From Brevibacterium luteolum (GTDB lineage: Bacteria > Actinomycetota > Actinomycetes > Actinomycetales > Brevibacteriaceae): 64,000 bases of DNA. The notes under the pieces were generated by a model that was not told the origin of the DNA, ran no database searches, and saw only the letters and a program-made list of their open reading frames with translations. Location of the stretch: the NCBI RefSeq assembly GCF_013004595.1, contig NZ_JABEMC010000002.1:186001-250000 (forward strand), written 5' to 3'. Position numbers and translations under genes: made by a program. Positions 1 through 64,000 of the stretch are shown one piece after another; position 1 is the first letter of the stretch; each line of letters opens with the position of its first letter.

Positions 1-885
1 GTCTGGCAGACGACCTGGCAGCGGCTCACCGCGGCCAAGAGCGACCGGGTCGGCATCTGGGCGGTCGTCATCGGCTTTGCCGTCTCCGTACTCATCGGCG
101 CAGCAGCGATCATCATCGGCATCGCCGCACTGCAGATGTTCCCCGCAGACACCATGCCCGATGTCATCTACACCTCGTTCATCGCCGAGATCTTCCACGG
201 CTCGATCGGCGGGCTGCTGATGGTCTCGCTGCTGGCCGCACTGCTGACCGGAGCGACGTCGTTCCTGCTCTCGGGTGCGATCAACATCTCCAAGGACATC
301 TACCAGGGCTGGGTCAACCCGCGCGCCACCGACGACCAGATCCTCACCGTGTCCCGAATCTCGGTCGCGGCGATGGCGGTCATCGGGCTGGGGATCGCCC
401 TGGTCATCAAGGACATCATCGCGATCTACCAGGTGGCTCTGTCCTTCACCGCGACCACGCTCGTCATGCCGGTACTGGCGGCGATGTTCTGGAAGCGGGC
501 GACGAAGCGCGGGGTCGTGTGGTCGATGATCGCTGCGATGGCCGTCTCGCTCGTGTGGCGCTTCTCCGGCCAGCCTTTCGGCATCCACGAGATCCTGCCC
601 GGTCTCATCACCTCGGCGATCGTGCTCATCGCGGTGAGCCTGGCGACTCGCCACTCCGATGACGAGGTCGTCGTCGCCTACTACCACGCCTACCGGGCCG
701 GTGAGCTGCGCACGCACGGTGTCGATGAGGAGCCGGCTGCGCCTGGGGACGTCCCCGCGGGGACGTCGACGGCAGCAGGTCAGGCCACCGCGCCCGAGGC
801 GGAGGTCGCCGCTGGCACGCAACCGGCACGGACGGCTGAGGCTGCGTCACCCGGCGTTGAGCAGCAGCGGCCGCAGGCGGAGTGA
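1..885 (+). CDS. Sodium:solute symporter (SSS family), C-terminal part, 5' end outside window
   Basis: The reading frame is open from base 1, so the gene starts upstream of the window; 294 codons are visible. The visible part has about five hydrophobic membrane segments, including one just before residue 45 and the stretch around 'LLMVSLLAALLTGATSFLLSGA'-like sequence typical of the SSS fold, with a conserved 'NISKDIYQGWVNP' type loop. The last ~75 residues are a hydrophilic Ala/Glu/Thr-rich cytoplasmic tail. SSS proteins couple uptake of organic solutes to sodium entry. The substrate cannot be told from this fragment. It ends 20 bp before the convergent ATPase remnant. Confidence 0.85.
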   Translation, partial: VWQTTWQRLTAAKSDRVGIWAVVIGFAVSVLIGAAAIIIGIAALQMFPADTMPDVIYTSFIAEIFHGSIGGLLMVSLLAALLTGATSFLLSGAINISKDIYQGWVNPRATDDQILTVSRISVAAMAVIGLGIALVIKDIIAIYQVALSFTATTLVMPVLAAMFWKRATKRGVVWSMIAAMAVSLVWRFSGQPFGIHEILPGLITSAIVLIAVSLATRHSDDEVVVAYYHAYRAGELRTHGVDEEPAAPGDVPAGTSTAAGQATAPEAEVAAGTQPARTAEAASPGVEQQRPQAE

Positions 886-905
886 CCTCAATCCGGTTCG
901 GTGCG

Positions 906-1571
906 TCAGGACTCGAGCACGGCAGCGGTGCTGGCAGCCGGTGAGAGGTCGAGACGGCGCAGCAGCTGCGCGTTGAGCGCCACCACGACTGTGGAGGCGG
1001 ACATGAGAATCGCGCCGATGCTCATCGGCAGCACGAAGCCGACCGGTGCCAGCACGCCGGCGGCAAGTGGAACCGAGATGAGGTTGTAGCCGGCAGCCCA
1101 CCACAGGTTCTGCTTCATCTTCCGATACGTCGCACGCGAGAGCTCGAAGACCGAGAGCACCGAACGCGGATCTGACGAGGCGAGGATGACACCAGCGGAG
1201 CCGATCGCCACATCAGTGCCCGCTCCGATCGCGATACCGACATCCGCCTGGGCGAGCGCGGGAGCATCGTTGACGCCGTCGCCGACCATCGCCACGCGCC
1301 TGCCCTCACGCTGAAGCTCCTCAACCTTGGCGGCCTTGTCCTCGGGCCTGACGCCGGCGAACACCCGGTCGATGCCGAGCTGCCCTGCGACGGAGCCGGC
1401 GACTGCCTGCGCGTCACCGGTGATCATCACGACCTGCACCCCGGCTGCATGCAGGGCAGCGACGGCATCGTGCGATTCCGCGCGGATCTCATCGGCCAGC
1501 CGCAGCGCACCGATGTCGGCGCCGTCGGCAAGCCCGGTTGGGCCGATTGACACCTGTCGAGTACGAAGCAA
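906..1571 (-). pseudogene. Truncated heavy-metal P1B-type ATPase (C-terminal fragment)
   Basis: This 221-residue open frame is the last third of a CPx-type metal ATPase. It keeps the TGD motif ('MITGD'), the 'RPEDKAAKV' P-domain stretch, the hinge 'GDGVNDAPALAQADVG' and the two last membrane helices ending in 'NAQLLRRL'. It lacks the metal-binding domain, the CPC helix and the phosphorylated DKTG loop, which in intact enzymes lie within roughly 450 upstream residues. A stop codon at 1572-1574 lies directly in front of a TTG. Sequence homology ends about where the transposase remnant begins, so the gene was probably cut by an IS-associated deletion. Substrate (copper or another metal) is not decidable. 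Not expected to be functional. Confidence 0.85.
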
Positions 1572-1600
1572 TTACTGACTCACCTGCAGCCGCAGCGTGA

Positions 1601-1619
1601 CACCCTGATTGTCACCTCC
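1601..1619. repeat. Short inverted repeat at the ATPase/IS junction
   Basis: GTGAC at 1597-1601 and GTCAC at 1611-1615 form a short palindrome between the truncated ATPase and the transposase remnant. It could be a leftover of an operator or an insertion end. The arms are too short to decide. Confidence 0.25.
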
Positions 1620-1621
1620 CC

Positions 1622-2125
1622 TTGCATCAGTCCCAACGCAAGATCTTCTTCACCCGGGGACGGCCGTATACGAAGAACGACCAGGCCACGATCGAGTCGA
1701 AGAACAACCATCTCGTGCGTCGGTACGGGTTCTACTACCGCTACGACACCCCGGCTGAACTCGAGTTGCTGCAACGCCTGTGGCCGCTGGTCAATGATCG
1801 GTTGAACTACTTCACTCCGACGAAGAAACCGACCGGGTACTCCACCGACCGTGCGGGAAGGCGCAAACGCGTCTATGACGCCCCGAAGACCCCGTACCAG
1901 CGACTGCTCGATTCCGGCATTCTCAGCGTCGAGCAGAAGGCCGAGCTTCAGCAGTATCGGGCACGCCTGGACTTGGTCGACCTCGCCGAGAAAATCGACC
2001 AGATCCAGCAACGGCTGGTCAAGCTCGCCGCGAGCAAGACCGCGAAGCTGGAGCGCGAGATCGAGAGAGCACAGGCCCTGCCGGATCCGGCGGGCATCAA
2101 GGTCCACCACACCCGGGCCGGCTGA
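1622..2125 (+). mobile_element. DDE/integrase-core transposase remnant (C-terminal part)
   Basis: The 167-residue frame begins with a TTG only 22 bases after an in-frame stop (1598-1600) and matches the end of an rve-type integrase/transposase. 'FTRGRPYTKNDQATIE' carries the third catalytic acid (Glu of DDE), followed by 'NHLVRRYGFYYRYDT' and a basic, helical C-terminal region of unknown role. The first two catalytic Asp residues and the DNA-binding domain are missing. The family is probably IS481-like or a related IS3/IS481 group, but this is from memory of similar proteins. It is a dead fragment, left beside a truncated ATPase gene. Confidence 0.8.
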
Positions 2126-2526
2126 GACCCGGTTAGCGAGGAAAATGTGTGTGAGGCACGGCCTGCAATTCCCGGGGATCTTGACATGAGGCACTCCGTG
2201 GTTCAAGAGGCTTCCCCCTGGATCAAAGTCGCATCAATACTCCATTCGTCATACCGGCGAAGAACGTACGTCAGTCGTAAGGGGTAGAATCTGTATCGCG
2301 GTCACCGTCCAGCAGTGATGCGCGCCCCTACGTATCCGGAGGGACGTAGACGCAGGCACCGCTCGCCACGCTGCGTCGAACCAGGCGATCAGAACCTGAC
2401 GGGAACTGCGGCGCCATGTTTCTCCGCCGCGTGCGGGGCCAGTCTCATGCCCACTTTGCCGTCACACACTCACCGGCCGGCTGGCGGCACCCGCGCCGGC
2501 CTCACCACCAGCCCCGTCAGCTGACC
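2126..2526. other. Non-coding scar region downstream of the IS remnant
   Basis: No convincing gene is seen in these 401 bases. Two copies of TGAGGCA (about 2151 and 2186) follow the transposase, as is common in the 3' flank of such elements. A small inverted repeat CTACGT/ACGTAG lies at 2328-2333 and 2344-2349. Part of the tract is lower in GC than its surroundings (2150-2300), consistent with leftover mobile DNA. Confidence 0.5.
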
Positions 2527-3276
2527 TCACAGATTGCGGCCGCCGGAGATCTCCAGCACGATGCCGGTCACGTAGCTCGACATGTCCGAGGCGAGGAACA
2601 GCGCGACCTGCGCGACCTCGGCCGGTTCGCCGAAGCGGCCGAGCGGAATCTCGGTCAGGCGCTGGGCCAGCACATCCTCCTTCATCGCCTCGATCATCGG
2701 GGTGCGGATGAGGCCGGGCTGGATCGCGTTGACGCGCACGCCGGCGAAGCCGACCTCCTTGCACGCCGCCTTCGTCATGCCGACGATCCCGGCCTTGGCT
2801 GCCGAGTAGTTCGTCTGCCCCGGGTTGCCGACCTTGCCGGAGATCGAGGAGACGTTGACGATCGAGCCGCCTGACTCCTGCCCGCGCATAATGCCCGAGG
2901 CGGTCTTGAGCCCGTTCCACGTCCCGCGCAGGTGCACGGAGATGACCTGGTCGAACTGCTCCTCAGTCATCTTGCGCATCGTCGCATCGCGGGTGATGCC
3001 GGCATTGTTGACCATGACATCGAGCGCACCGAAGGCATCGACGGCCTTCTGACACAGGGCTTCGACATCGGCCAGGGCGACGACATCGCAGCCGACCCCG
3101 ATGGCACGCTCACCGATGTCCAGACGCTCCGCCGCCTCTGCGACGGCCGAGCCGTTGAGGTCTCCCAGCACGAGGTTCGCACCCGCGGCGGCATACGCCT
3201 CGGCGATGGCGAACCCGAGGCCCTGGGCAGCACCGGTGATGACGGCGGTGCGGCCGGCGAGCAGCCCGGAGCTCAC
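2527..3276 (-). CDS. Short-chain dehydrogenase, FabG-like 3-oxoacyl-ACP/CoA reductase
   Basis: The 249-residue protein is a classical SDR that reduces 3-oxoacyl thioesters with NAD(P)H. Cofactor motif TGAAQGLG is at 14-21, NNAG at 90-93, and the catalytic Ser143/144, Tyr157 and Lys161 are all present; the 'ISGGRNL' type end is FabG-like. It starts with GTG at 3276, overlapping the stop codon of the upstream MaoC gene (GTGA), so the two are translationally coupled. A 3-oxoacyl reductase next to a MaoC hydratase is a typical pair for fatty acid or polyhydroxyalkanoate-type intermediates. The exact acyl carrier (CoA or ACP) is not known. Confidence 0.85.
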
Positions 3277-3731
3277 TGTTCGACCATGAGGGAGACGCTC
3301 TCGGCGATGCAGGCCGGACGGTCAGCACCGTCGATCTCGATGACGTGGGTCATGATGACCATGACGCCGGCATCCTTGCGCTCGACGCTGTCGAGGGTGA
3401 TGGTGTCGCGCACGCGCGCGCCAGAGGGCACCGGCTGCGGGAAGCGGACCTTGTTGAGCCCGTAGTTGATCTTCATCTTCATGCCGGTGACGTCGACGGT
3501 GCGCTGCGAGAGCATCGGCAGCAGCGACAGGGTGAGGAAGCCGTGGGCGATGGTGCCGCCGAACGGGCCGGCCTTGGCCTTCTCCTCATCGAGGTGGATC
3601 CACTGATGATCGTCGGTCGCATCGGCGAAGAGCTGAATCCGATCCTGGTCGATCGTCACCCAGTCGCTTGAGCCGACCTCGTGTCCCACGAGCTTCTCCA
3701 GCTCGGCGATCCCGTTGATCTCACGCACCAT
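3273..3731 (-). CDS. MaoC-like (R)-specific enoyl-CoA hydratase
   Basis: The 152-residue hot-dog-fold protein shows the hydratase-2 motif '[14 protein letters not shown]' with catalytic Asp41 and His46, followed by '[15 protein letters not shown]' (residues 55-69), the usual substrate-loop signature. It should hydrate trans-2-enoyl thioesters to (R)-3-hydroxyacyl thioesters. ATG at 3731 is preceded by GGAG about 7 bases upstream. It is the first gene of a two-gene unit with the FabG-like SDR, whose GTG overlaps its stop. Length is normal for the single-domain family. Confidence 0.88.
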
Positions 3732-3904
3732 TGCTACTCCTTCATCGCCGCAGGCGGCACTTGCGCGGCCCGCCCGATTCGCACCGTGGCAAGCCGCAGT
3801 CGTCTTGCATCAGGCCGCGGCCGGCACCTCGGCCCGCCGCGTCCCAGGTCAGTCTAATGGGTTAGGGTGACAGACGACACACCTGGTGACAGCTGACTGG
3901 AGGC

Positions 3905-4612
3905 ATGATGGTCCGCAATCTCGGCCCGGAGGGAACCGACCGCTCCGACGTCGTCGACATCACCGACGCGACCGTCATGCCCGCCGACCCGCACGCCGTG
4001 CCCGTCCGCCCGGCCGTCAGCGTGCTGCTCATCCGCGACGGCGCTGCCGGCCTGGAGGTCTTCGTCCAGCACCGCGTGGCGACGATGGACTTCGCCGCCG
4101 GGGTCGTCGTCTATCCCGGCGGCCGGGTCGATCCGATCGATGAGACGACCGGGGCGAACCTTGCGACCGCGCCCGAGGTGGTGGACGCCCATGAGCAGGC
4201 GTGGCACCTGAGCGCGTGTGCGGGACTGCCCGGAGGCGCCCGGACGCTCATGGCGTGTGCGATGCGCGAAGTCGCCGAGGAGGCCGGGATCGTGCTGGCC
4301 GCTGAGGACCTCAAACCGTGGGCGAATTGGGTGACCCCGCCGGGGCGCTCCCGCCGCTTCGACACCTACTTCTTCGTCACCGCCCCGGAAGATGCCGATG
4401 CCGCGGTGCACCAGACGACCGAGGCGCACAACTCCGAGTGGATGAACGTCAAGCACATCATCGCCGAGGAGGAGGCCCAGCGCCTCAAGCTCATGCGCCC
4501 GACGCTGGCGCTGCTCGGTGAGATCGACGCGCTCGGCTCTGTTGATGCGGTCATGAGCAGTGATCATGAGATCGTGCCGGTCAAGCCGCGCGAACCCGGC
4601 AAGCACAGCTGA
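3905..4612 (+). CDS. NUDIX hydrolase, NUDT19-like long form
   Basis: The 235-residue protein has a split NUDIX box: the 'VVYPGGRVDP' half (residues ~66-75) and the 'AMREVAEEAGI' half (~115-125) are separated by a 35-40 residue insertion. That layout is typical of NUDT19/RP2p-type acyl-CoA diphosphatases rather than of MutT. It would hydrolyse a nucleoside diphosphate linked to another moiety, possibly CoA. 'TPPGRSRRFDTYFF' is also conserved in this group. The start is ATG at 3905 after GGAGGC; a second ATG follows directly. It is a monocistronic gene facing two reverse-strand genes. Confidence 0.82.
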   Translation: MMVRNLGPEGTDRSDVVDITDATVMPADPHAVPVRPAVSVLLIRDGAAGLEVFVQHRVATMDFAAGVVVYPGGRVDPIDETTGANLATAPEVVDAHEQAWHLSACAGLPGGARTLMACAMREVAEEAGIVLAAEDLKPWANWVTPPGRSRRFDTYFFVTAPEDADAAVHQTTEAHNSEWMNVKHIIAEEEAQRLKLMRPTLALLGEIDALGSVDAVMSSDHEIVPVKPREPGKHS

Positions 4613-4615
4613 AGG

Positions 4616-4933
4616 TCAGCTGGCCGACTGCGCCCGGCGCTCCTCGTCCTTGCGGCGGCCGACGATCTCGGCGATCCACCAGAACCCGGTCCACATCACG
4701 AACATGAGGGCCAGCCCCCATGCCAGGAGCGCGACGAAGCCGATGCTCCTCCAACCCTCGGTGGCTGTCATCGCCATGATCGACAGGACGACCGCTACGG
4801 CGAACACGAGACCGGAGACGATCGTGGTGAGGCGCAGCGCCAGCGGAGCGCGGGGCTTCCGGCCACTGGGAGTGGGACCGCCCTGAGCGCGGTGACCTGG
4901 AGCGATGTCGGGGGATGTGGGGGAGCTGTCCAT
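4616..4933 (-). CDS. Small two-helix membrane protein, unknown function
   Basis: A 105-residue protein with a Pro/Gly-rich N-terminal ~35 residues, two hydrophobic segments (around residues 40-60 and 68-90) and a charged 'RRKDEERR' tail. The ATG at 4933 was chosen because it lies 4 bases after the stop of the upstream NUDIX gene; an upstream ATG at 4966 would sit inside that gene. No family could be named. The close spacing suggests one transcript with the NUDIX gene. Confidence 0.65.
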   Translation of the reverse strand: MDSSPTSPDIAPGHRAQGGPTPSGRKPRAPLALRLTTIVSGLVFAVAVVLSIMAMTATEGWRSIGFVALLAWGLALMFVMWTGFWWIAEIVGRRKDEERRAQSAS

Positions 4934-4937
4934 CTCG

Positions 4938-5357
4938 TCAGTCCAGCCCCGCCATCTCCATCGCAATCTTCACAAGCCCCACCTGCGGCAGGTCAGCCAG
5001 CTCATCAAGCGGGATCCAGGCGGCCCGGTCGCTCGACCCGCCGACCTCGTGGCGCAGCTGCCCGCCGGTGACTCTGGCGGTGTAGATGATGCGCAGTGCG
5101 TGCAGGGTCTTGCCGGGTTTGAGCCGGCGCTCCCCGGGCACCACGAGCGAATCGATGCCGAGCAGCTCACCCAGGGCGACCTCATAGCCGGTCTCCTCAT
5201 ACACCTCGCGCACGGCGGCATCGGCCGGATCCTCACCCTCCTCGAGTCCGCCGCCGGGCATCGACCACAGCGGCGCGGGTCCTTCGATCCAGCGGGACAT
5301 GAGCAGGCGACGGTCGTCATCGACGATGACGCAGTAGGCTCCCACACGCAGACGCAT
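4938..5357 (-). CDS. NUDIX hydrolase (ADP-ribose pyrophosphatase/MutT type)
   Basis: The 139-residue protein has a complete NUDIX box at residues 36-58: Gly36, Glu42, then 'REVYEETGY' with Arg50-Glu51 and Glu54-Glu55 binding the catalytic metal. The flanking beta strands '[15 protein letters not shown]' and '[12 protein letters not shown]' fit the fold. Such enzymes clean nucleotide pools or recycle ADP-ribose and similar diphosphates; the substrate is not predictable. It heads a likely two-gene unit with the small membrane protein downstream. Confidence 0.85.
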
Positions 5358-5633
5358 ACCGTCAGATTACGGCACCACCGGTGCGCTGTGAGCGAGAACA
5401 CCCACATGGCTATAGGCATCTGACGGCCACCGGAGTAATGTAGTGCCTTCGCCGGTCGGCCCGCCGGCACTGCGCAGCTGCCCGCAGACTCACGACTGCC
5501 TGCCGTTGCGTCACCTGCCAGCACCCACGCCGCAGGCGTGCCACGATCTGCCTTCCGCCACTGCCGACGGAAGGTCCGCTCGCCGCCTCCGGCCACCGCC
5601 TCGGCGGCGTCAATCAGCTGCATCAGGGGAGAC
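5358..5633. promoter_or_regulatory. Divergent upstream region of NUDIX and ABC exporter genes
   Basis: This 276-base gap contains a less GC-rich patch around 5405-5445 with TATAGG and TAATGT hexamers that may serve as -10 elements. A CCACCGCCTCGG motif, one of ten copies in the window, lies at 5593-5604. No gene is seen. Confidence 0.4.
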
Positions 5634-7367
5634 ATGCTGCTCACGCTGCTCAAACGGTACCTGCGCCCCTACACCGGAGCGCTCGTCCTCGTCCTCATCT
5701 TCGAGTTCGTCCAGTCCCTGGCCGCGCTCTACCTGCCGACCCTCAACGCCGCGATCGTCGACGACGGTGTCGCCCAGGCCGATGTGCCCCTCATCTGGCG
5801 CCTCGGCGGCTTCATGCTGCTGGTGAGCTTCGTGCAGCTGGTCACGATGATCATCGCGGTGTACTTCGGCGCGCGCACCGCGATGCGCGCCGGCCGCGAC
5901 CTGCGCCGCGACGTCTTCCACACCGGCCAGTCCTTCTCCCAGCACGAAGTCGCCCACTTCGGTGCGGCCACCCTCATCACCCGCAACACCAACGACGTCC
6001 AGCAGGTGCAGATGCTCATCCTCATGAGCTGCACGATGCTCGTCATGGCCCCGATGATGGCCCTCGGCGGGATCATCATGGCACTCAGCCAGGACGTCCA
6101 GCTCTCCTGGCTCATCCTGGTGGCCGTGCCGCTGCTGCTCGTGGCCCTCGGCATCCTCATCGCCCGGATGATCCCGCAGTTCAAGGTCATGCAGACCCGC
6201 ATCGACAAGATCAACGCCGTCGCCCGCGAACAGCTCACCGGCATCCGCGTCATCCGCGCCTTCGCCCGCGAGGCCACCGAACGCGACCGCTTCGACATCG
6301 CCAACCGGGAGCTCACGGAGACGAACTTCAAGGTCGGGATGCTGTTCGCGCTCATGTTCCCGCTCGTCATGGGCATCCTCAACGTCTCCTCCGTCGCCGT
6401 CATCTGGTTCGGCGGTCTGCAGGTCGAGGCCGGCATCACCGAGGTCGGCACGATGATGGCGTTCATGCAGTACCTCATGCAGATCCTCATGGGCGTCATG
6501 ATGGCGACCTTCATGACGATGATGATCCCGCGCGCGGCCGTCTCGGCCAAGCGCATCGGCGAGGTCCTCGACACCGCCCCGACGGTCAACCCGCCCGCTG
6601 ACCCCGTGCCCGAGGTGGAGGTCCCGGGCGCCGTGCGGCTCGCCTCGGCGACGTTCGGGTTCCCCGGGGCCGAGGCGCCGGTGCTGCGCGATGTCACCGC
6701 CGCCTTCCAGCCGGGGACGACGACGGCGATCATCGGCTCAACCGGTGCCGGCAAGTCGACGCTGCTCGGGCTCATCCCCCGCCTGTTCGATGTGCAGTCC
6801 GGGATGGTCGAGGTCGGCGGTGTCGACGTACGCCGGCTGGACCCTGCGGTGCTGCACGCCCAGATCGGGCTGGTGCCGCAGAAGGCGTTCCTGTTCTCCG
6901 GGACGGTCGCGTCGAATCTGCGCTACGGCAACCCCGAGGCCACTGATGAACAGCTGTGGCAGGCCCTCGAGGTCGCCCAGGCCGCCGGGTTCGTCGCCGA
7001 GATGCCCGGCGGACTGGAGGCGCGCATCGCCCAGGGCGGGCAGAACGTCTCCGGCGGGCAGCGCCAGCGGCTGGCGATCGCCCGCGCGCTCGTGGCGAAC
7101 CCGCCGGTGCTGCTGTTCGACGACTCGTTCTCCGCCCTCGACACCGAGACCGATGCCCGGCTGCGCGCCGGCCTCGATGAGCACTTCGGGCACACCACCC
7201 GGATCATCGTCGCCCAGCGCATCGCCTCGATCACCGACGCCGACCAGATCATCGTCCTCGACGAGGGTGCGATCGTCGGGACCGGCACCCATGCCGAGCT
7301 CGCGGCCGCCAATGAGGTCTACCGCGAGATCGTCGAATCCCAGCGCAGCGTCGGGAGTGCACTGTGA
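5634..7367 (+). CDS. ABC exporter half-transporter, degenerate-site subunit (BmrC/TM287-like)
   Basis: The 577-residue protein has an N-terminal six-helix exporter domain (~1-320) and an ATPase domain (~345-577). Walker A is 'GSTGAGKST' and the signature is canonical 'VSGGQ'. Walker B reads 'LLFDDSFSALD' with Asp in place of the catalytic Glu, and the switch His is Gln ('VAQRI'). These changes mark the degenerate ATP site of a heterodimeric type IV exporter. The ATG at 5634 has AGGGGA just upstream; earlier in-frame ATGs lack this. The second subunit overlaps its stop codon. Cargo (drug, lipid or peptide) is unknown. Confidence 0.9.
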   Translation: MLLTLLKRYLRPYTGALVLVLIFEFVQSLAALYLPTLNAAIVDDGVAQADVPLIWRLGGFMLLVSFVQLVTMIIAVYFGARTAMRAGRDLRRDVFHTGQSFSQHEVAHFGAATLITRNTNDVQQVQMLILMSCTMLVMAPMMALGGIIMALSQDVQLSWLILVAVPLLLVALGILIARMIPQFKVMQTRIDKINAVAREQLTGIRVIRAFAREATERDRFDIANRELTETNFKVGMLFALMFPLVMGILNVSSVAVIWFGGLQVEAGITEVGTMMAFMQYLMQILMGVMMATFMTMMIPRAAVSAKRIGEVLDTAPTVNPPADPVPEVEVPGAVRLASATFGFPGAEAPVLRDVTAAFQPGTTTAIIGSTGAGKSTLLGLIPRLFDVQSGMVEVGGVDVRRLDPAVLHAQIGLVPQKAFLFSGTVASNLRYGNPEATDEQLWQALEVAQAAGFVAEMPGGLEARIAQGGQNVSGGQRQRLAIARALVANPPVLLFDDSFSALDTETDARLRAGLDEHFGHTTRIIVAQRIASITDADQIIVLDEGAIVGTGTHAELAAANEVYREIVESQRSVGSAL

Positions 7368-9403
7368 ACCCCGTGAATCCAGAGAAGCCCACTGCGGCGA
7401 AACCGACCGACCCGACCACTGATCCGGCCGCGGCGACTACCACCTCGGGCGCGGTCGACGAGGCAGACGACAACCAGCCCCCGCCCTCAGCCGGCGACTG
7501 GGGCTCAGCACCCATGGGCAAGGCGAAGGCGTTTTGGCCGAACTTCAAGCGGCTGGCCGGCTGGTTCCGCCCGCACTCGCTGCTGCTCCTGCTCGCGCTG
7601 CTCTCCGGCGTGGCTGCGGTCGTGCTCACGACGCTGGGGCCGAAGATCCTCGGCGAGGCGACGAACATCGTCTTCGAAGGTGCGATCGCCTCGCGCCTGC
7701 CGGCCGGTGTCAGCCAGGACCAGCTGGTCGGCCAGCTGCGCTCCGAGGGCCGCACGACCGAAGCCGACATGCTCTCGGCCATGCACATCACCCCAGGTGA
7801 GAGCATGGATGTCCGCGCGCTGGGGCAGACGCTGCTGCTGGCGCTCGGGGTGTTCCTCGCCGGCTCGGTGATGCTGTGGGCGATGTCGGCACTCGTCAAC
7901 GTCGTCATCCAGCGGGTCATGCGGCTCATGCGCACCCGGATCGAGGACAAGATCCACCAGGTGCCGCTGTCGTACTACGACCGGATGCAGCGCGGAGATC
8001 TGCTCTCACGACTGACGAACGACCTCGACAACCTCAGCCAGGTGCTCAACCAGTCGGTCGCGCAGATCGTCAACAGCGTGCTCACGATCATCGCGGTGCT
8101 CGTCATGATGCTGACTATCTCGCTCAAGCTCACGCTCGTCGCTCTCGTCGCGATCCCGCTCATCGCGGTCGTCGTCGGGGTCATCGCGACGCGCTCGCAG
8201 AAACAGTTCGTCGCCCAGTGGGCCGAGACCGGCAAGCTCAACGCGCGAGTCGAGGAGTCCTTCACCGGGCATGCGCTCGTGCGCGTGTTCGGCCGCAGCG
8301 ACGACGTCCAGCAGGCCTTCGATGCCGAGAACGAGCAGGTCTACCAGGCCAGCTTCAAGGCGCAGTTCCTCTCCGGTGTGCTCATGCCGATGATGATGTT
8401 CCTCGGCAACCTCGTCTATGTCGCCATCGCCGTCGTCGGCGGAGTCATGGTGGCCACCGGTTCACTGCGGCTGGGCGATGTGCAGGCGTTCATCCAGTAC
8501 TCACGCCAGTTCATGCAGCCCCTCGGGCAGCTCGGCGGCATGGCCGCCCAGCTGCAGTCGGCAGTGGCGAGCGCCGAGCGGGTCTTCGAGTTCCTCGACG
8601 TCGACGAGGAGGTTCTCAACCCGGATCCGGTCGAGGGCGCACGCCCAGTTCGCGGGGCGATCGACTTCGAGCACGTCCGCTTCTCCTACTCACCCGACAG
8701 CGAGCTCATCCGCGATATGAACCTCTCCGTCGAGCCCGGACAGACGGTCGCGATCGTCGGACCGACCGGCGCGGGGAAGACGACGCTGGTGAATCTGCTC
8801 ATGCGGTTCTACGAACTCGACGGCGGGCGGATCCTCTTCGACGGGGTCGACACGGCGCAGATGTCACGGGCCGCGGTGCGCCGCCGGATGGGCATGGTGC
8901 TGCAGGATACGTGGCTGTTCGGCGGCACGATTGCTGAGAACATCGCCTACGGCAATCCCGATGCCGGGCCCGATGAGGTGCAGCGGGCGGCCGAGGCGAC
9001 CTATGTCGACCGGTTCGTCCGCAGCCTGCCCGACGGCTACGACACTGTCCTCGATGAGGACGGCACGAGCCTGTCGGCCGGTGAGAAGCAGCTCATCACG
9101 ATCGCCCGTGCCTTCGTCGCCGATCCCCCGGTGCTCATCCTTGATGAGGCGACTTCCTCGGTCGACACCCGCACCGAGGTGCTCGTCCAGGAGGCGATGC
9201 ACGCGCTGCGCTCCGGCCGGACGAGTTTCGTCATCGCCCACCGGCTCTCGACGATCCGTGATGCCGACGTCATCATCGTCATGGAGCACGGCGACATCGT
9301 CGAGCAGGGATCGCATGAGGAGCTCATCGCCGCCGACGGCGCCTATGCCGGTCTGTACCGTGCACAGTTCGCGCAGGCGGTGGCCAGCGGCGAAGAGGAG
9401 TGA
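7364..9403 (+). CDS. ABC exporter half-transporter, catalytic-site subunit (BmrD/TM288-like)
   Basis: A 679-residue partner of the preceding gene, starting with GTG that overlaps its stop (GTGA). A ~55-residue acidic, Pro/Thr-rich N-terminal extension precedes the membrane domain, which carries an extra extracytoplasmic loop of about 60 residues between the first two helices (roughly residues 100-150). The ATPase domain has Walker A 'GPTGAGKTT', Walker B 'LILDEATSSVD' with catalytic Glu, and a normal switch His ('IAHRL'). Its signature is the altered 'LSAGE'. Together the two proteins give one consensus and one degenerate ATP site. The long loop between the first helices also occurs in BmrD-type subunits. 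Confidence 0.9.
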   Translation: MNPVNPEKPTAAKPTDPTTDPAAATTTSGAVDEADDNQPPPSAGDWGSAPMGKAKAFWPNFKRLAGWFRPHSLLLLLALLSGVAAVVLTTLGPKILGEATNIVFEGAIASRLPAGVSQDQLVGQLRSEGRTTEADMLSAMHITPGESMDVRALGQTLLLALGVFLAGSVMLWAMSALVNVVIQRVMRLMRTRIEDKIHQVPLSYYDRMQRGDLLSRLTNDLDNLSQVLNQSVAQIVNSVLTIIAVLVMMLTISLKLTLVALVAIPLIAVVVGVIATRSQKQFVAQWAETGKLNARVEESFTGHALVRVFGRSDDVQQAFDAENEQVYQASFKAQFLSGVLMPMMMFLGNLVYVAIAVVGGVMVATGSLRLGDVQAFIQYSRQFMQPLGQLGGMAAQLQSAVASAERVFEFLDVDEEVLNPDPVEGARPVRGAIDFEHVRFSYSPDSELIRDMNLSVEPGQTVAIVGPTGAGKTTLVNLLMRFYELDGGRILFDGVDTAQMSRAAVRRRMGMVLQDTWLFGGTIAENIAYGNPDAGPDEVQRAAEATYVDRFVRSLPDGYDTVLDEDGTSLSAGEKQLITIARAFVADPPVLILDEATSSVDTRTEVLVQEAMHALRSGRTSFVIAHRLSTIRDADVIIVMEHGDIVEQGSHEELIAADGAYAGLYRAQFAQAVASGEEE

Positions 9404-9437
9404 CCGGCGGGGTACGGCCGGCGCTGCGCACAGGACT

Positions 9438-9477
9438 GCGCTGAGCCTCCTCGGACGACGGCGGCAGCGCTCAGCGC
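9438..9477. terminator. Bidirectional hairpin between convergent genes
   Basis: GCGCTGAGC (9438-9446) and GCTCAGCGC (9469-9477) are perfect 9-base arms around a 22-base loop. It lies between the ABC exporter and the crotonase gene, whose stop codons face each other. No U-tract follows, as is common in GC-rich genomes. Confidence 0.55.
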
Positions 9478-10287
9478 TCAGCGTTTGCGCGCTGCCAGCT
9501 CAGCCATCCGCTTCTCGACTGCCTGCTGCTGTTCGGGTCCGCCGATGAGTGAGCGGATGGCGTCCTGTTCGGCGGCGAATCCCGCTGTGAGATCGGCGGT
9601 GGCGGCCAGGTCGACGAGCTGCTTGGCGGCGCGCAGAGCCGGTCGTGACTTCTCGGCCATCTCGCGGCCGAGGGCGAGCGCTGCGGCGTTGGCGTCATCG
9701 GCGAGTTCGTCGACCATGCCCCACGCGAGTGCGGTGTCGGCATCGATGACGCGGCCGGTGAGGATCGCCAGCTTCGCCCGGCCGGGCCCGATGAGGCGGG
9801 TGAGCAGCTGGGTGCCGCACATGTCGGGGATGATCCCCCAGTTGACCTCCATCATCGAGGCCTTGAGCTCGCGGCTGGCGATGCGCACGTCGGCGCCGAG
9901 GGCGATCTGCAGTCCGCCGCCGTAGGCGACCGACTGCACAGCGGCGATGACCGGGGCCGGCACGAGCGACCACACGTGCACGCACTGCTGGGCCAAGGCG
10001 CGGGCGGCGCCGAGGGGCTCCTCGGACTCCGGTGATCCCCCGCCGCCGGAGACCATCCGGCCGAATTCGCTGACATCGAGGCCAGCACAGAACGCCCGGC
10101 CGCGCCCGGAGAGCACGACGGCGCTGACATCATCGCGGTCGACGAGGCCCGTACCGATCTCGACGAGGTCGGCCATCACCTCGCCGGTGAGCGAGTTGAG
10201 GGTCTCGGCCCGGTCGATTTCGACGTGGGCGAGGCCATCGGTGACGGTGAGGACGACGGTGCCGTGGGAGGCGCGGGTCTCGGTCAT
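9478..10287 (-). CDS. Crotonase-family enoyl-CoA hydratase/isomerase
   Basis: This 269-residue protein carries the CoA-thioester oxyanion-hole segments 'FCAGLD' (66-71) and 'AYGGGLQIALGADVR' (121-135). In classical hydratases the second segment contains the first catalytic Glu; here that place is Gln127. The second Glu is kept (Glu147 in 'MMEVNWGIIPD'). A single acidic residue points to an isomerase, dehalogenase-like or other crotonase reaction more than to simple hydration. ATG at 10287 is preceded by AAAGGAG. It appears to be a single-gene transcript. Confidence 0.82.
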   Translation of the reverse strand: MTETRASHGTVVLTVTDGLAHVEIDRAETLNSLTGEVMADLVEIGTGLVDRDDVSAVVLSGRGRAFCAGLDVSEFGRMVSGGGGSPESEEPLGAARALAQQCVHVWSLVPAPVIAAVQSVAYGGGLQIALGADVRIASRELKASMMEVNWGIIPDMCGTQLLTRLIGPGRAKLAILTGRVIDADTALAWGMVDELADDANAAALALGREMAEKSRPALRAAKQLVDLAATADLTAGFAAEQDAIRSLIGGPEQQQAVEKRMAELAARKR

Positions 10288-10624
10288 GGTGCTCCTTTGC
10301 AGGCCAGGGGCAGGCGGGACGGTGCCGTCAGCCTATCGCGAGAACCGCCTCGGGAACCGATTCCGGCTTGGGGGCGGTCACGGATTCAGGGAAGTCGCCG
10401 GTGCTGGGCGCGGCGCCTCCCTTTCGTTGATCGTCTCGTCAATGGTTCTGACCAGCAGCTGCATCGTTTCGAGGCGGTGCAGTGTCAGTCAGGTCCCACT
10501 TTCGTTCGCATCGGTGACGGCGCAGGTCAGAGGGCAGGAGTCAGTCAAGGACACTTGCATTCATACACAGGGAGGAGGACAGTAGGAACCGGAGTGGACG
10601 CCGTGCCCGCCGGAAAGGTCAGCG
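10288..10624. other. Intergenic region upstream of the amidotransferase remnant
   Basis: No gene can be supported in these 337 bases. There is a mixed-composition patch around 10420-10580 and a GGGAGGAGGA tract near 10570 that looks like a ribosome binding site, but no plausible gene follows at the correct distance. Confidence 0.4.
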
Positions 10625-10897
10625 ATGTGCAGGCTCGTCGGTCTCAGCGCTGGGCGGCAGCGCGTGGAAGCGACAGTCTGGCTGAACGCCGTGCTCGCCG
10701 CCGACGACGAGCTCTGCGCACTGCGCTATCCCGGCACCCACGAACTCCATCTGCTCAGCCGCGAGATTCCGGCCCTCCGGCGGACCAGCCCGCCACCCGC
10801 ACACACGGCCTCCGCCTCGGCGCCGGGACGCGGCCGGGCCCCACAGCCGCCCGCACCTGACCACACGGACGCACACGAGAAGGAGTCCATGTCATGA
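10625..10897 (+). pseudogene. Internally deleted class II glutamine amidotransferase (YafJ/EgtC-like) remnant
   Basis: The 90-residue frame opens with 'MCRLVGLSAG' followed by 'VEATVWL'. That is the N-terminal nucleophile start (Cys2 after Met removal) of class II amidotransferases of the YafJ type. After residue 20 it jumps to 'CALRYPGTHELHLL', which matches a stretch near the C-terminus of those ~250-residue proteins. The middle ~150 residues, including the rest of the glutaminase site, are gone, yet the frame is intact. The last ~45 residues are Pro/Ala-rich with no match. Its stop overlaps the poxB ATG (ATGA). Family assignment rests on remembered motifs; likely a decayed gene that may still be translated as a leader peptide. 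Confidence 0.55.
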
Positions 10898-12618
10898 CGA
10901 CGATCGCCGAGCACATCATCCGCACCCTCGCCGACCACGGGGTCGAGCAGTCCTGGGGTGTCGTAGGCGATGCGCTCAATCCGCTGACCGATGCGATCCG
11001 CCGCGACGGGCGGATCCAGTGGATCGGGGTGCGGCACGAGGAAGCTGCCGCCTTCGCCGCTGGCGCCCAGGCTCAGCTGAGCAATCGGATCGGGCTGTGC
11101 ATGGGCACCGTCGGGCCGGGTTCGGTCCACCTGCTCAACGGCCTGTACGACGCGAAGAAGTCCCACGCCCCGGTGCTGGCGATCTGCGGGCAGGTGCCGA
11201 GTGCCGAGGCCGGCAGCGACTACTTCCAGGAGGTCAACAACGACCTGCTGTTTTCCGATGTCGCCGTGTACAACCAGACGATCACCTCCGCTGAGCAGGT
11301 GCCGCACATGCTCGAACAGGCGATCAACACCGCCTACGCCGAATCCGGCGTCGCGGTGCTCACGATCCCCGGCGATCTCGGCACGCTCGACCTCGACGAC
11401 CCAGTCGAACCGGTGCTCGCCGGCCCGCTGCCGGCCGGTGCGCCGGCGGCATCCCAGCTCGATGCGGCAGCTGCCGCGATCAACGACGCGAAGGCCGTCA
11501 CGGTGCTCGCAGGGATCGGCGCGCGGGAATCCCGGGCCGAGGTGCTCGCGCTGTGCGAGACGCTCAACGCGCCGTTGGTCGTCTCCATCAAGGGCAAGGA
11601 TGCGTTCGACGACGACAATCCCTTCAACGTCGGGCAGTCCGGGCTCATCGGCAATCCGGCCGCGGCCGAGGCGTTCGACGGCTGCGATGTGCTGCTCATG
11701 CTCGGCACCGACTTCCCGTACCGCGAGTGGTTCCCCGAGGGCAAAACCGTCATCCAGGTTGACGTGCGCCCGTCCCACATCGGCCGGCGCACCCAGGTGA
11801 ACCTGCCGCTCGTCGGCGATGTCGGTGAGACCCTGCGGGCCCTGCAGCCGAGGCTGCAGCCGAAGAAGGACGACAAACTGCTGACCAAGGTGCAGAAGCG
11901 CTACGCCGACTGGCGCAAGCACCAGGGCATCCTGTCGGACCCCGAGGGCGGCACGGGTTCGATGCTCGAGCGTATCCGCGGGCTGTTCGACAACCCCGAT
12001 GACCGGATCCGCCCGGAGATGGTCGGTGCGCTGCTCGACGAGCTCGCCCCGGCCGACACGGTTTTCACCTCCGATACAGGTATGTCGACGGTGTGGATGT
12101 CGCGCTTCATCAGCATGCGCGATGAGCGCCGGCTGCTCGGCTCGTTCAACCTCGGGTCGATGGCCAATGCGCTGCCGCAGGCCCTCGGCGCACAGGCCCT
12201 CGACCGGAAGCGGCCGGTCGTGGCGATGTGCGGTGACGGCGGGCTCATGATGCTGCTCGGCGATATGCGCACCGCGGTCACCTACGATCTGCCGATCGTC
12301 GCGGTCGTCTTCAACAACTCGCGTCTCGGCATGGTCAAGCTCGAACAGGAGCAGGGCGGGCTGCCGGAGTTCGGCACCGAGCTCGACAACCCGGACTTCT
12401 CCGCCGTCGCCACGGCCATGGGCTGGACCTCCCGCCGGGTGGAGGAGCCCGAGGATCTGGAGGAGTCGCTGCGCTGGGCGTTCGCGCAGAAGTCGCCGGT
12501 GCTCATCGATGTGCTCACCAACCCCGATGAGATCTCCGTGCCGCCGAAGCCGACGGTTGAGCAGGGCTGGGGCTTCGCGATCGCGAAGGTCAAGGAGACC
12601 CTCGAAAGCCGCCGCTGA
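10894..12618 (+). CDS. poxB: Pyruvate dehydrogenase (quinone)/pyruvate oxidase, ThDP- and FAD-dependent
   Basis: The 574-residue protein has the three-domain ThDP enzyme layout. The pyrimidine domain holds catalytic Glu ('VRHEEAAAFAAGA', residues 47-59) and 'GTVGPGSVHLLNGL'; a central FAD-binding domain follows; the cofactor domain has the 'GDGGLMML...VFNN' pyrophosphate motif. 'DYFQEVNN' and the overall length (E. coli PoxB is 572) favour PoxB over acetolactate synthase. It oxidises pyruvate to acetate and CO2, passing electrons to quinone at the membrane. GAAGGAG lies 10 bases before the ATG. The stop of the upstream remnant overlaps the start, so translation may be coupled. Confidence 0.92.
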   Translation: MTTIAEHIIRTLADHGVEQSWGVVGDALNPLTDAIRRDGRIQWIGVRHEEAAAFAAGAQAQLSNRIGLCMGTVGPGSVHLLNGLYDAKKSHAPVLAICGQVPSAEAGSDYFQEVNNDLLFSDVAVYNQTITSAEQVPHMLEQAINTAYAESGVAVLTIPGDLGTLDLDDPVEPVLAGPLPAGAPAASQLDAAAAAINDAKAVTVLAGIGARESRAEVLALCETLNAPLVVSIKGKDAFDDDNPFNVGQSGLIGNPAAAEAFDGCDVLLMLGTDFPYREWFPEGKTVIQVDVRPSHIGRRTQVNLPLVGDVGETLRALQPRLQPKKDDKLLTKVQKRYADWRKHQGILSDPEGGTGSMLERIRGLFDNPDDRIRPEMVGALLDELAPADTVFTSDTGMSTVWMSRFISMRDERRLLGSFNLGSMANALPQALGAQALDRKRPVVAMCGDGGLMMLLGDMRTAVTYDLPIVAVVFNNSRLGMVKLEQEQGGLPEFGTELDNPDFSAVATAMGWTSRRVEEPEDLEESLRWAFAQKSPVLIDVLTNPDEISVPPKPTVEQGWGFAIAKVKETLESRR

Positions 12619-12650
12619 CGCACAGTGGTTCGCCGGAGTGACGCACCGGC

Positions 12651-12685
12651 CCGGCGCCCTGGTCTCACCGAGGCCAGGGCGCCGG
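12651..12685 (+). terminator. Strong hairpin terminator after poxB
   Basis: Perfect 12-base arms CCGGCGCCCTGG (12651-12662) and CCAGGGCGCCGG (12674-12685) enclose an 11-base loop, 33 bases after the poxB stop. A GTGTGTG tract follows rather than a U-run. Confidence 0.75.
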
Positions 12686-12704
12686 TGTGTGCGGGGACGG
12701 GTGG

Positions 12705-12817
12705 ATCGACGTTGAGTGCCAGATTCAGAGTCCTTGATTCAGCAGTCATCGTCGACGTTTCACCCGATTCATCGACGTTGACTGCAAAATCCAGAACCGA
12801 GGATTCAGCAGTCAGCG
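12705..12817. repeat. Two copies of a ~47-bp imperfect palindromic repeat
   Basis: Copy A (12705-12756) and copy B (12771-12817) share the layout CGACGTTGA(G/C)TGC, an 'ATYCAGA' centre, and GATTCAGCAGTCA. Each copy is itself an imperfect inverted repeat with arms of about 16 bases: CGTTGACTGC(TG)AATC against GATTCAGCAGTCAACG. The same element recurs at 26095-26136, where the arms match almost perfectly. It is extragenic, short and dispersed, so it is REP/MITE-like. Confidence 0.7.
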
Positions 12818-12852
12818 CGGGTGGCTGGCGGCACCGCTCAGCCTGGCACCTC

Positions 12853-13314
12853 TCAGCGCGGCACCAGGGTGCCGATCCGTTCGGCGGCGTCCTCCGCCTC
12901 GGGCGTGGTGAACACGATCGCCTTGCCGGCGGTTCGGTGGATGATGAGTGCTGGCCCGTCGCGCAGCACGAAGCCCTTGGCGGTCTTGTTCGACCGCCAT
13001 CCCCAGCCGAGGTAGTCGCCGAGCGGGTCGACGCGAGTGACCTCGACGCCGGTGATGTCCTCGCGCGGAATGATCGCGCGCGGGAATCCCAGGACCGAGG
13101 CGGTGGTCACCCCGGTCTCGTCGATGCGCAGGCGGGCGGCGAAGAGCGGGACGGCGAGGACGATGACGACGATCGTGCAGGCGAGCATGAACCAGCCGAC
13201 CTCCGACCAGAAGGCGATGCTGAGCCCGGCGACCGTGACGACCGAGAGGATGAGGACGCCCAGCGGCAGCGGCGACATGACGGTGGTGGTGCTCCGTGGG
13301 GATGTGTGAGCCAT
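12853..13314 (-). CDS. Small membrane protein with PH-like C-terminal domain, unknown function
   Basis: The 153-residue protein has two adjacent hydrophobic segments (about 17-36 and 41-58) followed by ~95 soluble residues rich in beta strands, with 'GVTTASVLGFPRAIIPREDITGVEV' type spacing and 'YLGWGWR'. Many actinobacterial proteins share this plan, two helices plus a bacterial PH-like domain. No specific role is known to me. It faces the poxB gene across the palindromic repeats and appears to be a single-gene unit. Confidence 0.7.
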   Translation of the reverse strand: MAHTSPRSTTTVMSPLPLGVLILSVVTVAGLSIAFWSEVGWFMLACTIVVIVLAVPLFAARLRIDETGVTTASVLGFPRAIIPREDITGVEVTRVDPLGDYLGWGWRSNKTAKGFVLRDGPALIIHRTAGKAIVFTTPEAEDAAERIGTLVPR

Positions 13315-13437
13315 ATCTCCACCATACAGACGCCCGAGGCGCCGGTTCCGAACTCACGGAACCGGCGCCTCGGGGACGGGATCACCAGCTGGAAGACACC
13401 AGCCGGGATTCACCAGCAGAAACTCAAGACCCGAGCC

Positions 13438-15354
13438 TCACACGCGGTGGAGCAGCGGAGCGAAGTGCTCGCCGACGAGCTCGGGACGATCGAGCGGCAG
13501 CACGGCGGAGACGTACTGGTCGGGCCGGACGATGACGACAGCGCCTTCGCGGGAGATCTCGCGCATCGCGAAGATGTCGCCGGCGAGGTGGCGGTCGCTC
13601 TCATGGGTGTCCTGCGGGGCGGTCGCGAAGACCTTCTCCTGGTCGATGAGCTCATAGGGTCCGACCTTCGGGCGGAACACCTCGGGCACGGAGGTGACCT
13701 CGAACTCGTGGTGCGCCTGCTGGTAGACGACCTTGACGTCGAAGAGCGCATCCGGGTCCGCGCCGGCCGGCGTGTGCACGCGCAGCGGCGAGGCAGCGTC
13801 GCCTGCCATCCAGTCCGCCCAGCTGGCGAGCTTCGAATCCGCAGCCCCGGCAGCCGGGGCGTCGGCGAAGACGTAGATGCGCCAGCGGCCATCGGCCCGG
13901 GCGTGGTGGCCCAGGTGCAGCGGCACCGCATCGGCGACGCGGACGACCGGGGCTGACTTGAAGCGCTTGCCCAGCGGGAAGCCCGCGGCCAGCTGCTGGT
14001 GCTCGGCGCTGCCGGTCAGCGGGGCGGAGTCGTACTCGGTCATGAAGCCGGCCGGGAACTCAGCGGTCTTGACGTAGAAGTCGGCGAGGAAGGCGGGGTC
14101 TTCGAACTCGCTGGACTTCTTCGCCATGAGCGTCGACCATTCCTTGTCGAAGTCGATGAGGTTCTGCGCCACCGGCTGGCGCTCCCGCGAGTAGGAGCGC
14201 AGCAGCGACTCCGGGGCCAGGCCGGAGAGCACGTGGCCGAGCTTCCAAGCGATGTTGAACCCATCCTGCATGGAGACGTTCATGCCCTGTCCGGCCTTCG
14301 CCGAGTGGGTGTGGCAGGCGTCGCCGGTGATGAAGACGCGCGGAGTGCGCTCATCGCCGTCGTCGATGTCGTCGAACCGGTCGGTGACCCGGTGGCCGAC
14401 CTCGTAGACGGAGTACCAGGCGACGTTCTTGACGTCGAGGGAGTACGGGTGGATGATCGCGTTCGCCTTGGCGATCGTGTCCTCGACGGTGGTCTTGCGG
14501 ATCGCACCGGCGTCCTCGGGTGAGACCTCGCCCAAGTCGACGTACATGCGGAACAGGTAGCCACCCTCGCGCGGAATGTGGAGGATGTTGCCGCCGGAGC
14601 TCGACTGGATCGCGCATTTCGTGCGGATGTCGGGGAAGTCGGTGACGGCGAGCACGTCCATCACGCCCCAAGCGTGGAAGGCCTGGTCACCCTGCGGTTT
14701 GCGGCCGATCGCCTTGCGCACCTGCGAGTGCGCGCCGTCGCAACCGACGACGTATTTCGCACGCACCGTGCGGGTGCTGCCCTCATCGGGTCCGGTGGTG
14801 CGGCGCAGCTCGACGGCGACCGGGTGCTCCTGGGCGTCATCGCGGGACAGGCCGAGCATCTCCCAGCCGTAGTCGGGCTTCATGCGCGCCGGCGAGTTGT
14901 GCATGAACGCCGCGAAGTGGTCCTGGATGCGGGCCTGGTTGACGATGAGGTGCGGGAACTCGGAGATTCCGTGCGGGTCATCGGCCGGCCGTGACTGACG
15001 CACGATGTTCTCCGGGTTGTCCGGGTCCGGGCCCCAGAAGCACATCTCGGTGATCCGGTAGGCCTCGTCGATGAGCCGGTTGGCGAACCCGAAGGCCTGG
15101 AAGGTCTCGACGCTGCGCGCCTGGATGCCGTCGGCCTGCCCGATCTCCAGCCGCTGCGGGCGACGTTCGATGATCCGGGTGTGGACGTCGGGGAACTGTG
15201 CGAGCTGGGCGGCGGTGATCATGCCGGCCGGCCCGGTGCCGACGATGAGCACGTCCATCTCTTCGGGCAGCTCCTCGGGCCGGTCGAGGCCGATGCCGGC
15301 TGCCGGTTCGATCAGCGGGTCGTGGGTGACGTATCCATGGTGGTGGAATTGCAT
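13438..15354 (-). CDS. FAD-dependent aromatic monooxygenase (phenol hydroxylase/3-hydroxybenzoate 4-hydroxylase type)
   Basis: The 638-residue single-component flavoprotein has the FAD motif GTGPAG (39-44), the NAD(P)H/FAD 'DG' motif ('VVGCDGAHSQVRK') and the ribityl-binding 'FITGDACHTHSAKAGQG'. A C-terminal ~170-residue thioredoxin-like domain is typical of phenol hydroxylase and 3-hydroxybenzoate 4-hydroxylase, which are of equal length. It would add an ortho hydroxyl to a phenol. It is divergent from the homoprotocatechuate cluster, so the likely substrate is a hydroxyphenylacetate. ATG at 15354 has AAAGGAG upstream; the longer reading frame back to 15663 has no such site. Substrate is inferred from context only. 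Confidence 0.85.
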   Translation of the reverse strand: MQFHHHGYVTHDPLIEPAAGIGLDRPEELPEEMDVLIVGTGPAGMITAAQLAQFPDVHTRIIERRPQRLEIGQADGIQARSVETFQAFGFANRLIDEAYRITEMCFWGPDPDNPENIVRQSRPADDPHGISEFPHLIVNQARIQDHFAAFMHNSPARMKPDYGWEMLGLSRDDAQEHPVAVELRRTTGPDEGSTRTVRAKYVVGCDGAHSQVRKAIGRKPQGDQAFHAWGVMDVLAVTDFPDIRTKCAIQSSSGGNILHIPREGGYLFRMYVDLGEVSPEDAGAIRKTTVEDTIAKANAIIHPYSLDVKNVAWYSVYEVGHRVTDRFDDIDDGDERTPRVFITGDACHTHSAKAGQGMNVSMQDGFNIAWKLGHVLSGLAPESLLRSYSRERQPVAQNLIDFDKEWSTLMAKKSSEFEDPAFLADFYVKTAEFPAGFMTEYDSAPLTGSAEHQQLAAGFPLGKRFKSAPVVRVADAVPLHLGHHARADGRWRIYVFADAPAAGAADSKLASWADWMAGDAASPLRVHTPAGADPDALFDVKVVYQQAHHEFEVTSVPEVFRPKVGPYELIDQEKVFATAPQDTHESDRHLAGDIFAMREISREGAVVIVRPDQYVSAVLPLDRPELVGEHFAPLLHRV

Positions 15355-15680
15355 CTGAGGCTCCTTTGGCTTCGCGCGGCTCAGCGGCCGGCAGTTCCCC
15401 GGCGGTCGGTGTACATGAACGCTCCTTATACGTCTCTCCAGACCGCACAAGCGCCGAGTTCTCGTCGACCCGGCGGCGCGGCCAGGCGGTGCGGCCAGGC
15501 AGTGCAGCCAGGCGCGGCTGCAGAGTATGCGCTGCGGAATATTCGCGGTCTGGGTGAGGGTGCTCACAGTGATAGATGAAAAGATATATGATTTCAGATA
15601 TTGTGTAAAGCAGATCACATCCGAAGCCGTTTCAGAGACCTGCCTCACAGGCAGTATCACCAACAGAAAGCAAGGAGCCC
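15355..15680. promoter_or_regulatory. Divergent promoter/operator region of the hpa cluster
   Basis: A strongly AT-rich island (about 15570-15625) sits in otherwise GC-rich DNA between the monooxygenase and the FAH-RraA gene. It contains TGAAA (15577-15581) and TTTCA (15592-15596) as an inverted repeat with a 10-base spacer, and AGATAT twice. This is the obvious place for both promoters and for an operator of the cluster-encoded GntR regulator. Binding is inferred, not seen. Confidence 0.55.
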
Positions 15681-17180
15681 ATGGACACCGACGCCGCGAC
15701 GAACAAACGCACTGCCGCGCTGCCCCAGGTGCCCGGCAAGATCATCGCCGTCCACCTCAGCTACGAGTCCCGCGTCGCCCAGCGCGGCCGCAAACCGTCC
15801 AGCCCCTCGTACTTCATCAAGCCGCTGAGCTCGGTAGCCGCCTCCGGTGACCCGGCAGGCGCTGAGGTCGCCCGCCCGGCCGGCACCGAGCTGCTCGCCT
15901 ACGAAGGCGAGATCGCCCTCATCATCGGCACGCCTGCCCAGCGGGTGAACCCCGCCGATGCCTGGTCGCACGTCGGCTGGGTGACCGCGGCCAACGACTG
16001 GGGCCTGTACGATCTGCGCTCCAACGACAAGGGCTCGAACCTGCGCAATAAGGGCCGCGACGGCTACACGCCGCTCGGCCCCGGCCTCATCACCGCCGCC
16101 GAGGTGTCCCCTGAGCAGCTGCGCGTGCGCACCTGGCACAACGGGAACCTCGTGCAGGAGGACACCGGTGCCGGCATGTTCTTCCCCTTCGCCCAGCTCA
16201 TCGCCGACCTGTCCCAGCACGTGACCCTGGAGACCGGCGACATCATCCTCACCGGCACCCCAGCCGGCTCCTCGGTCGCCGAACCCGGCGACGTCATCGA
16301 GATCGAGGTCGACGCTCCCGATGCGGCAGGCGCACCGTCGACCGGCCGGCTGGTCAGCACCGTCGTCGAGGGCCCGGGTGACTTCGATGCCGCGATCGGC
16401 TCGCTGCCGAAGGTCGATGACACCCAGCGTGAGGAGGCCTATGGCTCCCGTGAGGCCGCCGGTTTGGATCCGCACCCGGCCTTGACCGCTGAGCTGCGCG
16501 CCAAGCTCGCTGAGATCCCGGTCGCCGGGCTGTCCCAGCAGCTGCGCCAGCGCGGGCTGAACAATGTCACCATCGACGGGGTGCGCTCCAACCGGCCGGG
16601 CGCCAAGATCGTCGGCACCGCCAAGACCCTGCGCTTCATCGCCGGGCGCGAGGACCTGTTCACGAGCCACGGCGGCGGCTTCAACGCCCAGAAGCGCTGC
16701 TTCGACACCGTCGGCGAAGGCGAGGTCATCGTCATCGAGGCCCGCGGCGAGACCGGCTCGGGCACCCTCGGCGACATCCTCGCCCTGCGCGCCAAGACCC
16801 GCGGTGCCGCCGGCATCATCACCGACGGCGGCGTGCGCGACTACGCCGCCGTCGCCGACATCGACATCCCGGTCTTCTCCCAGGGTGCACACCCTGCCGT
16901 GCTCGGCCGCCGCCACGTGCCGTGGGACACCGACCTGACGATCAGCTGCGGCGGCACCGTCGTGCAGCCCGGCGACATCATCGTCGCCGATGACGACGGC
17001 GCCATCGTCATCCCCCCGGCCCTGGCCGAGGAGGTCGCCGAGGCGGCAGCGAAGAAGGAGACCGAGGACGCCTGGGTCTTCGAGCAGGTCGCCGACGGCC
17101 ACCCGGTCGACGGACTGTTCCCGATGAACAAGGACTGGCGCGCGAAGTACGAAGCCGACCAGCAGGCTGGCCGGTCATGA
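15681..17180 (+). CDS. Fusion: fumarylacetoacetate hydrolase-fold domain + RraA-like domain (HpcE-type isomerase/decarboxylase)
   Basis: Residues ~15-245 are an FAH-fold domain with metal ligands Glu75, Glu77 ('YEGEIALIIG') and Asp106, plus 'ILTGTPAG'. Residues ~265-499 are an RraA-like domain with 'GDILALRAKTRGAAG' and the catalytic 'DGGVRD' (Arg386, Asp387). RraA relatives include HMG/CHA aldolases with oxaloacetate decarboxylase activity. In E. coli the decarboxylase/isomerase HpcE is two FAH domains. Here the second half seems replaced by RraA, which may perform the decarboxylation of 5-oxopent-3-ene-1,2,5-tricarboxylate while FAH does the isomerisation. AAGGAG precedes the ATG. gntR overlaps the stop. 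Confidence 0.85.
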   Translation: MDTDAATNKRTAALPQVPGKIIAVHLSYESRVAQRGRKPSSPSYFIKPLSSVAASGDPAGAEVARPAGTELLAYEGEIALIIGTPAQRVNPADAWSHVGWVTAANDWGLYDLRSNDKGSNLRNKGRDGYTPLGPGLITAAEVSPEQLRVRTWHNGNLVQEDTGAGMFFPFAQLIADLSQHVTLETGDIILTGTPAGSSVAEPGDVIEIEVDAPDAAGAPSTGRLVSTVVEGPGDFDAAIGSLPKVDDTQREEAYGSREAAGLDPHPALTAELRAKLAEIPVAGLSQQLRQRGLNNVTIDGVRSNRPGAKIVGTAKTLRFIAGREDLFTSHGGGFNAQKRCFDTVGEGEVIVIEARGETGSGTLGDILALRAKTRGAAGIITDGGVRDYAAVADIDIPVFSQGAHPAVLGRRHVPWDTDLTISCGGTVVQPGDIIVADDDGAIVIPPALAEEVAEAAAKKETEDAWVFEQVADGHPVDGLFPMNKDWRAKYEADQQAGRS

Positions 17181-17941
17181 GCCGCCAGCCAGCCACCGCC
17201 TCGGCGACGGCGAGCCCACCGGAGGTCGAGACGACCGTCGTAGCCTCGAAGTCGCAGCGGGCCTACGACTGGATCCGCGAACGGATCCTGTCAAAGGAGT
17301 TCGGCTCCGGGTACCGCCTCGTCCTCGCGCCGATCGCCGAACAGTTGCAGATGAGTGCGATCCCGGTGCGCGAGGCGATCCGGCGGCTCGAGGCCGAGGG
17401 CCTCGTCGAATACGACCGCAACGTCGGCGCCCGTGTCGCGCTCGTCGACGAGCAGGCCTACCTCGATGCGATGCAGACCCTCGGCGTGGTCGAAGGCTAT
17501 GCGACCGCGCTGTCGGCGCCGCTGCTCGATGCGGCTGCCCTCGATGAGGCCGAGGCGATCAACGAGCGGATGCGTTCGCTGCTCGACCGGCTCGACCCCA
17601 ACTACTTCACGCAGCTGAACAAGGAATTCCACTCCGTGCTGTTCAGGGCGTGTCCCAACCCGCTCGTCCTCGAGCAGGTGCACCGCTGCTGGACGCGGAT
17701 GTCGGGACTGCGCGATTCGACGTTCACGTTCGTGCCCGGCCGGGCCGAGGAGTCGGTCGTCGAGCATGCGCAGATCCTCGGGCTCATCCGCGACGGAGCC
17801 GAGCCCATCGACATCGAGCTCGCCGCCCGCAACCACCGCCACCGGACCCTGCAGGCGTTCCTCGACCGCAATCCCGCCACCTCGCCGACCGGGCCGGCAG
17901 CCGACCGGCAACCGGCCACCACTGACCACCTGCCCACCTGA
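17177..17941 (+). CDS. GntR/FadR-family transcriptional regulator (FCD domain)
   Basis: The 254-residue protein has an N-terminal winged helix (~25-90, 'AIPVREAIRRLEAEGLVEY') and a C-terminal all-helical FCD ligand domain with 'FHSVLF' and 'HAQILGLI' supplying metal-binding His residues. The last ~25 residues are a low-complexity tail. Its ATG overlaps the stop of the FAH-RraA gene (ATGA). It likely senses a pathway intermediate and represses the hpa genes through the AT-rich divergent region. That role is inferred from position. Confidence 0.87.
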   Translation: MSRQPATASATASPPEVETTVVASKSQRAYDWIRERILSKEFGSGYRLVLAPIAEQLQMSAIPVREAIRRLEAEGLVEYDRNVGARVALVDEQAYLDAMQTLGVVEGYATALSAPLLDAAALDEAEAINERMRSLLDRLDPNYFTQLNKEFHSVLFRACPNPLVLEQVHRCWTRMSGLRDSTFTFVPGRAEESVVEHAQILGLIRDGAEPIDIELAARNHRHRTLQAFLDRNPATSPTGPAADRQPATTDHLPT

Positions 17942-18017
17942 TCGCATCTGCCCACCTGATCCGTTTCACCCACTGACTGCGTCCGGCCCTGGGCGCACCG
18001 ACACTCGGAGGGAATCC

Positions 18018-19547
18018 ATGACGAACACTGACACCCCGAACCAGGCATCGCTGAGCGAGCGCCACGTGCCGGCTGATCTGCCCGAGCGGATCCAGCACTA
18101 CATCAACGGCGAGTTCGTCGACTCGCTCGACGGCAGCACCTTCGACGTCCTCGAACCGGTGTCGAACGAGACCTACGTGCAGGCCGCCGCCGGCAAGAAG
18201 GCCGACATCGACCGTGCCGTCGAGGCCGCCCGGAATGCCTTCACCGAGGGCCCGTGGCCCAAGATGCTGCCGCGTGAGCGCTCGCGCGTGCTGCACCGCA
18301 TCGCCGACATCGTCGAGACCCGCGGCGACCGGCTGGCCGAACTGGAGTCCTTCGACTCCGGTCTGCCGATCTCCCAGGCGCTCGGCCAGGCCCGCCGCGC
18401 GGCCGAGAACTTCCGGTTCTTCGCCGACCTCATCGTCGCCCAGACCGATGACACCTTCAAGGTCCCCGGCCGCCAGATCAACTACGTCAACCGCAAGCCG
18501 ATCGGTGTTGCCGGCCTCATCACCCCGTGGAACACCCCGTTCATGCTCGAGTCCTGGAAGCTCGGCCCGGCGCTGGCCACCGGCAACACCGTCGTGCTCA
18601 AGCCGGCGGAGTTCACCCCGCTCTCGGCCTCGCTGTGGGCTGGGATCTTCGAGGAGGCGGAGCTGCCGGCCGGTGTGTTCAACCTCGTCAACGGTATGGG
18701 CGAGGACGCCGGCGATGCGCTCGTCAAGCACCCGGACGTCCCGCTCATCTCCTTCACGGGTGAGTCGAAGACCGGCCAGCTGATCTTCGCCAATGCAGCC
18801 CCCTACCTCAAGGGCCTGTCGATGGAGCTCGGCGGCAAGTCCCCGGCCATCGTCTTCGACGACGCCGACCTCGACGGCGCTGTCGACGCCTGCGTCTTCG
18901 GCGTGTTCTCCCTCAACGGCGAGCGCTGCACGGCCGGTTCGCGCATCCTCGTCCAGCGCAGCATCTACGACGAGTTCGTCGAGAAGTACGCCGCTCAGGC
19001 CAAGCGCGTCAAGGTCGGCTACCCGCACGATCCGAAGACCGAAGTCGGCGCGCTCGTGCACCCGGAGCACTTCGAGAAGGTTATGAGCTACGTCGAGATC
19101 GGCAAGACCGAGGCGAAGCTCGCCGCCGGCGGCGGCCGCCCGGAGGGCTTCGAGTTCGGCAACTTCGTCGCCCCGACCGTGTTCGTCGACGTCCCGCCGA
19201 CCGCCCGGATCTTCCAGGAGGAGATCTTCGGCCCCGTCGTCGCGATCACCCCGTTCGACACCGAGGAGGAGGCGCTCGAGCTGGCCAACAACACGAAGTA
19301 CGGCCTGGCCGCCTACGTGTGGACCAACGACCTCAAGCGCGCCCACAACTTCGCCCAGGCCGTCGAGTCGGGCATGGTGTGGCTGAATTCCAACAACGTC
19401 CGCGACCTGCGCACGCCCTTCGGCGGCGTCAAGGCCTCCGGACTCGGCCACGAGGGAGGCTACCGCTCGATCGACTTCTACACCGATCAGCAGGCCGTGC
19501 ACATCAACCTCGGCAAGGTACACAACCCGTCATTCGGCAAGCAGTGA
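18018..19547 (+). CDS. hpaE: 5-Carboxymethyl-2-hydroxymuconate semialdehyde dehydrogenase
   Basis: The 509-residue aldehyde dehydrogenase has the full catalytic set: Asn172 ('PWNTPF'), Lys195, Glu270 ('MELGGKSP') and nucleophile Cys304 ('GERCTAGSR'). Close resemblance to HpaE and its place before hpaD identify it as the enzyme oxidising the ring-cleavage product CHMS to the dicarboxylate with NAD+. ATG at 18018 follows GGAGGGAA; the upstream open frame from 17766 overlaps gntR and is not used. It is spaced 76 bases from gntR and 29 from hpaD. Confidence 0.9.
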   Translation: MTNTDTPNQASLSERHVPADLPERIQHYINGEFVDSLDGSTFDVLEPVSNETYVQAAAGKKADIDRAVEAARNAFTEGPWPKMLPRERSRVLHRIADIVETRGDRLAELESFDSGLPISQALGQARRAAENFRFFADLIVAQTDDTFKVPGRQINYVNRKPIGVAGLITPWNTPFMLESWKLGPALATGNTVVLKPAEFTPLSASLWAGIFEEAELPAGVFNLVNGMGEDAGDALVKHPDVPLISFTGESKTGQLIFANAAPYLKGLSMELGGKSPAIVFDDADLDGAVDACVFGVFSLNGERCTAGSRILVQRSIYDEFVEKYAAQAKRVKVGYPHDPKTEVGALVHPEHFEKVMSYVEIGKTEAKLAAGGGRPEGFEFGNFVAPTVFVDVPPTARIFQEEIFGPVVAITPFDTEEEALELANNTKYGLAAYVWTNDLKRAHNFAQAVESGMVWLNSNNVRDLRTPFGGVKASGLGHEGGYRSIDFYTDQQAVHINLGKVHNPSFGKQ

Positions 19548-19576
19548 GCGCTCCGCGCAAGAAGTAGGGAACCGTC

Positions 19577-20689
19577 ATGACCACCACACCACCGCCCGCC
19601 AACCCGATTCCGACCCCGCAGGCCCCGGCACCCGATGTGCTGCGCTGCGCGTACATGGAGATCCAGGTCACCGACCTTCAGCGCTCACGCGACTTCTACG
19701 TCGACGTGCTCGGGCTCGTCGTCACCGCAGAGGACGACAACGCCATCTACCTGCGCTCCTTCGAGGAGTTCATCCACCACAACCTCGTGCTGCGCAAGGG
19801 CGACGTCGCCGCGGTCGCCGCGTTCTCCTACCGGGTCCGCACCCCGGAAGACGTCGACCGCGCCGAGGCGTACTTCACCGAGCTCGGCTGCCGCGTCGAG
19901 CGCCGCCGGGACGGCTTCGTCAAGGGCATCGGAGACTCGGTGCGCGTCGAGGATCCGCTGGGCTTCCCGTACGAGTTCTTCTACGACGTCGAGCACGTCG
20001 AGCGCCTGGCCTGGCGCTACGACCTCTACACGCCTGGCGCGCTCGTCCGCCTCGACCACTTCAACCAGGTCACCCCGGACGTGCCGCGGGCGGTGAAGTA
20101 CATGGACGACCTCGGCTTCCGCACCACCGAGGACATCCGCGACTCCGAGGGCACCGTCTACGCCGCCTGGATGCGCCGCAAGCCGACCGTCCACGACACC
20201 GCGATGACCGGCGGCGACGGCCCGCGCATGCACCACGTCGCCTTCGCCACGCACGAAAAGCACAACATCCTCGCCATCTGCGACAAGCTCGGAGCGCTGC
20301 GTCTGTCGGACCACATCGAGCGCGGTCCCGGCCGTCACGGCGTGTCGAACGCCTTCTACCTCTACCTGCGCGACCCCGACGGCCACCGTGTGGAGATCTA
20401 CACGCAGGACTACTACACCGGCGACCCGGACAACCCGGTCGTCACCTGGGACGTCCACGACAACCAGCGCCGCGACTGGTGGGGCACCCCGGTCGTGCCG
20501 AGCTGGTACACCGACGCCTCCCTCGTCCTCGACCTCGACGGCAAGCCCCAGCCGCTCGTGTCCCGTAAGGACGATTCGGAGATGGAGGTCACCATCGGCG
20601 CCGACGGGTTCTCCTACACTCGGGACAACGACGAGGATTCGATGCCGGAGTGGAAGCAGGGCGAATACAAGCTCGGCCACCAGCTCTGA
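19577..20689 (+). CDS. hpaD: Homoprotocatechuate (3,4-dihydroxyphenylacetate) 2,3-dioxygenase
   Basis: The 370-residue extradiol dioxygenase of the vicinal oxygen chelate fold cleaves 3,4-dihydroxyphenylacetate next to its diol. The iron or manganese ligands are His161 ('RLDHFNQV'), His220 ('MHHVAF') and Glu273 ('RVEIYTQD'), and second-sphere His206 is present. All lie at +6 from the Brevibacterium fuscum enzyme (His155, His214, Glu267, His200), the extra residues being in the Pro-rich N-terminus. The C-terminal lid ('RRDWWGTPVVPSWY') is also kept. The start has a weak site AAGTAGGGAA. It is the key ring-opening step of the cluster. Confidence 0.95.
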   Translation: MTTTPPPANPIPTPQAPAPDVLRCAYMEIQVTDLQRSRDFYVDVLGLVVTAEDDNAIYLRSFEEFIHHNLVLRKGDVAAVAAFSYRVRTPEDVDRAEAYFTELGCRVERRRDGFVKGIGDSVRVEDPLGFPYEFFYDVEHVERLAWRYDLYTPGALVRLDHFNQVTPDVPRAVKYMDDLGFRTTEDIRDSEGTVYAAWMRRKPTVHDTAMTGGDGPRMHHVAFATHEKHNILAICDKLGALRLSDHIERGPGRHGVSNAFYLYLRDPDGHRVEIYTQDYYTGDPDNPVVTWDVHDNQRRDWWGTPVVPSWYTDASLVLDLDGKPQPLVSRKDDSEMEVTIGADGFSYTRDNDEDSMPEWKQGEYKLGHQL

Positions 20690-20747
20690 TCCATCCCACC
20701 CCACCCGCACCACCGCCTCGGGCGCGGTCGCTGCCCTCAGCAGCCGC

Positions 20748-20789
20748 TGCCAGGCCACCGTTGCCAGGCCACCGTTGCCGAGGCGGTGG
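20748..20789. repeat. 14-bp tandem repeat between hpaD and hpaH
   Basis: TGCCAGGCCACCGT occurs at 20748-20761 and 20762-20775, followed by a partial third copy that runs into a CCGAGGCGGTGG motif at 20778-20789. An inverse CCACCGCCTCGG lies at 20710-20721. This 125-base gap interrupts an otherwise tight gene row. Confidence 0.6.
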
Positions 20790-20814
20790 GCACCTCCGCC
20801 TGGAAGGAGACCCC

Positions 20815-21600
20815 ATGCTCGATGAGCAGACCATCGCCCAGATCGCCGACGAGCTCGCCGAGGCTGAGCGCACCCACACCCAGATCCCGAGGCTGACCGC
20901 CCGGTTCGAGTCCATGACCGTCGAGGACGCCTATGCGGTGCAGAACGAGTGGCGCCGCCGCCAGATCGCCGCCGGGCGGAAGCAGGCCGGACGCAAGATC
21001 GGCCTGACCTCGAAGGTCATGCAGCAGGCGACCGGGATCAGCGAACCGGACTACGGCGTCATCTTCTCCGACATGGTCTACGAGAACGGTTCGGTCATCG
21101 AGCATGAGCGGTTCTCCGGGGTGCGCATCGAAGTCGAGCTCGCCTTCGCGCTCAAGGAGCCGCTCGCAGGCCCCGATGTCACCGTCTTCGACGTCATGCG
21201 CGCCACTGAATACGTCATCCCGGCCCTGGAGATCCTCGACAGCCGCGTCGAGATGGACGGCCGCAGCATCGTCGACACCATCAGCGACAACGCCGCGATG
21301 GGGGCGATGGTCATCGGCGGCAACCCGACCGACCCGCACGACGTCGACCTGCGCTGGGTCTCGGCACTGCTGTACCGCAACGAGTCGATCGAGGACTCCG
21401 GTGTCGCCGCCGCGGTGCTCAACCACCCGGCGATGGGTGTCGTGTGGCTGGCCAACAAGCTCGCCGAGCACGGTGACAGCCTCGCCGCCGGTGAGGTGAT
21501 CCTCGCCGGCTCGTTCACGAAACCGATGTGGGTTCAGCCCGGCGACACCGTGCTGGCCGACTATGGACAGATGGGAACGATCTCATGCCGCTTCGTCTGA
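20815..21600 (+). CDS. hpaH: 2-Oxo-hept-4-ene-1,7-dioate hydratase
   Basis: A 261-residue member of the hydratase/decarboxylase FAH superfamily branch that includes HpaH and MhpD. The 'GRKIGLTSK' segment (59-67) and metal ligands Glu106, Glu108 ('RIEVELAF') and Glu139 are present. It adds water to 2-oxo-hept-4-ene-1,7-dioate to give the aldolase substrate. ATG at 20815 has GGAAGGAG 8 bases upstream; the open frame before it is non-coding. hpaI starts 16 bases before its stop, in another frame. Confidence 0.9.
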   Translation: MLDEQTIAQIADELAEAERTHTQIPRLTARFESMTVEDAYAVQNEWRRRQIAAGRKQAGRKIGLTSKVMQQATGISEPDYGVIFSDMVYENGSVIEHERFSGVRIEVELAFALKEPLAGPDVTVFDVMRATEYVIPALEILDSRVEMDGRSIVDTISDNAAMGAMVIGGNPTDPHDVDLRWVSALLYRNESIEDSGVAAAVLNHPAMGVVWLANKLAEHGDSLAAGEVILAGSFTKPMWVQPGDTVLADYGQMGTISCRFV

Positions 21601-22412
21601 ACCCGACCTTCGCCGCCGAACTGCAGCAGGCGACCGGCGCCCCGGGCGCGGGCACTGCTGCCGCGCGCACGCTCTACGGCGGCTGGGTGTCCTCCGGTTC
21701 GCCGACGATGGCCGAGATCATGGCCGGTGCCGGCCTCGACTGGCTGCTCATCGACATGGAGCACACGCCCAACAGCCTGGAGTCCGTCCTCCACCAGCTC
21801 TACGCTGTCTCCGCCTACCCGGCGACGCCGGTCGTGCGGGTGCCGGTGGCCGATGCGACGATCATCAAGCAGATCCTCGACCTCGGCGCGCAGAACCTGC
21901 TCGTGCCGATGGTCTCCACGCGTGCCGAAGCCGAGGCGGTGGCTGCCGCAGCGCAGTACCCGCCGGCTGGTGTGCGGGGCGTGGGTTCGGCGCTGGCGCG
22001 CTCGGCGCGCTGGAACCGGGTGCCGAACTATCTGACCGAGGCGGCTGAGCACGTGTCGGTGTTCGTGCAGATCGAGACGCGCACCGGGGTGGAGAACGCC
22101 GCGGCGATCGCCTCGACGCCCGGCATCGACGGCGTTTTCGTCGGGCCCTCGGACCTGGCCGCCTCGATGGGGCTGCTCGGTCAGCAGACGCATCCGGATG
22201 TCGTCGCTGCGGTGCGCTCGGTGCTCGCCGAGGTGCGGGCGGCCGGCATGTTCGCCGGTGTCAACGCCTTCGACCCGGACACCGCGCGCGCCTATGCGGA
22301 GGCCGGTGCCCAGTTCATCCTCGTCGGCGCTGACGTCGCGATCGTCGCCCGCGGGGCGGAGAAGCTCGCCGCGGACTTCATCGGGAACGCCGCGGACTTC
22401 ACCGGGAACTGA
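21585..22412 (+). CDS. hpaI: 4-Hydroxy-2-oxoheptane-1,7-dioate aldolase
   Basis: A 275-residue class II aldolase of the HpcH/HpaI family. Catalytic His60 ('DMEH'), Arg85, and metal ligands Glu164 and Asp190 ('VGPSD') lie at a constant +15 from the E. coli residues His45, Arg70, Glu149 and Asp175. It splits the hydratase product into pyruvate and succinic semialdehyde. ATG at 21585 overlaps the end of hpaH by 16 bases, indicating coupling. The N-terminus is ~13 residues longer than usual and Ala/Gly-rich. The C-terminus ends with a near repeat 'AADFIGNAADFTGN'. Confidence 0.92.
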   Translation: MPLRLNPTFAAELQQATGAPGAGTAAARTLYGGWVSSGSPTMAEIMAGAGLDWLLIDMEHTPNSLESVLHQLYAVSAYPATPVVRVPVADATIIKQILDLGAQNLLVPMVSTRAEAEAVAAAAQYPPAGVRGVGSALARSARWNRVPNYLTEAAEHVSVFVQIETRTGVENAAAIASTPGIDGVFVGPSDLAASMGLLGQQTHPDVVAAVRSVLAEVRAAGMFAGVNAFDPDTARAYAEAGAQFILVGADVAIVARGAEKLAADFIGNAADFTGN

Positions 22413-22513
22413 GGATGCACAGGCATTGATCTGACGCTCACCGCCGCCTTACGATGAGGATTCCACTGCCGGAATCCGGGCAGACCGCGCCTGCCGGGCT
22501 GAGGGGAGAGACG

Positions 22514-23683
22514 ATGCAGATCACCGGAGCCGTCCTCGAGCAGATCGGGGCCGGCCGCCCCTACGCCGACACCCGGCCGCTGACGATCAGCCGCCTCGAC
22601 CTCGACGAACCCGGCCCTGAAGATGTGCTCGTGCGCATCCGCGCAGCAGGGCTGTGCCACTCGGATCTGTCCGTCGTCGACGGCAACCGGCCCCGGCCCA
22701 CCCCGATGCTGCTCGGCCACGAGGCCTCCGGCATCGTCGAACGGGTCGGTGAGCAGGTCACCGACATCGAACCCGGCCAGCAGGTGAGCACCGTGTTCCT
22801 GCCGCGCTGCGGGCAGTGCGCCAACTGCGCGACCGACGGCAAGCTGCCGTGCGCTCCCGGCACTGCGGTCAACAACGCCGGCACCCTCGTCGGCGACCGG
22901 ATCCTGCTGCGCCGCGACGGGGCAGAGGTGCGCCACCACCTCGGCGTCTCCGGTTTCGCCACCCATGCGGTGCTGCACCGCTCCTCGGTCGTGCCGGTCG
23001 GAGCGGATGTGCCTGCCGACATCGCCGCAGTCCTCGGCTGCGCGGTGCTCACCGGCGGTGGGGCGGTCATCAACGCAGGCCGCCCAGCCGACGGCGATGA
23101 CGTCATGGTCGTCGGACTGGGCGGGGTGGGGATGGCTGCGCTCATCACCGCGCTGTCGCTGAAGACGCGCGCCCGGACCGGCAGCGACGGTGGTGGTGAC
23201 GGTGGTGGCGACGTCGGCAAGGTGATCGGCGTCGATGCGAATCCGGCGAAGCTGTCCCGGGCGATCGAGCTCGGTGCCGATGCCGCTCACACCCCAGCCG
23301 AGGTGGCCGAGCAGGGTGTGCGCGCTCATGTCGTCATCGAGGCCGCGGGACATCCGAGGGCCTTTGAGACCGCCGTTGCTGCGACCGGGGTCGGCGGGAC
23401 GACCGTGACTGTCGGCCTGCCGGCACCCGATGCGCGTTCGGAGATCACCCCGCTCGTACTCACCGCTGAAGCGCGCACGATCATCGGCTCCTACCTCGGC
23501 TCAGCTGTGCCGGCACGCGATATCCCGGTCTATGAGCGACTGTGGCGTGAGGGTGCGCTGCCGGTCGGCGAGCTCATCTCCGGGCACATCCGGCTGGAGG
23601 AGATCAACGACGCCCTCGACACACTCGCCGACGGCCAGGCCGTCCGCCAGGTCGTCATGTTCGACGACCCGGCAGACGCCTGA
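22514..23683 (+). CDS. Zinc-dependent alcohol dehydrogenase (MDR superfamily)
   Basis: The 389-residue protein has catalytic-zinc ligands Cys48 ('GLCHSD') and His69-Glu70 ('GHEASG'), four structural-zinc Cys (99, 102, 105, 113) and the Rossmann motif 'GLGGVG'. A Gly/Asp-rich insert of about 12 residues ('GSDGGGDGGGD') interrupts the domain just after the first beta-alpha unit, where no insert is usual. GAGGGGAGAG precedes the ATG at 22514. It follows hpaI after a 101-base gap. It might reduce succinic semialdehyde or oxidise a side-chain alcohol; this is unproven. Confidence 0.82.
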   Translation: MQITGAVLEQIGAGRPYADTRPLTISRLDLDEPGPEDVLVRIRAAGLCHSDLSVVDGNRPRPTPMLLGHEASGIVERVGEQVTDIEPGQQVSTVFLPRCGQCANCATDGKLPCAPGTAVNNAGTLVGDRILLRRDGAEVRHHLGVSGFATHAVLHRSSVVPVGADVPADIAAVLGCAVLTGGGAVINAGRPADGDDVMVVGLGGVGMAALITALSLKTRARTGSDGGGDGGGDVGKVIGVDANPAKLSRAIELGADAAHTPAEVAEQGVRAHVVIEAAGHPRAFETAVAATGVGGTTVTVGLPAPDARSEITPLVLTAEARTIIGSYLGSAVPARDIPVYERLWREGALPVGELISGHIRLEEINDALDTLADGQAVRQVVMFDDPADA

Positions 23684-23726
23684 CCTGGCGTGGCGACGGT
23701 GGCCGCGTGAGCCGGCGCCGGCGCTG

Positions 23727-24980
23727 TCAGTCCGCTGACTTCGGCGCTCCGATGCCCGGGTCGATCTGCGTCGGGCCGTCTGCCGAGGGCCGGATGTCGA
23801 TGTCGAAGATCGCCGTCGGCAGGTAGACGGTGGCACATGAGTTCGGGATGTCGACGACGCCGGAGAACCGGCCTTCGATCGGCGCCGCGCCCAGCAGCAG
23901 GAAAGCCTGCTCAGCGCTGTAGCCGAACTTCGTCAGGTAGTTGATCGCGTGCAGGCAGGCCCGCTGATACGCCAGGTGCGAATCGAGGTAGCGCTGCTCG
24001 CCGTCGAGCGTGACCGAAGTGCCGGAGAATGACAGCCATTCCGAGTACTGCGGATCGACGTTGCCCGGCATGAACACGGCGTTCTCCTTCACGCCGTAGG
24101 TGTCCATGCCGCCCTTGATGAGGTCGACGCGCAGGTCGATAAAGCCGCCCATCTCGATGCCGCCGCAGAACGTGATCTCACCATCCCCCTGCGAGAAGTG
24201 CAGGTCTCCGACGGAGAAGTTCGCGCCGGGCACGAACACCGGATAGAAGACACGGGTGCCCTTGGTGAGGTTCTTGATGTCCTGGTTTCCGCCGTTCTCA
24301 CGCGGTGGTGCCGTGCGAGCACCTTCGGCTGCGGCGGCGGCGAAGGCCTCGCCGGTCAGCCCACCGAGCACTGCATCCTTGGGCTCCGGCGGCAGCGCCA
24401 GAGGCGGCAGGCGATTGGGGTCGGTGGCGATGAGATCGGCTTCGCGCTTGTTCCACTTCTTCAGCAGTTCGGCCGACGGCGCGGTGCCCATGAGACCCGG
24501 GTGGATGATGCCGGTGAAGGACACTCCAGGCACATGCCGGGATGTCGCGGTCTGACCGGTGAAGTCCCAGATCGCCTTATAGGCATCGGGGAACTGGTCG
24601 ACGAGGAAGGATCCGCCGTTGCTGCGCGGGAAGATGCCGGTGTAGCCCCAGCCCTGGCCGGCCAGCGGCCCCTCGTCTTCCTGTGGGATCGGTCCGACAT
24701 CGAGGATGTCGACGACGAGCAGATCTCCTGGCTGCGCGCCCTCGATGGCGAACGGGCCTGACAGTGCATGGACCTTGCTCACCGGAGCATTGCGGATGTC
24801 ATCTGCCGAGTCGTCGTTCTTGATCGCCCCGTCGAACCACTCACGGCAGTCAGCGCGGAACGTGTCGCCGGGCTTGAGGGTCTCGACCGGTGGAATGTCC
24901 GGGTGCCAGCGGTTGTGCCCGAGCTTCTCCTGCTCGGTGAAGGACTTCGTCGAGTCGAGTGGAAAGATGTTCTTCGGCAT
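23727..24980 (-). CDS. fmdA: Formamidase/acetamidase (FmdA/AmdA family)
   Basis: The 417-residue protein belongs to the acetamidase/formamidase family, which hydrolyses short amides to ammonia and the acid. Typical segments are 'GHNRWHPDIPPV', 'VHALSGPFAIEGAQPGDLLVVDILD', 'HPGLMGTAPS' and 'GDLHFSQGDGEITFCGGIEMGG'. Length and layout match FmdA of methylotrophs. ATG at 24980 follows GAAAGGAA. It is 38 bases downstream of an FmdB zinc-ribbon gene, the usual partner. Formamide is the more likely substrate. Confidence 0.9.
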   Translation of the reverse strand: MPKNIFPLDSTKSFTEQEKLGHNRWHPDIPPVETLKPGDTFRADCREWFDGAIKNDDSADDIRNAPVSKVHALSGPFAIEGAQPGDLLVVDILDVGPIPQEDEGPLAGQGWGYTGIFPRSNGGSFLVDQFPDAYKAIWDFTGQTATSRHVPGVSFTGIIHPGLMGTAPSAELLKKWNKREADLIATDPNRLPPLALPPEPKDAVLGGLTGEAFAAAAAEGARTAPPRENGGNQDIKNLTKGTRVFYPVFVPGANFSVGDLHFSQGDGEITFCGGIEMGGFIDLRVDLIKGGMDTYGVKENAVFMPGNVDPQYSEWLSFSGTSVTLDGEQRYLDSHLAYQRACLHAINYLTKFGYSAEQAFLLLGAAPIEGRFSGVVDIPNSCATVYLPTAIFDIDIRPSADGPTQIDPGIGAPKSAD

Positions 24981-25018
24981 TGCGCGTTCCTTTCAGAAGT
25001 GCGGCGCCGTCGTGGTCG

Positions 25019-25303
25019 TCAGGGCCGCGGGAGTTTGGCGTGCAGCGGGTTGCGCGTGATGCGCGGTTGGGGGGCCCGCTTGGTGTGAGGCAGTGAGGAA
25101 ACAACGGATGGTTCGTGTGCGGTGCGTTCGGTCGATTCGACGAGGGACTTGGCTGCTGACTGGCGGTGCAGTCCAGCGGCACCGATCTGGCGGCGGGCTG
25201 AACCGCTGCATTCAGGGCAGGTCACGGCAGCTGGCACATCGGCCATAGAGAAGGATTCTTCGATGACTCCGCAGGTCTGGCAGCGGAAGTCGTACAGCGG
25301 CAT
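25019..25303 (-). CDS. fmdB: FmdB-type zinc-ribbon protein
   Basis: A 94-residue protein starting 'MPLYDFRCQTCG' with two CxxC pairs (Cys8/Cys11 and 'CPECSG'), the FmdB/CxxC zinc ribbon. The rest is a basic, disordered tail. FmdB was described as a putative regulator of formamidase; its mechanism is not established. It is first in the unit with fmdA. The ATG at 25303 was preferred over an upstream one because the family begins with MP(L/T)Y. Confidence 0.82.
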   Translation of the reverse strand: MPLYDFRCQTCGVIEESFSMADVPAAVTCPECSGSARRQIGAAGLHRQSAAKSLVESTERTAHEPSVVSSLPHTKRAPQPRITRNPLHAKLPRP

Positions 25304-25520
25304 AGCGGCACCCTGCCTTTCGCAATGCTCCATTGCGCTGTCGGCACTTTGCGGCGGAGAGCTTCACCGAAGCCATCGCCTCCGCGAGAAGTGCGATATC
25401 TGTGATCTAGGCCACAGCCTATCCCGGATTGCAGATGCCGTCACCCGCTGCACGGCAGCGACTGGGACCTCACCTAACTCGCACTACCCGTGAACTCAGC
25501 GACTGTGACACGGTTGAGCC

Positions 25521-25829
25521 ATGCGTGATCCGAAGAAGAAGCTCAGCGCTGACGAGGTCGCCGAGGCGAACCTGGCTGACTGGCAGCAGCGCGGTGAGAC
25601 CATTACCGCGACCTATCGCACCGGTGATTTCGCCACGGGCCTGGAGTTCACCAACCGGATCGGCGCTGCCGCCGAGGACGCCGATCACCATCCCGACATT
25701 CTGCTGACCTACCCGCAGGTGCAGGTGACGTTGTGGAGCCATGATGTCGGAGGGCTGACGAGCCGTGACGTCCGCATGGCCCGCACCATCAGTCAGCTCG
25801 CCGCCGAGCAGGACCTCGAAACCGTCTGA
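25521..25829 (+). CDS. 4a-Hydroxytetrahydrobiopterin dehydratase (PCD/DCoH family)
   Basis: A 102-residue protein with the family signature 'DHHPDILLTYPQV' and 'SHDVGGLTSRDVRMA'. The paired His of DHHP and the later His and Asp are the catalytic residues. The reaction dehydrates carbinolamine pterins, recycling the cofactor of aromatic amino acid hydroxylases. No hydroxylase gene is in the window, so the physiological role here is open; some bacterial members act on molybdopterin. Single gene after a 217-base gap. Confidence 0.88.
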   Translation: MRDPKKKLSADEVAEANLADWQQRGETITATYRTGDFATGLEFTNRIGAAAEDADHHPDILLTYPQVQVTLWSHDVGGLTSRDVRMARTISQLAAEQDLETV

Positions 25830-25881
25830 CCTCAACCAGTCCGGCGTCTGCCGCTGTGCGGCGCACCGCCACTGTGGGCAC

Positions 25882-25991
25882 TTCGTGTGGAATCCAGACC
25901 ACTCGCTTCTGCACGAAACGCACGCGGAATCGTCGGATCGTGTGCATCTCGTGGGGAATCGAGGCTCATCCATTCGACACGAACTGCACAC
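25882..25991. repeat. Cluster of imperfect inverted repeats (GTGnGGAATC type)
   Basis: Several overlapping inverted repeats are packed here. The clearest has arms GTGTGCA (25940-25946) and TGCACAC (25985-25991), extending inward with matches TCGTG and GAA (15 of 19 positions). Another pairs CACGAAACGCACG (from 25912) with CGTGTGCATCTCGTG. GTGTGGAATC and GTGGGGAATC repeat directly. No gene is seen. Confidence 0.55.
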
Positions 25992-26060
25992 AGCCGGCCA
26001 ATCCAACCCGGCGCCAGGGACTCATCAACGTCCACTGCTGCCTCGAGACCTCTCGATGTT

Positions 26061-26136
26061 GCACTCAACGACTATGAATCCGGATTCTGATAGTCGTTGA
26101 GTGCTGAATCCAGACTCCTCGATTCAGCAGTCAACG
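26061..26136. repeat. Nested palindromes, further copy of the 12705-12817 repeat family
   Basis: 26061-26104 is a near-perfect palindrome: GCACTCAACGACTAT-GAATCC against GGATTCTGATAGTCGTTGAGTGC. Its right arm is also the left arm of a second palindrome, 26095-26136, with CGTTGAGTGCTGAATC against GATTCAGCAGTCAACG (15 of 16 bases pair). The second unit is the best copy of the repeat found twice after poxB. Confidence 0.75.
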
Positions 26137-26157
26137 CATATCGCGCCTCCGACCGGC

Positions 26158-26724
26158 TCAGCCCCGCCCTGTCAGCCGGTGCGTTCCGAGCACTTCATGC
26201 CGGGTCGGCCCGTGCCGGAGGTGGGAGGCGACGAGGCTGATCTCCTCGACCCTCCAGCGCAGCGGCGGGAATGCGTCGAGCACCTGCAGCCATTTCGTCG
26301 CGTTGATCGCCCGCCTGCCGGTGCGGGCGAGCGTCAGATGCGGCACCGGATCAGCCGAGTCGACCCGGGTGCCGGCATTGTTGGCGACATTGCGCGCCCG
26401 CTGCTGCAGGCGGATGACCTCATCCCGCCCCGCCCCGATCCCGAGATAGAGCACCTTCGCCTCGGCCGCGTTCGGAAACGCTCCTCCCCCAGCCAACTCG
26501 ATGTCGAAGGGCGCAATCGTCTGGGCGGTCTCGGCGAGCATCTCGTCGATCCGGTCCTCGCAGTCGGTAGTGACATCGGGCATGAACGCCAGCGTCACGT
26601 GCCACAGCCGTTCAGCTGTGAAGCGCAGGTTCTCGTCGATTCCGCGCCGGGGCTCGACGAGCTCACCCAGCGTCTGCACGATCTCAGACGGCGGGTGGAT
26701 GGCGGTGAACATCCGCTGTCCCAT
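26158..26724 (-). CDS. thpR: RNA 2',3'-cyclic phosphodiesterase (2H family)
   Basis: A 188-residue 2H phosphoesterase with both signature motifs: HVTLAF (42-47) and HLTLAR (129-134), each giving a His and a Thr to the active site. Family members open 2',3'-cyclic phosphates or ligate tRNA halves in vitro. Length and the 'FTAIHPP' start match ThpR (formerly LigT). ATG at 26724. The gene lies 34 bases downstream of the hydroxy acid dehydrogenase on the same strand, so they may share a transcript. Confidence 0.9.
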   Translation of the reverse strand: MGQRMFTAIHPPSEIVQTLGELVEPRRGIDENLRFTAERLWHVTLAFMPDVTTDCEDRIDEMLAETAQTIAPFDIELAGGGAFPNAAEAKVLYLGIGAGRDEVIRLQQRARNVANNAGTRVDSADPVPHLTLARTGRRAINATKWLQVLDAFPPLRWRVEEISLVASHLRHGPTRHEVLGTHRLTGRG

Positions 26725-26758
26725 CAGTCCTCCTCAACCCCGCACCCTGACCGGCCCC

Positions 26759-27997
26759 TCAGCCCTCGCCGCGGTCCCGTTCGGCCCGGCGGATCATATC
26801 CGGGTTGAGGTCCGCGAGAGTCGCGGCACCCATGAGGTGCATGGTCACCCGCATCTGCGCTTCGAGCAGTTCGAGGACCTTGCGCACGCCGGCCTCGCCT
26901 GCAGCCATCAGGCCGTAGAGGTATGCCCGGCCGATGAGCGTGAAGTCGGCCCCGTAGGCGAGCGCGGCGAGGATGTCGGCACCGTGCATGATCCCGGAGT
27001 CGAGGATGATCTCGACGTCGTCTCCGGCGGCGGCGCGCACCACCGGTAGGGCATCGAAGCTCGTCGGCGCGCGGTCGAGCTGGCGACCGCCGTGGTTCGA
27101 TACGACGAGGCCGTCGGCGCCGTTGTCGAGTGAGCGCTGCGTGTCCTCGGCGGTGAGCACACCTTTGACGAACAGCTTCCCGGGCCACTGCTCGCGGATC
27201 CAGGCGAGGTCCTCCATCGACAGGGTCGGGTCGAACATGCCGTTGACGAGGGCGGCCAGCGATGAGGTGTCATCGGACAGCGAGGCGAAGGTCAGCGGGT
27301 CAGTGGTGAGGAAGTTGAACCACCATTCGGGGCGGTAGGAGGCGTCGAGCACAGTGCCGATCGTCAGCTTCGGCGGCACAGACAGGCCGTTGCGCACGTC
27401 GCGCAGCCGGCGGCCGGAGACTGCCGTGTCGACGGTGACGAGCAGGTTCCGGTAGCCGGCAGCCCAGGCCCGCTGAATGAGGTCAAGAGACGCCTCCCGG
27501 TCGCGCCACAGGTACAGCTGGAACCACTTCGTCGCATTCGGTGCGGCTGCGGCGACGTCCTCGATCGACTGGGTGCCCATCGTCGACAGCGAAAACGGCA
27601 CGCCGGCGCGTTCAGCCGCTCGCACCCCGGCGACCTCGCCCTCAGCCTGCATCATGCGGGTGAAGCCGGTCGGCGCGATGCCCACCGGCAGCTCGAAGGT
27701 CTCGCCGGCGACCGTGGCGCGCAGATCGATGTCGTCATTGGCGGCCAGGATCGCAGGGATGAATGTCAGTTCGCCGAAGGCATCCCGGTTGCCGTAGTGC
27801 GTGCTTTCGGATTCGGCTGCCCCGTCGACGTAGTCGAACGGCCCGGTCGGGGTTCGCCGTTTGGCGATCCGCCGCAGATCCTCGACGCTGCTCACCCGGG
27901 TGAGCCGGGCCTGGCGGCGATTGCGCTGAAGGTCGAACTGCAGCAGCGGGCCCAGATCGGCCCAGCGGGGTATGCGTCGTCGTAGTGCCATGGCCAC
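26759..27997 (-). CDS. FMN-dependent alpha-hydroxy acid dehydrogenase (L-lactate dehydrogenase type)
   Basis: A 412-residue TIM-barrel flavoprotein with the active-site motif 'SNHGGRQLD' (catalytic His302, Arg305) and FMN-binding Lys278. 'FDYVDGAAESE' near residue 54 and 'PVGIAPTGF' are conserved. It oxidises an L-2-hydroxy acid, most likely L-lactate, passing electrons to quinone or cytochrome. Actinobacterial LldD proteins have this length. Start is GTG 27997 or ATG 27991. Mandelate or glycolate remain alternatives. Confidence 0.87.
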   Translation of the reverse strand: MAMALRRRIPRWADLGPLLQFDLQRNRRQARLTRVSSVEDLRRIAKRRTPTGPFDYVDGAAESESTHYGNRDAFGELTFIPAILAANDDIDLRATVAGETFELPVGIAPTGFTRMMQAEGEVAGVRAAERAGVPFSLSTMGTQSIEDVAAAAPNATKWFQLYLWRDREASLDLIQRAWAAGYRNLLVTVDTAVSGRRLRDVRNGLSVPPKLTIGTVLDASYRPEWWFNFLTTDPLTFASLSDDTSSLAALVNGMFDPTLSMEDLAWIREQWPGKLFVKGVLTAEDTQRSLDNGADGLVVSNHGGRQLDRAPTSFDALPVVRAAAGDDVEIILDSGIMHGADILAALAYGADFTLIGRAYLYGLMAAGEAGVRKVLELLEAQMRVTMHLMGAATLADLNPDMIRRAERDRGEG

Positions 27998-28098
27998 AGG
28001 CTACCGTCTTGCCCGCCGTCGCCGAGGCGGTGGCCGCCAGAGGAGATCCGGTCCCAGAATGGCTGGGAACCGCGGTGTGCGTGTGCCAGGATGAGGCC

Positions 28099-28686
28099 AT
28101 GGCTGATCTTGTGCTCTTCCATTCCGCGCTCGGGCTGACCGAGGGCATGTCCCAGCTGGCAGCGCAGTTCTCCGATGCCGGTCACGCTGTCCACACCCCC
28201 GACTACTACGAGGGCCATGTCTTCGACTCGGTCGATGCCGGCATCGCTTACCGCGACGAGGTCGGCTTCCCGGAGCTTGCGAAGAAGGCCGCCAGCCTTA
28301 TCGAAGACCTCGAGGGCCCGCTCGTCTTCGGCGGCTGGTCACTCGGTGCCGCGCTGGCCCAGTCGATGGGCAAGCGTGATCCCCGCGCGGCCGGCGCGCT
28401 GCTCTTCCACGCCGGAGGTGTGCCGAAGAAGACCTCGTGGCAGGCCGGGGTGCCCCTGCAGATCCACTACGCGATCGGCGATGAGTGGATCGATGCTGGT
28501 GCGCCGGAGCTGCTCGTCGCCTCCGTCGCCGAGGCGGGGGCGAACGCCGCGCAGTTCGTCTACCCCGGCGACGCGCACCTGTTCACCGACCCATCGGCCC
28601 CGGAGTACGACGAGGATCTCGCCTGCCTGCTCATGGCCCGGGTGCAGGCGTTCCTGGCAGAGGAGATCGACCGCAACCGGACCTGA
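28099..28686 (+). CDS. Dienelactone hydrolase-family alpha/beta hydrolase
   Basis: The 195-residue protein has an alpha/beta-hydrolase core with nucleophile motif 'GGWSLG' (Ser81), acid Asp128 ('IGDEW') and His160 ('GDAHLF'). True dienelactone hydrolases use Cys; the Ser form is common among uncharacterised DLH-family proteins of actinobacteria. The substrate is unknown. ATG at 28099 follows AGGATGAGG, and the longer frame to 27985 overlaps the divergent promoter. It diverges from the hydroxy acid dehydrogenase. Confidence 0.82.
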   Translation: MADLVLFHSALGLTEGMSQLAAQFSDAGHAVHTPDYYEGHVFDSVDAGIAYRDEVGFPELAKKAASLIEDLEGPLVFGGWSLGAALAQSMGKRDPRAAGALLFHAGGVPKKTSWQAGVPLQIHYAIGDEWIDAGAPELLVASVAEAGANAAQFVYPGDAHLFTDPSAPEYDEDLACLLMARVQAFLAEEIDRNRT

Positions 28687-28704
28687 TCAGACCGCGCTCT
28701 GATC
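28685..28704 (+). terminator. Possible hairpin terminator after the DLH-family gene
   Basis: GATCAGA (28685-28691) and TCTGATC (28698-28704) are perfect 7-base arms with a 6-base loop, starting at the stop codon. Stability is modest. Confidence 0.4.
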
Positions 28705-28932
28705 GGCGGAGCGGGGAGCTCGAACTGCGTCGTTCACGCGACCGGCGGGGTGGGACCGCAGGGTATGGCCGAATATATCTTCAAAAACTTTATTTGCGCC
28801 CTGACCTGCAACGATAGTTGTTACACAGGCTGCCGGGACTCGTTTTCACCGCTGTGAGGGCCCGTTCTGTGGTAGTGATGTCAGTGCCTCAATCTAGGTT
28901 AGAGGCAGATACACCGAAGGAGGTGATCTGCC
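28705..28932. promoter_or_regulatory. AT-rich upstream region of the HNH gene
   Basis: A patch at 28770-28830 (ATATATCTTC, AAACTTTATTTG, GATAGTTGTTACAC) is far richer in AT than the surroundings, and AAGGAGGTGATC gives a near-perfect ribosome binding site before the ATG at 28933. It likely holds the promoter of the HNH gene. AT-rich promoters with strong binding sites often accompany transferred genes. Confidence 0.5.
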
Positions 28933-30522
28933 ATGACCGCCGAGTCCGTTCCAGCTGATGGCGCCCAGCCGGCCGAGGCCCATCCGGAGTTCCTCGATGC
29001 TGCCGACATCGCACAGTTGAAGGCGCACTGCCCCGAACTGCTGGCTGCGGTCACGGCACTAGAGGACACCGGCGCCACGATCCAGCACAATGCCGCCCTG
29101 GACAGCGCCGCGGCGATCGCCATCGGCAAGGGACTTGAGCTCGTCCGCCGCAAACTCGAATCGGCCACCGCTCAGAGCACGCGCCTCATGTCCCAGCAGA
29201 TCGAACCCAGCCACTACGGTGTGCGGAAGCTGCCGGCACTGCTGAAGCAGAAGATGCGCATCACCACGTACGAGGCCCGCCGCCGGCTGTCGATGGCCCG
29301 CTGCTTAACGGAGCATCACAGCACGACCGGTCAGCCGATCCCGGCCCAGCTGCCGGAAGTTGCTGCCTGCCTGCAGGCAGGCACGATCTCGGTGGACCAG
29401 GCGCAGGCGATCATTCAGCAGATCGATGCGCTGCCACCTCGCGTGCGCGCCGAGCACGAACCCGCCGTCGAGCGTGTGCTGGTTGAAAATGCCCCAGGCC
29501 TGCGGGTGGAGGAATTCCGGGTGCTGGGCAAACGCATCCTCGGCTACCTCGACCCAGACGGGAAACTCGAAACCGAACCCAGCCACCCGGATGACTACTT
29601 CGTCACCGTCAACCAGAAGACCAATGGCGACTGGATCCTGCGCGGTCTTCTCGACTCGACAACCGGGCTGACCCTCAACGCACTGCTGACCAACCGCCAA
29701 CAAGGCCCTGCCGATATCGTTGAGACAGTCCGCACTGCAGCAGACAATCCACAAGGTGGCTCCGCGTCCCCTGAAGAGGACGGTTCCACTGTGGCCGGTG
29801 CCGGGCACCTCGACGCGGCAGGCTCATCGTTCGGCCCACCCGCCATGGATCCGTTCGCGGACTCCTGGGAGGACGCCGGCTGCCAACCGAACGCAGCCAC
29901 AACCGATGGCAGCCCGACCATCGCACCGGTCTTCGACGACACCCGTCCCGACGGAGCACGCCGCCACGACCGGTTCTCAGTCCTCATCACCCGCGGCGCC
30001 TGCGAACCCACCGGTGCCGGCTCATATGCCCTCGTCGTCACCGCCACAGCTGAACAGCTCGCACGCGGTGAAGGCGAAGTCGAAGCCGCAGGCGGCCACA
30101 CACGACTCGAAGACATCCTGCAGCTCTCCCCTGGAGGCAAGTTCTACTACTCCTCCACCAGACCAGGCACCCGCGACGTCAAGGTCCGCACAGAAGGCCG
30201 CTTCGCCACTCCAACCCAAATGACACTGCTCAAAGCACGCGACCGCGGCTGCAGCTTCCCCGACTGCGATATCCCCGTCGGCTGGTGCGAAGCCCACCAC
30301 ATGCACGCCCACCGCCACGGCGGACCCACCGATCTGAACAACCTCACGCTGCTGTGCCGTTTCCACCACGCCTGGCACGAACGCCACGGCTGGCGATCCA
30401 CACTCCTCAACGGGCTACCCGCCTGGATACCACCCCAGACCCTCGACCGAACCCAACGACCGCTCTTCCACTCCCGATTCCAAGCCGAACTAGCCGACCC
30501 AGTCACACTCTTCCCCGAATGA
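28933..30522 (+). CDS. DUF222 domain protein with C-terminal HNH endonuclease domain (13E12 type)
   Basis: A 529-residue protein with an N-terminal helical DUF222 region (~50-380) and an HNH nuclease motif in the last ~90 residues. The motif reads 'GCSFPDCDIPVGWCEAHH', then 'HGGPTDLNNL' and 'CRFHHAWH'; the Cys residues bind a structural zinc and the His residues the catalytic metal. These proteins occur in many near-identical copies in actinobacterial genomes and resemble the M. tuberculosis 13E12 family. Function is unproven. The strong AAGGAGGTGATC site marks the start. Confidence 0.87.
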   Translation: MTAESVPADGAQPAEAHPEFLDAADIAQLKAHCPELLAAVTALEDTGATIQHNAALDSAAAIAIGKGLELVRRKLESATAQSTRLMSQQIEPSHYGVRKLPALLKQKMRITTYEARRRLSMARCLTEHHSTTGQPIPAQLPEVAACLQAGTISVDQAQAIIQQIDALPPRVRAEHEPAVERVLVENAPGLRVEEFRVLGKRILGYLDPDGKLETEPSHPDDYFVTVNQKTNGDWILRGLLDSTTGLTLNALLTNRQQGPADIVETVRTAADNPQGGSASPEEDGSTVAGAGHLDAAGSSFGPPAMDPFADSWEDAGCQPNAATTDGSPTIAPVFDDTRPDGARRHDRFSVLITRGACEPTGAGSYALVVTATAEQLARGEGEVEAAGGHTRLEDILQLSPGGKFYYSSTRPGTRDVKVRTEGRFATPTQMTLLKARDRGCSFPDCDIPVGWCEAHHMHAHRHGGPTDLNNLTLLCRFHHAWHERHGWRSTLLNGLPAWIPPQTLDRTQRPLFHSRFQAELADPVTLFPE

Positions 30523-30564
30523 TGTATCCGCCTGCCTAAGCGGGCTACCGCCGGAGCGCTCCTC

Positions 30565-30600
30565 GTGGGGTGACCGGACGTGCTCGCCGCATCACCCCAC
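30565..30600. terminator. Bidirectional hairpin between HNH and SDR genes
   Basis: GTGGGGTGA (30565-30573) and TCACCCCAC (30592-30600) are perfect 9-base arms with an 18-base loop between two convergent genes. Confidence 0.55.
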
Positions 30601-30607
30601 CGGCAGC

Positions 30608-31411
30608 TCAGTCCATCACGAGCCCGTTGTCGACGATGAGGTTCTGGCCGGTCACCGCGCGTGAAGCCGGTGAGGCGAAGAACGTCACCGCCGAGGCGAA
30701 CTCCTCCGGCGTCGTGACATGCCCCAGAGGCGTGTTCGCAGCGATAGCATCGAACACCTCATCAGGGGTGGCCGAGGACGCGTCGGTGGTGCGCAGCAGC
30801 CCGCCGGAGACCATGTTGACGCGCACACCCAACGGGCCGAGGTCCTTGGCGTAGGTGCGGGTGAGCGAGAGCAGCGCGGCCTTCGCGGCGGTGTAGTCGT
30901 GGTAGGGCACGACGGGGTTCTGGAACAGGTTGGTGCCGATGTTGACGACCCGACCCGAACCGATCTCGCGGAATCCGCTCATCGCAGCCTGAATGACGTG
31001 CATCGCCCCGCCGACGGTGCCGCGGAACTGCTGCTCGAAGGCGGCGAAGGCGATCTCATCGGCGTCCGGGCGCTCATCGCCGTTGAAGGAGAAGTCGACA
31101 AGCGCGTTGTTGATGACGGTGGAGACCGGCTGCCCGAACTCCTCGCGGGCGGTCTCGAACATCGCCACCACCTGGCGGAAGTCGGTGACGTCGGCTTCGA
31201 CGGCCAGCGCGCGACCGCCTCGGGCTCGGATCTGCTCGGCGAGCTCCTGGGCCTGGTCAGCCGAATAGCGGTAATTGATGACGAGTGCCGCGCCTTCGCG
31301 GTAGAAGGCCTTGACGAGCGCGGCGCCGAGCCCGCGGCCGCCTCCGGTGACAAGGACGAGCTGTTCGTTCAGCGGCAGCGCCGCCGTCGTGTGAGCCTGC
31401 GCGTTCGACAT
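30608..31411 (-). CDS. Short-chain dehydrogenase with atypical active site
   Basis: A 267-residue SDR with the cofactor motif TGGGRGLG (22-29) and catalytic Tyr173 and Lys177 ('YTAAK'). The NNAG motif is NNAL (101-104), and the catalytic Ser position reads Thr ('VVNIGTNLF', ~160). This set recalls 3-oxoacyl-ACP reductase-like SDRs of unknown substrate more than FabG. ATG at 31411; weak binding site 'AGGGAGT'. It appears to be transcribed alone. Substrate unknown. Confidence 0.78.
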   Translation of the reverse strand: MSNAQAHTTAALPLNEQLVLVTGGGRGLGAALVKAFYREGAALVINYRYSADQAQELAEQIRARGGRALAVEADVTDFRQVVAMFETAREEFGQPVSTVINNALVDFSFNGDERPDADEIAFAAFEQQFRGTVGGAMHVIQAAMSGFREIGSGRVVNIGTNLFQNPVVPYHDYTAAKAALLSLTRTYAKDLGPLGVRVNMVSGGLLRTTDASSATPDEVFDAIAANTPLGHVTTPEEFASAVTFFASPASRAVTGQNLIVDNGLVMD

Positions 31412-31511
31412 CGAAACTCCCTAAGGCTGGGGCCGCACGCGGCCCGTGGACGTGAGGTGCCACCAGCCTATCCGGTTCGCACCGGTCTGAGCAGTGCGCG
31501 CTCAGCAGGGC

Positions 31512-32612
31512 TCAGCCCCGTCCGGCGCGTTCGGCTGCGCGGCGCTGCCGGCGGGTGAGGAACTCTCCGTCGCCAGCGGCCTGATCCCCTCCCGACGCGG
31601 TGGTGGCCGGTTCCGAGGCGGTGGTGGCCGGTTCCGAGGCTGAGGTTCCCTCCGCCTCGGCGACGTCGCGTGCTGGGACGGACGCTTCACCCGGGCGGGT
31701 CGCAGCGGCGCCGTCGGCGAGACGGTCGCCGTCCTCGCCGCCGGGCAGTTCCGAACGGTCGAAGCCGAGCTTCCTGCCCGGGGCCGTGAGGGGGTAGAAA
31801 ATGAGGAACCACAGAGCGATGAGCACGCCTGCGATGATGAGGATGCTGCCCCAGGCCGGGATCGTGCGGTCGAAGGCGAGCAGCGCTTCCTGCAGTGCTC
31901 CGGCGGTCGTGGTGGAGATGATCTCCGGGACGCCGACGAGGCCGTTGGTGGCCATGAAGATGACGCCGACGGCGATGAAGACGATGCCGGAGATGAGCGA
32001 GGTCGTGTGGAAGTCGCGGCCAGCGATCGTGATCGTCTTGCCGCGCAGCCACGAGATCCGATCGGCGCCGAGCTTCTGCCAGACAACGGCGATGACGAAC
32101 ACCGGCACCGCGATGCCGAGCGCATAGACCGACAGGTAGAACATGCCGGTGAGCGGACTGCCGCCCGAGGCCGCCAGGGTGAGCACGGCACCGAGGATCG
32201 GGCCGGTGCAGAACCCGGCGACACCGGAGACGATGCCGAGCACGTAGGCACTCAGCAGCGAGGCGGTGCCGCCGCTGCCGGCGCCGGGGTTGCGCAGACT
32301 CTCGGGCATGAAGCGGCCCAGGTCGAAGCCGAGCCCGAAGATCTGCAGCAGCCCGAAGATGATGAGCAGGACGCTGGCGACCATGATGAGGGTGGTGCGG
32401 TGGGCGGTCAGCAGCGCGCCGATGAAACCGGCGCCGGCACCCATCGGCAGCAGGATCGTGAGCAGCCCGATGAAGAACATCGCCGCCCGGCCGACGAGCT
32501 TCGTCCCACCTGAGACACTGAAGGCGAAGAACGCCGGGATGAGCAGCGCCCCGCACGGGCTCAGCAGAGCGAGCACGCCACCGAGGAAGGCTGCGGTGAG
32601 TCCGATGGTCAT
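31512..32612 (-). CDS. ccdA: CcdA/DsbD-type thiol-disulfide membrane transporter
   Basis: A 366-residue protein with six to seven membrane helices followed by a ~90-residue disordered cytoplasmic tail. The redox Cys pair lies in 'SPCGALLIP' (helix 1) and 'GFCTGPI' (helix 4), each beside Pro as in CcdA. It carries electrons across the membrane to reduce outer thiol proteins. The tail holds a repeated 'EPATTAS' from a 21-base tandem duplication. Its ATG overlaps the stop of the DsbA-like gene upstream (ATGA), so the pair acts together. Confidence 0.88.
   Translation of the reverse strand: MTIGLTAAFLGGVLALLSPCGALLIPAFFAFSVSGGTKLVGRAAMFFIGLLTILLPMGAGAGFIGALLTAHRTTLIMVASVLLIIFGLLQIFGLGFDLGRFMPESLRNPGAGSGGTASLLSAYVLGIVSGVAGFCTGPILGAVLTLAASGGSPLTGMFYLSVYALGIAVPVFVIAVVWQKLGADRISWLRGKTITIAGRDFHTTSLISGIVFIAVGVIFMATNGLVGVPEIISTTTAGALQEALLAFDRTIPAWGSILIIAGVLIALWFLIFYPLTAPGRKLGFDRSELPGGEDGDRLADGAAATRPGEASVPARDVAEAEGTSASEPATTASEPATTASGGDQAAGDGEFLTRRQRRAAERAGRG
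31597..31638. repeat. 21-bp tandem duplication in the ccdA tail
   Basis: GCGGTGGTGGCCGGTTCCGAG occurs twice, at 31597-31617 and 31618-31638, coding for a repeated seven-residue unit in the disordered tail. The junction holds a copy of CCGAGGCGGTGG. Confidence 0.85.
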
Positions 32613-33382
32613 GAACTGCCTCCTGCCTCGTACGGGTTGTCCTGCTCAGCGGCCTCGATGGCCTTCTGGAACTCCTCCAACGGCTGTGCACCGGACATCG
32701 GCTGCCCGTTGATGACGAAGGCCGGGGTGGAGAACGCACCGACCTCGGCGGCCTCTTCGGCGTTGTCGCGCACGTGCTGGTAGGCCTCATCGGATTCCAT
32801 GTCGCGCTCGAACTGCGCGAGGTCCATGCTCAGCGCCTGCGCGGCCGCAGTGAGCTTCTCCTGTGTCAGGTCAGGGGGGTCGAGCGGCTCGCCGTCGCCG
32901 AACAGGCTCTGGTGGAACTCGATGTAAAGGTTCTGCTGGCCGGCCGCCCACGCGGCGCGGGCGGCTCGGTTGGAGTCCTCGCCGAAGAAGTCGACGTCGC
33001 GCCATTCGATGCGCAGCTTCGCCTCATTGAGGTACTGGTCGATGAGCTGCGGTTCGACCTCGGCGGAGTGCTTGGCGCAGAACGGGCATTGGAAGTCGGT
33101 GAAGACGACCATCGCCACCGGCGACTCGGGGTTGCCGAGCCCGAAGGGGTCCTCAACGTCACGCCGAGCTTCACCGGGGGTCTCGCCGTCGGAGTCGCCG
33201 TCGGCAGCAGGCGAAGCGCCGGCACCGGCGTCGCCTCCCTGGCCAGCCGTCCGGGTCTGCTCAGCCACCGGGGCAGGCTGGTCGTCCTCGTCGATGACGA
33301 GGATGAAGATCGCGATGAGGGCGATGACGAGGATATTCACCGGAATCGCCCAGAACCAGAAGGGACGCGAATTGGCACGCAC
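32609..33382 (-). CDS. Membrane-anchored DsbA-like thioredoxin-fold oxidoreductase
   Basis: The 257-residue protein has an N-terminal membrane anchor (~9-30), a disordered acidic linker (~31-75) and a DsbA-like domain with the active site CPFC (Cys99-Cys102) and cis-Pro region 'STPAFVING'. It should act outside the membrane, oxidising or isomerising disulfides, with ccdA as electron partner. GTG start at 33382. Gram-positive actinobacteria use such anchored DsbA relatives in place of periplasmic ones. Confidence 0.87.
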   Translation of the reverse strand: MRANSRPFWFWAIPVNILVIALIAIFILVIDEDDQPAPVAEQTRTAGQGGDAGAGASPAADGDSDGETPGEARRDVEDPFGLGNPESPVAMVVFTDFQCPFCAKHSAEVEPQLIDQYLNEAKLRIEWRDVDFFGEDSNRAARAAWAAGQQNLYIEFHQSLFGDGEPLDPPDLTQEKLTAAAQALSMDLAQFERDMESDEAYQHVRDNAEEAAEVGAFSTPAFVINGQPMSGAQPLEEFQKAIEAAEQDNPYEAGGSS

Positions 33383-33756
33383 CCTGACACCATAACGAAT
33401 GTCCTCTGTGCCGGTACATCCCCTGACACAAGGTCACTCGCGGCTTATTGAAGTTTTCGGTGTCGGCACAGCCTGCTCCCCTGCCTGGCCCCGGCAGCTG
33501 CGGTGCGCCTCACGTTGCGCTGTGCGCCACACCCCGGTGACCACAAGCCCCCTTGCCGTCAACGAGCAGCCGCACACCACCTCGGGCCCGGTGCCGTCGA
33601 TCCTCGCCTCCAGCTCCCTGCCCGGGGCCGCGACCGCCGCCTGAGCGCGCAGGGACGCCGAACGCCGGGCACCTGCCGGTTGCAGTGATTTGCCAGCTTG
33701 GGTATTAGGATGAGTCGGAGACTCTGCACCGTCAACCTTGCGAAACGGACCCTTCT
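33383..33756. promoter_or_regulatory. Intergenic region with oleA promoter
   Basis: No gene is supported in 374 bases. A promoter-like pair, TTGCAG (33680-33685) and TATTAG (33703-33708) with a 17-base spacer, lies 49 bases before the oleA start. A CCACCTCGGG motif occurs at 33578. An open frame at 33399-33644 has no recognisable features. Confidence 0.5.
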
Positions 33757-34782
33757 TTGAACGGCAATTCGACTTTCCGGCATTCCAACGTCGCGCTCCT
33801 CGGCCTGGTCGAGGTGACGGCACCCGTGGAGGTCACCTCGGCCTCCTTCGACCAGCGACTCGCCGGAACCCTTGAGCGTCTGGGACTGCCCCACGGCCTG
33901 CTCGAACGCGTCGCCGGGGTCAACGCCCGCCGCAACTGGGAGCACCCCTCGGACTTCTCCACCGGTGCCGCCGAGGCCGGGCGCAGGGTGCTGCGCGAGA
34001 CCGGCATCGACGCCGAGCAGGTCGGGCTCATGATCAACACCTCCGTCACCCGCGAGAACCTCGAGCCCTCTGTTGCGGTGTCGATCCACCACGGCATCGG
34101 CCTGCAGCCGCACGCCATGAACTTCGATCTCACCAACGCCTGCCTGGGGTTCGTCAACGGCATGACCCTGGCAGCGACGATGATCGACTCCGGCCAGCTC
34201 GACTACGCCCTCATCGTCGCAGGTGAGGACGCCTCCCGGGTGCAGGAGTCGACGATCGAGCGGCTCTCCCGCCCGGAGATCACCCGGGCCGAATACCTCA
34301 ACGAGTTCGCCTCGCTCACCTTGGGCTCCGGCGCCTCGGCCGCCCTGCTGGGCCCGGCGGACAAGCACCCGGAGGGCCACCGGATCCTCGGCGGGGTGAC
34401 CCGGGCGGCGACGTGGAACCATCAGCTGTGCGTCGGCGACCACGACGGCATGTTCACCGACGCCAAGGGACTGCTGGAGAACGGCATGGAACTCGTCACC
34501 ACCGCCTGGCACACCGCCCACGGCGACGGCTGGGACTGGCGGAACATGGACGCCTATGTCATGCATCAGGTCTCTGACATCCACACGAATTCGATCGCCA
34601 AGGCCGTCGACCTCGACACGACCCGGATCCCGAAGACCTACCCGCAGCTCGGCAACGTCGGCCCGGCCTCCCTGCCGATCACGCTCACCCGCAAGGCCGC
34701 TGAGCTCAGTGCCGGCGACCGGGTGCTGTGCATGGGCGTGGGCTCGGGCCTGAACACGGCGATGACGGAGATCGAGTGGTGA
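33757..34782 (+). CDS. oleA: OleA, thiolase-fold acyl-CoA condensing enzyme for head-to-head olefins
   Basis: The 341-residue protein is a FabH-like thiolase-superfamily enzyme. Catalytic Cys129 ('NACLGF'), His270 ('MHQVSD') and Asn300 ('GNVGPAS') are present, plus Glu103 ('ENLEPS'), the extra Glu that distinguishes OleA from FabH. It joins two fatty acyl-CoAs to a 2-alkyl-3-oxoalkanoate, the first step to long-chain internal alkenes. Start is TTG at 33757; no better start is in frame. oleBC and oleD follow directly, which settles the assignment. Confidence 0.92.
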   Translation: MNGNSTFRHSNVALLGLVEVTAPVEVTSASFDQRLAGTLERLGLPHGLLERVAGVNARRNWEHPSDFSTGAAEAGRRVLRETGIDAEQVGLMINTSVTRENLEPSVAVSIHHGIGLQPHAMNFDLTNACLGFVNGMTLAATMIDSGQLDYALIVAGEDASRVQESTIERLSRPEITRAEYLNEFASLTLGSGASAALLGPADKHPEGHRILGGVTRAATWNHQLCVGDHDGMFTDAKGLLENGMELVTTAWHTAHGDGWDWRNMDAYVMHQVSDIHTNSIAKAVDLDTTRIPKTYPQLGNVGPASLPITLTRKAAELSAGDRVLCMGVGSGLNTAMTEIEW

Positions 34783-37673
34783 GACTGCCCGGCCTCAGCC
34801 TGCGTCCTGGCAGCTCCGGCCTGCCGGCCCGGCCCGCCTCGACGCCGGGTGCGCTGCCGGGCTGGGATGAGCAGTGGTCGCGTCTCGTGACCGTCGGCAC
34901 CGTCGACGGCGAGCGCACCTTCCACGTCCTCGACACGCTGCCGGCCCTGCAGGCCGAAGGGCTCGCACCAGCCGGCACGATCCTCGCTCTGCACGGCAAC
35001 CCCACCTGGTCCTACCTGTGGCGCCACCTGGCTGCCGTTTCGCTTGACCGTGCCCGAGGCGGGGGTCCCGTCTGGCGGGTCATCGCCCCGGACCAGCTGG
35101 AGATGGGATTCTCCGAACGCCTCTCACACACCGGCCTGCCGACCACCCACGGTCCTGGTTTCCGGCGCATCGCCGAACGCGTCGCGGATTTCGACGCCGT
35201 TGTCACCGAGCTCCTCGCCGAGCGCCCGGCCGAGCGCACCGTCACCCTCGGCCACGACTGGGGTGGGGTGCTGTCGCTGACGTGGGCGGCCCGCAATCAG
35301 GACCGCATCGACGCGGTCATCTCACTCAACACCGCTGTCGCCCAGCCGGAGGGCACCCCGATCCCGGCACCCCTGCAGGCGGCTCTGGCCGGGCCGATGC
35401 TGCCGCTGTCAACAGTGCGCACCGACTGGTTCCTGCGCACCACCCTCGCCCTGGCCCAGGGCTCGCTGACCGATGCACAAAAGGACGCCTTCCGCGCCCC
35501 GTACCGCACGGCTGAGCTGCGCGGCGGGATCGGCGCCTTCGTCGCTGACATCCCGGCGGTCGAGACCCACCCGTCGTACGCCGAGCTGCAGCGCCTCGGT
35601 GACGACATCGCCGGCATCGACCTGCCGGCCCTGCTCATCTGGGGGCCGAAGGACCCGGTGTTCTTGGAGCGGTTCCTGCGCGATCTGCGCCACCGCCTGC
35701 CCCAGGCCGATATCCACCGTTGTGAGAAGGCCTCCCACCTCGTCAGCGAAGACGCCGATGTCGCCGGCATCGTCCTCGACTGGCTCTCCGCCCAGTTCGA
35801 CGCACCTGGCCAGGCGACCGGGACTGCTGAGGCAACGGGCGCCTCGGGAGCGGCCGACGACCAGGCGCCCACCACCGCTGCTCCGACCACCTCCCGGATG
35901 ATCTACGATGCGCTGGCCGAACGCGCCGACGACGAGGCGATCGCCTCGGTCGACATGTCCCAGAACCCGCCGCAGTCGGTGAGCTGGCGGCAGCTCTCCG
36001 GCGTCGTCGACGGAATCGCAGCCGGACTGCAGGCCCGCGGCCTGGCGCCCGGCGACCGGGTGTCGCTGCTCGTAACCCCCGGCAACAACCTCACAGCCGC
36101 CGCCTACGGCGTGCTCAAGGCAGGCGGCACCGTCGTCGTCGCCGACGCCGGCCTCGGGGTGGCCGGGATGACCCGGGCGATCCGGTCTGCCGACCCGCAG
36201 TGGATCATCGGCGAACTTCCCGGCCTCACCCTGGCTCGCACCGCCGGCTGGCCGGGCCGGCGAATCTCCATCAGCCCCCTGCCGGGTCCCGAGCGGCTGG
36301 CGCTGAACGTCGAGACCTCGCTGACCGAACTCATCCGCGAAGGCCACGCCCACCTCGCCGCCGGTGAGCCGCTGCGCACCCCAGCACCCGCGGATCTGGC
36401 TGCGGTGCTCTTCACCTCCGGCTCAACCGGCCCGGCCAAGGGCGTGCGCTACACCCACGCCCAGCTCGCCGCCCTCATGGACGTGCTCACCCGCACCTTC
36501 GACATGCGCCCAGGCGCCGGCCTCGTCGCCGGGTTCGCGCCGTTCGCGCTCTTCGGCCCCGGCCTCGGGGTCACCAGCGTGACTCCGGACATGTCGGTGA
36601 CGAAACCGCGCACGCTCACCGCCGCGGCCCTAGCCGATGCCATCGCCGAGGCGGACTGCACGATGGTCTTCGCCTCACCTGCCGCCTACACCAACGTCTG
36701 CGCGACCGCCGGTGACCTCACCGAGGCACAGCGGGCCGCCTGTGCCGGGGTCGAGCTCGCGCTCTCGGCCGGAGCGCCGGTGCCGCTGTCGCTCATGAAC
36801 CAGGTGGCAGAGGTCTTCCCGCACGCACAGATCCACTCCCCCTACGGGATGACCGAGGGGCTGCTGCTGGCCGATATCGACCGGCACGCAGTGGCCACCG
36901 CCGAGGCGGAGGGCACCGCGCGCACGGACGGCACCGGCTCGAACGGCACCAGGTCGGACGGCACCGCGCGCACCGACGGCGCCGATGATGCAGGCCCAGG
37001 TGCACAGGCGGCGCGCGGCGTGTGCGTCGGCACCCCGATCGACGGGGTGCGCTTCGCCCTGGCCCCCATCGGCGCCGACGGCCGGTCTGCCGATGAGCTG
37101 CTGACCGGGACGGACGCCCAGCAGGTGCTCGGAGAATTCGTCGTCTCCGCCGCCCACATCAAGGACGGCTACGACCGGCTGTGGTCGACCGACCAGCAGG
37201 CCGGCCGCGACACGCTCGACGGACAGCGCTGGCACCGCACCAACGACATCGGCCACATCGACACCGCTGGCCGCATCTGGATCGAAGGCCGCCTCCAGCA
37301 CATCATCACCACCCCGGCCGGGCCGCTCGGCCCCGGCGGGATCGAAGCGCTGACCGACCGCGACCCGGCAGTCTTGCGCTCGGCGGCCGTCGGCGTCGGA
37401 CCGACCGGCACACAGGCACTCGTCCTCGTGCTCGAACCCGCCACCGGCAGCGACCCGGAATCCCGCGAACCCCTGGCCCCCGGCCTGGCACCGCTGCCGG
37501 TCGCCCAGCGACTGCGCGCTCAGGTGGCCGCCGTAACCGGCTCGGACGTCGCCGCCGTGCTCATCGCCCCGTCGTTCCCGACCGACATCCGCCACAACTC
37601 GAAGATCGACCGCTCCCGGCTGGCTGACTGGGCCGCCGCCGTGCTGGGCGGCGAGCCGATCCGCACACCCTGA
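34779..37673 (+). CDS. oleBC: OleBC fusion: beta-lactone decarboxylase + beta-lactone synthetase
   Basis: A 964-residue two-domain protein. OleB (~30-350) is an alpha/beta hydrolase with 'HGNPTWS' (72-78) and Asp nucleophile 160 ('GHDWGG'); it removes CO2 from a cis-beta-lactone to give the alkene. OleC (~375-960) is an AMP-forming synthetase with 'FTSGSTGPAKG' and 'YGMTEG' that makes the lactone. A linker rich in Ala/Thr joins them. The OleC part carries a 35-residue Thr/Asp/Gly low-complexity insert after the 'YGMTEG' region. The GTG start overlaps the oleA stop. Fused OleBC is known from Micrococcus and relatives. Confidence 0.92.
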   Translation: MRLPGLSLRPGSSGLPARPASTPGALPGWDEQWSRLVTVGTVDGERTFHVLDTLPALQAEGLAPAGTILALHGNPTWSYLWRHLAAVSLDRARGGGPVWRVIAPDQLEMGFSERLSHTGLPTTHGPGFRRIAERVADFDAVVTELLAERPAERTVTLGHDWGGVLSLTWAARNQDRIDAVISLNTAVAQPEGTPIPAPLQAALAGPMLPLSTVRTDWFLRTTLALAQGSLTDAQKDAFRAPYRTAELRGGIGAFVADIPAVETHPSYAELQRLGDDIAGIDLPALLIWGPKDPVFLERFLRDLRHRLPQADIHRCEKASHLVSEDADVAGIVLDWLSAQFDAPGQATGTAEATGASGAADDQAPTTAAPTTSRMIYDALAERADDEAIASVDMSQNPPQSVSWRQLSGVVDGIAAGLQARGLAPGDRVSLLVTPGNNLTAAAYGVLKAGGTVVVADAGLGVAGMTRAIRSADPQWIIGELPGLTLARTAGWPGRRISISPLPGPERLALNVETSLTELIREGHAHLAAGEPLRTPAPADLAAVLFTSGSTGPAKGVRYTHAQLAALMDVLTRTFDMRPGAGLVAGFAPFALFGPGLGVTSVTPDMSVTKPRTLTAAALADAIAEADCTMVFASPAAYTNVCATAGDLTEAQRAACAGVELALSAGAPVPLSLMNQVAEVFPHAQIHSPYGMTEGLLLADIDRHAVATAEAEGTARTDGTGSNGTRSDGTARTDGADDAGPGAQAARGVCVGTPIDGVRFALAPIGADGRSADELLTGTDAQQVLGEFVVSAAHIKDGYDRLWSTDQQAGRDTLDGQRWHRTNDIGHIDTAGRIWIEGRLQHIITTPAGPLGPGGIEALTDRDPAVLRSAAVGVGPTGTQALVLVLEPATGSDPESREPLAPGLAPLPVAQRLRAQVAAVTGSDVAAVLIAPSFPTDIRHNSKIDRSRLADWAAAVLGGEPIRTP

Positions 37674-37730
37674 CGACCCCCTCGGGACCGGCCAGCACAT
37701 ATCGCACCAGCCAGCTCACCAGGAGGAACA

Positions 37731-38801
37731 GTGAAGATTCTCGTCACCGGCGCATCCGGTCTGCTCGGCTCCTCAGTCGCTGCCGCACTCGTCTCCGCCG
37801 GGCACACGGTCACCACCCTGCAGCGCCGCCCCTCCGGGGTCGGCGGGGCGCGGGACATCGCCGCCTCGATCACCGATGCTGCTGCCGTGGCCGAGGCGGT
37901 GGCCGAGCAGCAGGCGGTCGTCCACCTGGCAGCGAAGGTCTCAATGGCCGGGGATCCGGCCGATTTCGAGGCGATCAACATCGCCGGCACCCGCACACTG
38001 CTCTCAGCGGCCCAGGATGCAGGGGTGAGCCGGTTCGTGCACATCTCCTCCCCCTCGGTCGCCCATGCCGGTGACTCGCTTGTCGGCGTCGGGGCGGGCC
38101 CGGCTGATCCGGAGCATGCCCGCGGTGAGTATGCGCGCACCAAAGCCCACGGCGAACTGCTGGCACTGGCCGCTGACAGTGAGGATTTCCGGGTGCTCGT
38201 GCTGCGCCCGCACCTCATGTGGGGGCCAGGGGACACGCAGCTGACCGAGCGGATCATCGACCGCGCCCGCGCCGGCCGGATGCCGGTGCTCGGCACCGGG
38301 GCGGCACTTGTCGACACGCTCTACATCACCAATGCCGTCGACGCGATCGTCGCCGGGCTCACCGCCGTCAACCGCCATCACGGGGAGGCGCTCGTCGTCA
38401 CCAACGGCCAACCGCGGCCGGTCGGTGAGCTCATGACCCAGATGGCGCTGGCCGGAGGGGCTCGCCGCCCGAAGCTCAGCGTGCCCGTGCCCGCCGCCCT
38501 GGCCGCCGGCACCGTCGTCGAAAAGGTCTGGGATCTCGCCGCCGAGGTTGAGGACACGCTGGCCGGCCGGCTGCCCGAGACGACTGCCGCCCGCCTCCAC
38601 GAGACGCTTTCCGATGAGCCGCCGCTGACCCGGTTCCTCGCCGAACAGCTCTCGACCGCCCACTGGTTCGACCAGCGCCGCACCCGCGAAGTCCTCAACT
38701 GGACGCCCCGGGTGAGCATCGAGGAGGGGCTCGGCGAACTTGCCGCCCACTACGGCGGCACCGCACCCGACCCTGGGGCCGCGCTGACGGTAGGCCGCTG
38801 A
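37731..38801 (+). CDS. oleD: OleD, 2-alkyl-3-oxoalkanoate reductase
   Basis: A 356-residue extended SDR with NADPH motif TGASGLLG (6-13), Ser107 and catalytic Tyr134/Lys138 ('YARTK'). It reduces the OleA product to the 2-alkyl-3-hydroxyalkanoate used by OleC. AGGAGG precedes the ATG. The ABC ATPase start codon overlaps its stop (TGATG), tying a transporter-like pair to the olefin genes. Confidence 0.9.
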   Translation: MKILVTGASGLLGSSVAAALVSAGHTVTTLQRRPSGVGGARDIAASITDAAAVAEAVAEQQAVVHLAAKVSMAGDPADFEAINIAGTRTLLSAAQDAGVSRFVHISSPSVAHAGDSLVGVGAGPADPEHARGEYARTKAHGELLALAADSEDFRVLVLRPHLMWGPGDTQLTERIIDRARAGRMPVLGTGAALVDTLYITNAVDAIVAGLTAVNRHHGEALVVTNGQPRPVGELMTQMALAGGARRPKLSVPVPAALAAGTVVEKVWDLAAEVEDTLAGRLPETTAARLHETLSDEPPLTRFLAEQLSTAHWFDQRRTREVLNWTPRVSIEEGLGELAAHYGGTAPDPGAALTVGR

Positions 38802-39454
38802 TGCTCAGCATTGACGGACTCGTCGCCGGCTACCCGGCGGGATTCGCCCTGCCGCCGCTCGACCTGCAGCTGCAGCCCGGGTCGATCACCCGGCTGGCCG
38901 GGGCGAACGGGGCCGGCAAATCGACCCTGCTGCAGACGATCGCCGGCCGGCAGACGCCGCTTTCCGGCCGCGTGCTGCTCGGCGGCGAACCGGCAGACCA
39001 CACCGGGTCTGCCTGGAAGCGGCAGGTTGCAACCCTCCTCGGCGACGACGCCTGGCTCACCGGGCTCACCGCCGGTGAGCACCTGACGCTGCTCGCCCGC
39101 GCCCATGACGTCACCGCTCCCGAGGCGGCCATCACCGAGATCTGTGCCGCCCTCAACCTGCCGATCCGGTTCCTCGACGCTTACCCGGAGGCGCTCTCCA
39201 GCGGGCAGCGGCGCAAGGTGCTGCTGGCCAGCGCCCTCTTCCGGTCAGCCGAGGTGCTGCTACTTGATGAGCCCGAGCAGAACCTCGATGCCGCCTCGGT
39301 CCAGGCGCTGCGCCGCCTGCTGATTGCCCGCGCGGAGAGCGGCACGGCGATTCTGCTCTCCACCCACGACGACGCGCTCATCGACCCCGAGCGCACTACC
39401 ACCGTGCAGATCTGCGAACACCCCGACGGGACGCTGGGCTATGACGCCGCCTGA
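38801..39454 (+). CDS. ABC transporter ATP-binding protein
   Basis: A 217-residue stand-alone ATPase with Walker A 'GANGAGKST' (34-42), signature 'LSSGQ', Walker B 'VLLLDEPEQNLD' and a switch His ('STHDD'). Its ATG shares one base with the oleD stop, and the membrane protein gene starts 14 bases before its own stop. It most probably powers that membrane protein. Cargo is unknown; linkage to olefin production is suggestive only. Confidence 0.9.
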   Translation: MLSIDGLVAGYPAGFALPPLDLQLQPGSITRLAGANGAGKSTLLQTIAGRQTPLSGRVLLGGEPADHTGSAWKRQVATLLGDDAWLTGLTAGEHLTLLARAHDVTAPEAAITEICAALNLPIRFLDAYPEALSSGQRRKVLLASALFRSAEVLLLDEPEQNLDAASVQALRRLLIARAESGTAILLSTHDDALIDPERTTTVQICEHPDGTLGYDAA

Positions 39455-41054
39455 CCCGGCCCTGCCGCACCCCCTCACCCCTGCCGGCCTCGCCCGGCTC
39501 ACCCGCAGCCGCCGCCCGCACACGCTGAGCGCCGGAGCGGTCTACACCTACGCGCTGGCCGCAGCCGTGTTCATCGCCGTCCTCGCCTCGGCCGCGCAGT
39601 CCCTTGCCGCGCCGCTGGTGGCAGCGCTCACCGCCGGGCCGGCCGACACCGTCGCCGAGGCGGTGGTCGCCTCCCCGTTCCCCGTCCTGCAATCCGTCCT
39701 CATCTCCGCGTGCGGGCTGCTCGTGCTCTCCTGGCTGCTCACCCGCCTCGGCCCGCTCGGGCTGCCCGAACCGGTGCGGGTGTGGCTGTTCCAGCACCCG
39801 GGCTTCAGCCCGTCCTGGCTGCGCCGCCGCCTGAGTGCCGTCATCCTCGGTGGGGTGCTCGGCGGGATCATCATCGGGCTGCTGGCGGTCGTGCCGCACC
39901 TGTCCTGGCAGGCCACCGGTGGCGCGATGATCCTCGACCTCGGCATAACCGCAGCTGCCGCGATCGCACTTGTGGCCGTGCTGGCGGCCACCGGAGCGGC
40001 TGGTGCCCTCATCCTCATCGGCCTGCAGGCGGGCCTGTTCGGCACGACGGTCGACACTGAGCATCTCAGCGACCGGCTGCTGTGGGCGGCGGTCGCGGCA
40101 CTGGCGGTGCTTGCCCTCACCGCACCGCTGGGCGACTTCGCCGGTCCGGTCATGCATGCTGCAGCGAGCGGTCTGAGCGCACCTGTCGCGCTCGGTTTCA
40201 CCGCAGCCCTCGTATTGACCGTCGTCAGCGCAGCCGTGTGGATGGTGCTGAGGCCCCCACGGTTGTCATGGCCGCAGCTCGAAGCCGGGTCGCGGTCCTC
40301 GCAGCTCATGCGCTTCGGGCTGGTGACCGCCGATGCCAATGCGATGGCCACCACCCTCTTCGCCCGCCTGCGCGCCTGCCGGAACGCATCCGGTCAGCTG
40401 GCACGCCTGAGGCGGCTGCCGTCCCTGCTGGCCCTGCCGACCGGAATGCTCATCGGGCTGACCCGCACGGCAGGCGTACCGGCGCTGCTCGCCATAACGG
40501 TGCTGCTGCCGTGGGCGGCCAGCGCGCTGCCGCTTGGTCAGCTGCCGGTCGCCGGTGTCCTCATCGCCTGCCTGAGCCTGGGCATCGCCGGCTGGCTGGC
40601 CGTCATGAGCGTGCGCGCCTGTGCTGCGAACCCGGCCTTCACCGAGGTGTTCCCGTTTGGCAGCGGCACCTGCCGGCTCCTCATCGCACTCACCCCTGCC
40701 ACCGTGCTGCTGCCTGCCGGTGTGCTCGTCTTCCTACCGATAACCGTCCAGCTCGGTCAGCCGGTCCTGCTCGCCCTCGCCTGCCTCTTCGCACTCCTGT
40801 GCGCGGCAGCCGCGACGCATGCGGCGCTCCGGCCGCCGCCGAACTGGCTGGCACCTGCGGTCATGACCGAAGCCGGGGCGCTGCCCGTCGGCGTCATCGC
40901 ACAGCTGACCACCCCGGTCCTTATGACATCGCTCGGCGCGTTGGGCATGCTGCTGGCTGCCAGCACAGTGGTCTCACCGGCAGCTGGTGCGGTGCTGCTG
41001 GCCGGCGTGGCCGGCTGGGCGGTCTACCGGCTGCGTCGCAGCGGACACCAGTGA
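39441..41054 (+). CDS. Polytopic membrane protein, putative ABC permease partner
   Basis: The 537-residue protein has about ten to twelve hydrophobic segments, starting at residues ~30-50, with a longer cytoplasmic loop in the middle ('LRPPRLSWPQLEAGSRSSQ' region). It resembles the DUF6297-type proteins coded beside single ABC ATPases in actinobacteria, but that label is from memory. ATG at 39441 overlaps the ATPase gene by 14 bases. It is the last gene of the oleA-oleBC-oleD-ABC row. Confidence 0.75.
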   Translation: MTPPDPALPHPLTPAGLARLTRSRRPHTLSAGAVYTYALAAAVFIAVLASAAQSLAAPLVAALTAGPADTVAEAVVASPFPVLQSVLISACGLLVLSWLLTRLGPLGLPEPVRVWLFQHPGFSPSWLRRRLSAVILGGVLGGIIIGLLAVVPHLSWQATGGAMILDLGITAAAAIALVAVLAATGAAGALILIGLQAGLFGTTVDTEHLSDRLLWAAVAALAVLALTAPLGDFAGPVMHAAASGLSAPVALGFTAALVLTVVSAAVWMVLRPPRLSWPQLEAGSRSSQLMRFGLVTADANAMATTLFARLRACRNASGQLARLRRLPSLLALPTGMLIGLTRTAGVPALLAITVLLPWAASALPLGQLPVAGVLIACLSLGIAGWLAVMSVRACAANPAFTEVFPFGSGTCRLLIALTPATVLLPAGVLVFLPITVQLGQPVLLALACLFALLCAAAATHAALRPPPNWLAPAVMTEAGALPVGVIAQLTTPVLMTSLGALGMLLAASTVVSPAAGAVLLAGVAGWAVYRLRRSGHQ

Positions 41055-41071
41055 CCCGGTGACGAGGGGTC

Positions 41072-41407
41072 TCAGTCGGTGCCGTCTGGTCGCCCGGCAC
41101 CCGGTTCGCGCGGCCCGGCCTGCTCGCCTCGGCGGCGGGCGTTGCGGGCGGCCTCGCGCTGTGCGCGGCGCAGCTCGCGCTGCTCGTCCTTGGCGGCCTC
41201 TTCGACGGCGATGCGCTTGTCGCGGTCGGCGTTCTCCTCACTCGGGCTGATGATCTCCCAGACGATGAGGGTGGCCACCAGCGTGACACCGGCGACGGTG
41301 CCGAGGCCCAGCGCACCCCACGGGCGGGGCAGTGTGCCGAGCCCGATCGCCCAGTGGACGCCGAGCACCGCGAGCGCGGCCAAGGCCAGGGCAACGACGT
41401 AGCGCAT
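41072..41407 (-). CDS. Small membrane protein with basic coiled tail, unknown function
   Basis: A 111-residue protein with two hydrophobic helices (~2-21 and ~33-52) and a highly charged C-terminal half ('DKRIAVEEAAKDEQRELRRAQREAARNARRR') likely to form a helix in the cytoplasm. No family recognised. It is convergent with the preceding membrane protein, 17 bases apart, with no clear terminator between. Confidence 0.62.
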   Translation of the reverse strand: MRYVVALALAALAVLGVHWAIGLGTLPRPWGALGLGTVAGVTLVATLIVWEIISPSEENADRDKRIAVEEAAKDEQRELRRAQREAARNARRRGEQAGPREPGAGRPDGTD

Positions 41408-41464
41408 GTTTCTCCAGCTCCTTCGCCGGTGTTCCTGCGCACCGGCACGTGTCTGCAGACCCGA

Positions 41465-41563
41465 CCACCGCCTCGGCGACGGCGCCCAGCCCTGCCTGAG
41501 GGTGAGCCGTGAAGTTCGGGGACCCGCTGTTCAACTCTGGTGTGTTGTAGGCAACAATAGAAT
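41465..41563 (+). promoter_or_regulatory. Upstream region of the acyl-CoA synthetase with small palindrome
   Basis: TGTTG-TAGG-CAACA forms a perfect 5-base inverted repeat about 10 bases before the ATG, followed by TAGAAT. No ribosome binding site is visible. A CCACCGCCTCGG motif lies at 41465-41476. The palindrome may be an operator overlapping the transcript start. Confidence 0.4.
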
Positions 41564-43513
41564 ATGAGCGATCACACCGACAGCGCCGTCTCGACGGCGC
41601 AGCAGCCGACAGACACTCCCTACGACCGCGCCTTCGCCCGGGCCGCCGAGGATCCTGAGGGCTTCTGGCTCGACGCCGCTGAGCTCATCGACTGGGTGAG
41701 GAAGCCGACCCGCGCCCTCGACAGCTCGCGCGCCCCGATCTACCGCTGGTTCCCCGACGGTGAGCTCAACGTCTGCTACAACGCCCTCGACCGGCACGTC
41801 GACAGCGGCCGCGGGTCTGATACCGCACTCATCTACGACTCCCCGGTCACCGACCAGATCAAGCACTACAGCTACGCCGATCTGCTCGATGAGACCGCCC
41901 GGTTCGCCCAGGCGCTGGCCGAGCGGGGCATCAGCAAGGGCGACACCGTCGTCATCTACATGCCGATGATCCCCGAGGCGGTCATCGCGATGCTCGCCTG
42001 CGCCCGGCTCGGCGCAATCCACTCGGTCGTGTTCGGCGGATTCTCCGCCAACGAGCTGGCCGTGCGGATGAACGACCTGCGCCCGAAGGCGATCATCTCG
42101 ACGTCCTGCGGCATCGAACGCAACCGGACGATTGAGTACAAGCCCCTTCTCGATGCCGCGATCGAGAAGGCCGAGGAGGACCCGGAGTTCACCGTCATCG
42201 TCCAGCGTCCGCAGCACGAGTGCGAGCTGACCGACGGCCGCGACCTCGACTATGCCCAGCTGCTCGCCGCGACCACCGAGCACGCCCCGTGCACGCCGGT
42301 CGCCTCCACCGATGAGCTCTACGTGCTCTACACCTCCGGCACCACCGGCAAGCCCAAGGGGATCGTGCGCGACGGCAGCTACGCGACCGCACTCGCCTGG
42401 TCGCTGCCGAACATCTTCGGTTTACATCCCGGCGACACGATGTTCACCGCCTCAGACGTCGGCTGGGTGGTCGGCCACTCCTACATCGTCTACGCTCCGC
42501 TCATCGGCGGGGTGACGACCGTGCTGTTCGAAGGCAAGCCGATCGGCACACCGGATGCCTCGACGTTCTTCCGGATCGTCGCCGAACACGACGTCGACGT
42601 CTTCTTCGCCGCCCCGACCGCCATGCGCGTCATCCGCAAGGAGGACCCCGACGGCGAGATGATGAAGCGCTACGACATGGCCTCGCTCAAGGCCTGGTAC
42701 ATGGCCGGTGAGCGGCTCGACCCGGACACCTATGAATGGACGACCGAGAAGCTCGCCGAGGCCACCGGCCGGTCGATCCCGGTCATTGACAACTGGTGGC
42801 AGACCGAGACCGGCTGGCCGATCGCCGCCAACCCGATCGGCCTGCACACCTACCCGCTCAAGGCCGGCTCACCGACGAAGCCGGTGCCCGGCTACCAGGT
42901 CGAGGTTCTCGACGCCGCCGGCAATCCGGTGCCGGCCGGCCAGGACGGGCTCGTCGTCATCCGGCTGCCGATGCCGCCGGGCACGATGGCCACCGTGTGG
43001 GATGATGACGAACGCTACGTCTCCTCCTATCTCTCGGCCTTCGACGGCTATTACCTCACCGGCGACGGCGGGCTCATCGACGACGACGGCTACGTCTACG
43101 TCATGGGCCGCACCGACGACGTCATCAACGTCGCCGGTCACCGCCTGTCGACCGGCATCATGGAGGCCGCGATCGCCGCCCACCCGGCCGTGGCCGAATG
43201 TGCGGTCATCGGCGTCTACGACGCAACGAAAGGCCAGATCCCACGGGCGTTCGTTGTGCTCAAGGACGGCCCGGAGACCGACGAGGAGAAGGTCAAGGCC
43301 GATCTCGTCTCGCTGGTCCGCTCGGACATCGGCCCGGTGGCGGCGATGAAGCGCGTCGACGTTGTCTCCGCGCTGCCGAAGACCCGTTCGGGCAAGATCC
43401 TGCGCAAGACGATGCGCGAGATCGCCGACGGCCGCGAGGACGTCGTTGTGCCCTCGACGATCGAGGATCCCGACGTGCTGGAGAACATGCGCAGCGCACT
43501 GCGGGAGGCCTGA
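41564..43513 (+). CDS. AMP-forming acetyl/propionyl-CoA synthetase
   Basis: The 649-residue adenylating enzyme carries the ATP loop 'YTSGTTGKPKG', the 'WWQTETGWPI' motif (the Trp that limits acyl-pocket size), 'YVMGRTDDVINVAGHR' and the C-terminal 'PKTRSGKILRK' with the Lys that is acetylated in regulation. It activates a short acid to its CoA ester. 'GIERNRTIEYKPLL' and the general pattern favour propionyl-CoA synthetase (PrpE) over Acs, but acetate is possible. There is no clear ribosome binding site before the ATG. Confidence 0.88.
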   Translation: MSDHTDSAVSTAQQPTDTPYDRAFARAAEDPEGFWLDAAELIDWVRKPTRALDSSRAPIYRWFPDGELNVCYNALDRHVDSGRGSDTALIYDSPVTDQIKHYSYADLLDETARFAQALAERGISKGDTVVIYMPMIPEAVIAMLACARLGAIHSVVFGGFSANELAVRMNDLRPKAIISTSCGIERNRTIEYKPLLDAAIEKAEEDPEFTVIVQRPQHECELTDGRDLDYAQLLAATTEHAPCTPVASTDELYVLYTSGTTGKPKGIVRDGSYATALAWSLPNIFGLHPGDTMFTASDVGWVVGHSYIVYAPLIGGVTTVLFEGKPIGTPDASTFFRIVAEHDVDVFFAAPTAMRVIRKEDPDGEMMKRYDMASLKAWYMAGERLDPDTYEWTTEKLAEATGRSIPVIDNWWQTETGWPIAANPIGLHTYPLKAGSPTKPVPGYQVEVLDAAGNPVPAGQDGLVVIRLPMPPGTMATVWDDDERYVSSYLSAFDGYYLTGDGGLIDDDGYVYVMGRTDDVINVAGHRLSTGIMEAAIAAHPAVAECAVIGVYDATKGQIPRAFVVLKDGPETDEEKVKADLVSLVRSDIGPVAAMKRVDVVSALPKTRSGKILRKTMREIADGREDVVVPSTIEDPDVLENMRSALREA

Positions 43514-43526
43514 GACGCACTGCGCT

Positions 43527-43567
43527 CACTGCGGGTCCTGAGTCGATAGCGGCCAGGGCCCGCAGTG
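43527..43567 (+). terminator. Hairpin terminator after the acyl-CoA synthetase
   Basis: CACTGCGGG (43527-43535) and CCCGCAGTG (43559-43567) are perfect 9-base arms, with further inner pairing, 14 bases after the stop codon. Confidence 0.6.
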
Positions 43568-43612
43568 CAGTCACCGCACGACGGCCGGAGGCGCTCGGGA
43601 CAGGGCGCGAAA

Positions 43613-43655
43613 GTCTACGACAAACGTGCAGAGAGGCTCTGCGAAGGTCGTAGAC
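43613..43655. repeat. Composite hairpin element
   Basis: Outer arms GTCTACGAC (43613-43621) and GTCGTAGAC (43647-43655) are perfect, and an inner hairpin GCAGAG (43628-43633)/CTCTGC (43637-43642) lies between. Placed 100 bases after the synthetase gene, it could be a second terminator or a small extragenic element. Confidence 0.6.
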
Positions 43656-43932
43656 GATGAGGCCGCCTCGGCTTCAACGTCACTGAAGATCTCTCATAGT
43701 GCGGACGCATGGAGGTTTCTTTCATCTGCCCTGGCTGAAGCACCCAGCCCGACGGTTGAGACCTCAATGACCGCGCCGGTCCGCATGTGCATGCCGGATG
43801 CGGCAGGTGGGCATTGGAGCTGCAAGCCGGGATTCCCACGCACAGTGCAGCCGATGATCAGACTTCAGTCAGATTCGGGGCCTTGAGAGATCACAAAACG
43901 GTTGCGATTGTTAAACACGTCGCCGAGACCGG

Positions 43933-43961
43933 GACGGGAGACCATCCCCAGATCTCCCGTC
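43933..43961 (+). promoter_or_regulatory. Hairpin in the 5' leader of the lysozyme-like gene
   Basis: GACGGGAGA (43933-43941) and TCTCCCGTC (43953-43961) are perfect 9-base arms with an 11-base loop, 67 bases before the ATG. It could act as an attenuator or stabilise the transcript. It does not match known actinobacterial riboswitches that I can recall. Confidence 0.4.
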
Positions 43962-44028
43962 AGCCTCACGGGCAGCTGGGCTCAGCAGACACAGCACAGA
44001 ATCAATCAACCCCTGAAAGAGCACCGTC

Positions 44029-44595
44029 ATGAAACTCTCCAAGACACTGCTGGCCACCGCTCTCGCTGTCGGCATCCTCGGCGGCGGGATTATGGGATCA
44101 CCAGCGATGGCCGCCCCGAGCTTCGACCCGGCCGCGGCTCCGGTCGAACAGCGGCAGGAGGCATTCACCACCGTGGCCGACCTCGACCAGACGCAGATCG
44201 ACAACGCCCGCACCATCATCGGTGTCGGACGCGGTGGCGCACTGCCCGACCAGGGCATCGTCATCGCCCTCATGACCGCAATGCAGGAATCCTCGATGTA
44301 CAACCTCGACTACGGCGACCGTGATTCGCTCGGTCTGTTCCAGCAGCGCCCGTCGATGGGCTGGGGTGCACCCGAGCAGGTGACCGACCCGGTCTACGCC
44401 TCGAAGTCCTTCTACGGCATCAACCCCGAGGGCTCGAACCCCGGTCTCATCCAGATCAACGGCTGGGAGAGCATGGCCCCGACCCAGGCCGCGCAGGCAG
44501 TGCAGCGCTCGGCCTACCCTGATGCCTACGCCAAGTGGGAGCCGCTGGCCCGCGAACTGCTCGCCGCCCACGGCGACGCACCGGCGATCCCCTGA
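44029..44595 (+). CDS. Secreted lysozyme/transglycosylase-like protein
   Basis: A 188-residue protein with a signal peptide (1-~29, ending 'PAMAA') and a domain starting near residue 50. The conserved core 'ALMTAMQESSM' (Glu87 as candidate catalytic acid), 'YGDRDSLGLFQQRPS' and 'GWG' resembles lytic-transglycosylase-like domains seen in actinobacterial and phage wall proteins. It probably acts on peptidoglycan outside the cell; catalysis is unproven. GAAAGAG precedes the ATG. A membrane-anchored paralogue lies at 45502, with an NlpC/P60 gene between them. Confidence 0.75.
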   Translation: MKLSKTLLATALAVGILGGGIMGSPAMAAPSFDPAAAPVEQRQEAFTTVADLDQTQIDNARTIIGVGRGGALPDQGIVIALMTAMQESSMYNLDYGDRDSLGLFQQRPSMGWGAPEQVTDPVYASKSFYGINPEGSNPGLIQINGWESMAPTQAAQAVQRSAYPDAYAKWEPLARELLAAHGDAPAIP

Positions 44596-44668
44596 CCCTG
44601 CCGGTCGTCCGCTGACCCCACCGGTCATCCCCGCTGACCCCACTGGCCATCCCCGCTGACCCGATGAC
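44593..44668. repeat. ~22-bp tandem repeats at the stop codon of the lysozyme-like gene
   Basis: Units beginning TGACCCYRCYGGYC start at 44593 (the stop codon itself), 44613, 44635 and 44657. The middle two are 22 bases long and differ at two positions. The array fills part of the gap to the NlpC/P60 gene. Confidence 0.7.
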
Positions 44669-44778
44669 TTCCTGAGGGCAGCCCAGAACCCGCAGGAAGC
44701 CGACCCCACCCCTCCCCTCGCCCGGACGCATACCGGCACCGACCATCCCCACACACCCTGTGACGAACGGAGCAAACC

Positions 44779-45342
44779 ATGTCGATCACACCCCTGTCCT
44801 CCACCGCCCGCCGCATCGGCACCGCTGCCGCTGCCCTGACCCTCGCCGCAACCGGCATCGCTGTCGCCCCGGCGACCGCCGCCTCGGGACCGGACACCGC
44901 AGCCACCCAAGAGCAGACCGTCGAAAACGACCGGCGAGCCGAGATCATCAACCGCGCCCAGTTCTGGGTCGACCAGGGCGTGCCGTACAGCATGTCCGCC
45001 TACTACCCGGACATCGACGGCAAGAACTACCGCACCGACTGCTCAGGATTCGTCTCCATGGCCTGGGGACTTGACGACAGCCTCAGCACTGTGACGCTCG
45101 TCGACGTCGCCCATCCGATCGCCAAGGAGGACCTGCAGCCAGGTGACGTGCTCATGCGCGGCGGCCCGGGCACCGGCGGCGCTGCAGGCCATGTCGCCAT
45201 CTTCAACGGCTGGGCCAACGCTGAGCAGACCGCCTACCACGGTCTCGAACAGGCCGGCGACGCCGGAGCTGTGGCCCGGGAGATCGGCTACCCGTACAAC
45301 GGACTGGAGGGCTTCGAAGCCTACCGCCTCAACGGCCTCTGA
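44779..45342 (+). CDS. Secreted NlpC/P60 (C40) peptidoglycan endopeptidase-like protein
   Basis: A 187-residue protein with a signal peptide (1-~35, 'VAPATAA') and a C40-like domain: nucleophile Cys88 ('TDCSGFVSMAW') and His138 ('GHVAIFNGW'). The third polar residue is likely in 'AYHGLEQAG'. Such enzymes cut D-Glu-diamino acid bonds in stem peptides, though this divergent form could have another amide target. It sits between two paralogous lysozyme-like genes on the same strand. Confidence 0.82.
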   Translation: MSITPLSSTARRIGTAAAALTLAATGIAVAPATAASGPDTAATQEQTVENDRRAEIINRAQFWVDQGVPYSMSAYYPDIDGKNYRTDCSGFVSMAWGLDDSLSTVTLVDVAHPIAKEDLQPGDVLMRGGPGTGGAAGHVAIFNGWANAEQTAYHGLEQAGDAGAVAREIGYPYNGLEGFEAYRLNGL

Positions 45343-45501
45343 TTCCAGCGCCATCCCACCGGCACCGACATGGGAGCGGGTCTGCGCGCAGCTGGGCCCG
45401 CTCTCGTCGTGCCCCCTGCAGCCGGGGTCCGTGACTGTGACGAAGTTTGCACCGCACCCCCAGCCGACGCGGGTGTCGAAATCCGCCGGGCAGGGGCTAG
45501 C

Positions 45502-46089
45502 ATGTCTGCCATGGCCAGCTCCACCCGCCGACCGCAGCTCGTCGGCCCCGCCATCGGATTCAGCATCACCGCAGCGATCCTCGCCGCGGTGTTCGTCGTC
45601 GTCTGGGCAATCGGCGCGATGGGCGTGACCGGCCCGACGATCGTGCGCCAGTGGGAGCTCAGCCACGTGGACCGGCTCAACAGCAGCCAGCTCGAGCACG
45701 CCGAGACGATCATCAGCGTCGGCCGGGATGCCGACCTGCCTGATGACGCCATCGTCATTGCGCTCATGACCGCGTTGCAGGAGTCCTCACTGCGCAATCT
45801 CGACTACGGCGACCGCGACTCACTCGGCCTGTTCCAGCAGCGGCCCTCGCAGGGCTGGGGCACACCTGAGGAGGTGCGGGACCCGGTGTGGGCCGCGCAG
45901 TCCTTCTACGGCGTCAATCCCAAGGGACGCAACCCGGGGCTGGTGCACATCTCAGGCTGGGAGTCGATGACCCCGAACGAAGCCGCCCAAGCGGTCCAGC
46001 GCTCGGGCTTCCCGCACGCCTATGGCCGATGGCAGTCGCTGGCCGAGGAGATCCTCGAGTCCCACGACACCGTCACCGCGTCACCCTGA
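45502..46089 (+). CDS. Membrane-anchored lysozyme/transglycosylase-like protein
   Basis: A 195-residue paralogue of the protein at 44029. An N-terminal membrane helix (~17-40) replaces the cleavable signal, and the domain follows with 'ALMTALQESSL' (Glu94), 'YGDRDSLGLFQQRPS' and 'SGWESM'. The two domains agree at well over half of positions. Start ATG 45502 was chosen since CAGGGG lies upstream and the ATG gives a proper short cytoplasmic end; the longer frame from 45370 is unlikely. Probably the tethered version of the same wall enzyme. Confidence 0.73.
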   Translation: MSAMASSTRRPQLVGPAIGFSITAAILAAVFVVVWAIGAMGVTGPTIVRQWELSHVDRLNSSQLEHAETIISVGRDADLPDDAIVIALMTALQESSLRNLDYGDRDSLGLFQQRPSQGWGTPEEVRDPVWAAQSFYGVNPKGRNPGLVHISGWESMTPNEAAQAVQRSGFPHAYGRWQSLAEEILESHDTVTASP

Positions 46090-46130
46090 GCACTGCGCGG
46101 CTGGCTCTGCAGACCCCACCCCAGTCACTT

Positions 46131-46187
46131 ATGCGCGGAGTTGCATACAGCCTGCAGTATGCATTTATGCGCATGGGTTGATATGCT
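46131..46187 (+). promoter_or_regulatory. Nested palindromic operator and -10 element before the His-rich gene
   Basis: Outer arms ATGCGC (46131-46136) and GCGCAT (46169-46174) and inner arms TGCATA (46142-46147) and TATGCA (46158-46163) share exactly the same centre. TATGCT (46182-46187) is a likely -10 hexamer. The layout suits a dimeric repressor such as the SmtB-type regulator encoded downstream. Confidence 0.6.
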
Positions 46188-46229
46188 GGCAGCGTCGCAC
46201 TTTCCGCAACGTCTCCCCTGGAGGATTCA

Positions 46230-46385
46230 ATGGCAGACCACAAGATCGCTGAGCACACCGTAGAAGACCACCAGCACGGCGGCCCGGACTGCAACCACGA
46301 GAGGGTGCAGCACGGCGACCACTACGACTACATCCACGACGGACACAAGCACGCCGAACACGGCGACCACTATGACGAGCACTGA
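46230..46385 (+). CDS. Small His-rich protein, probable metal-binding
   Basis: A 51-residue protein starting 'MADHKIAEHTVEDHQHGG' with 13 His, one Cys ('PDCNHE') and many Asp/Glu, and the near-duplicate units 'HGDHYDYIHDGHKH' and 'EHGDHYDEH'. GGAGG lies 6 bases before the ATG. No signal peptide is seen, so it is probably a cytoplasmic zinc or nickel buffer. Short proteins of this pattern are widespread in actinobacteria and often misnamed as zinc transporter parts. It lies behind a palindromic operator and ahead of a zinc-type ArsR regulator. Confidence 0.75.
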   Translation: MADHKIAEHTVEDHQHGGPDCNHERVQHGDHYDYIHDGHKHAEHGDHYDEH

Positions 46386-46423
46386 TCCCCGGCAGCCCAG
46401 CTGACAGGGCCTCGATCAGACGT

Positions 46424-46455
46424 GCGGGTTCTGCTGCGTGAGCGGCAGAACCCGC
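46424..46455 (+). terminator. Hairpin terminator after the His-rich gene
   Basis: GCGGGTTCTGC (46424-46434) and GCAGAACCCGC (46445-46455) are perfect 11-base arms with a 10-base loop, 38 bases after the stop codon. It separates the His-rich gene from the arsR-type gene, so the latter needs its own promoter. Confidence 0.7.
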
Positions 46456-46462
46456 GGTCGAT

Positions 46463-46498
46463 TCACAGCACGGTCGAGCGGATCACAGCACGGTCGAG
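46463..46498. repeat. 16-bp direct repeat
   Basis: TCACAGCACGGTCGAG occurs at 46463-46478 and again at 46483-46498, a 20-base period, in the gap before the arsR-type gene. Confidence 0.7.
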
Positions 46499-46680
46499 TC
46501 GACCGCGACGATCCACACATGCTGAGCGTGACACATCCAGGTACGGGAGCTCCCGCTCAATGCTTTCAAGCCTCTCACAGGGAATCCAGCATCTTCTGAT
46601 AATTTGCCTATCTCCCAGTAAAACAACCGCGATGCGACCATCGTCGCCTGCGGCCCGTCGTCCAATGGTACAGTCCTCCC

Positions 46681-47067
46681 ATGCTCAACGAAGCCGACGC
46701 ATATTCCCTCCGACGCACACACGACGACCACCCCCACGTCTCCGAAACACCGTTGACCGACGTCCCCACCAATGTGCGCGATGATCTGACGATCAGCCGC
46801 ACGGCAGAACTGTTCAAGGCCCTGGCAACCCCGTCTCGGCTGCGCATCCTGCTCGTGCTCTCGCACGGTCCGACGACCGTCTCGAGCGTGGTAGAGCAGA
46901 CGGCGCTGTCCCAGCCGCTCGTGTCCCAGCACCTCAAGCTGCTGCGTGGACTGCACCTCGTCAGTGTCAACCGCGTCGGTCGCGAGGCGATCTACTCGCT
47001 CAAAGACGACCACGTCGCACACATCATCGTCGACGCCATGACCCACGCAACCGAACAGCACTTCTGA
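46681..47067 (+). CDS. ArsR/SmtB-family zinc-sensing repressor
   Basis: A 128-residue winged-helix protein with recognition helix 'SQPLVSQHLKLL' (77-88). The last helix contains Asp109, His111, His122 and Glu125 in exact D-x-H-x10-H-x2-E spacing, the alpha-5 zinc site of SmtB and CzrA. The extra N-terminal ~35 residues include His14, His17 and His19, which may form a second site. It is expected to leave DNA when zinc is high, releasing genes such as the His-rich one upstream. An SmtB-type site is strong; the target is inferred. Confidence 0.88.
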   Translation: MLNEADAYSLRRTHDDHPHVSETPLTDVPTNVRDDLTISRTAELFKALATPSRLRILLVLSHGPTTVSSVVEQTALSQPLVSQHLKLLRGLHLVSVNRVGREAIYSLKDDHVAHIIVDAMTHATEQHF

Positions 47068-47128
47068 TCGCCGGTGCGCTGCTGAACACCTCCCGCCCCC
47101 TCATCATCACCTTCGATACGACGCTTAG

Positions 47129-47156
47129 GCCCCGCTGCGGCCAGCCTCAGCGGGGC
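47129..47156 (+). terminator. Rho-independent terminator after the SmtB-type gene
   Basis: GCCCCGCTG (47129-47137) and CAGCGGGGC (47148-47156) with a 10-base loop, followed by TTATT. Confidence 0.75.
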
Positions 47157-47291
47157 TTATTGCTGCTCAGGCGACCTCGGACATGTCGGGGGACCAGAGT
47201 AGGACATAGCACAATACGGCATCTGTCCCTGCACCGTGGCAGACCGGCCTGTCGAGGAGTTCTGCGCGGGAAGGCGCAGCTAGCGCGCCGG

Positions 47292-48197
47292 TCACCGGCC
47301 GCGGGTGCGCAGCAGGCGCATGCCCCCGGAGACGAGCCACACCACTGCGATGACGACCGCAATGCCGGCCCACTGGCCGATCGCCAGCTGCTCTCCGGCG
47401 AGCAGCGTGCCGAGCAGGACCGCAGTGATCGGCTGAGCGAGCATGAGCGAGGCGGTCTCAGTGACCGGCAGGCGGGTGGAGAACACCGCCAGCAGGCCCC
47501 ATGCGCCGGCCTGACCGAGAACTGCCAGGCCGACCATCGCCGCCCAGCCGCCGACCCCCAGATCGAAGTCGAAGCCGCCGAGGATGAGCCCGCCGATGAA
47601 GGTGACGGCGCCGGCCGAGGTGGTGGCGACGAGCACCGGGGTGACGATGAGGCCCGGGTCGAGCACTCGGCAGCGGTAGGTGCCGTAGATGTAGACGCCG
47701 TAGAGCACACCAGAGAGCACCCCGAGAATCGCCCCGCGCAGGGGAGCGGTTGCACCGGGGTCGACGCCGAATGCGCCGCCGGTCAGCAGCATGCCCACGA
47801 GCATGACCGGCATGCACCACAGGAACAGCCGGCCGGGATGCTGACGGTGCAGCAGCCACACGAGAGCGGGGAAGACGACGACCTGAACGCTGATGAGCAC
47901 CGTGGAGACACCGACGCCGGCGTCGTAGACGCTTTGGGCCCACATGATGTAGTCCAGACCGAGGAACGCTCCGGCAGCTGCGGCGACCCCCACAGTCCGG
48001 CGACCGGGCAGACCACGGCGGGACACCTCGGCGACGGCGAAGGGGGCGAGCGCGATGATCGCCAGCGCGCAGCGCAGGAACGCCGCCGTCGAGGGGGTGG
48101 CCTGGGCGAGAATGAGCAGCAGCGCCGCCGAGCCGAGGCCGACTGCGGCGGTCAGCACTCCGAGGCGGGCGAGTGCTGGCGAGTCGGTCAGGCTCAC
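47292..48197 (-). CDS. EamA/DMT-family transporter
   Basis: A 301-residue protein with ten hydrophobic helices in two EamA repeats (~5-140 and ~150-290), ending 'GGMRLLRTRGR'. Members export amino acids, metabolites or drugs. 'LGLDYIMWAQSV' in the first repeat and 'AQPITAVLLG' in the second are typical. GTG start at 48197. It is 24 bases downstream of the aminotransferase gene, suggesting export linked to that enzyme's product, but the substrate is unknown. Confidence 0.85.
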   Translation of the reverse strand: MSLTDSPALARLGVLTAAVGLGSAALLLILAQATPSTAAFLRCALAIIALAPFAVAEVSRRGLPGRRTVGVAAAAGAFLGLDYIMWAQSVYDAGVGVSTVLISVQVVVFPALVWLLHRQHPGRLFLWCMPVMLVGMLLTGGAFGVDPGATAPLRGAILGVLSGVLYGVYIYGTYRCRVLDPGLIVTPVLVATTSAGAVTFIGGLILGGFDFDLGVGGWAAMVGLAVLGQAGAWGLLAVFSTRLPVTETASLMLAQPITAVLLGTLLAGEQLAIGQWAGIAVVIAVVWLVSGGMRLLRTRGR

Positions 48198-48221
48198 CGG
48201 CGCCTCGGTGCTGCGGGGACG

Positions 48222-49451
48222 TCAGGCTGCATGGCGCAGCCGTTCGGTGAAGGCCCTGATGCGGGTCAGGGCTGCGAAGATCTGGTCGGGGCCGGCGGCC
48301 AGCGACAGGCGCACGCACTCGTCGCCGTGGACGTTGTCGAAGTCGAGGCCGGGTGAGAGTGCGACTCGCTCCTCCTCCAGAAGTGCCGCGCACCATTCGG
48401 TGGCTGTGGAGTAGGGGCCGAGGACATCGGTGATATCGGCGTACATGTAGAAGGCGCCGTCGCAGGGTGCGAGGTCCTTCCAGCCGAGTTCGTCGACGGC
48501 GTCGAGGACGTACTGGCGGGCGGCGGCGAAGCCGGCCACGGCAGCCTCGCCCTCGGCATAGGCGGCTTCGGAGAAGGCGGCGACGCCGGCGTGCTGGGCC
48601 GGCACGGGGGCGCACAGGGTGATGTTGCCGGCTAAGCCGGCGGCGGCCTGGTGGATCTCCGGGGGCATGATCGCCCAGCCGAGACGCCAGCCGGTCATGC
48701 CCCAGTACTTCGAGAACGAGGAGATGACGATGGCGTCGGGGTCGTAGGCGATGGCGGTCTCACCGTTGGGGTTGCCGGATTCGGTGGCCTGGGTGCCGAG
48801 GAAGGTGATGCCGTGGTAGATCTCATCGGAGATCAGCTGCACACCGTTGTCACGGCACCACTGGCTCAAGGCGATGAGGCTGTCGCGGTCGAGCATCGTG
48901 CCGGTCGGGTTGGCCGGTGAGGCAACCATGAGGCCGCGCAGCGGAGCCTCGGCGTGGGCGGCTTCGAGCAGTTCGACGGTGGGCTGGAAGCGCTCCTCGA
49001 CGCCGCAGTCGAGTTCGACGACCTCGCAGCCGAGGGCGGTGAGGATGTTCTTGTAGGCGGCATAACCGGGCCGGGCGAGCGCGACGCGGTCGCCGACGTC
49101 GAAGGCGGCGAGGAAGGCGAGCAGGAACCCGCCGGAGGAGCCGGTGGTGACGAAGAACCGGTCGGCCGGCACATCGAGGTCGTACCAGCGGCGGTAGTGA
49201 CCCGACAGCGCCTCGCGCAACTCGCGGATGCCGGTGACCGGCACATAGCCCAGGTCGGTGCCGTCGCGCATGATCTCCTCCGCCCGAGCGCGCACAGCGG
49301 CCGGCGCGCCCTGGCCGGGTTCGCCGACGCACAGGGAGATGACGTCCTCGCCAGCGGCCTTGAGTTCAGCCACACGGGAGACGATGTCCATGACGGCGAA
49401 CGGGCGGACGGCCTGGGCTCGCTCAGAGATGTGGATGCTGCGCTGTGTCAT
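48222..49451 (-). CDS. Pyridoxal-phosphate aminotransferase, class I/II
   Basis: A 409-residue fold-type I enzyme with 'SPANPTGTML' (Asn binding PLP), 'SDEIYHGI' (Asp/Tyr) and the Schiff-base Lys in 'SSFSKYWGMTGWRLGW'. Arg in 'ECVRLSLA' binds the substrate carboxylate. The general set is like aspartate/aromatic-type aminotransferases; substrate not predictable. ATG at 49451. A DMT transporter gene follows closely. Confidence 0.87.
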   Translation of the reverse strand: MTQRSIHISERAQAVRPFAVMDIVSRVAELKAAGEDVISLCVGEPGQGAPAAVRARAEEIMRDGTDLGYVPVTGIRELREALSGHYRRWYDLDVPADRFFVTTGSSGGFLLAFLAAFDVGDRVALARPGYAAYKNILTALGCEVVELDCGVEERFQPTVELLEAAHAEAPLRGLMVASPANPTGTMLDRDSLIALSQWCRDNGVQLISDEIYHGITFLGTQATESGNPNGETAIAYDPDAIVISSFSKYWGMTGWRLGWAIMPPEIHQAAAGLAGNITLCAPVPAQHAGVAAFSEAAYAEGEAAVAGFAAARQYVLDAVDELGWKDLAPCDGAFYMYADITDVLGPYSTATEWCAALLEEERVALSPGLDFDNVHGDECVRLSLAAGPDQIFAALTRIRAFTERLRHAA

Positions 49452-49524
49452 ACCGCCAGCTTCTCATACCATGCCCGGCCGATCCCGGCCCGACAGGCGC
49501 GAGAGACCAACGGGTCACAGCCGC

Positions 49525-51018
49525 CTACTGGTCGCCGACCGGCCAGGTGTGCACCGGGGCACCGGTGGACTGGTGGCGGATGTAGAGCTCGAGCAGCCGT
49601 TTGAGGGCGTCGCGGCGCTCGGTCGTGTCCGGTTCGGTCAGCCGCGGTTTGAGCGCCATGAGGGTGCGCAGCTGCCAGGTCGCGCCGTTCTGCCGGGTGC
49701 GGGCGCGGGCTTCGATGATGTCCATGTACTCGTCGATGATCGCGGCATCGACGTCAAGCATCTGCAGGCCCTTGCGCGCCTGCGGCACAAGCGTGGTGCG
49801 GATGAGGTCGGCGACGTCGACGCGGCCGAGCTTGGGCCACAGGATCCGCGAGTACAGCCCGGAGCGGGCAGCGGCGAAGAAGTTCTTCTCCGCATCGGGA
49901 AACGACAGCCGTGACCACACCGGCCGGTTCTCCTCACCCATGTACTTCACCACGCCGTAGTAGAAGGCGGCATCAGCCACGAGGTCGGTGACCGTGGGCC
50001 CGGCCGGCAGCAGCCGGTTCTCCAGCCGCACATGGGCGAGATCGCCGTCGGCAGCGTAGATGGGCCGGTTCCAGCGCCACACCGTGCCGTTGTGCAGGTT
50101 GAGGTAGTGCAGGGCCGGAGAGCTGCCGAGCATCACCGGGGTGCCGGACTCCTCGCGGCTTTCGGGCAGCATCGGCGGGAAGTAGCGCACATTCTCCTCG
50201 AAGAGGTCGAAGACGCTGGTGATCCACCGTTCACCGAACCACACCCGCGGGCGCACTCCCTGGGTGACGAGCTCGGGGGTGCGAGTGTCGATCGATTGGG
50301 TGAAGACCGGGATGCGGTTCTCATGCCACAGCTTGTACCCGGCGAACAGCGGGGCGTTGGCGCTCAGCGCCACCTGGGCTGCGGCCATCGCCTGCGAGGC
50401 GTTCCAGGCGGTGGCGAACCGGTTGGGCGGGACCTGCAGGTGCAGCTGCATCGAGGTGCAGCTTGATTCGGGGGCGACATCGGTGAAGTCGTGCCGGTAG
50501 TACTCGCGGTCGTGGACCTCGATGCGCACAAGCTCACCGCGCATGTCGATGACGGCATTGCTCAGCGCCCGGTACCGGTTCTCATCGGTGACCCAGCTGG
50601 GGTCTTCGAGGAACTCAGTCGTCAGCGTCGGCAGCGTACCGATCATCGCGACCTTCGCGCCGTGCTCGGCTGCTGCGGCATGGGCCATGTCGAGGCGGGA
50701 CTGCACCCCGTCGTGCAGCTGTGTGAGGCCATCGCCCTGGACGGTGAGGACGGGATGGTTGAGCTCGATGTTGTAGGCGCCGATCTCAGATTGGAAGTCC
50801 GGATGGTCGATCGACTCGAGCACCTTGCGGTTGATCTTCGCCGGCTGCATGTCCGCATCGACGAGGTTGAGCTCGAGTTCGAGGCCGATCGTACCCTGGC
50901 TGGAGAACTCCGCCTCCTGCAGATACGAATCGAAGGTCTCCAGATCCGCATTCAGCTGCTCGCGGTACGTCGTCCGCTGCTCCGGCGAGTAGCGCTGCCG
51001 CGAAACGTCATCTCCCAT
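49525..51018 (-). CDS. Glutamate-cysteine ligase family protein (GCS2/YbdK-like)
   Basis: A 497-residue ATP-grasp-like ligase of the carboxylate-amine GCS2 class. 'TIGLELELNLVD' (ATP/metal Glu residues), 'GAYNIELNHPV', 'SSCTSMQLHLQV' and 'VRLENRLLPAGPT' are the typical blocks. It may form gamma-glutamyl amides. EgtA of ergothioneine synthesis and YbdK are relatives; no egt genes are nearby, so the product is unknown. It diverges from the M20 peptidase gene. Confidence 0.8.
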   Translation of the reverse strand: MGDDVSRQRYSPEQRTTYREQLNADLETFDSYLQEAEFSSQGTIGLELELNLVDADMQPAKINRKVLESIDHPDFQSEIGAYNIELNHPVLTVQGDGLTQLHDGVQSRLDMAHAAAAEHGAKVAMIGTLPTLTTEFLEDPSWVTDENRYRALSNAVIDMRGELVRIEVHDREYYRHDFTDVAPESSCTSMQLHLQVPPNRFATAWNASQAMAAAQVALSANAPLFAGYKLWHENRIPVFTQSIDTRTPELVTQGVRPRVWFGERWITSVFDLFEENVRYFPPMLPESREESGTPVMLGSSPALHYLNLHNGTVWRWNRPIYAADGDLAHVRLENRLLPAGPTVTDLVADAAFYYGVVKYMGEENRPVWSRLSFPDAEKNFFAAARSGLYSRILWPKLGRVDVADLIRTTLVPQARKGLQMLDVDAAIIDEYMDIIEARARTRQNGATWQLRTLMALKPRLTEPDTTERRDALKRLLELYIRHQSTGAPVHTWPVGDQ

Positions 51019-51110
51019 GGCTCAATGATACGTGCCGGAACCGCGCCTGGGCAGGCCTGCGGCATACAATGGTCCCGACTGGTACGCCGCTGTGTGGAAT
51101 TGAGGACTTC

Positions 51111-52271
51111 ATGACTGACCGCTCCGTCGACCTTACTGCTCTGCCCGATGCCGCCCAAACACGGCTGCCGCAGATGCTGACCGATCTGGAGCGGGTCATC
51201 ACCCTGGAGACTCCCTCGCAGGACCACGCCGCGGTCGCCGCCGGCGCCCGTGACCTCGCCGCGCTCATCGAGGAGCGGGTGGGCACCGCGCCCGAGGTGC
51301 TGGAGATCGATGGGGTGACGCACCTGCGCCTGCGGTTCGGTTCCGGACCGGTGAAGGTGGTGCTGCTGAATCACCAGGACACCGTGTGGCCGCACGGCAC
51401 GCTGGAGCGGCTGCCGTTCTCCGTCGCTGACGGGATCCTGCGCGGGCCGGGCAGCTTCGACATGCTCACCGGCACGATCATGAGCATCCACGCCACCGCG
51501 ATGCTGCTCGAACAGGCCGGAGACAGCTCAGCACTCGATGGACTCACGATCCTCATCACCGGTGACGAGGAGCTCGGCTCGACGACATCCTCCCAGCTCA
51601 TCCGCGACGAGGCCGCCGGCGCGCGGGCCGTCTACGTCATGGAGGCCTCGGCCGCAGGCTCCCTCAAGCTCGCCCGCAAGGGCACCTCGGACTACGAGGT
51701 CACCGTCCACGGCAAGGCCGCCCACGCCGGATTGGAACCGGAGAAGGGCGTCAACGCCGGTCTCGAACTCGCCCGCCTCATGCCGCTCATCGCCGAGATG
51801 GCCGATGACGAGAAGGGCACGACCGTCGTGCCGACGACGATCACCGCCGGCACCACTCCGAACACCGTGCCAGCCAAGGCAACGGTCCACGTCGATGTGC
51901 GCGCCCGGCTGACCTCGGAGCAGGAGCGCATCGATTCGGAGATGCGGGCCTTGAAGGCTGAGATGCCCGGCGCCGAGGTGGAGGTCACCGGTGGGATCAA
52001 CCGGCCGCCCTTCGAACGCGACGCCGCAGCCCACCTCTTCGACCGGGCCGTGGCGCTGGCCGGTGAGATCGGCATCGCCGAGCCGACCGGCACCGCTGTC
52101 GGCGGGGCCTCGGACGGCAACTTCACCGCCGGAGACGGCATCCCCACCCTCGACGGCCTCGGGGCCGTCGGCGATGGCGCGCATGCCGAGCACGAGCATG
52201 CGATCATCTCCGAGATCCCGCCGCGCACGGCACTGCTGGCAGCCCTCATCGCCGACCAGCTCGCCGACTGA
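51111..52271 (+). CDS. M20-family metallopeptidase (carboxypeptidase G2/acylase type)
   Basis: A 386-residue di-zinc hydrolase with 'LLNHQDTVWP' (His, Asp), 'GPGSFDMLTG' (bridging Asp), 'GDEELGS' (catalytic and ligand Glu) and 'ASDGNFTA'. The lid domain spans ~185-300. Carboxypeptidase G2-like members remove C-terminal Glu or acyl groups. A TACAAT -10 hexamer at 51064 fits a start at ATG 51111, which is preceded by TTGAGGA. The next gene is an N-acylamino acid racemase type enolase, so N-acyl or N-succinyl amino acids are plausible substrates. Confidence 0.85.
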   Translation: MTDRSVDLTALPDAAQTRLPQMLTDLERVITLETPSQDHAAVAAGARDLAALIEERVGTAPEVLEIDGVTHLRLRFGSGPVKVVLLNHQDTVWPHGTLERLPFSVADGILRGPGSFDMLTGTIMSIHATAMLLEQAGDSSALDGLTILITGDEELGSTTSSQLIRDEAAGARAVYVMEASAAGSLKLARKGTSDYEVTVHGKAAHAGLEPEKGVNAGLELARLMPLIAEMADDEKGTTVVPTTITAGTTPNTVPAKATVHVDVRARLTSEQERIDSEMRALKAEMPGAEVEVTGGINRPPFERDAAAHLFDRAVALAGEIGIAEPTGTAVGGASDGNFTAGDGIPTLDGLGAVGDGAHAEHEHAIISEIPPRTALLAALIADQLAD

Positions 52272-52362
52272 ACCACCACCTCGGGACCGGCCTGCGACCG
52301 GCATCACACTCCATTGCTATGGTGGCGGTACCATCTGCCGCCGCGCCGCACGGGAGCCTGCT

Positions 52363-53484
52363 ATGAAACTGACCTCGCTGACCCTCCACCAGATCCGGCT
52401 GCCGCTCGTCAGCCCCTTCACCACCTCGTTCATGAGGGAGACGGAGAAGGACTGCTACCTCGTCGAGGCGCGCTTCGACACCGGCAGCGGCGAGGTCACC
52501 GGCTGGGGTGAGTCGGTGGCGATGGTCGGGCCGCTGTACTCCGATGAGTACACCGCAGGCGGCATCGCCGTCACCCGCGACTGGCTGGCACCGGCGCTGT
52601 TCGCAGTCGAGAACCTGACCGCCGAGACCGTCGGCTGGCACCTGCGCCACATCATCGGCCACCCGATGGCGAAGTCGGCGTTGGAGATGGCCGTCATCGA
52701 AGCGCAGCTGAAGGTGCAGAACCTGTCGTTCAAGGACTACCTCGGCGGTGTCGTCGACGAGATCCCCTCCGGAGTCTCGGTCGGCATCCAGGATTCGATC
52801 CCCGAACTGCTCGCCGCGATCGGCGGCTACCTCGATGAGGGGTATGCGCGCATCAAACTCAAGATCAAGCCCGGTGCCGACATCGAACCGGTAGCAGCGG
52901 TGCGCCGCGAGTTCGGTGATGACTTCCTCTTCCAGGTCGACGCGAACGCCGCCTACACGCTCGTCGACGCCAACCACCTCAAGCAGCTCGACGACTACGG
53001 TCTGCTGCTCATCGAACAGCCCCTCGGCGAGGCCGACATCCGCCAGCACGCCCAGCTGGCCAAGCTCATGGACACCCCGATGTGCCTCGATGAGTCGATC
53101 GTCTCCGCAGAAGCGGCTGCCGATGCCATCAGCCTGGGCGCCACCTCGGTCATCAACATCAAGCCCGGCCGGGTGGGCGGCTACATCGAAGCCAAGCGCA
53201 TCCACGATCTGTGCCGCGCGCACGGCGTGGCCGTCTGGCACGGCGGCATGGTCGAAACCGGACTGGGGCGCGCCGCGAATGCTGCAATGGCGTCGCTGCC
53301 TGGCTTCACGCTGCCGGGTGATGTGTCCGGTTCGAAGCGGTTCTTCCACGAGGACATCACCGAGGAGATCGTCATGCACGACGGTGTCGTCGATGTGCCG
53401 AGAGGCCCCGGTTTCGGTGTGACGATCGACCCGGGCCAGCTGGAGAAGTTCCGCGTCGCCGAATACACCATCACGCCCGACTGA
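52363..53484 (+). CDS. Enolase-superfamily N-acylamino acid racemase / o-succinylbenzoate synthase (MenC type 2)
   Basis: The 373-residue protein shows all MLE-subgroup residues: Lys165 and Lys167 (KxK), metal ligands Asp193, Glu218 ('IEQPL') and Asp243 ('LDESI'), and Lys267 ('NIKPGRVGG'). The start 'TLHQIRLPLVSPFTTSF' is that of NSAR/OSBS enzymes. No other men genes are close; the M20 gene 91 bases upstream makes N-acyl or N-succinyl amino acid racemisation the better guess. Start ATG at 52363. Confidence 0.85.
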   Translation: MKLTSLTLHQIRLPLVSPFTTSFMRETEKDCYLVEARFDTGSGEVTGWGESVAMVGPLYSDEYTAGGIAVTRDWLAPALFAVENLTAETVGWHLRHIIGHPMAKSALEMAVIEAQLKVQNLSFKDYLGGVVDEIPSGVSVGIQDSIPELLAAIGGYLDEGYARIKLKIKPGADIEPVAAVRREFGDDFLFQVDANAAYTLVDANHLKQLDDYGLLLIEQPLGEADIRQHAQLAKLMDTPMCLDESIVSAEAAADAISLGATSVINIKPGRVGGYIEAKRIHDLCRAHGVAVWHGGMVETGLGRAANAAMASLPGFTLPGDVSGSKRFFHEDITEEIVMHDGVVDVPRGPGFGVTIDPGQLEKFRVAEYTITPD

Positions 53485-53492
53485 CATACACA

Positions 53493-53530
53493 GCGGCCGG
53501 CCACCGGGATCCTTCCCTGTGGCCGGCCGC
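53493..53530. terminator. Bidirectional hairpin terminator
   Basis: GCGGCCGGCCAC (53493-53504) and GTGGCCGGCCGC (53519-53530) are perfect 12-base arms around a 14-base loop, between the racemase and the convergent DUF3817 gene. Confidence 0.75.
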
Positions 53531-53552
53531 ATTCGTGTGCAGTGAGGGGCGC

Positions 53553-54011
53553 TCAGCCCTTGGGGATCGGCGGGCCGAGGAACAGCAGCACCCCGAAGAG
53601 ACAGGCGACGCCGACGAAGCCGACGACGAGTGCGGCGAACGGGCGGCGGATCGCCCAGTCGCACCAGCCTTCGAAGAAGTTCCGCGGTTCGCGCTTGCCC
53701 GCGCCGAGCTCCCAGGAGCCGTCGAGCAGTCCGGCCCGGCGGGCGTGGATCTCGAACGGGATCGTGGCATACGGGATGATCGCCGAGAGCAGGCCGGAGG
53801 CGATCTGCCCGGCCCTCCACCTCTGAGAGGTGCCGATGAGCACCGTGACGACGCAGTAGGTGAGGAACACGAATCCGTGGATGCCGCCGCCGATGCGCAC
53901 ACCGAGTTCGGTGGAGTGGGTGACGTATTTGAGGATCATGCCGGCGATGAGCAGGGTCCAGGTGATGGCCTCGGCGATCGCGAACGTGGTGAAGAGCTTC
54001 TTGGGAGTCAC
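53553..54011 (-). CDS. DUF3817 integral membrane protein
   Basis: A 152-residue protein with four hydrophobic helices and the DUF3817 segments 'FAIAEAITWTLLIAGMILKYV' and 'IHGFVFLTYCVV', the His of the latter in a helix. Function unknown. GTG at 54011 is preferred: the longer frame up to 54071 would translate through the terminator hairpin at 54049-54080. The C-terminal 'PRNFFEGWCDWAIRRP' part is a common addition. Confidence 0.8.
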   Translation of the reverse strand: MTPKKLFTTFAIAEAITWTLLIAGMILKYVTHSTELGVRIGGGIHGFVFLTYCVVTVLIGTSQRWRAGQIASGLLSAIIPYATIPFEIHARRAGLLDGSWELGAGKREPRNFFEGWCDWAIRRPFAALVVGFVGVACLFGVLLFLGPPIPKG

Positions 54012-54048
54012 CCGACCATTGTGCCGAAGCAGTCTGAGTGAATGCGCA

Positions 54049-54080
54049 ACAGGGCCGGTGGCGTGTGCCACCGGCCCTGT
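54049..54080 (-). terminator. Hairpin terminator after the M28 aminopeptidase gene
   Basis: ACAGGGCCGGTGGC (54049-54062) and GCCACCGGCCCTGT (54067-54080) are perfect 14-base arms with a GTGT loop, 41 bases beyond the stop of the minus-strand aminopeptidase. Confidence 0.8.
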
Positions 54081-54121
54081 GCTCTCAGCTGAGGGATCTC
54101 AGCTGATCATCAGGTGTCCGA

Positions 54122-56110
54122 TCAGAGGCTGGACTTCCGGCGCAGGGTTGCGGCGGTGATGCCGATGCCTGCGATCAGCAGTGCAGCAGCGCCCCAGACG
54201 AGCGGTCCGGCTTCGCTGCCGGTGCGCGGCAGCTTGCCCTTGTCGTCCTTGCCCTTGTCGTCTTCGCCGCCCTTGCCGTCGTCGTCCTTGACATCGCCGA
54301 CGGTGAAGGTGCCGGTGAGGTCGTCGCCGCCGTCGCAGGCAACGCGGACATCGTAGGTGCCGACGTAGCTGTTCGGGCGATCGGCGTTGACGCCGTGGAC
54401 GGCGAAGGTGACGTTGCCGTCCTCATCCACGGTGGCAGTGTCCTCGTGCTTGAGGACGTCGATGCCGCGGGCTTCGACGGTCAGCTTGGCCTCGGTGCCC
54501 GGGGTGCAGCCGGTCGCCATGATGGTGACGCCCTTGTCCTCTTTGACGAAGTCAGCCGGGGAGATCTGCTCAGGCTTGACGGTCAGTCCGCGTTCGGCCG
54601 GAGCGTCGTCATCCTTGCCGCCATCCTCATCGCCGTTGTCGTCGTCTTCATCTTCGAGGTTGTAGGCGAGGGTGTGGGCGGCGAAGGCCATCGCGGGAGC
54701 GAAGATGCCAAGCGATTCCTGGTTGACGTTCTCCAGGTTGTCTTCCGGCGTGTGGTAGTAGCGGTCGCGCGGGACGCCGGCGGTGCCGCCGAACTTCTTG
54801 ACGTCTTCCTCAGTCTTGATGCCGTCGGCACCGGAGAACAGACCGGAGACCGGGACACCGTTGTCGATGAAGGCCTGGTAATCCGAACGGCCCGAGAACT
54901 CGGTGCCGATGTGCAGCTGACCCTTGTCATCGAAGTAGTCGGTGAAGATCTTCTCCAGCTCAGCCGAGCCCTCCGGAACGGTGACGCCGTCCGGGATCTT
55001 CACGTCCGAACCATCGGAGTCAAGCGTGCCGACGACGTAGTTCTCCGAGCCGATCATGTCGTAGTTGAGGTACGCCTTGATCTTCTTGAGCTCTTCAGGG
55101 TTGTTCTGCGCGAGGTCGTTGACGTAGTGGGTCGAGCCGACGAGACCGACTTCCTCTGCAACCCAGAATCCGAACCGGACCTTGTTGTCGACCTCGTAGT
55201 CGAGCCCGGCCATGCCCTCTGCAACAGCGAGGAGCCCGGCCACGCCGGAGGCGTTGTCGTTGACGCCCGGGCCCTCAGGCACACCATCGAGGTGGGCGCC
55301 CATCATCTGGACGTTGTCCGGGTCGCCGGCCTTGGTCTCGGCCATGACGTTCCAGGTCTTGACAGTCTCGAAGGTCGTCTCGACCGTCATGTCAGCGGTG
55401 ACCGCGGTCTTCGGGCCCTCCGGGTCGACGGCCTTGATCTTCTCGACCAGGGCATCGCCCTCGGCCTTGCTCAGCGCACCGGCGGGGGCATTGCCCTCGA
55501 CGCGATCGCCGGCGGTGAAGTTGCTGGCGCCATCTTGGTTGTTGTAGATGATGACGCCGGCCGCTCCGGCCTTGCTCGCGTTGGTGATCTTGTCGCCGAA
55601 GGCGCATTCGCCGCGCTGGATGAGGACGATGGTTTTCTTATTGTCCTCGGTGAAGGCCTCACCGGAGCAGCCCAGCCCGGCGTTGTCAGCTGCACCAGCT
55701 GGCAGCGTCATCGGAACGTCCGTGAGCGGCTCCTCGGTGCCTTCGGCGTTCGAGATCGTGCCGAAGTCCTTCTGCTCCACGCCGTTGACGCTCAGGCTGA
55801 CCTCGTCGAAGGTCTGCCGCGGGAGATCGAACTCCTGACGCTCAACCTCGAAGCCGGCTTCCTTCATGACGCCTTCGACGTACTCGGAGGCCTCTTCATA
55901 GCCCTTGGTGCCGAGCGCGCGGTATCCATCCTCCTTGTTGGCCTCGGAGATCTCGTTGAGCTCGGTGAGGTGCTTGAACACCTGGTCACCGGTCACACCC
56001 ATATCGGTGTGCTCTGTCACTGGAGCGGCCATTGCCGGGGAGGTCATCCCCAGACCGAGCGCCGCTGCGGCCGTAACCGCTACTGCGGCGCGTGCCAATC
56101 GATTCGACAT
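54122..56110 (-). CDS. Sortase-anchored M28 aminopeptidase with PA domain
   Basis: A 662-residue exported enzyme. A signal peptide (1-~29) precedes an N-terminal region, a PA insert (~130-230) and the M28 zinc peptidase. Ligands are seen in 'GAHLDGV', 'VNDNASG' (bridging Asp), 'VAEEVGL' (catalytic and ligand Glu), 'YDMIGS' and 'YYHTPED'. A ~110-residue beta domain follows, then a Lys/Asp-rich spacer and an LPRTG sortase signal (627-631) with helix and basic tail. It should release N-terminal amino acids at the cell wall. ATG at 56110 follows GAAAGG. Confidence 0.9.
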   Translation of the reverse strand: MSNRLARAAVAVTAAAALGLGMTSPAMAAPVTEHTDMGVTGDQVFKHLTELNEISEANKEDGYRALGTKGYEEASEYVEGVMKEAGFEVERQEFDLPRQTFDEVSLSVNGVEQKDFGTISNAEGTEEPLTDVPMTLPAGAADNAGLGCSGEAFTEDNKKTIVLIQRGECAFGDKITNASKAGAAGVIIYNNQDGASNFTAGDRVEGNAPAGALSKAEGDALVEKIKAVDPEGPKTAVTADMTVETTFETVKTWNVMAETKAGDPDNVQMMGAHLDGVPEGPGVNDNASGVAGLLAVAEGMAGLDYEVDNKVRFGFWVAEEVGLVGSTHYVNDLAQNNPEELKKIKAYLNYDMIGSENYVVGTLDSDGSDVKIPDGVTVPEGSAELEKIFTDYFDDKGQLHIGTEFSGRSDYQAFIDNGVPVSGLFSGADGIKTEEDVKKFGGTAGVPRDRYYHTPEDNLENVNQESLGIFAPAMAFAAHTLAYNLEDEDDDNGDEDGGKDDDAPAERGLTVKPEQISPADFVKEDKGVTIMATGCTPGTEAKLTVEARGIDVLKHEDTATVDEDGNVTFAVHGVNADRPNSYVGTYDVRVACDGGDDLTGTFTVGDVKDDDGKGGEDDKGKDDKGKLPRTGSEAGPLVWGAAALLIAGIGITAATLRRKSSL

Positions 56111-56213
56111 AACAACCTTTCGGTCCATCTGACGGTGCTGCACCTCGGTGTGCCTCACCCCGTGATAGTCATCACACAATGCAACACATTATTACAGTTC
56201 TCTGCACGTTTGG

Positions 56214-56249
56214 TAACGGAATGATAACGACAGTAACGGCTCGGTAACG
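56214..56249. promoter_or_regulatory. Four phased TAACG repeats upstream of the aminopeptidase
   Basis: TAACG occurs at 56214, 56225, 56234 and 56245, mostly as GTAACG, with start-to-start spacings of 11, 9 and 11 bases, near one helical turn. This looks like binding sites for a response regulator; MtrA-type boxes in actinobacteria contain GTAAC-like direct repeats. It lies about 105 bases from the aminopeptidase start and 120 from the ferritin-VIT1 gene. Confidence 0.5.
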
Positions 56250-56325
56250 AAAACCCCCGAGATCCGCGGATGCACGCGGAATCCGGGCGTTCAGAAAGCA
56301 CACAGAAATATTCTTTTGCTCATCT

Positions 56326-56370
56326 GCGCAAGTGTTGTACATACAAACGTTTGCGCCTATCATTGAACGT
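56326..56370 (+). promoter_or_regulatory. Leaderless promoter with overlapping palindrome for the ferritin-VIT1 gene
   Basis: TTGTAC (56335-56340), a 17-base spacer and TATCAT (56358-56363) lie 7 bases from the ATG at 56371, so the transcript probably begins at the start codon. A palindrome, GCGCAAGTGTTGT (56326-56338) against ACAAACGTTTGCGC (56343-56356), covers the -35 and spacer and may be a repressor site. Confidence 0.6.
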
Positions 56371-57471
56371 ATGCCTGACACCCGCGCCGCCGTGCCCGCT
56401 GAGCCGAGCCCTGCCCTCATCCGGCAATGGCAGCGGCACCTGGCCAATGAGCGCCTCGAAGAGCGCGTTTACCGCAAGCTCGCCGCCCGCAAGCAGGGTG
56501 AGGAGCGCGAGATCCTGCTCGCCATCGCCGATGCCGAGCGCCGCCACCAGCAGCACTGGATCGACCTCCTCGGCGAGCACGCCGAGCACCGCCGCGCCCC
56601 GGACCTGAGCACCCGCATCCTGTCCCTGCTCGGCAGCATCTTCGGCTCCGTCTTCATCCTCGCGCTCATCCAGCAGCAGGAGACCTCCAGCCCGTACGAC
56701 ACCGACCAGTACGCCAGCGACCAGATGGCCGCCGATGAGAAGGTCCACGCCGAGGTCGTGCGCGCCCTGGCAGCGAAGTCCCGCGCCCGCCTGTCAGGCA
56801 ACTTCCGCGCCGCCGTCTTTGGCGCCAACGACGGACTCGTCTCCAACCTCGCCCTCGTCCTCGGCGTGGGAGCTGCCGGCATGTCGAATCCGGTCATCCT
56901 GCTCACCGGGATCTCCGGTCTGCTCGCCGGAGCCCTTTCGATGGGAGCTGGTGAGTACATCTCGGTGCGCAGCCAGCGCGAGCTGCTCGAGGCCTCCCAG
57001 CCGGTCCGCCAGCCAGCCGAAGCACTGGCCTCACTCGACTTCGACGCCAATGAGCTCGCGCTCGTCTACCGCGCCCGCGGCTACGACGAGGATGAGGCAC
57101 TGGCCAAGGCGCAGCGCACCCTCGCCCGCGCCCACGGCGGCACCCTGCCCTCCCACACCGCGCCAACCGGCAAGGAGAACGAACACGAGGAGCTCGGCAC
57201 CGGCATCGGTGCGGCGGCCTCCTCGTTCTGCTTCTTCGCCTCGGGGGCGATCGTGCCGATCCTGCCCTACATCTTCGGCATGCACGGCATGCCGGCGATC
57301 CTCACTGCCGCCGGCCTCGTCGGCGTTGCGCTGCTGGGCACCGGCGGCACCGTCGGCGTGCTCTCCGGCCGCCCGCCGCTGCCGCGCGCGCTGCGCCAGC
57401 TGGCGATCGGCTTCGGCGCGGCCGCTGCGACCTATCTGCTCGGCCTGGCCTTCGGCACGACGCTGAGCTGA
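56371..57471 (+). CDS. Ferritin-like/rubrerythrin domain fused to VIT1/CCC1 iron transporter
   Basis: A 366-residue protein. Residues ~10-150 are a rubrerythrin-like di-iron helical domain with ExxH motifs 'AERRH' and 'DEKVH' plus further Glu residues. Residues ~155-366 are a VIT1 membrane domain ('GANDGLVSNLALVLGV', 'SMGAGEYISVRSQRE') with five helices and a cytoplasmic metal-binding loop. This is the membrane-bound ferritin (MbfA) plan, which exports or stores iron and protects from peroxide. The start fits a leaderless promoter, and no Shine-Dalgarno is present. Confidence 0.88.
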   Translation: MPDTRAAVPAEPSPALIRQWQRHLANERLEERVYRKLAARKQGEEREILLAIADAERRHQQHWIDLLGEHAEHRRAPDLSTRILSLLGSIFGSVFILALIQQQETSSPYDTDQYASDQMAADEKVHAEVVRALAAKSRARLSGNFRAAVFGANDGLVSNLALVLGVGAAGMSNPVILLTGISGLLAGALSMGAGEYISVRSQRELLEASQPVRQPAEALASLDFDANELALVYRARGYDEDEALAKAQRTLARAHGGTLPSHTAPTGKENEHEELGTGIGAAASSFCFFASGAIVPILPYIFGMHGMPAILTAAGLVGVALLGTGGTVGVLSGRPPLPRALRQLAIGFGAAAATYLLGLAFGTTLS

Positions 57472-57542
57472 CACCTCGGGCGCGGATGTCAGCAGCTGAA
57501 CGGCGGGCCAGCCCACCGGTGCCAAGTGATTTAATTGAGGGC

Positions 57543-58529
57543 ATGACCCTCACCCATTCCCTGGCCCTCATCGACGTCGCAGCCGGCACGCACGAGCTGG
57601 CCGACCTCGCGGCGGCCCACCTGCCGGTCGATGACCTCTCGGCCCACCGCGGTGACGGGATCTTCGAGACCGTGCTCGTCACCATCACCGACGGCGCACC
57701 GTCGGTCAAGGCCCGGCGGCTGCACTTCGACCGGTTCCGCGGCTCGGCCCGCGCCCTTCAGCTGCCGGTGCCCGTGCCCGAGGTGTGGGACGCCGCTGTC
57801 GACGACGTCGCCCGCGCTGTCATCGCCGCCAACCCCGCGGTCACCGAATTCAGTGTCCGCTACACGCTCTCGCGCGGACTCGACGCCCCGCGCGGCTGGG
57901 TCATGTCGATCTCCCTGCCCGAGGCGTACCCCGCCCAGCGCCGGGAGGGGGCCGACTTCATCAGCCTCGACCGCGGCTTCGAGGCCTACACCGGGCAAAC
58001 CGCGCCCTGGCTGCTGCTCGGCGCCAAAACCCTGTCCTATGCCGCGAATATGGCAGCGACCCGCTGGGCGCAGGAGCACGGCGCCGATGACGGGCTGTTC
58101 ATCAGCCGCGACGGCCTCATCCTCGAAGGCCCGACCTCGAATGTCATCATCCGCCGCGGCCACGAGCTGCTCACCCCGGACCCGAAGGCCGGGCTGCTGC
58201 ACGGCACCACCCAGCAGACGATCTTCGCCGCCGCTGCCGAGCACGGCTACCTGTGCTCATATGCCGACCTCACCCGCGATGACCTGCTCACCGCCGACGG
58301 GGCGTGGATGGTCTCCTCGGCCCGCGTTGCAGTGCCGTTCCGCAGCCTCGACGGGGAGGCAGTGACGATGGACCCCGAACTCACCGGGCAGATGTTCGAC
58401 TGGGTGACCGGCGCCCCTGATGACGGGACTGCAGGTGATGCCGCGGCTGGAACCGACACGACGGCTGGAACCGACACGACGGCTGGCATCACTGCCGCAG
58501 ACGGTCAGCCGCAAGCAGACACGCCATGA
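57543..58529 (+). CDS. pabC: Class IV aminotransferase, probable aminodeoxychorismate lyase
   Basis: The 328-residue fold-type IV PLP protein has 'HRGDGIFETVLV' (phosphate cup), the PLP Lys in 'LGAKTLSYAANMAATRWA' and 'LEGPTSNVII'. It matches actinobacterial aminodeoxychorismate lyases, which make 4-aminobenzoate for folate; a branched-chain or D-amino acid aminotransferase is the alternative. The C-terminus carries a Thr/Ala repeat from an 18-base tandem duplication. ATG at 57543; the TauE gene overlaps the stop (ATGA). Confidence 0.8.
   Translation: MTLTHSLALIDVAAGTHELADLAAAHLPVDDLSAHRGDGIFETVLVTITDGAPSVKARRLHFDRFRGSARALQLPVPVPEVWDAAVDDVARAVIAANPAVTEFSVRYTLSRGLDAPRGWVMSISLPEAYPAQRREGADFISLDRGFEAYTGQTAPWLLLGAKTLSYAANMAATRWAQEHGADDGLFISRDGLILEGPTSNVIIRRGHELLTPDPKAGLLHGTTQQTIFAAAAEHGYLCSYADLTRDDLLTADGAWMVSSARVAVPFRSLDGEAVTMDPELTGQMFDWVTGAPDDGTAGDAAAGTDTTAGTDTTAGITAADGQPQADTP
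58445..58480. repeat. 18-bp tandem duplication in the class IV aminotransferase gene
   Basis: GGCTGGAACCGACACGAC occurs at 58445-58462 and 58463-58480, followed by six more matching bases, and encodes a repeated 'AGTDTT' in the disordered tail. Confidence 0.85.
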
Positions 58530-59287
58530 CGGTCGGCGCGATTCTCTTCGGGCTGCTGACCGGTTCGGTCATCGGACTCACCGGCGGCGGCGGGGCGATC
58601 GTCGCCGTGCCGGCGCTCGTCTACGGCCTCGGCATGCCGATGGCCAAGGCGGTGCCGACCTCGCTCATCGTCGTCGCCTCCTCCTCGATCGTCGGCGTTC
58701 TGCCGCGGCTGCGCTCGAAGATGGTCGACTGGACGACCGCCGGCACGATCGGCGTCACCGGCATGCTCACCGCGATCGTCGGGGCCCGGGTGCACGACAT
58801 GTTCCCCGAGAAGGGCCTCATGATCGCCTTCGGCGTCCTCATGCTCATCGCTGCGATCCGCATGTTCATGCCGATGCCCTACATCGACCCCGACACCGGA
58901 GCGTTCACCGGCCGGCGGTTCGCCAAGGGCATCGCCGTCGGTGCCGTCGTCGGGTTCCTCACCGGCCTGCTCGGCGTTGGTGGCGGGTTCCTCATCGTCC
59001 CGGCACTCACGATCCTCATGCGCGTGCCGATGCACATCGCCGTCGGCACCTCCCTGGCCGTCGTCGCGCTCAACTCGATCGCCGGAGCCATCGGCTACTT
59101 TGACCGGCTGCCCGCGATCGACTGGCCAATGGCCATCACCTACACCGTGTGCGCAATGACCGCGGCGCTGGTGGCCGGTCAGCTTGGCCGGAAGCTGCCG
59201 AACAACATCGTCCGCTACGGCTTCGCCACCCTCGTCGTCCTGCTCGCCGGGTTCGTGTTCTTTGAGACCTTCGTCCTGCAAAGCTAG
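58526..59287 (+). CDS. TauE/SafE-family sulfite/organosulfonate exporter-like protein
   Basis: A 253-residue membrane protein with eight helices in two repeats, each starting with a Gly-rich motif: 'GLTGGGGAIVAVPALVY' and 'LLGVGGGFLIVPALT'. These are the TauE signatures. Members move sulfite, sulfoacetate or other small anions. The ATG overlaps the stop of the preceding gene. No sulfur genes lie nearby, so the substrate is open. Confidence 0.88.
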   Translation: MTVGAILFGLLTGSVIGLTGGGGAIVAVPALVYGLGMPMAKAVPTSLIVVASSSIVGVLPRLRSKMVDWTTAGTIGVTGMLTAIVGARVHDMFPEKGLMIAFGVLMLIAAIRMFMPMPYIDPDTGAFTGRRFAKGIAVGAVVGFLTGLLGVGGGFLIVPALTILMRVPMHIAVGTSLAVVALNSIAGAIGYFDRLPAIDWPMAITYTVCAMTAALVAGQLGRKLPNNIVRYGFATLVVLLAGFVFFETFVLQS

Positions 59288-59375
59288 GGACACGTGACCC
59301 GGACACGGACTGTGGCGGTAGGCTAGGACACAGCAGTCCCGTAACAGACCTCAGATCCGCAAGGGAGATGGAGAC

Positions 59376-59669
59376 ATGGGCAAGATCGCTTGGCAGATCC
59401 TCGGTGTCGGCGGCACCGCACTGGCAACGCTGGCCGCACGCAAGGCACTGGGCATCGTGTGGGAGAAGACCACCTCGAAGCCGGTGCCGATCAACACCGA
59501 AGACGACCAGGTCGGCCTGAGCGAGGCCCTGGCCTGGACGATCATCTCCGGCGTCGGCATCGCCGTCGCCCAGCTCGTCGTGCAGCGCTACGCTGCATCA
59601 GCCGTGCGCAACCGCTTCGGTGAGACCGCACTGCCCAAGAAGCTGCAGAAGGGCGCCGACGTCGACTGA
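59376..59669 (+). CDS. DUF4235 membrane protein
   Basis: A 97-residue protein with two hydrophobic helices (~7-27 and ~50-70), the DUF4235 plan widespread in actinobacteria. Function unknown. AAGGGAGATGGAG precedes the ATG, a good ribosome binding site. Single gene with its own terminator. Confidence 0.82.
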   Translation: MGKIAWQILGVGGTALATLAARKALGIVWEKTTSKPVPINTEDDQVGLSEALAWTIISGVGIAVAQLVVQRYAASAVRNRFGETALPKKLQKGADVD

Positions 59670-59686
59670 GACACCGGCACCTGAAG

Positions 59687-59725
59687 GACCCGCAGCCTCG
59701 GCCCGTGATGCCGGAGCTGCGGGTC
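59687..59725 (+). terminator. Hairpin terminator after the DUF4235 gene
   Basis: GACCCGCAGC (59687-59696) and GCTGCGGGTC (59716-59725) with a 19-base loop, followed by TTTCC. Confidence 0.7.
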
Positions 59726-59750
59726 TTTCCATGTGCGAGGCGCAGCTCTG

Positions 59751-59787
59751 TTGACACACTCGCCCAGCACGACTCAGACTGTGAGCC
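59751..59787 (+). promoter_or_regulatory. Promoter of the M24 hydrolase gene, probably leaderless
   Basis: TTGACA (59751-59756), an 18-base spacer and CAGACT (59775-59780) lie 7 bases before the ATG at 59788. The transcript likely starts at or next to the start codon; no ribosome binding site is present. Confidence 0.55.
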
Positions 59788-61143
59788 ATGACACAGCCGC
59801 GTGCACCCCATCCGGGCCTGCACCCGCCGGGGGCCACCACCTCGGGCGCGGACCCGGCCACCACCTCGGGACCCGGAGACATCCACAGCATGCGCCCCGG
59901 CGGTTTCGGAGCCGAGCGCCGGCCCGAACCGCGGCCGGGAGACGCCGGCACACCGGGGGCTGGCGGATTGCTGTTCTCCGCTGAGGAATACGAGCAGCGG
60001 CTGGCCGCCGTCCGGCGCCGGATGCGCGATCAGGGACTGTCCGGGCTCATCGTCACCGACCCGGCGAACATGTTCTACCTCACCGGATACAACGCCTGGT
60101 CCTTCTACACCCCGCAGCTGCTCTACGTCCCGGCATCGGGCCCGATGACACTGTTCGCTCGGGAGATGGACGCCCACGGGGCGCAGCGCACCTGCTGGCT
60201 GCCCGAAGAGGATATCGTCGGTTACCCCGAGCGCTACGTCCACCGCCCGCACATCCACCCCTTCGACTGGGTTGCGTTCGCCCTGCGGCAGCGCTGGGAG
60301 GTCGCCCCGGCCGCCCACGGGTGCATCGGCGTGGAGATGGACAGCCACTACTACTCCCCGCGCGCCCACCGCGCACTCGTCCACGGCATCCCAGAGTGGA
60401 CTCTCGTCGACTCCTTCGAGCTCGTCAACTGGATCCGGGCGATCAAATCTCCAGCCGAGATCGCGATCATGCGACAAGCCGCTCAGGTCACGACCGCGGC
60501 GATGAACGCCGCACTCAACGCCGTTGAGCCAGGGGCCCGGCAGAACGACGTCGCCGCCGCGATCGCCCACGCTCAGGCGGCCGGCACCGCCGAGGTGTGG
60601 GGAGACTTCCCGGCGATCGTGCCGATGCTGCCGACCGGTGAGGGCGCCGACACCCCACACCTGACGTGGACCGACCGCAGGCTCAGGTCCGGGGAGCCGG
60701 TCGTCATCGAACTCGCCGGCGCCCACCACCGCTACCACGTGCCGCTGGCCCGCACCGTCATGCTCGGCGAGCCGCCGGCTCAGCTGCAGCACACCGCAGA
60801 TGTCGTCGCCGAAGCGCTCAACGAGGTGCTGGAGACGATGCGCCCGGACGTGCCGGTCGCCGAACTCGCCCGGGTGTGGAATGCGGTGCTGTCCCGCTAC
60901 GAGATGGTCAAGGAGTCGAGGCTGGGCTATTCGATCGGGATCGGCTACCCGCCGGACTGGGGCGAGCGGACGATCTCCCTGCGCAGCGAGGACGAACAGG
61001 TGCTCGCCGCCGGGATGACGTTCCACGTCATCGCCGGCATGTGGCTCGATGGCATCGGCTACGAAGTCAGCGAACCTGTCGCCGTCACCGCCACCGGCGT
61101 CGAGCGCTTCACCGACTTCCCGCAGAACCTCATCCGCAAGTGA
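59788..61143 (+). CDS. M24-family hydrolase, ectoine hydrolase-like (DoeA/EutD)
   Basis: The 451-residue pita-bread-fold protein has an N-terminal creatinase domain with 'MFYLTGYNAWSFYTPQLL' and 'REMDAHGAQRTCWLPEEDIVGYPERYV', strongly like ectoine hydrolase as I remember it. The C-terminal M24 domain lacks the full five-ligand metal set of methionine aminopeptidase ('VIELAGAHHRYHVPLAR'), as in creatinase and ectoine hydrolases. A ~60-residue Pro/Gly/Thr-rich N-terminal extension is unusual; the promoter position supports it. An M20 deacylase is coupled downstream. Substrate ectoine is inferred. Confidence 0.78.
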   Translation: MTQPRAPHPGLHPPGATTSGADPATTSGPGDIHSMRPGGFGAERRPEPRPGDAGTPGAGGLLFSAEEYEQRLAAVRRRMRDQGLSGLIVTDPANMFYLTGYNAWSFYTPQLLYVPASGPMTLFAREMDAHGAQRTCWLPEEDIVGYPERYVHRPHIHPFDWVAFALRQRWEVAPAAHGCIGVEMDSHYYSPRAHRALVHGIPEWTLVDSFELVNWIRAIKSPAEIAIMRQAAQVTTAAMNAALNAVEPGARQNDVAAAIAHAQAAGTAEVWGDFPAIVPMLPTGEGADTPHLTWTDRRLRSGEPVVIELAGAHHRYHVPLARTVMLGEPPAQLQHTADVVAEALNEVLETMRPDVPVAELARVWNAVLSRYEMVKESRLGYSIGIGYPPDWGERTISLRSEDEQVLAAGMTFHVIAGMWLDGIGYEVSEPVAVTATGVERFTDFPQNLIRK

Positions 61144-62357
61144 CGACTGCGATGGGCGGGGCTGACGGAGAGCTGGCAGGCCGGCTGGTGGAGCTGACCG
61201 GGGACCTCATCCGCGCCCGAGGTGAGAACCCCGGTGGGACCGAAGAGGCGACCGTTGATGTCATCGCCGGGTTCGCGCGCGCTCATGGGCTTCACGTGCA
61301 CATCGCCGAGGTGGCCAGCGGCCGGCCGAACATCGTCGTCACCGCACCAGCGGCAGAGGGTGCGGCGAGCGCCGCGCCGGACGTGCCCGCAGAGGGCCTG
61401 CTGTTCCTCGGTCACTCCGATGTCGTACCCGCTGGAGACGGCTGGTCCGGCGATCCGTTCGAACCCCGGCTGACCGCGGGCTGGCTCACCGGGCGCGGGG
61501 CCGCGGACATGAAGGGCGGGCTTGCCGCGGTCTTGTGCGCGCTCACCGACGCACATGCCGCCGATTGTCTCGCGGCTGCTGTGAGTCTGGCGGTCACCGT
61601 CGACGAGGAGGATCTGGGCACCGGCATCCGGCAGCTCGTGGCAGACGGGCTCGGCCCGCACGCCGGGCAGCGCTTCGCCGCGTGCGTCGTCGCCGAGCCG
61701 ACGGATCTGGACATCGTCACCGCCTGCCGCGGAGACGCCTATCTGGAGGTGCAGCTGACCGGCGTCTCGGCTCATTCGGGCAGGCCGGCCGATGGCCGCT
61801 CGGCGATCATCGCCGGAGCGAGGCTCATCAGCGTACTCGTGGAGAACCAGGAACATCTCGACGCACGTGCTCATCCGCTGCTCGGCGCCGGGTCGTGGAG
61901 CCCGGGCATCATCAACGGCGGGCAGGGCACCTCGATGGTCGCCGATGCCTGCCGGATCTCACTCGACCGCCGGCTCCTGCCAGACGAGGACGCCGCCGAC
62001 ATCGCCGGCTGGCTTCGCGCTGTCGCGGCCGAGGCAGGCATCACCGGTGATGGGATCGGACTCGACGTCGCGGTGACGATGGAGATGCCGGGCTTCATCA
62101 CCGACCGTGACTCCCCCGCGATCACGACGCTTGAGGCCGCAGCCGAGGCGGTGACCGGGCAGGTGCCCGAATGCACGGTGTGGACGGCAGCCTGCGACGG
62201 CGGCTACATCGCCCGGGACTTGGGGATCCCGACCATCGTGTACGGTCCAGGCAGCATCAGCGAACAGGCCCACCATGTCGATGAGGCGATCGAGGTCGCC
62301 GAACTCGTACGCGCCTGCCGGGTCTACCGGCAGTTCATCGCCCGGACCTGCGGCTGA
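61140..62357 (+). CDS. M20-family deacylase/peptidase (ArgE/DapE type)
   Basis: The 405-residue di-zinc hydrolase has 'LGHSDVVPA' (His, Asp), 'GRGAADMKGG' (bridging Asp), 'VDEEDLGTG' (Glu pair), 'VAEPTD' and a last His in 'SEQAHHVDE'. It is of the N-acetylornithine/succinyl-diaminopimelate type. GTG at 61140 overlaps the stop of the M24 gene. If that gene is an ectoine hydrolase, this one could deacetylate N-acetyl-2,4-diaminobutyrate, a job normally done by the unrelated DoeB/EutE. Confidence 0.83.
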   Translation: MTTAMGGADGELAGRLVELTGDLIRARGENPGGTEEATVDVIAGFARAHGLHVHIAEVASGRPNIVVTAPAAEGAASAAPDVPAEGLLFLGHSDVVPAGDGWSGDPFEPRLTAGWLTGRGAADMKGGLAAVLCALTDAHAADCLAAAVSLAVTVDEEDLGTGIRQLVADGLGPHAGQRFAACVVAEPTDLDIVTACRGDAYLEVQLTGVSAHSGRPADGRSAIIAGARLISVLVENQEHLDARAHPLLGAGSWSPGIINGGQGTSMVADACRISLDRRLLPDEDAADIAGWLRAVAAEAGITGDGIGLDVAVTMEMPGFITDRDSPAITTLEAAAEAVTGQVPECTVWTAACDGGYIARDLGIPTIVYGPGSISEQAHHVDEAIEVAELVRACRVYRQFIARTCG

Positions 62358-62363
62358 AGCGAC

Positions 62364-62858
62364 TCAGGCGCCGGCAGCGGGGAGCAACCGCGCACGACAG
62401 CTGTGTCGCCGCATGACCTTGAGGAGTGGAAGCAGCAGCAGACCGACGACGCCGAAGACGACTGCCGGAATCCACAGCAGCGATGCATGCGCTGCGAGCA
62501 GTTCAACGAAGGAGAAGTACGCGCCTCGCCTGTCGAGCAGCGCTGCGATCGTCACTCCGAGAAGATAGGCGACCAGGATCGGACCCAGAATGTATGTCGC
62601 ATAGATCCCGGCATACAGCCGCCACCCGGCGCGCGGTCTCGCGATTCTGCGTTCGGCAGCGAAGGCGAGGCCCTCGGCAAGCAGCAGACCGGGCAGCAGC
62701 GGCAGCAGCAGGAAGATGAAGAGCAGGAAGTCGGTGGAGCCCAGATCGCCATCGGACATGACCCACGATGCAGCAGCCAAGATCACCAGAGAGACGAGGC
62801 CGGCCAGCGCCGCGTACCCGGCGATTGATGGTCGATCAAGCGTCCTGCTGCCTGCCAT
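62364..62858 (-). CDS. Four-helix membrane protein, unknown function
   Basis: A 164-residue protein with four hydrophobic helices (about 13-33, 42-64, 82-103 and 118-142) and short basic ends. No family recognised. ATG at 62858 is 4 bases after the aroD stop, so it is co-transcribed with aroD; the longer frame up to 63095 lies inside aroD. Confidence 0.68.
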   Translation of the reverse strand: MAGSRTLDRPSIAGYAALAGLVSLVILAAASWVMSDGDLGSTDFLLFIFLLLPLLPGLLLAEGLAFAAERRIARPRAGWRLYAGIYATYILGPILVAYLLGVTIAALLDRRGAYFSFVELLAAHASLLWIPAVVFGVVGLLLLPLLKVMRRHSCRARLLPAAGA

Positions 62859-62862
62859 GTCA

Positions 62863-63612
62863 TCAGTCCTCACCGGCAAGGATCTGCAGAGTCTGCAGCA
62901 CCTCGGACGCGGACACCTGGCCGGGAGCTGAACCCTCACCGACGGTCGCGAAAGTGGCCGCCGAACCGAACTCACCGCCGATGAGCCGGGTGAGCCTGCC
63001 GCGCCGGCCCATCGCGATGACGATGATGGGGATCCGCAGGCGGGCCCGGCCGCGGTCGGCGGCTTTGAGCGCTTCGAGCACATCGGAGCGGTCATGCGGC
63101 ATCACCGCGACCTTCGCGACATCAGCCCCGAGGTCGGCCATGGCCTTGAGGGTGCGCAGCAGCTGCTTCGACGGCGGGGTGTCGGTGAAGTCGTGCGCCG
63201 AAACCACCGAGGCGACCCCCGCCTCGGCGGCGGCAGTGATGAGATCACCGGCATCCCGGCGGGCGAACTCGATGTCGACGGCGGCCGGGCCGGCGGCGAT
63301 CGCCTGCCGGATGAGAGTGGTGTAGGCGTCCTCGTCGAGGTTCGCGGCCCCGCCCTCGGAACCGGTGCGGATGGTCAGCAGCACCGGCAGGCCCGTGTGC
63401 GCACGGATGGCCGCCAGGCCGGCGGAGAACAGCTCGCCTGCCTCGGCGGTCAGCCCGGCGGCCAGGGCGTCGACGCGCCATTCGAGCGCGTCGATCCCGG
63501 GAGTCTGCGCGCAGTCAGCGGCCAGCCGGCCGAGCTCGTCGAGGTCGCCGGCGACGAGCGGGACGATGACGGCGGGCAGCTGATCTGAAGCCACGAACGG
63601 CAGCGATTTCAT
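62863..63612 (-). CDS. aroD: 3-Dehydroquinate dehydratase, type I
   Basis: A 249-residue TIM-barrel enzyme of the shikimate pathway. 'LEWRVD' (Glu44, Arg46), catalytic His140 ('SAHDF') and the Schiff-base Lys167 ('VAKVAVMP') are all present. It removes water from 3-dehydroquinate. Type I enzymes are less common in actinobacteria, which usually carry type II (AroQ), so this copy could be catabolic (quinate use) or an acquired replacement. ATG at 63612. Confidence 0.9.
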   Translation of the reverse strand: MKSLPFVASDQLPAVIVPLVAGDLDELGRLAADCAQTPGIDALEWRVDALAAGLTAEAGELFSAGLAAIRAHTGLPVLLTIRTGSEGGAANLDEDAYTTLIRQAIAAGPAAVDIEFARRDAGDLITAAAEAGVASVVSAHDFTDTPPSKQLLRTLKAMADLGADVAKVAVMPHDRSDVLEALKAADRGRARLRIPIIVIAMGRRGRLTRLIGGEFGSAATFATVGEGSAPGQVSASEVLQTLQILAGED

Positions 63613-63630
63613 GGCACTACCCTAGAGCAC

Positions 63631-64000
63631 TCACGATTCGAAGAGCGCCTGGCCGATGTACTCGCCCTCGCGCACGCCCGGCGGGATCGCCCACACGGTC
63701 GAGCCGATCGGCGCAGTCCACTGATTCAGCAGGTCGACCTCGTCGAGGCGCTTCTGGATCGGCAGGAACTGCCGTTCGACCGAGGCCTGGTAGGAGGCGA
63801 ACATGAGACCGGCCTTGCCGACGATCGCGCTGCCGGTCGGGCCGGTGGCGGCATCGGCGGCGTCGGGCACCGAATGGTAGTTGTACACGCGCCGGAAGAT
63901 CTGCTGCTCAGGTGCTGCGTTGTTGCGGCTGCGGGCGACGTGGCTGGCCGGCGAGATGATCGTGAAGCCCTTGTCGTCGGTGGCCTCCAGATCGGGGATG
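63631..64000 (-). CDS. DyP-type heme peroxidase, C-terminal part, 5' end outside window
   Basis: The frame is open from the stop at 63631 to the window end. It reads '...TIISPASHVARSRNNA', 'RRVYNYHS', 'GLMFASYQASVERQFLPIQKRLD', 'DLLNQWTAPIGS' and 'IPPG', the C-terminal half of a dye-decolorising peroxidase. The proximal His and distal Asp/Arg residues lie mostly upstream or near the edge; the 'SHVARS' Arg is visible. EfeB-like iron-uptake or encapsulin-cargo peroxidases are both possible. Confidence 0.85.
   Translation of the reverse strand, partial: IPDLEATDDKGFTIISPASHVARSRNNAAPEQQIFRRVYNYHSVPDAADAATGPTGSAIVGKAGLMFASYQASVERQFLPIQKRLDEVDLLNQWTAPIGSTVWAIPPGVREGEYIGQALFES

Follow-up and report, generated by a model that had tools for sequence, protein, structure and literature searches.

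An ectoine hydrolase-like M24 gene paired with an ArgE/DapE-type M20 deacylase gene in Brevibacterium luteolum: a probable actinobacterial route for ectoine scavenging

Two overlapping genes of Brevibacterium luteolum, one for an EutD/DoeA-like protein of the M24 family and one for an ArgE/DapE-type M20 deacylase, probably form the core of an actinobacterial pathway for scavenging ectoine and, we think, 5-hydroxyectoine as well. Ectoine, a salt-protectant, is widespread as a nutrient and is also sold as a product, and to our knowledge its degradation was long thought to be limited to Proteobacteria. The route proposed here would escape catalogues based on eutD-eutE adjacency. If the proposal is true, some strains of Brevibacterium, Kocuria, Arthrobacter, Williamsia, Gordonia, and others can eat ectoine with a distinct set of enzymes, genes now labelled peptidase or ArgE/DapE deacylase would receive new names, and one could test whether unrelated deacylases have been recruited repeatedly to a single pathway step.

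The genes lie in a 64,000-nucleotide stretch of contig NZ_JABEMC010000002.1, which we refer to as the window:

59788 to 61143, plus strand: M24 (EutD/DoeA-like) gene, proposed ectoine/hydroxyectoine hydrolase (profile, PDB, and fold matches; co-occurrence).
61140 to 62357, plus strand: M20 ArgE/DapE-type deacylase gene, proposed N-alpha-acetyl-L-2,4-diaminobutyrate deacetylase (family profiles, motifs, gene linkage).

The M24 open reading frame has an ATG start and encodes 451 residues. Because the M20 reading frame starts at GTG 61140 (an alternative ATG lies at 61152), the two genes share 4 nt at the M24 stop. The overlap, and the matches of the two proteins to their families, confirm the coupling of an M24 enzyme to an ArgE/DapE-type M20 enzyme that a preliminary description of the sequence had pointed out. 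No importer, aminotransferase, or regulator gene adjoins the pair in the window. Genes were called with our own codon-usage caller, which missed some (the M20 gene of the window, for example), and neighboring genes were therefore checked by tblastn.

In the pathway that we propose, ectoine would be taken up by an importer of EhuABCD type, whose genes lie elsewhere in the genome, and the M24 protein would open the ring to yield N-alpha-acetyl-L-2,4-diaminobutyrate, as EutD/DoeA does and with the same active-site glutamate. Removal of the acetyl group would fall to the M20 protein, which would thus stand in for EutE; ArgE acts on N-alpha-acetylornithine, and the compound presumed to be the substrate of the M20 protein has one carbon less. 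The resulting diaminobutyrate would then pass to an aminotransferase and an aldehyde dehydrogenase, both encoded elsewhere. We infer the two reactions, the order of the steps, and the downstream enzymes from the genes described below.

The M24 protein matches Pfam Peptidase_M24 and Creatinase_N, and its best matches by profile, sequence, and fold are ectoine hydrolases. Against TIGR02993 (ectoine_eutD) it scores 403.8 bits (8.5e-121), which is below the curated equivalog cut-off (613 bits). All three Gram-positive relatives that we scanned also score below it (Lentibacillus, 510.8; Cryobacterium, 438.6; Citricoccus, 415.3), and Paracoccus EutD, to which the window protein is 44% identical, scores above it (795.4). 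A PDB sequence search returned DoeA (6twj and 6twk, approximately 2e-102) ahead of the next protein, a prolidase (3.7e-22). A structure model of the protein has a pLDDT of 82.6 (11 alignment rows), with core residues 219–227 and 329–336 below 50. The fold search was headed by five H. elongata EutD chains (6twk, 8.8e-39, 41% identity), the best other protein reaching 1.8e-23. We also defined 153 positions that are at least 94% conserved across 17 EutE-linked EutDs, and found 111 of them identical in the window protein, compared with 70–72 in five DoeA_2-type proteins; the remaining four M24 proteins that the genome encodes share 35, 47, 26, and 49. Glu308 aligns with DoeA Glu255, which we take to be the covalent nucleophile; EutD/DoeA ectoine hydrolases typically lack the usual M24 metal ligands, a trait that in the window protein was judged by eye from the PDB sequence alignment. 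These results favor the earlier assignment of the protein as ectoine hydrolase-like on the basis of DoeA/EutD segments.

The M20 gene behaves as a dedicated partner of the M24 gene. We drew 297 genomes from the order. The M20 protein (threshold E<=1e-55) was found in 10, all of them among the 24 with a close M24 (p 1.6e-12 by Fisher test; the Fisher tests here and below ignore shared ancestry), and in 10/10 it was encoded within 1.4 kb of that gene. Outside the genus, the M20 protein was present in 8/9 genomes with a close M24 and in 0/264 others. This distribution indicates that the pairing is no accident. Among 32 named actinobacterial loci, 21 have the order M24, class-I aminotransferase, M20.

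The substrate is indicated by a transport system in the same genome:

C1:602072-605320 (strand not given): EhuABCD-type importer genes (NCBIfam profiles TIGR02995, TIGR03004, TIGR03003, and TIGR03005).

EhuB (211.4 against 190.9), EhuC (215.4 against 196.95), and EhuD (218.3 against 205.2) exceed their cut-offs, and EhuA just misses (344.2 against 345.4). EhuB was above the cut-off in 0/14 control genomes, and in the draw it was above the cut-off in 13/24 genomes with a close M24 and in 7/273 others (p 9e-12). Within the genus, EhuB at E<=1e-40 was present in 15/15 genomes with M24 and 2/9 without (p 1e-4); outside it, the link at the same threshold was not significant (3/9 and 38/264, p 0.14). 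Ehu-type genes flank the M24 cluster in three relatives, one of them Cryobacterium, the cluster of Cryobacterium ruanii containing EhuB and EhuC above cut-off, and a homologue of ProP/MHS-type transporters occurs in the flanks of 17/32 named actinobacterial loci. Because the genome encodes this importer, and because Ehu genes flank the clusters of relatives, the substrate of the pair is very probably ectoine or hydroxyectoine; as the importer also co-occurs with M24, catabolism of a different cyclic amide, which had been raised at the outset, appears less likely. Ectoine synthase (PF06339) gave no match in the B. luteolum genome, in a profile search that had no positive-control match.

The main substrate of the pair might instead be 5-hydroxyectoine or another cyclic amidine, ectoine being a minor one, with linked aminotransferase and dehydrogenases handling the hydroxylated product. 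We regard this as unlikely. In its favor, genes for a class-I aminotransferase, a D-2-hydroxyacid dehydrogenase, and an FAD/FeS dehydrogenase recur beside M24-M20 in other actinobacteria, and these, like a linked amidase gene, are not part of the textbook route; B. luteolum has its own homologues of the aminotransferase (60%, C16:122721-123917) and of the D-2-hydroxyacid dehydrogenase (50%, same contig); and EutB homologues occur in 1/32 and EutC in 0/32 named actinobacterial loci. However, in the lineage of the window only M24 and M20 stay together. Moreover, the two readings overlap, because proteobacterial EutD takes both ectoine and hydroxyectoine (as stated in passages of PMC8739950) and the Ehu models carry both compounds in their names.

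As regards doeC/doeD-type enzymes, the genome has eight class-III aminotransferases above the Pfam cut-off, and one gene cluster was considered:

C12:425869-429441 (strand not given): class-III aminotransferase/AsnC-Lrp/aldehyde dehydrogenase cluster (family profiles).

The aminotransferase (PRK06541, 767.3 bits) is 79% identical to one encoded beside M24 in other Brevibacterium, the aldehyde dehydrogenase is nearest to aminobutyraldehyde dehydrogenase (610.0 vs 615), and ABC ATPases matching the EhuA query flank the cluster on both sides. Because it may equally serve polyamines, we keep it only as a candidate for doeD/doeX/doeC.

EutE itself was not found. TIGR02994 (cut-off 402.7), which recovered 2/2 positive-control proteobacteria above cut-off, gave no match in the B. 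luteolum genome at E<=0.001 and none above cut-off in the 297 genomes of the draw, 18 of which had weaker matches; those in two of the ten M20 genomes (G249, 93.5 bits; G257, 98.3 bits) are far below the cut-off. PF04952 also found nothing in the B. luteolum genome, and because this model has only 76 positions we dropped it as a test for EutE in favor of TIGR02994. No second EutD-like protein was present among the five M24 matches of the genome, and the eutE-beside-eutD arrangement of the published catabolic cluster (passages of PMC8739950) was absent from the window locus. In the 32 named actinobacterial loci, EutE occurs in none and this M20 in 26, and EutE occurs in 17/23 proteobacterial loci; the M20 gene takes the position held by EutE in proteobacteria and by AbgB in Bacillota. 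We therefore propose that the actinobacterial loci use the M20 protein in place of EutE. Thus, the partner is indeed not DoeB/EutE, and the pairing together with the failure to find EutE lends support to the suggested alternative route for N-acetyl-diaminobutyrate.

The M20 protein scores above the cut-offs of Pfam PF01546 and PF07687. Its motifs GHSDV, ADMKGG, DEED, AEPTD, and AHHVDE (residues 91, 122, 155, 185, and 377), presumably metal-binding, align with their counterparts in acetylornithine deacetylase 7rsf. It is improbable, in our estimation, that the M24 protein is an ectoine hydrolase and the M20 protein a neighbor with another job, such as biosynthetic ArgE/DapE or hydrolysis of another N-acyl amino acid. 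The M20 protein does fall just under the cut-off of its best ArgE/DapE subfamily model (TIGR01910, 209.8 vs 217.6 bits; relatives L040, 219.7, and L042, 223.8 over a partial sequence, are over it, and L061, 206.9, is under) and far under those of the equivalog models among the matches listed (AcOrn-deacetyl, 184.6 vs 297.7 bits), and the draw includes 13 other genomes of the genus that carry M24 but lack this M20. Against this stand its confinement to genomes with a close M24 and its occupation of the EutE/AbgB position. It is very improbable that the pair serves ordinary peptide turnover, with M24 acting as an Xaa-Pro aminopeptidase or a prolidase and M20 as a general ArgE/DapE deacylase: Pfam names both as peptidase families and prolidases come next in the PDB, but the PDB E-value of DoeA is 80 orders of magnitude ahead, its lead in the fold search is about 15 orders, the other four M24 proteins match far fewer EutD-conserved positions, and M24 co-occurs with an ectoine-type importer.

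The pair resembles the proteobacterial EutD-EutE (DoeA-DoeB) system in its M24 protein (41–46% identity, DoeA fold, common conserved segments), in the adjacency of hydrolase and deacylase genes, and in the Ehu-type importer of the genome. It differs in phylum, in its ArgE/DapE-type deacylase, in its sub-cut-off TIGR02993 score, and in the actinobacterial flanks searched, which lack EutC homologues and almost lack those of EutB. The DoeA_2-DoeB2 system (NF038259/NF038260), which also occurs in the order of the window (L053), likewise combines M24 with an M20-type deacylase for ectoine. DoeB2, however, also matches TIGR01891 amidohydrolases, which we take to be of the M20D type, and for the window M20 it does not appear in the top 25 of 53 families (66.5 bits at rank 25; DoeB2 cut-off 550), nor did it match in the B. 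luteolum genome at E<=1e-80. The M24 proteins of L050–L054, which lie beside an EctB-like transaminase, are 32–33% identical to the window M24, which scores 225.4 bits against DoeA_2 (cut-off 575). ArgE belongs to the same ArgE/DapE group, and its substrate, also an alpha-acetylated diamino acid but longer by one carbon, is chemically almost the same, but it is a biosynthetic enzyme.

Putative Gram-positive ectoine clusters that have EutD homologues, in Actinomycetota and Bacillota, and an amidohydrolase gene, abgB, but no eutE have been described (Boas Lichty et al. 2026, PMC13188858); the lack of eutE is reported there for the Bacillaceae examined. Those clusters are centered on eutBCD-atf and abgB-thrA-adh, and the main text has no mention of ArgE, DapE, acetylornithine, deacylase, M20, Brevibacterium, Kocuria, or Arthrobacter. 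A literature search returned no paper linking acetylornithine deacetylase to ectoine hydrolase, Micrococcales to ectoine utilization, or DoeB2 to ectoine. The idea that ectoine catabolism can employ an M20 deacetylase is not new, as DoeB2 is curated and eutE-less abgB clusters are published; what is new is a third, predicted deacetylase of ArgE/DapE type and its conserved actinobacterial module. We tentatively extend the proposal: an ArgE/DapE-type enzyme may have been recruited independently as the N-alpha-acetyl-diaminobutyrate deacetylase of a module comprising M24, a class-I PLP enzyme, and M20, so that three EutD lineages would use three deacylases (EutE in Proteobacteria, AbgB-type M20 in Bacillota, ArgE/DapE-type M20 in Actinomycetota), with the D-2-hydroxyacid, FAD/FeS, and class-I PLP enzymes forming a hydroxyectoine branch that replaces EutABC. 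This fuller scheme is about as easily wrong as right, if not slightly more so.

The start of the M24 gene has the following features:

59751 to 59756, plus strand: TTGACA, -35-like box (sequence; kept in same-genus loci).
59775 to 59780, plus strand: CAGACT, presumed -10-like box, 7 nt before the ATG (sequence).
59780 to 59795, plus strand: TGTGA-N6-ACACA, weak putative CRP/GlxR-like site over the start codon, one mismatch (low confidence).
59788 to 59967, plus strand: 60-residue Pro/Gly/Thr-rich front of the M24 protein (same-genus comparison).

The TTGACA box lies 37 nt upstream of the ATG in the window and in the sister species and 36 nt upstream of it in 13/13 other same-genus loci, where the matching -10 place reads CACACT, CAGACT, or CAGAAT. 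With the -10-like box so close to the ATG, the mRNA is likely to be leaderless or nearly so. The TGTGA-N6-ACACA pattern, which we take to be of the CRP/GlxR type, was dropped as evidence. The window holds six such sites, against a chance mean of 1.2; TGTGA-N6-TCAC, present between the -35 box and the ATG in the 13 other same-genus loci, is missing from the sister species. In the same comparison, five loci from other genera or from outlying species (L012, L018, L022, L024, L069) lack a like front. The extended front and the promoter position noted earlier agree with the same-genus loci: the front likewise has 60 residues in the sister species, 10/15 substitutions between the two being at third codon positions, and an in-frame counterpart of about 51 residues occurs in 13/13 other same-genus loci.

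The preliminary description had coupled an ectoine hydrolase-like M24 enzyme to an ArgE/DapE-type deacylase of family M20, and both family assignments were recovered in profile searches. The two genes are:

59788-61143, + strand, M24 gene, ATG start, 451 aa
61140-62357, + strand, M20 gene, GTG start at 61140, within the M24 stop

The top NCBIfam match of M24 was ectoine_eutD (TIGR02993; 403.8 bits, E 8.5e-121, below the cut-off of 613), followed by DoeA_2 (NF038259; 225.4 bits, below the cut-off of 575), and M20 best matched ArgE/DapE (TIGR01910; 209.8 bits; cut-off 217.6). Pfam concurred for the pair (M24, Creatinase_N, M20, and M20_dimer). The DoeA entries 6twj and 6twk led the PDB sequence search with M24 (about 2e-102), with prolidase next (3.7e-22). 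When the M24 core was modelled with AlphaFold (11-row alignment, pLDDT 82.6), the first five PDB fold matches were EutD chains of Halomonas elongata (8.8e-39 to 4.5e-37), and PepE came next (1.8e-23). M24 is 44% identical to a Paracoccus EutD (795.4 bits), whose gene precedes one for the classical deacetylase EutE (592.2 bits). At 153 positions that are at least 94% conserved among 17 EutE-linked EutDs, M24 was identical at 111, a value within the range of 32 actinobacterial relatives (102–116); 15 Bacillota proteins matched at 120–128, five DoeA_2-type proteins at 70–72, and the remaining four M24 proteins encoded in the same genome at 35, 47, 26, and 49. Glu308 of M24 aligns with DoeA Glu255, reportedly the covalent nucleophile in the work of Mais et al. 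in 2020.

We compared the neighborhoods of the best 80 of 591 relatives, a selection biased toward close ones (flanks up to 9 kb, some contigs being shorter), which record titles assign to Actinomycetota (32 loci), Bacillota (25), and Proteobacteria (23); because several are near-copies, the figures count loci, not events. Within these 80, a window-type M20 gene occurred in 26 actinobacterial, no Bacillota, and two proteobacterial loci (the last at 28–31% identity only). EutE was confined to 17 proteobacterial loci, the amidohydrolase AbgB to 17 Bacillota loci, and a class-I aminotransferase to 24 actinobacterial loci, in 21 of which it lies between M24 and M20. The six actinobacterial loci of this set in which M20 was absent belong to Brevibacterium (L056, L058, L059, L062, and L072) and Ornithinimicrobium (L082). 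In a quick maximum-likelihood tree of M24 (65 rows, SH-aLRT supports only, rooted on DoeA_2), Actinobacteria and Bacillota each formed a single branch (supports 100 and 99), the proteobacterial rows formed two (100 each), and one Pelagibacteraceae row was separate. The window protein and that of a sister species grouped with three Brevibacterium (97), and B. daeguense fell elsewhere within the actinobacterial branch; this grouping points to Brevibacterium as the genus of the window.

In an uncultured alphaproteobacterium (AG-453-O22, L120), an EutD-like M24 gene (391.6 bits) lies at most 1.6 kb from a different M20 gene (28% identity to that of the window), possibly a further recruitment of an M20. 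The Bacillota-type cluster L088 combines EutD-like M24, D-2-hydroxyacid dehydrogenase-like, GntR-like, class-III aminotransferase, semialdehyde dehydrogenase, AbgB, and EutB-like genes. D-2-hydroxyacid dehydrogenase genes stand beside EutD-like M24 genes in both Actinomycetota and Bacillota; we know of no role for this enzyme in ectoine catabolism.

Among 297 genomes of the order, 40 contained M24 matches at E ≤ 1e-40, 24 of them close (52–100% identity) and 16 distant (32–36%). Ten of the 297 had M20 matches at E ≤ 1e-55; all belong to the 24 with close M24 (Fisher p 1.6e-12, kinship ignored), and by coordinates M20 lay within 1.4 kb of M24 in every one. Seven of 20 larger loci (L036–L055) have the order M24, class-I PLP aminotransferase, M20, and in L036 and L046 M24 and M20 adjoin each other, as in the window; L045 and five same-genus loci of these 20 gave no M20 match. 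An EctB-like transaminase and a semialdehyde dehydrogenase adjoin the distant M24 genes of L050–L054. In Brevibacterium-type loci lacking M20 (L056, L058, L059, L062, L072, L037–L039, L041, and L055), AsnC/Lrp and class-III aminotransferase genes stand beside M24, and the last five also carry an L-lactate-permease-family gene nearby.

Could another deacetylase serve instead? EutE (TIGR02994) gave no match at E ≤ 0.001 in the window's genome and none above cut-off in the 297; 18 had matches at E ≤ 0.001 below it, among them two of the ten with M20 (G249 and G257; weak, 93.5 and 98.3 bits). As controls, two proteobacterial genomes scored above cut-off and seven Gram-positive genomes had no match. 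Within the genus, one EutE-like gene (G262:C36:539750-540780, L157) is split into three matches, one of which contains an in-frame stop, and G208 and G272 have unbroken copies below cut-off (241.7 and 244.8 bits). The M20D-type DoeB2 (NF038260) had no match in the window's genome at E ≤ 1e-80; 41 of the 297 had one, a single genome above cut-off. DoeB2-like homologues below cut-off were present in 12 of the 13 other same-genus genomes that have M24 and lack a window-type M20, where they may or may not fill the deacetylase gap.

Elsewhere in the window's genome, NCBIfam profiles identified a putative ectoine importer:

C1:602072-605320, EhuABCD-type operon

EhuB (211.4, cut-off 190.9), EhuC (215.4, 196.95), and EhuD (218.3, 205.2) scored above their cut-offs, and EhuA, at 344.2 bits, fell just below its own (345.4). 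In Cryobacterium ruanii (L070), EhuB (245.4) and EhuC (248.7), both above cut-off, accompany a cluster that comprises, in order, D-2-hydroxyacid dehydrogenase, class-III aminotransferase, FAD/FeS dehydrogenase, semialdehyde dehydrogenase, M24, class-I aminotransferase, M20, and GntR genes; tblastn found the same order in L071. L040 and L080 have homologues of EhuA and EhuD at their edges, and in the genome of L040 (G183) an EhuB above cut-off lies about 1 kb beyond that stretch. Ignoring kinship, EhuB above cut-off (20 of 297) occurred in 13 of 24 genomes with close M24 versus 7 of 273 others (p 9e-12), and at E ≤ 1e-40 (58 of 297) in 18 of 24 versus 40 of 273 (p 8e-10). The latter threshold gave, inside the genus, 15 of 15 genomes with M24 versus 2 of 9 without (p 1e-4, kinship ignored), 11 of the 15 being above cut-off; outside it, the link with close M24 was not significant (3/9 versus 38/264, p 0.14). 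Distant-M24 genomes had EhuB at E ≤ 1e-40 in 13 of 16 cases.

Homologues on two further contigs make scattered candidates for later steps in the window's genome, none proven to belong to the M24-M20 pathway. C16 carries a class-I aminotransferase (C16:122721-123917; 60% to the M24-linked one), adjoined by a gene that is permease-like on visual inspection (no NCBIfam match at 1e-30), and a D-2-hydroxyacid dehydrogenase homologue (50%). Around this aminotransferase are glycyl-tRNA synthetase and tRNA-dihydrouridine synthase genes (by eye), which also flank M24 in other Brevibacterium. C12:425869-429441 encodes AsnC/Lrp (60%), an aldehyde dehydrogenase, and a class-III aminotransferase that is 79% identical to its counterpart from the M24 neighborhood of other Brevibacterium.

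Translation of the Pro/Gly/Thr-rich front of M24 noticed earlier probably starts at 59788. A front of about 51 residues is present in 13 other same-genus loci; the ATG at which it begins lies 36 nt past the start of TTGACA, and CACACT, CAGACT, or CAGAAT stands 6 nt 5' of this ATG; in the window and its sister species, the distances are 37 nt and, for CAGACT, 7 nt. Between these two, 10 of 15 substitutions in the front fall at third codon positions, residues are altered in 4 of 13 changed codons of the front and 10 of 54 of the core, and nucleotide identity falls from 95% in the core to 92% in the front and 85% in the 120 nt upstream. Thirteen same-genus loci (L008–L011, L013–L017, L019–L021, and L023) have a TGTGA-N6-TCAC box between the -35 box and the M24 ATG, which we take to resemble a CRP/GlxR site and which suggests carbon-source control. 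In each of the five larger loci inspected, M24 and an AsnC/Lrp gene are divergently oriented.

Taken together, we think it quite likely that the pair works like EutD plus a deacetylase. We file it as a new variant, an EutD-like clade of actinobacteria whose partner is a deacylase of the ArgE/DapE type, set apart because M24 falls below the curated cut-off for EutD and this deacylase is not EutE or DoeB2. Ectoine consumers are restricted to Proteobacteria according to PMC5924519, and all 363 eutD/eutE pairs counted in PMC8739950, for which direct adjacency was demanded, come from that phylum. MocR-type regulons for ectoine are described from Proteobacteria (PMC5320631). A methanotroph study describes a doeB mutant that builds up N-alpha-acetyl-diaminobutyrate; the DoeB of this methanotroph shares 22% identity with the Halomonas protein. 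The same study mentions a doeBDAC cluster in Tsukamurella (Actinobacteria), and thus an ectoine route in actinobacteria was already on record (PMC7192451). PMC13188858 reports putative ectoine clusters in Bacillota, Actinomycetota, and Archaea, for which experimental proof is called for, and finds that the Bacillaceae it examined lack eutE and have abgB-thrA-adh; the terms ArgE, DapE, M20, and Brevibacterium are absent from its main text.

Elsewhere in the window, judged by eye, a 685-aa open reading frame (54122-56179, - strand) opens with a signal-like segment, ends in a C-terminal anchor of the LPRTG type, and resembles a wall-anchored, secreted aminopeptidase.
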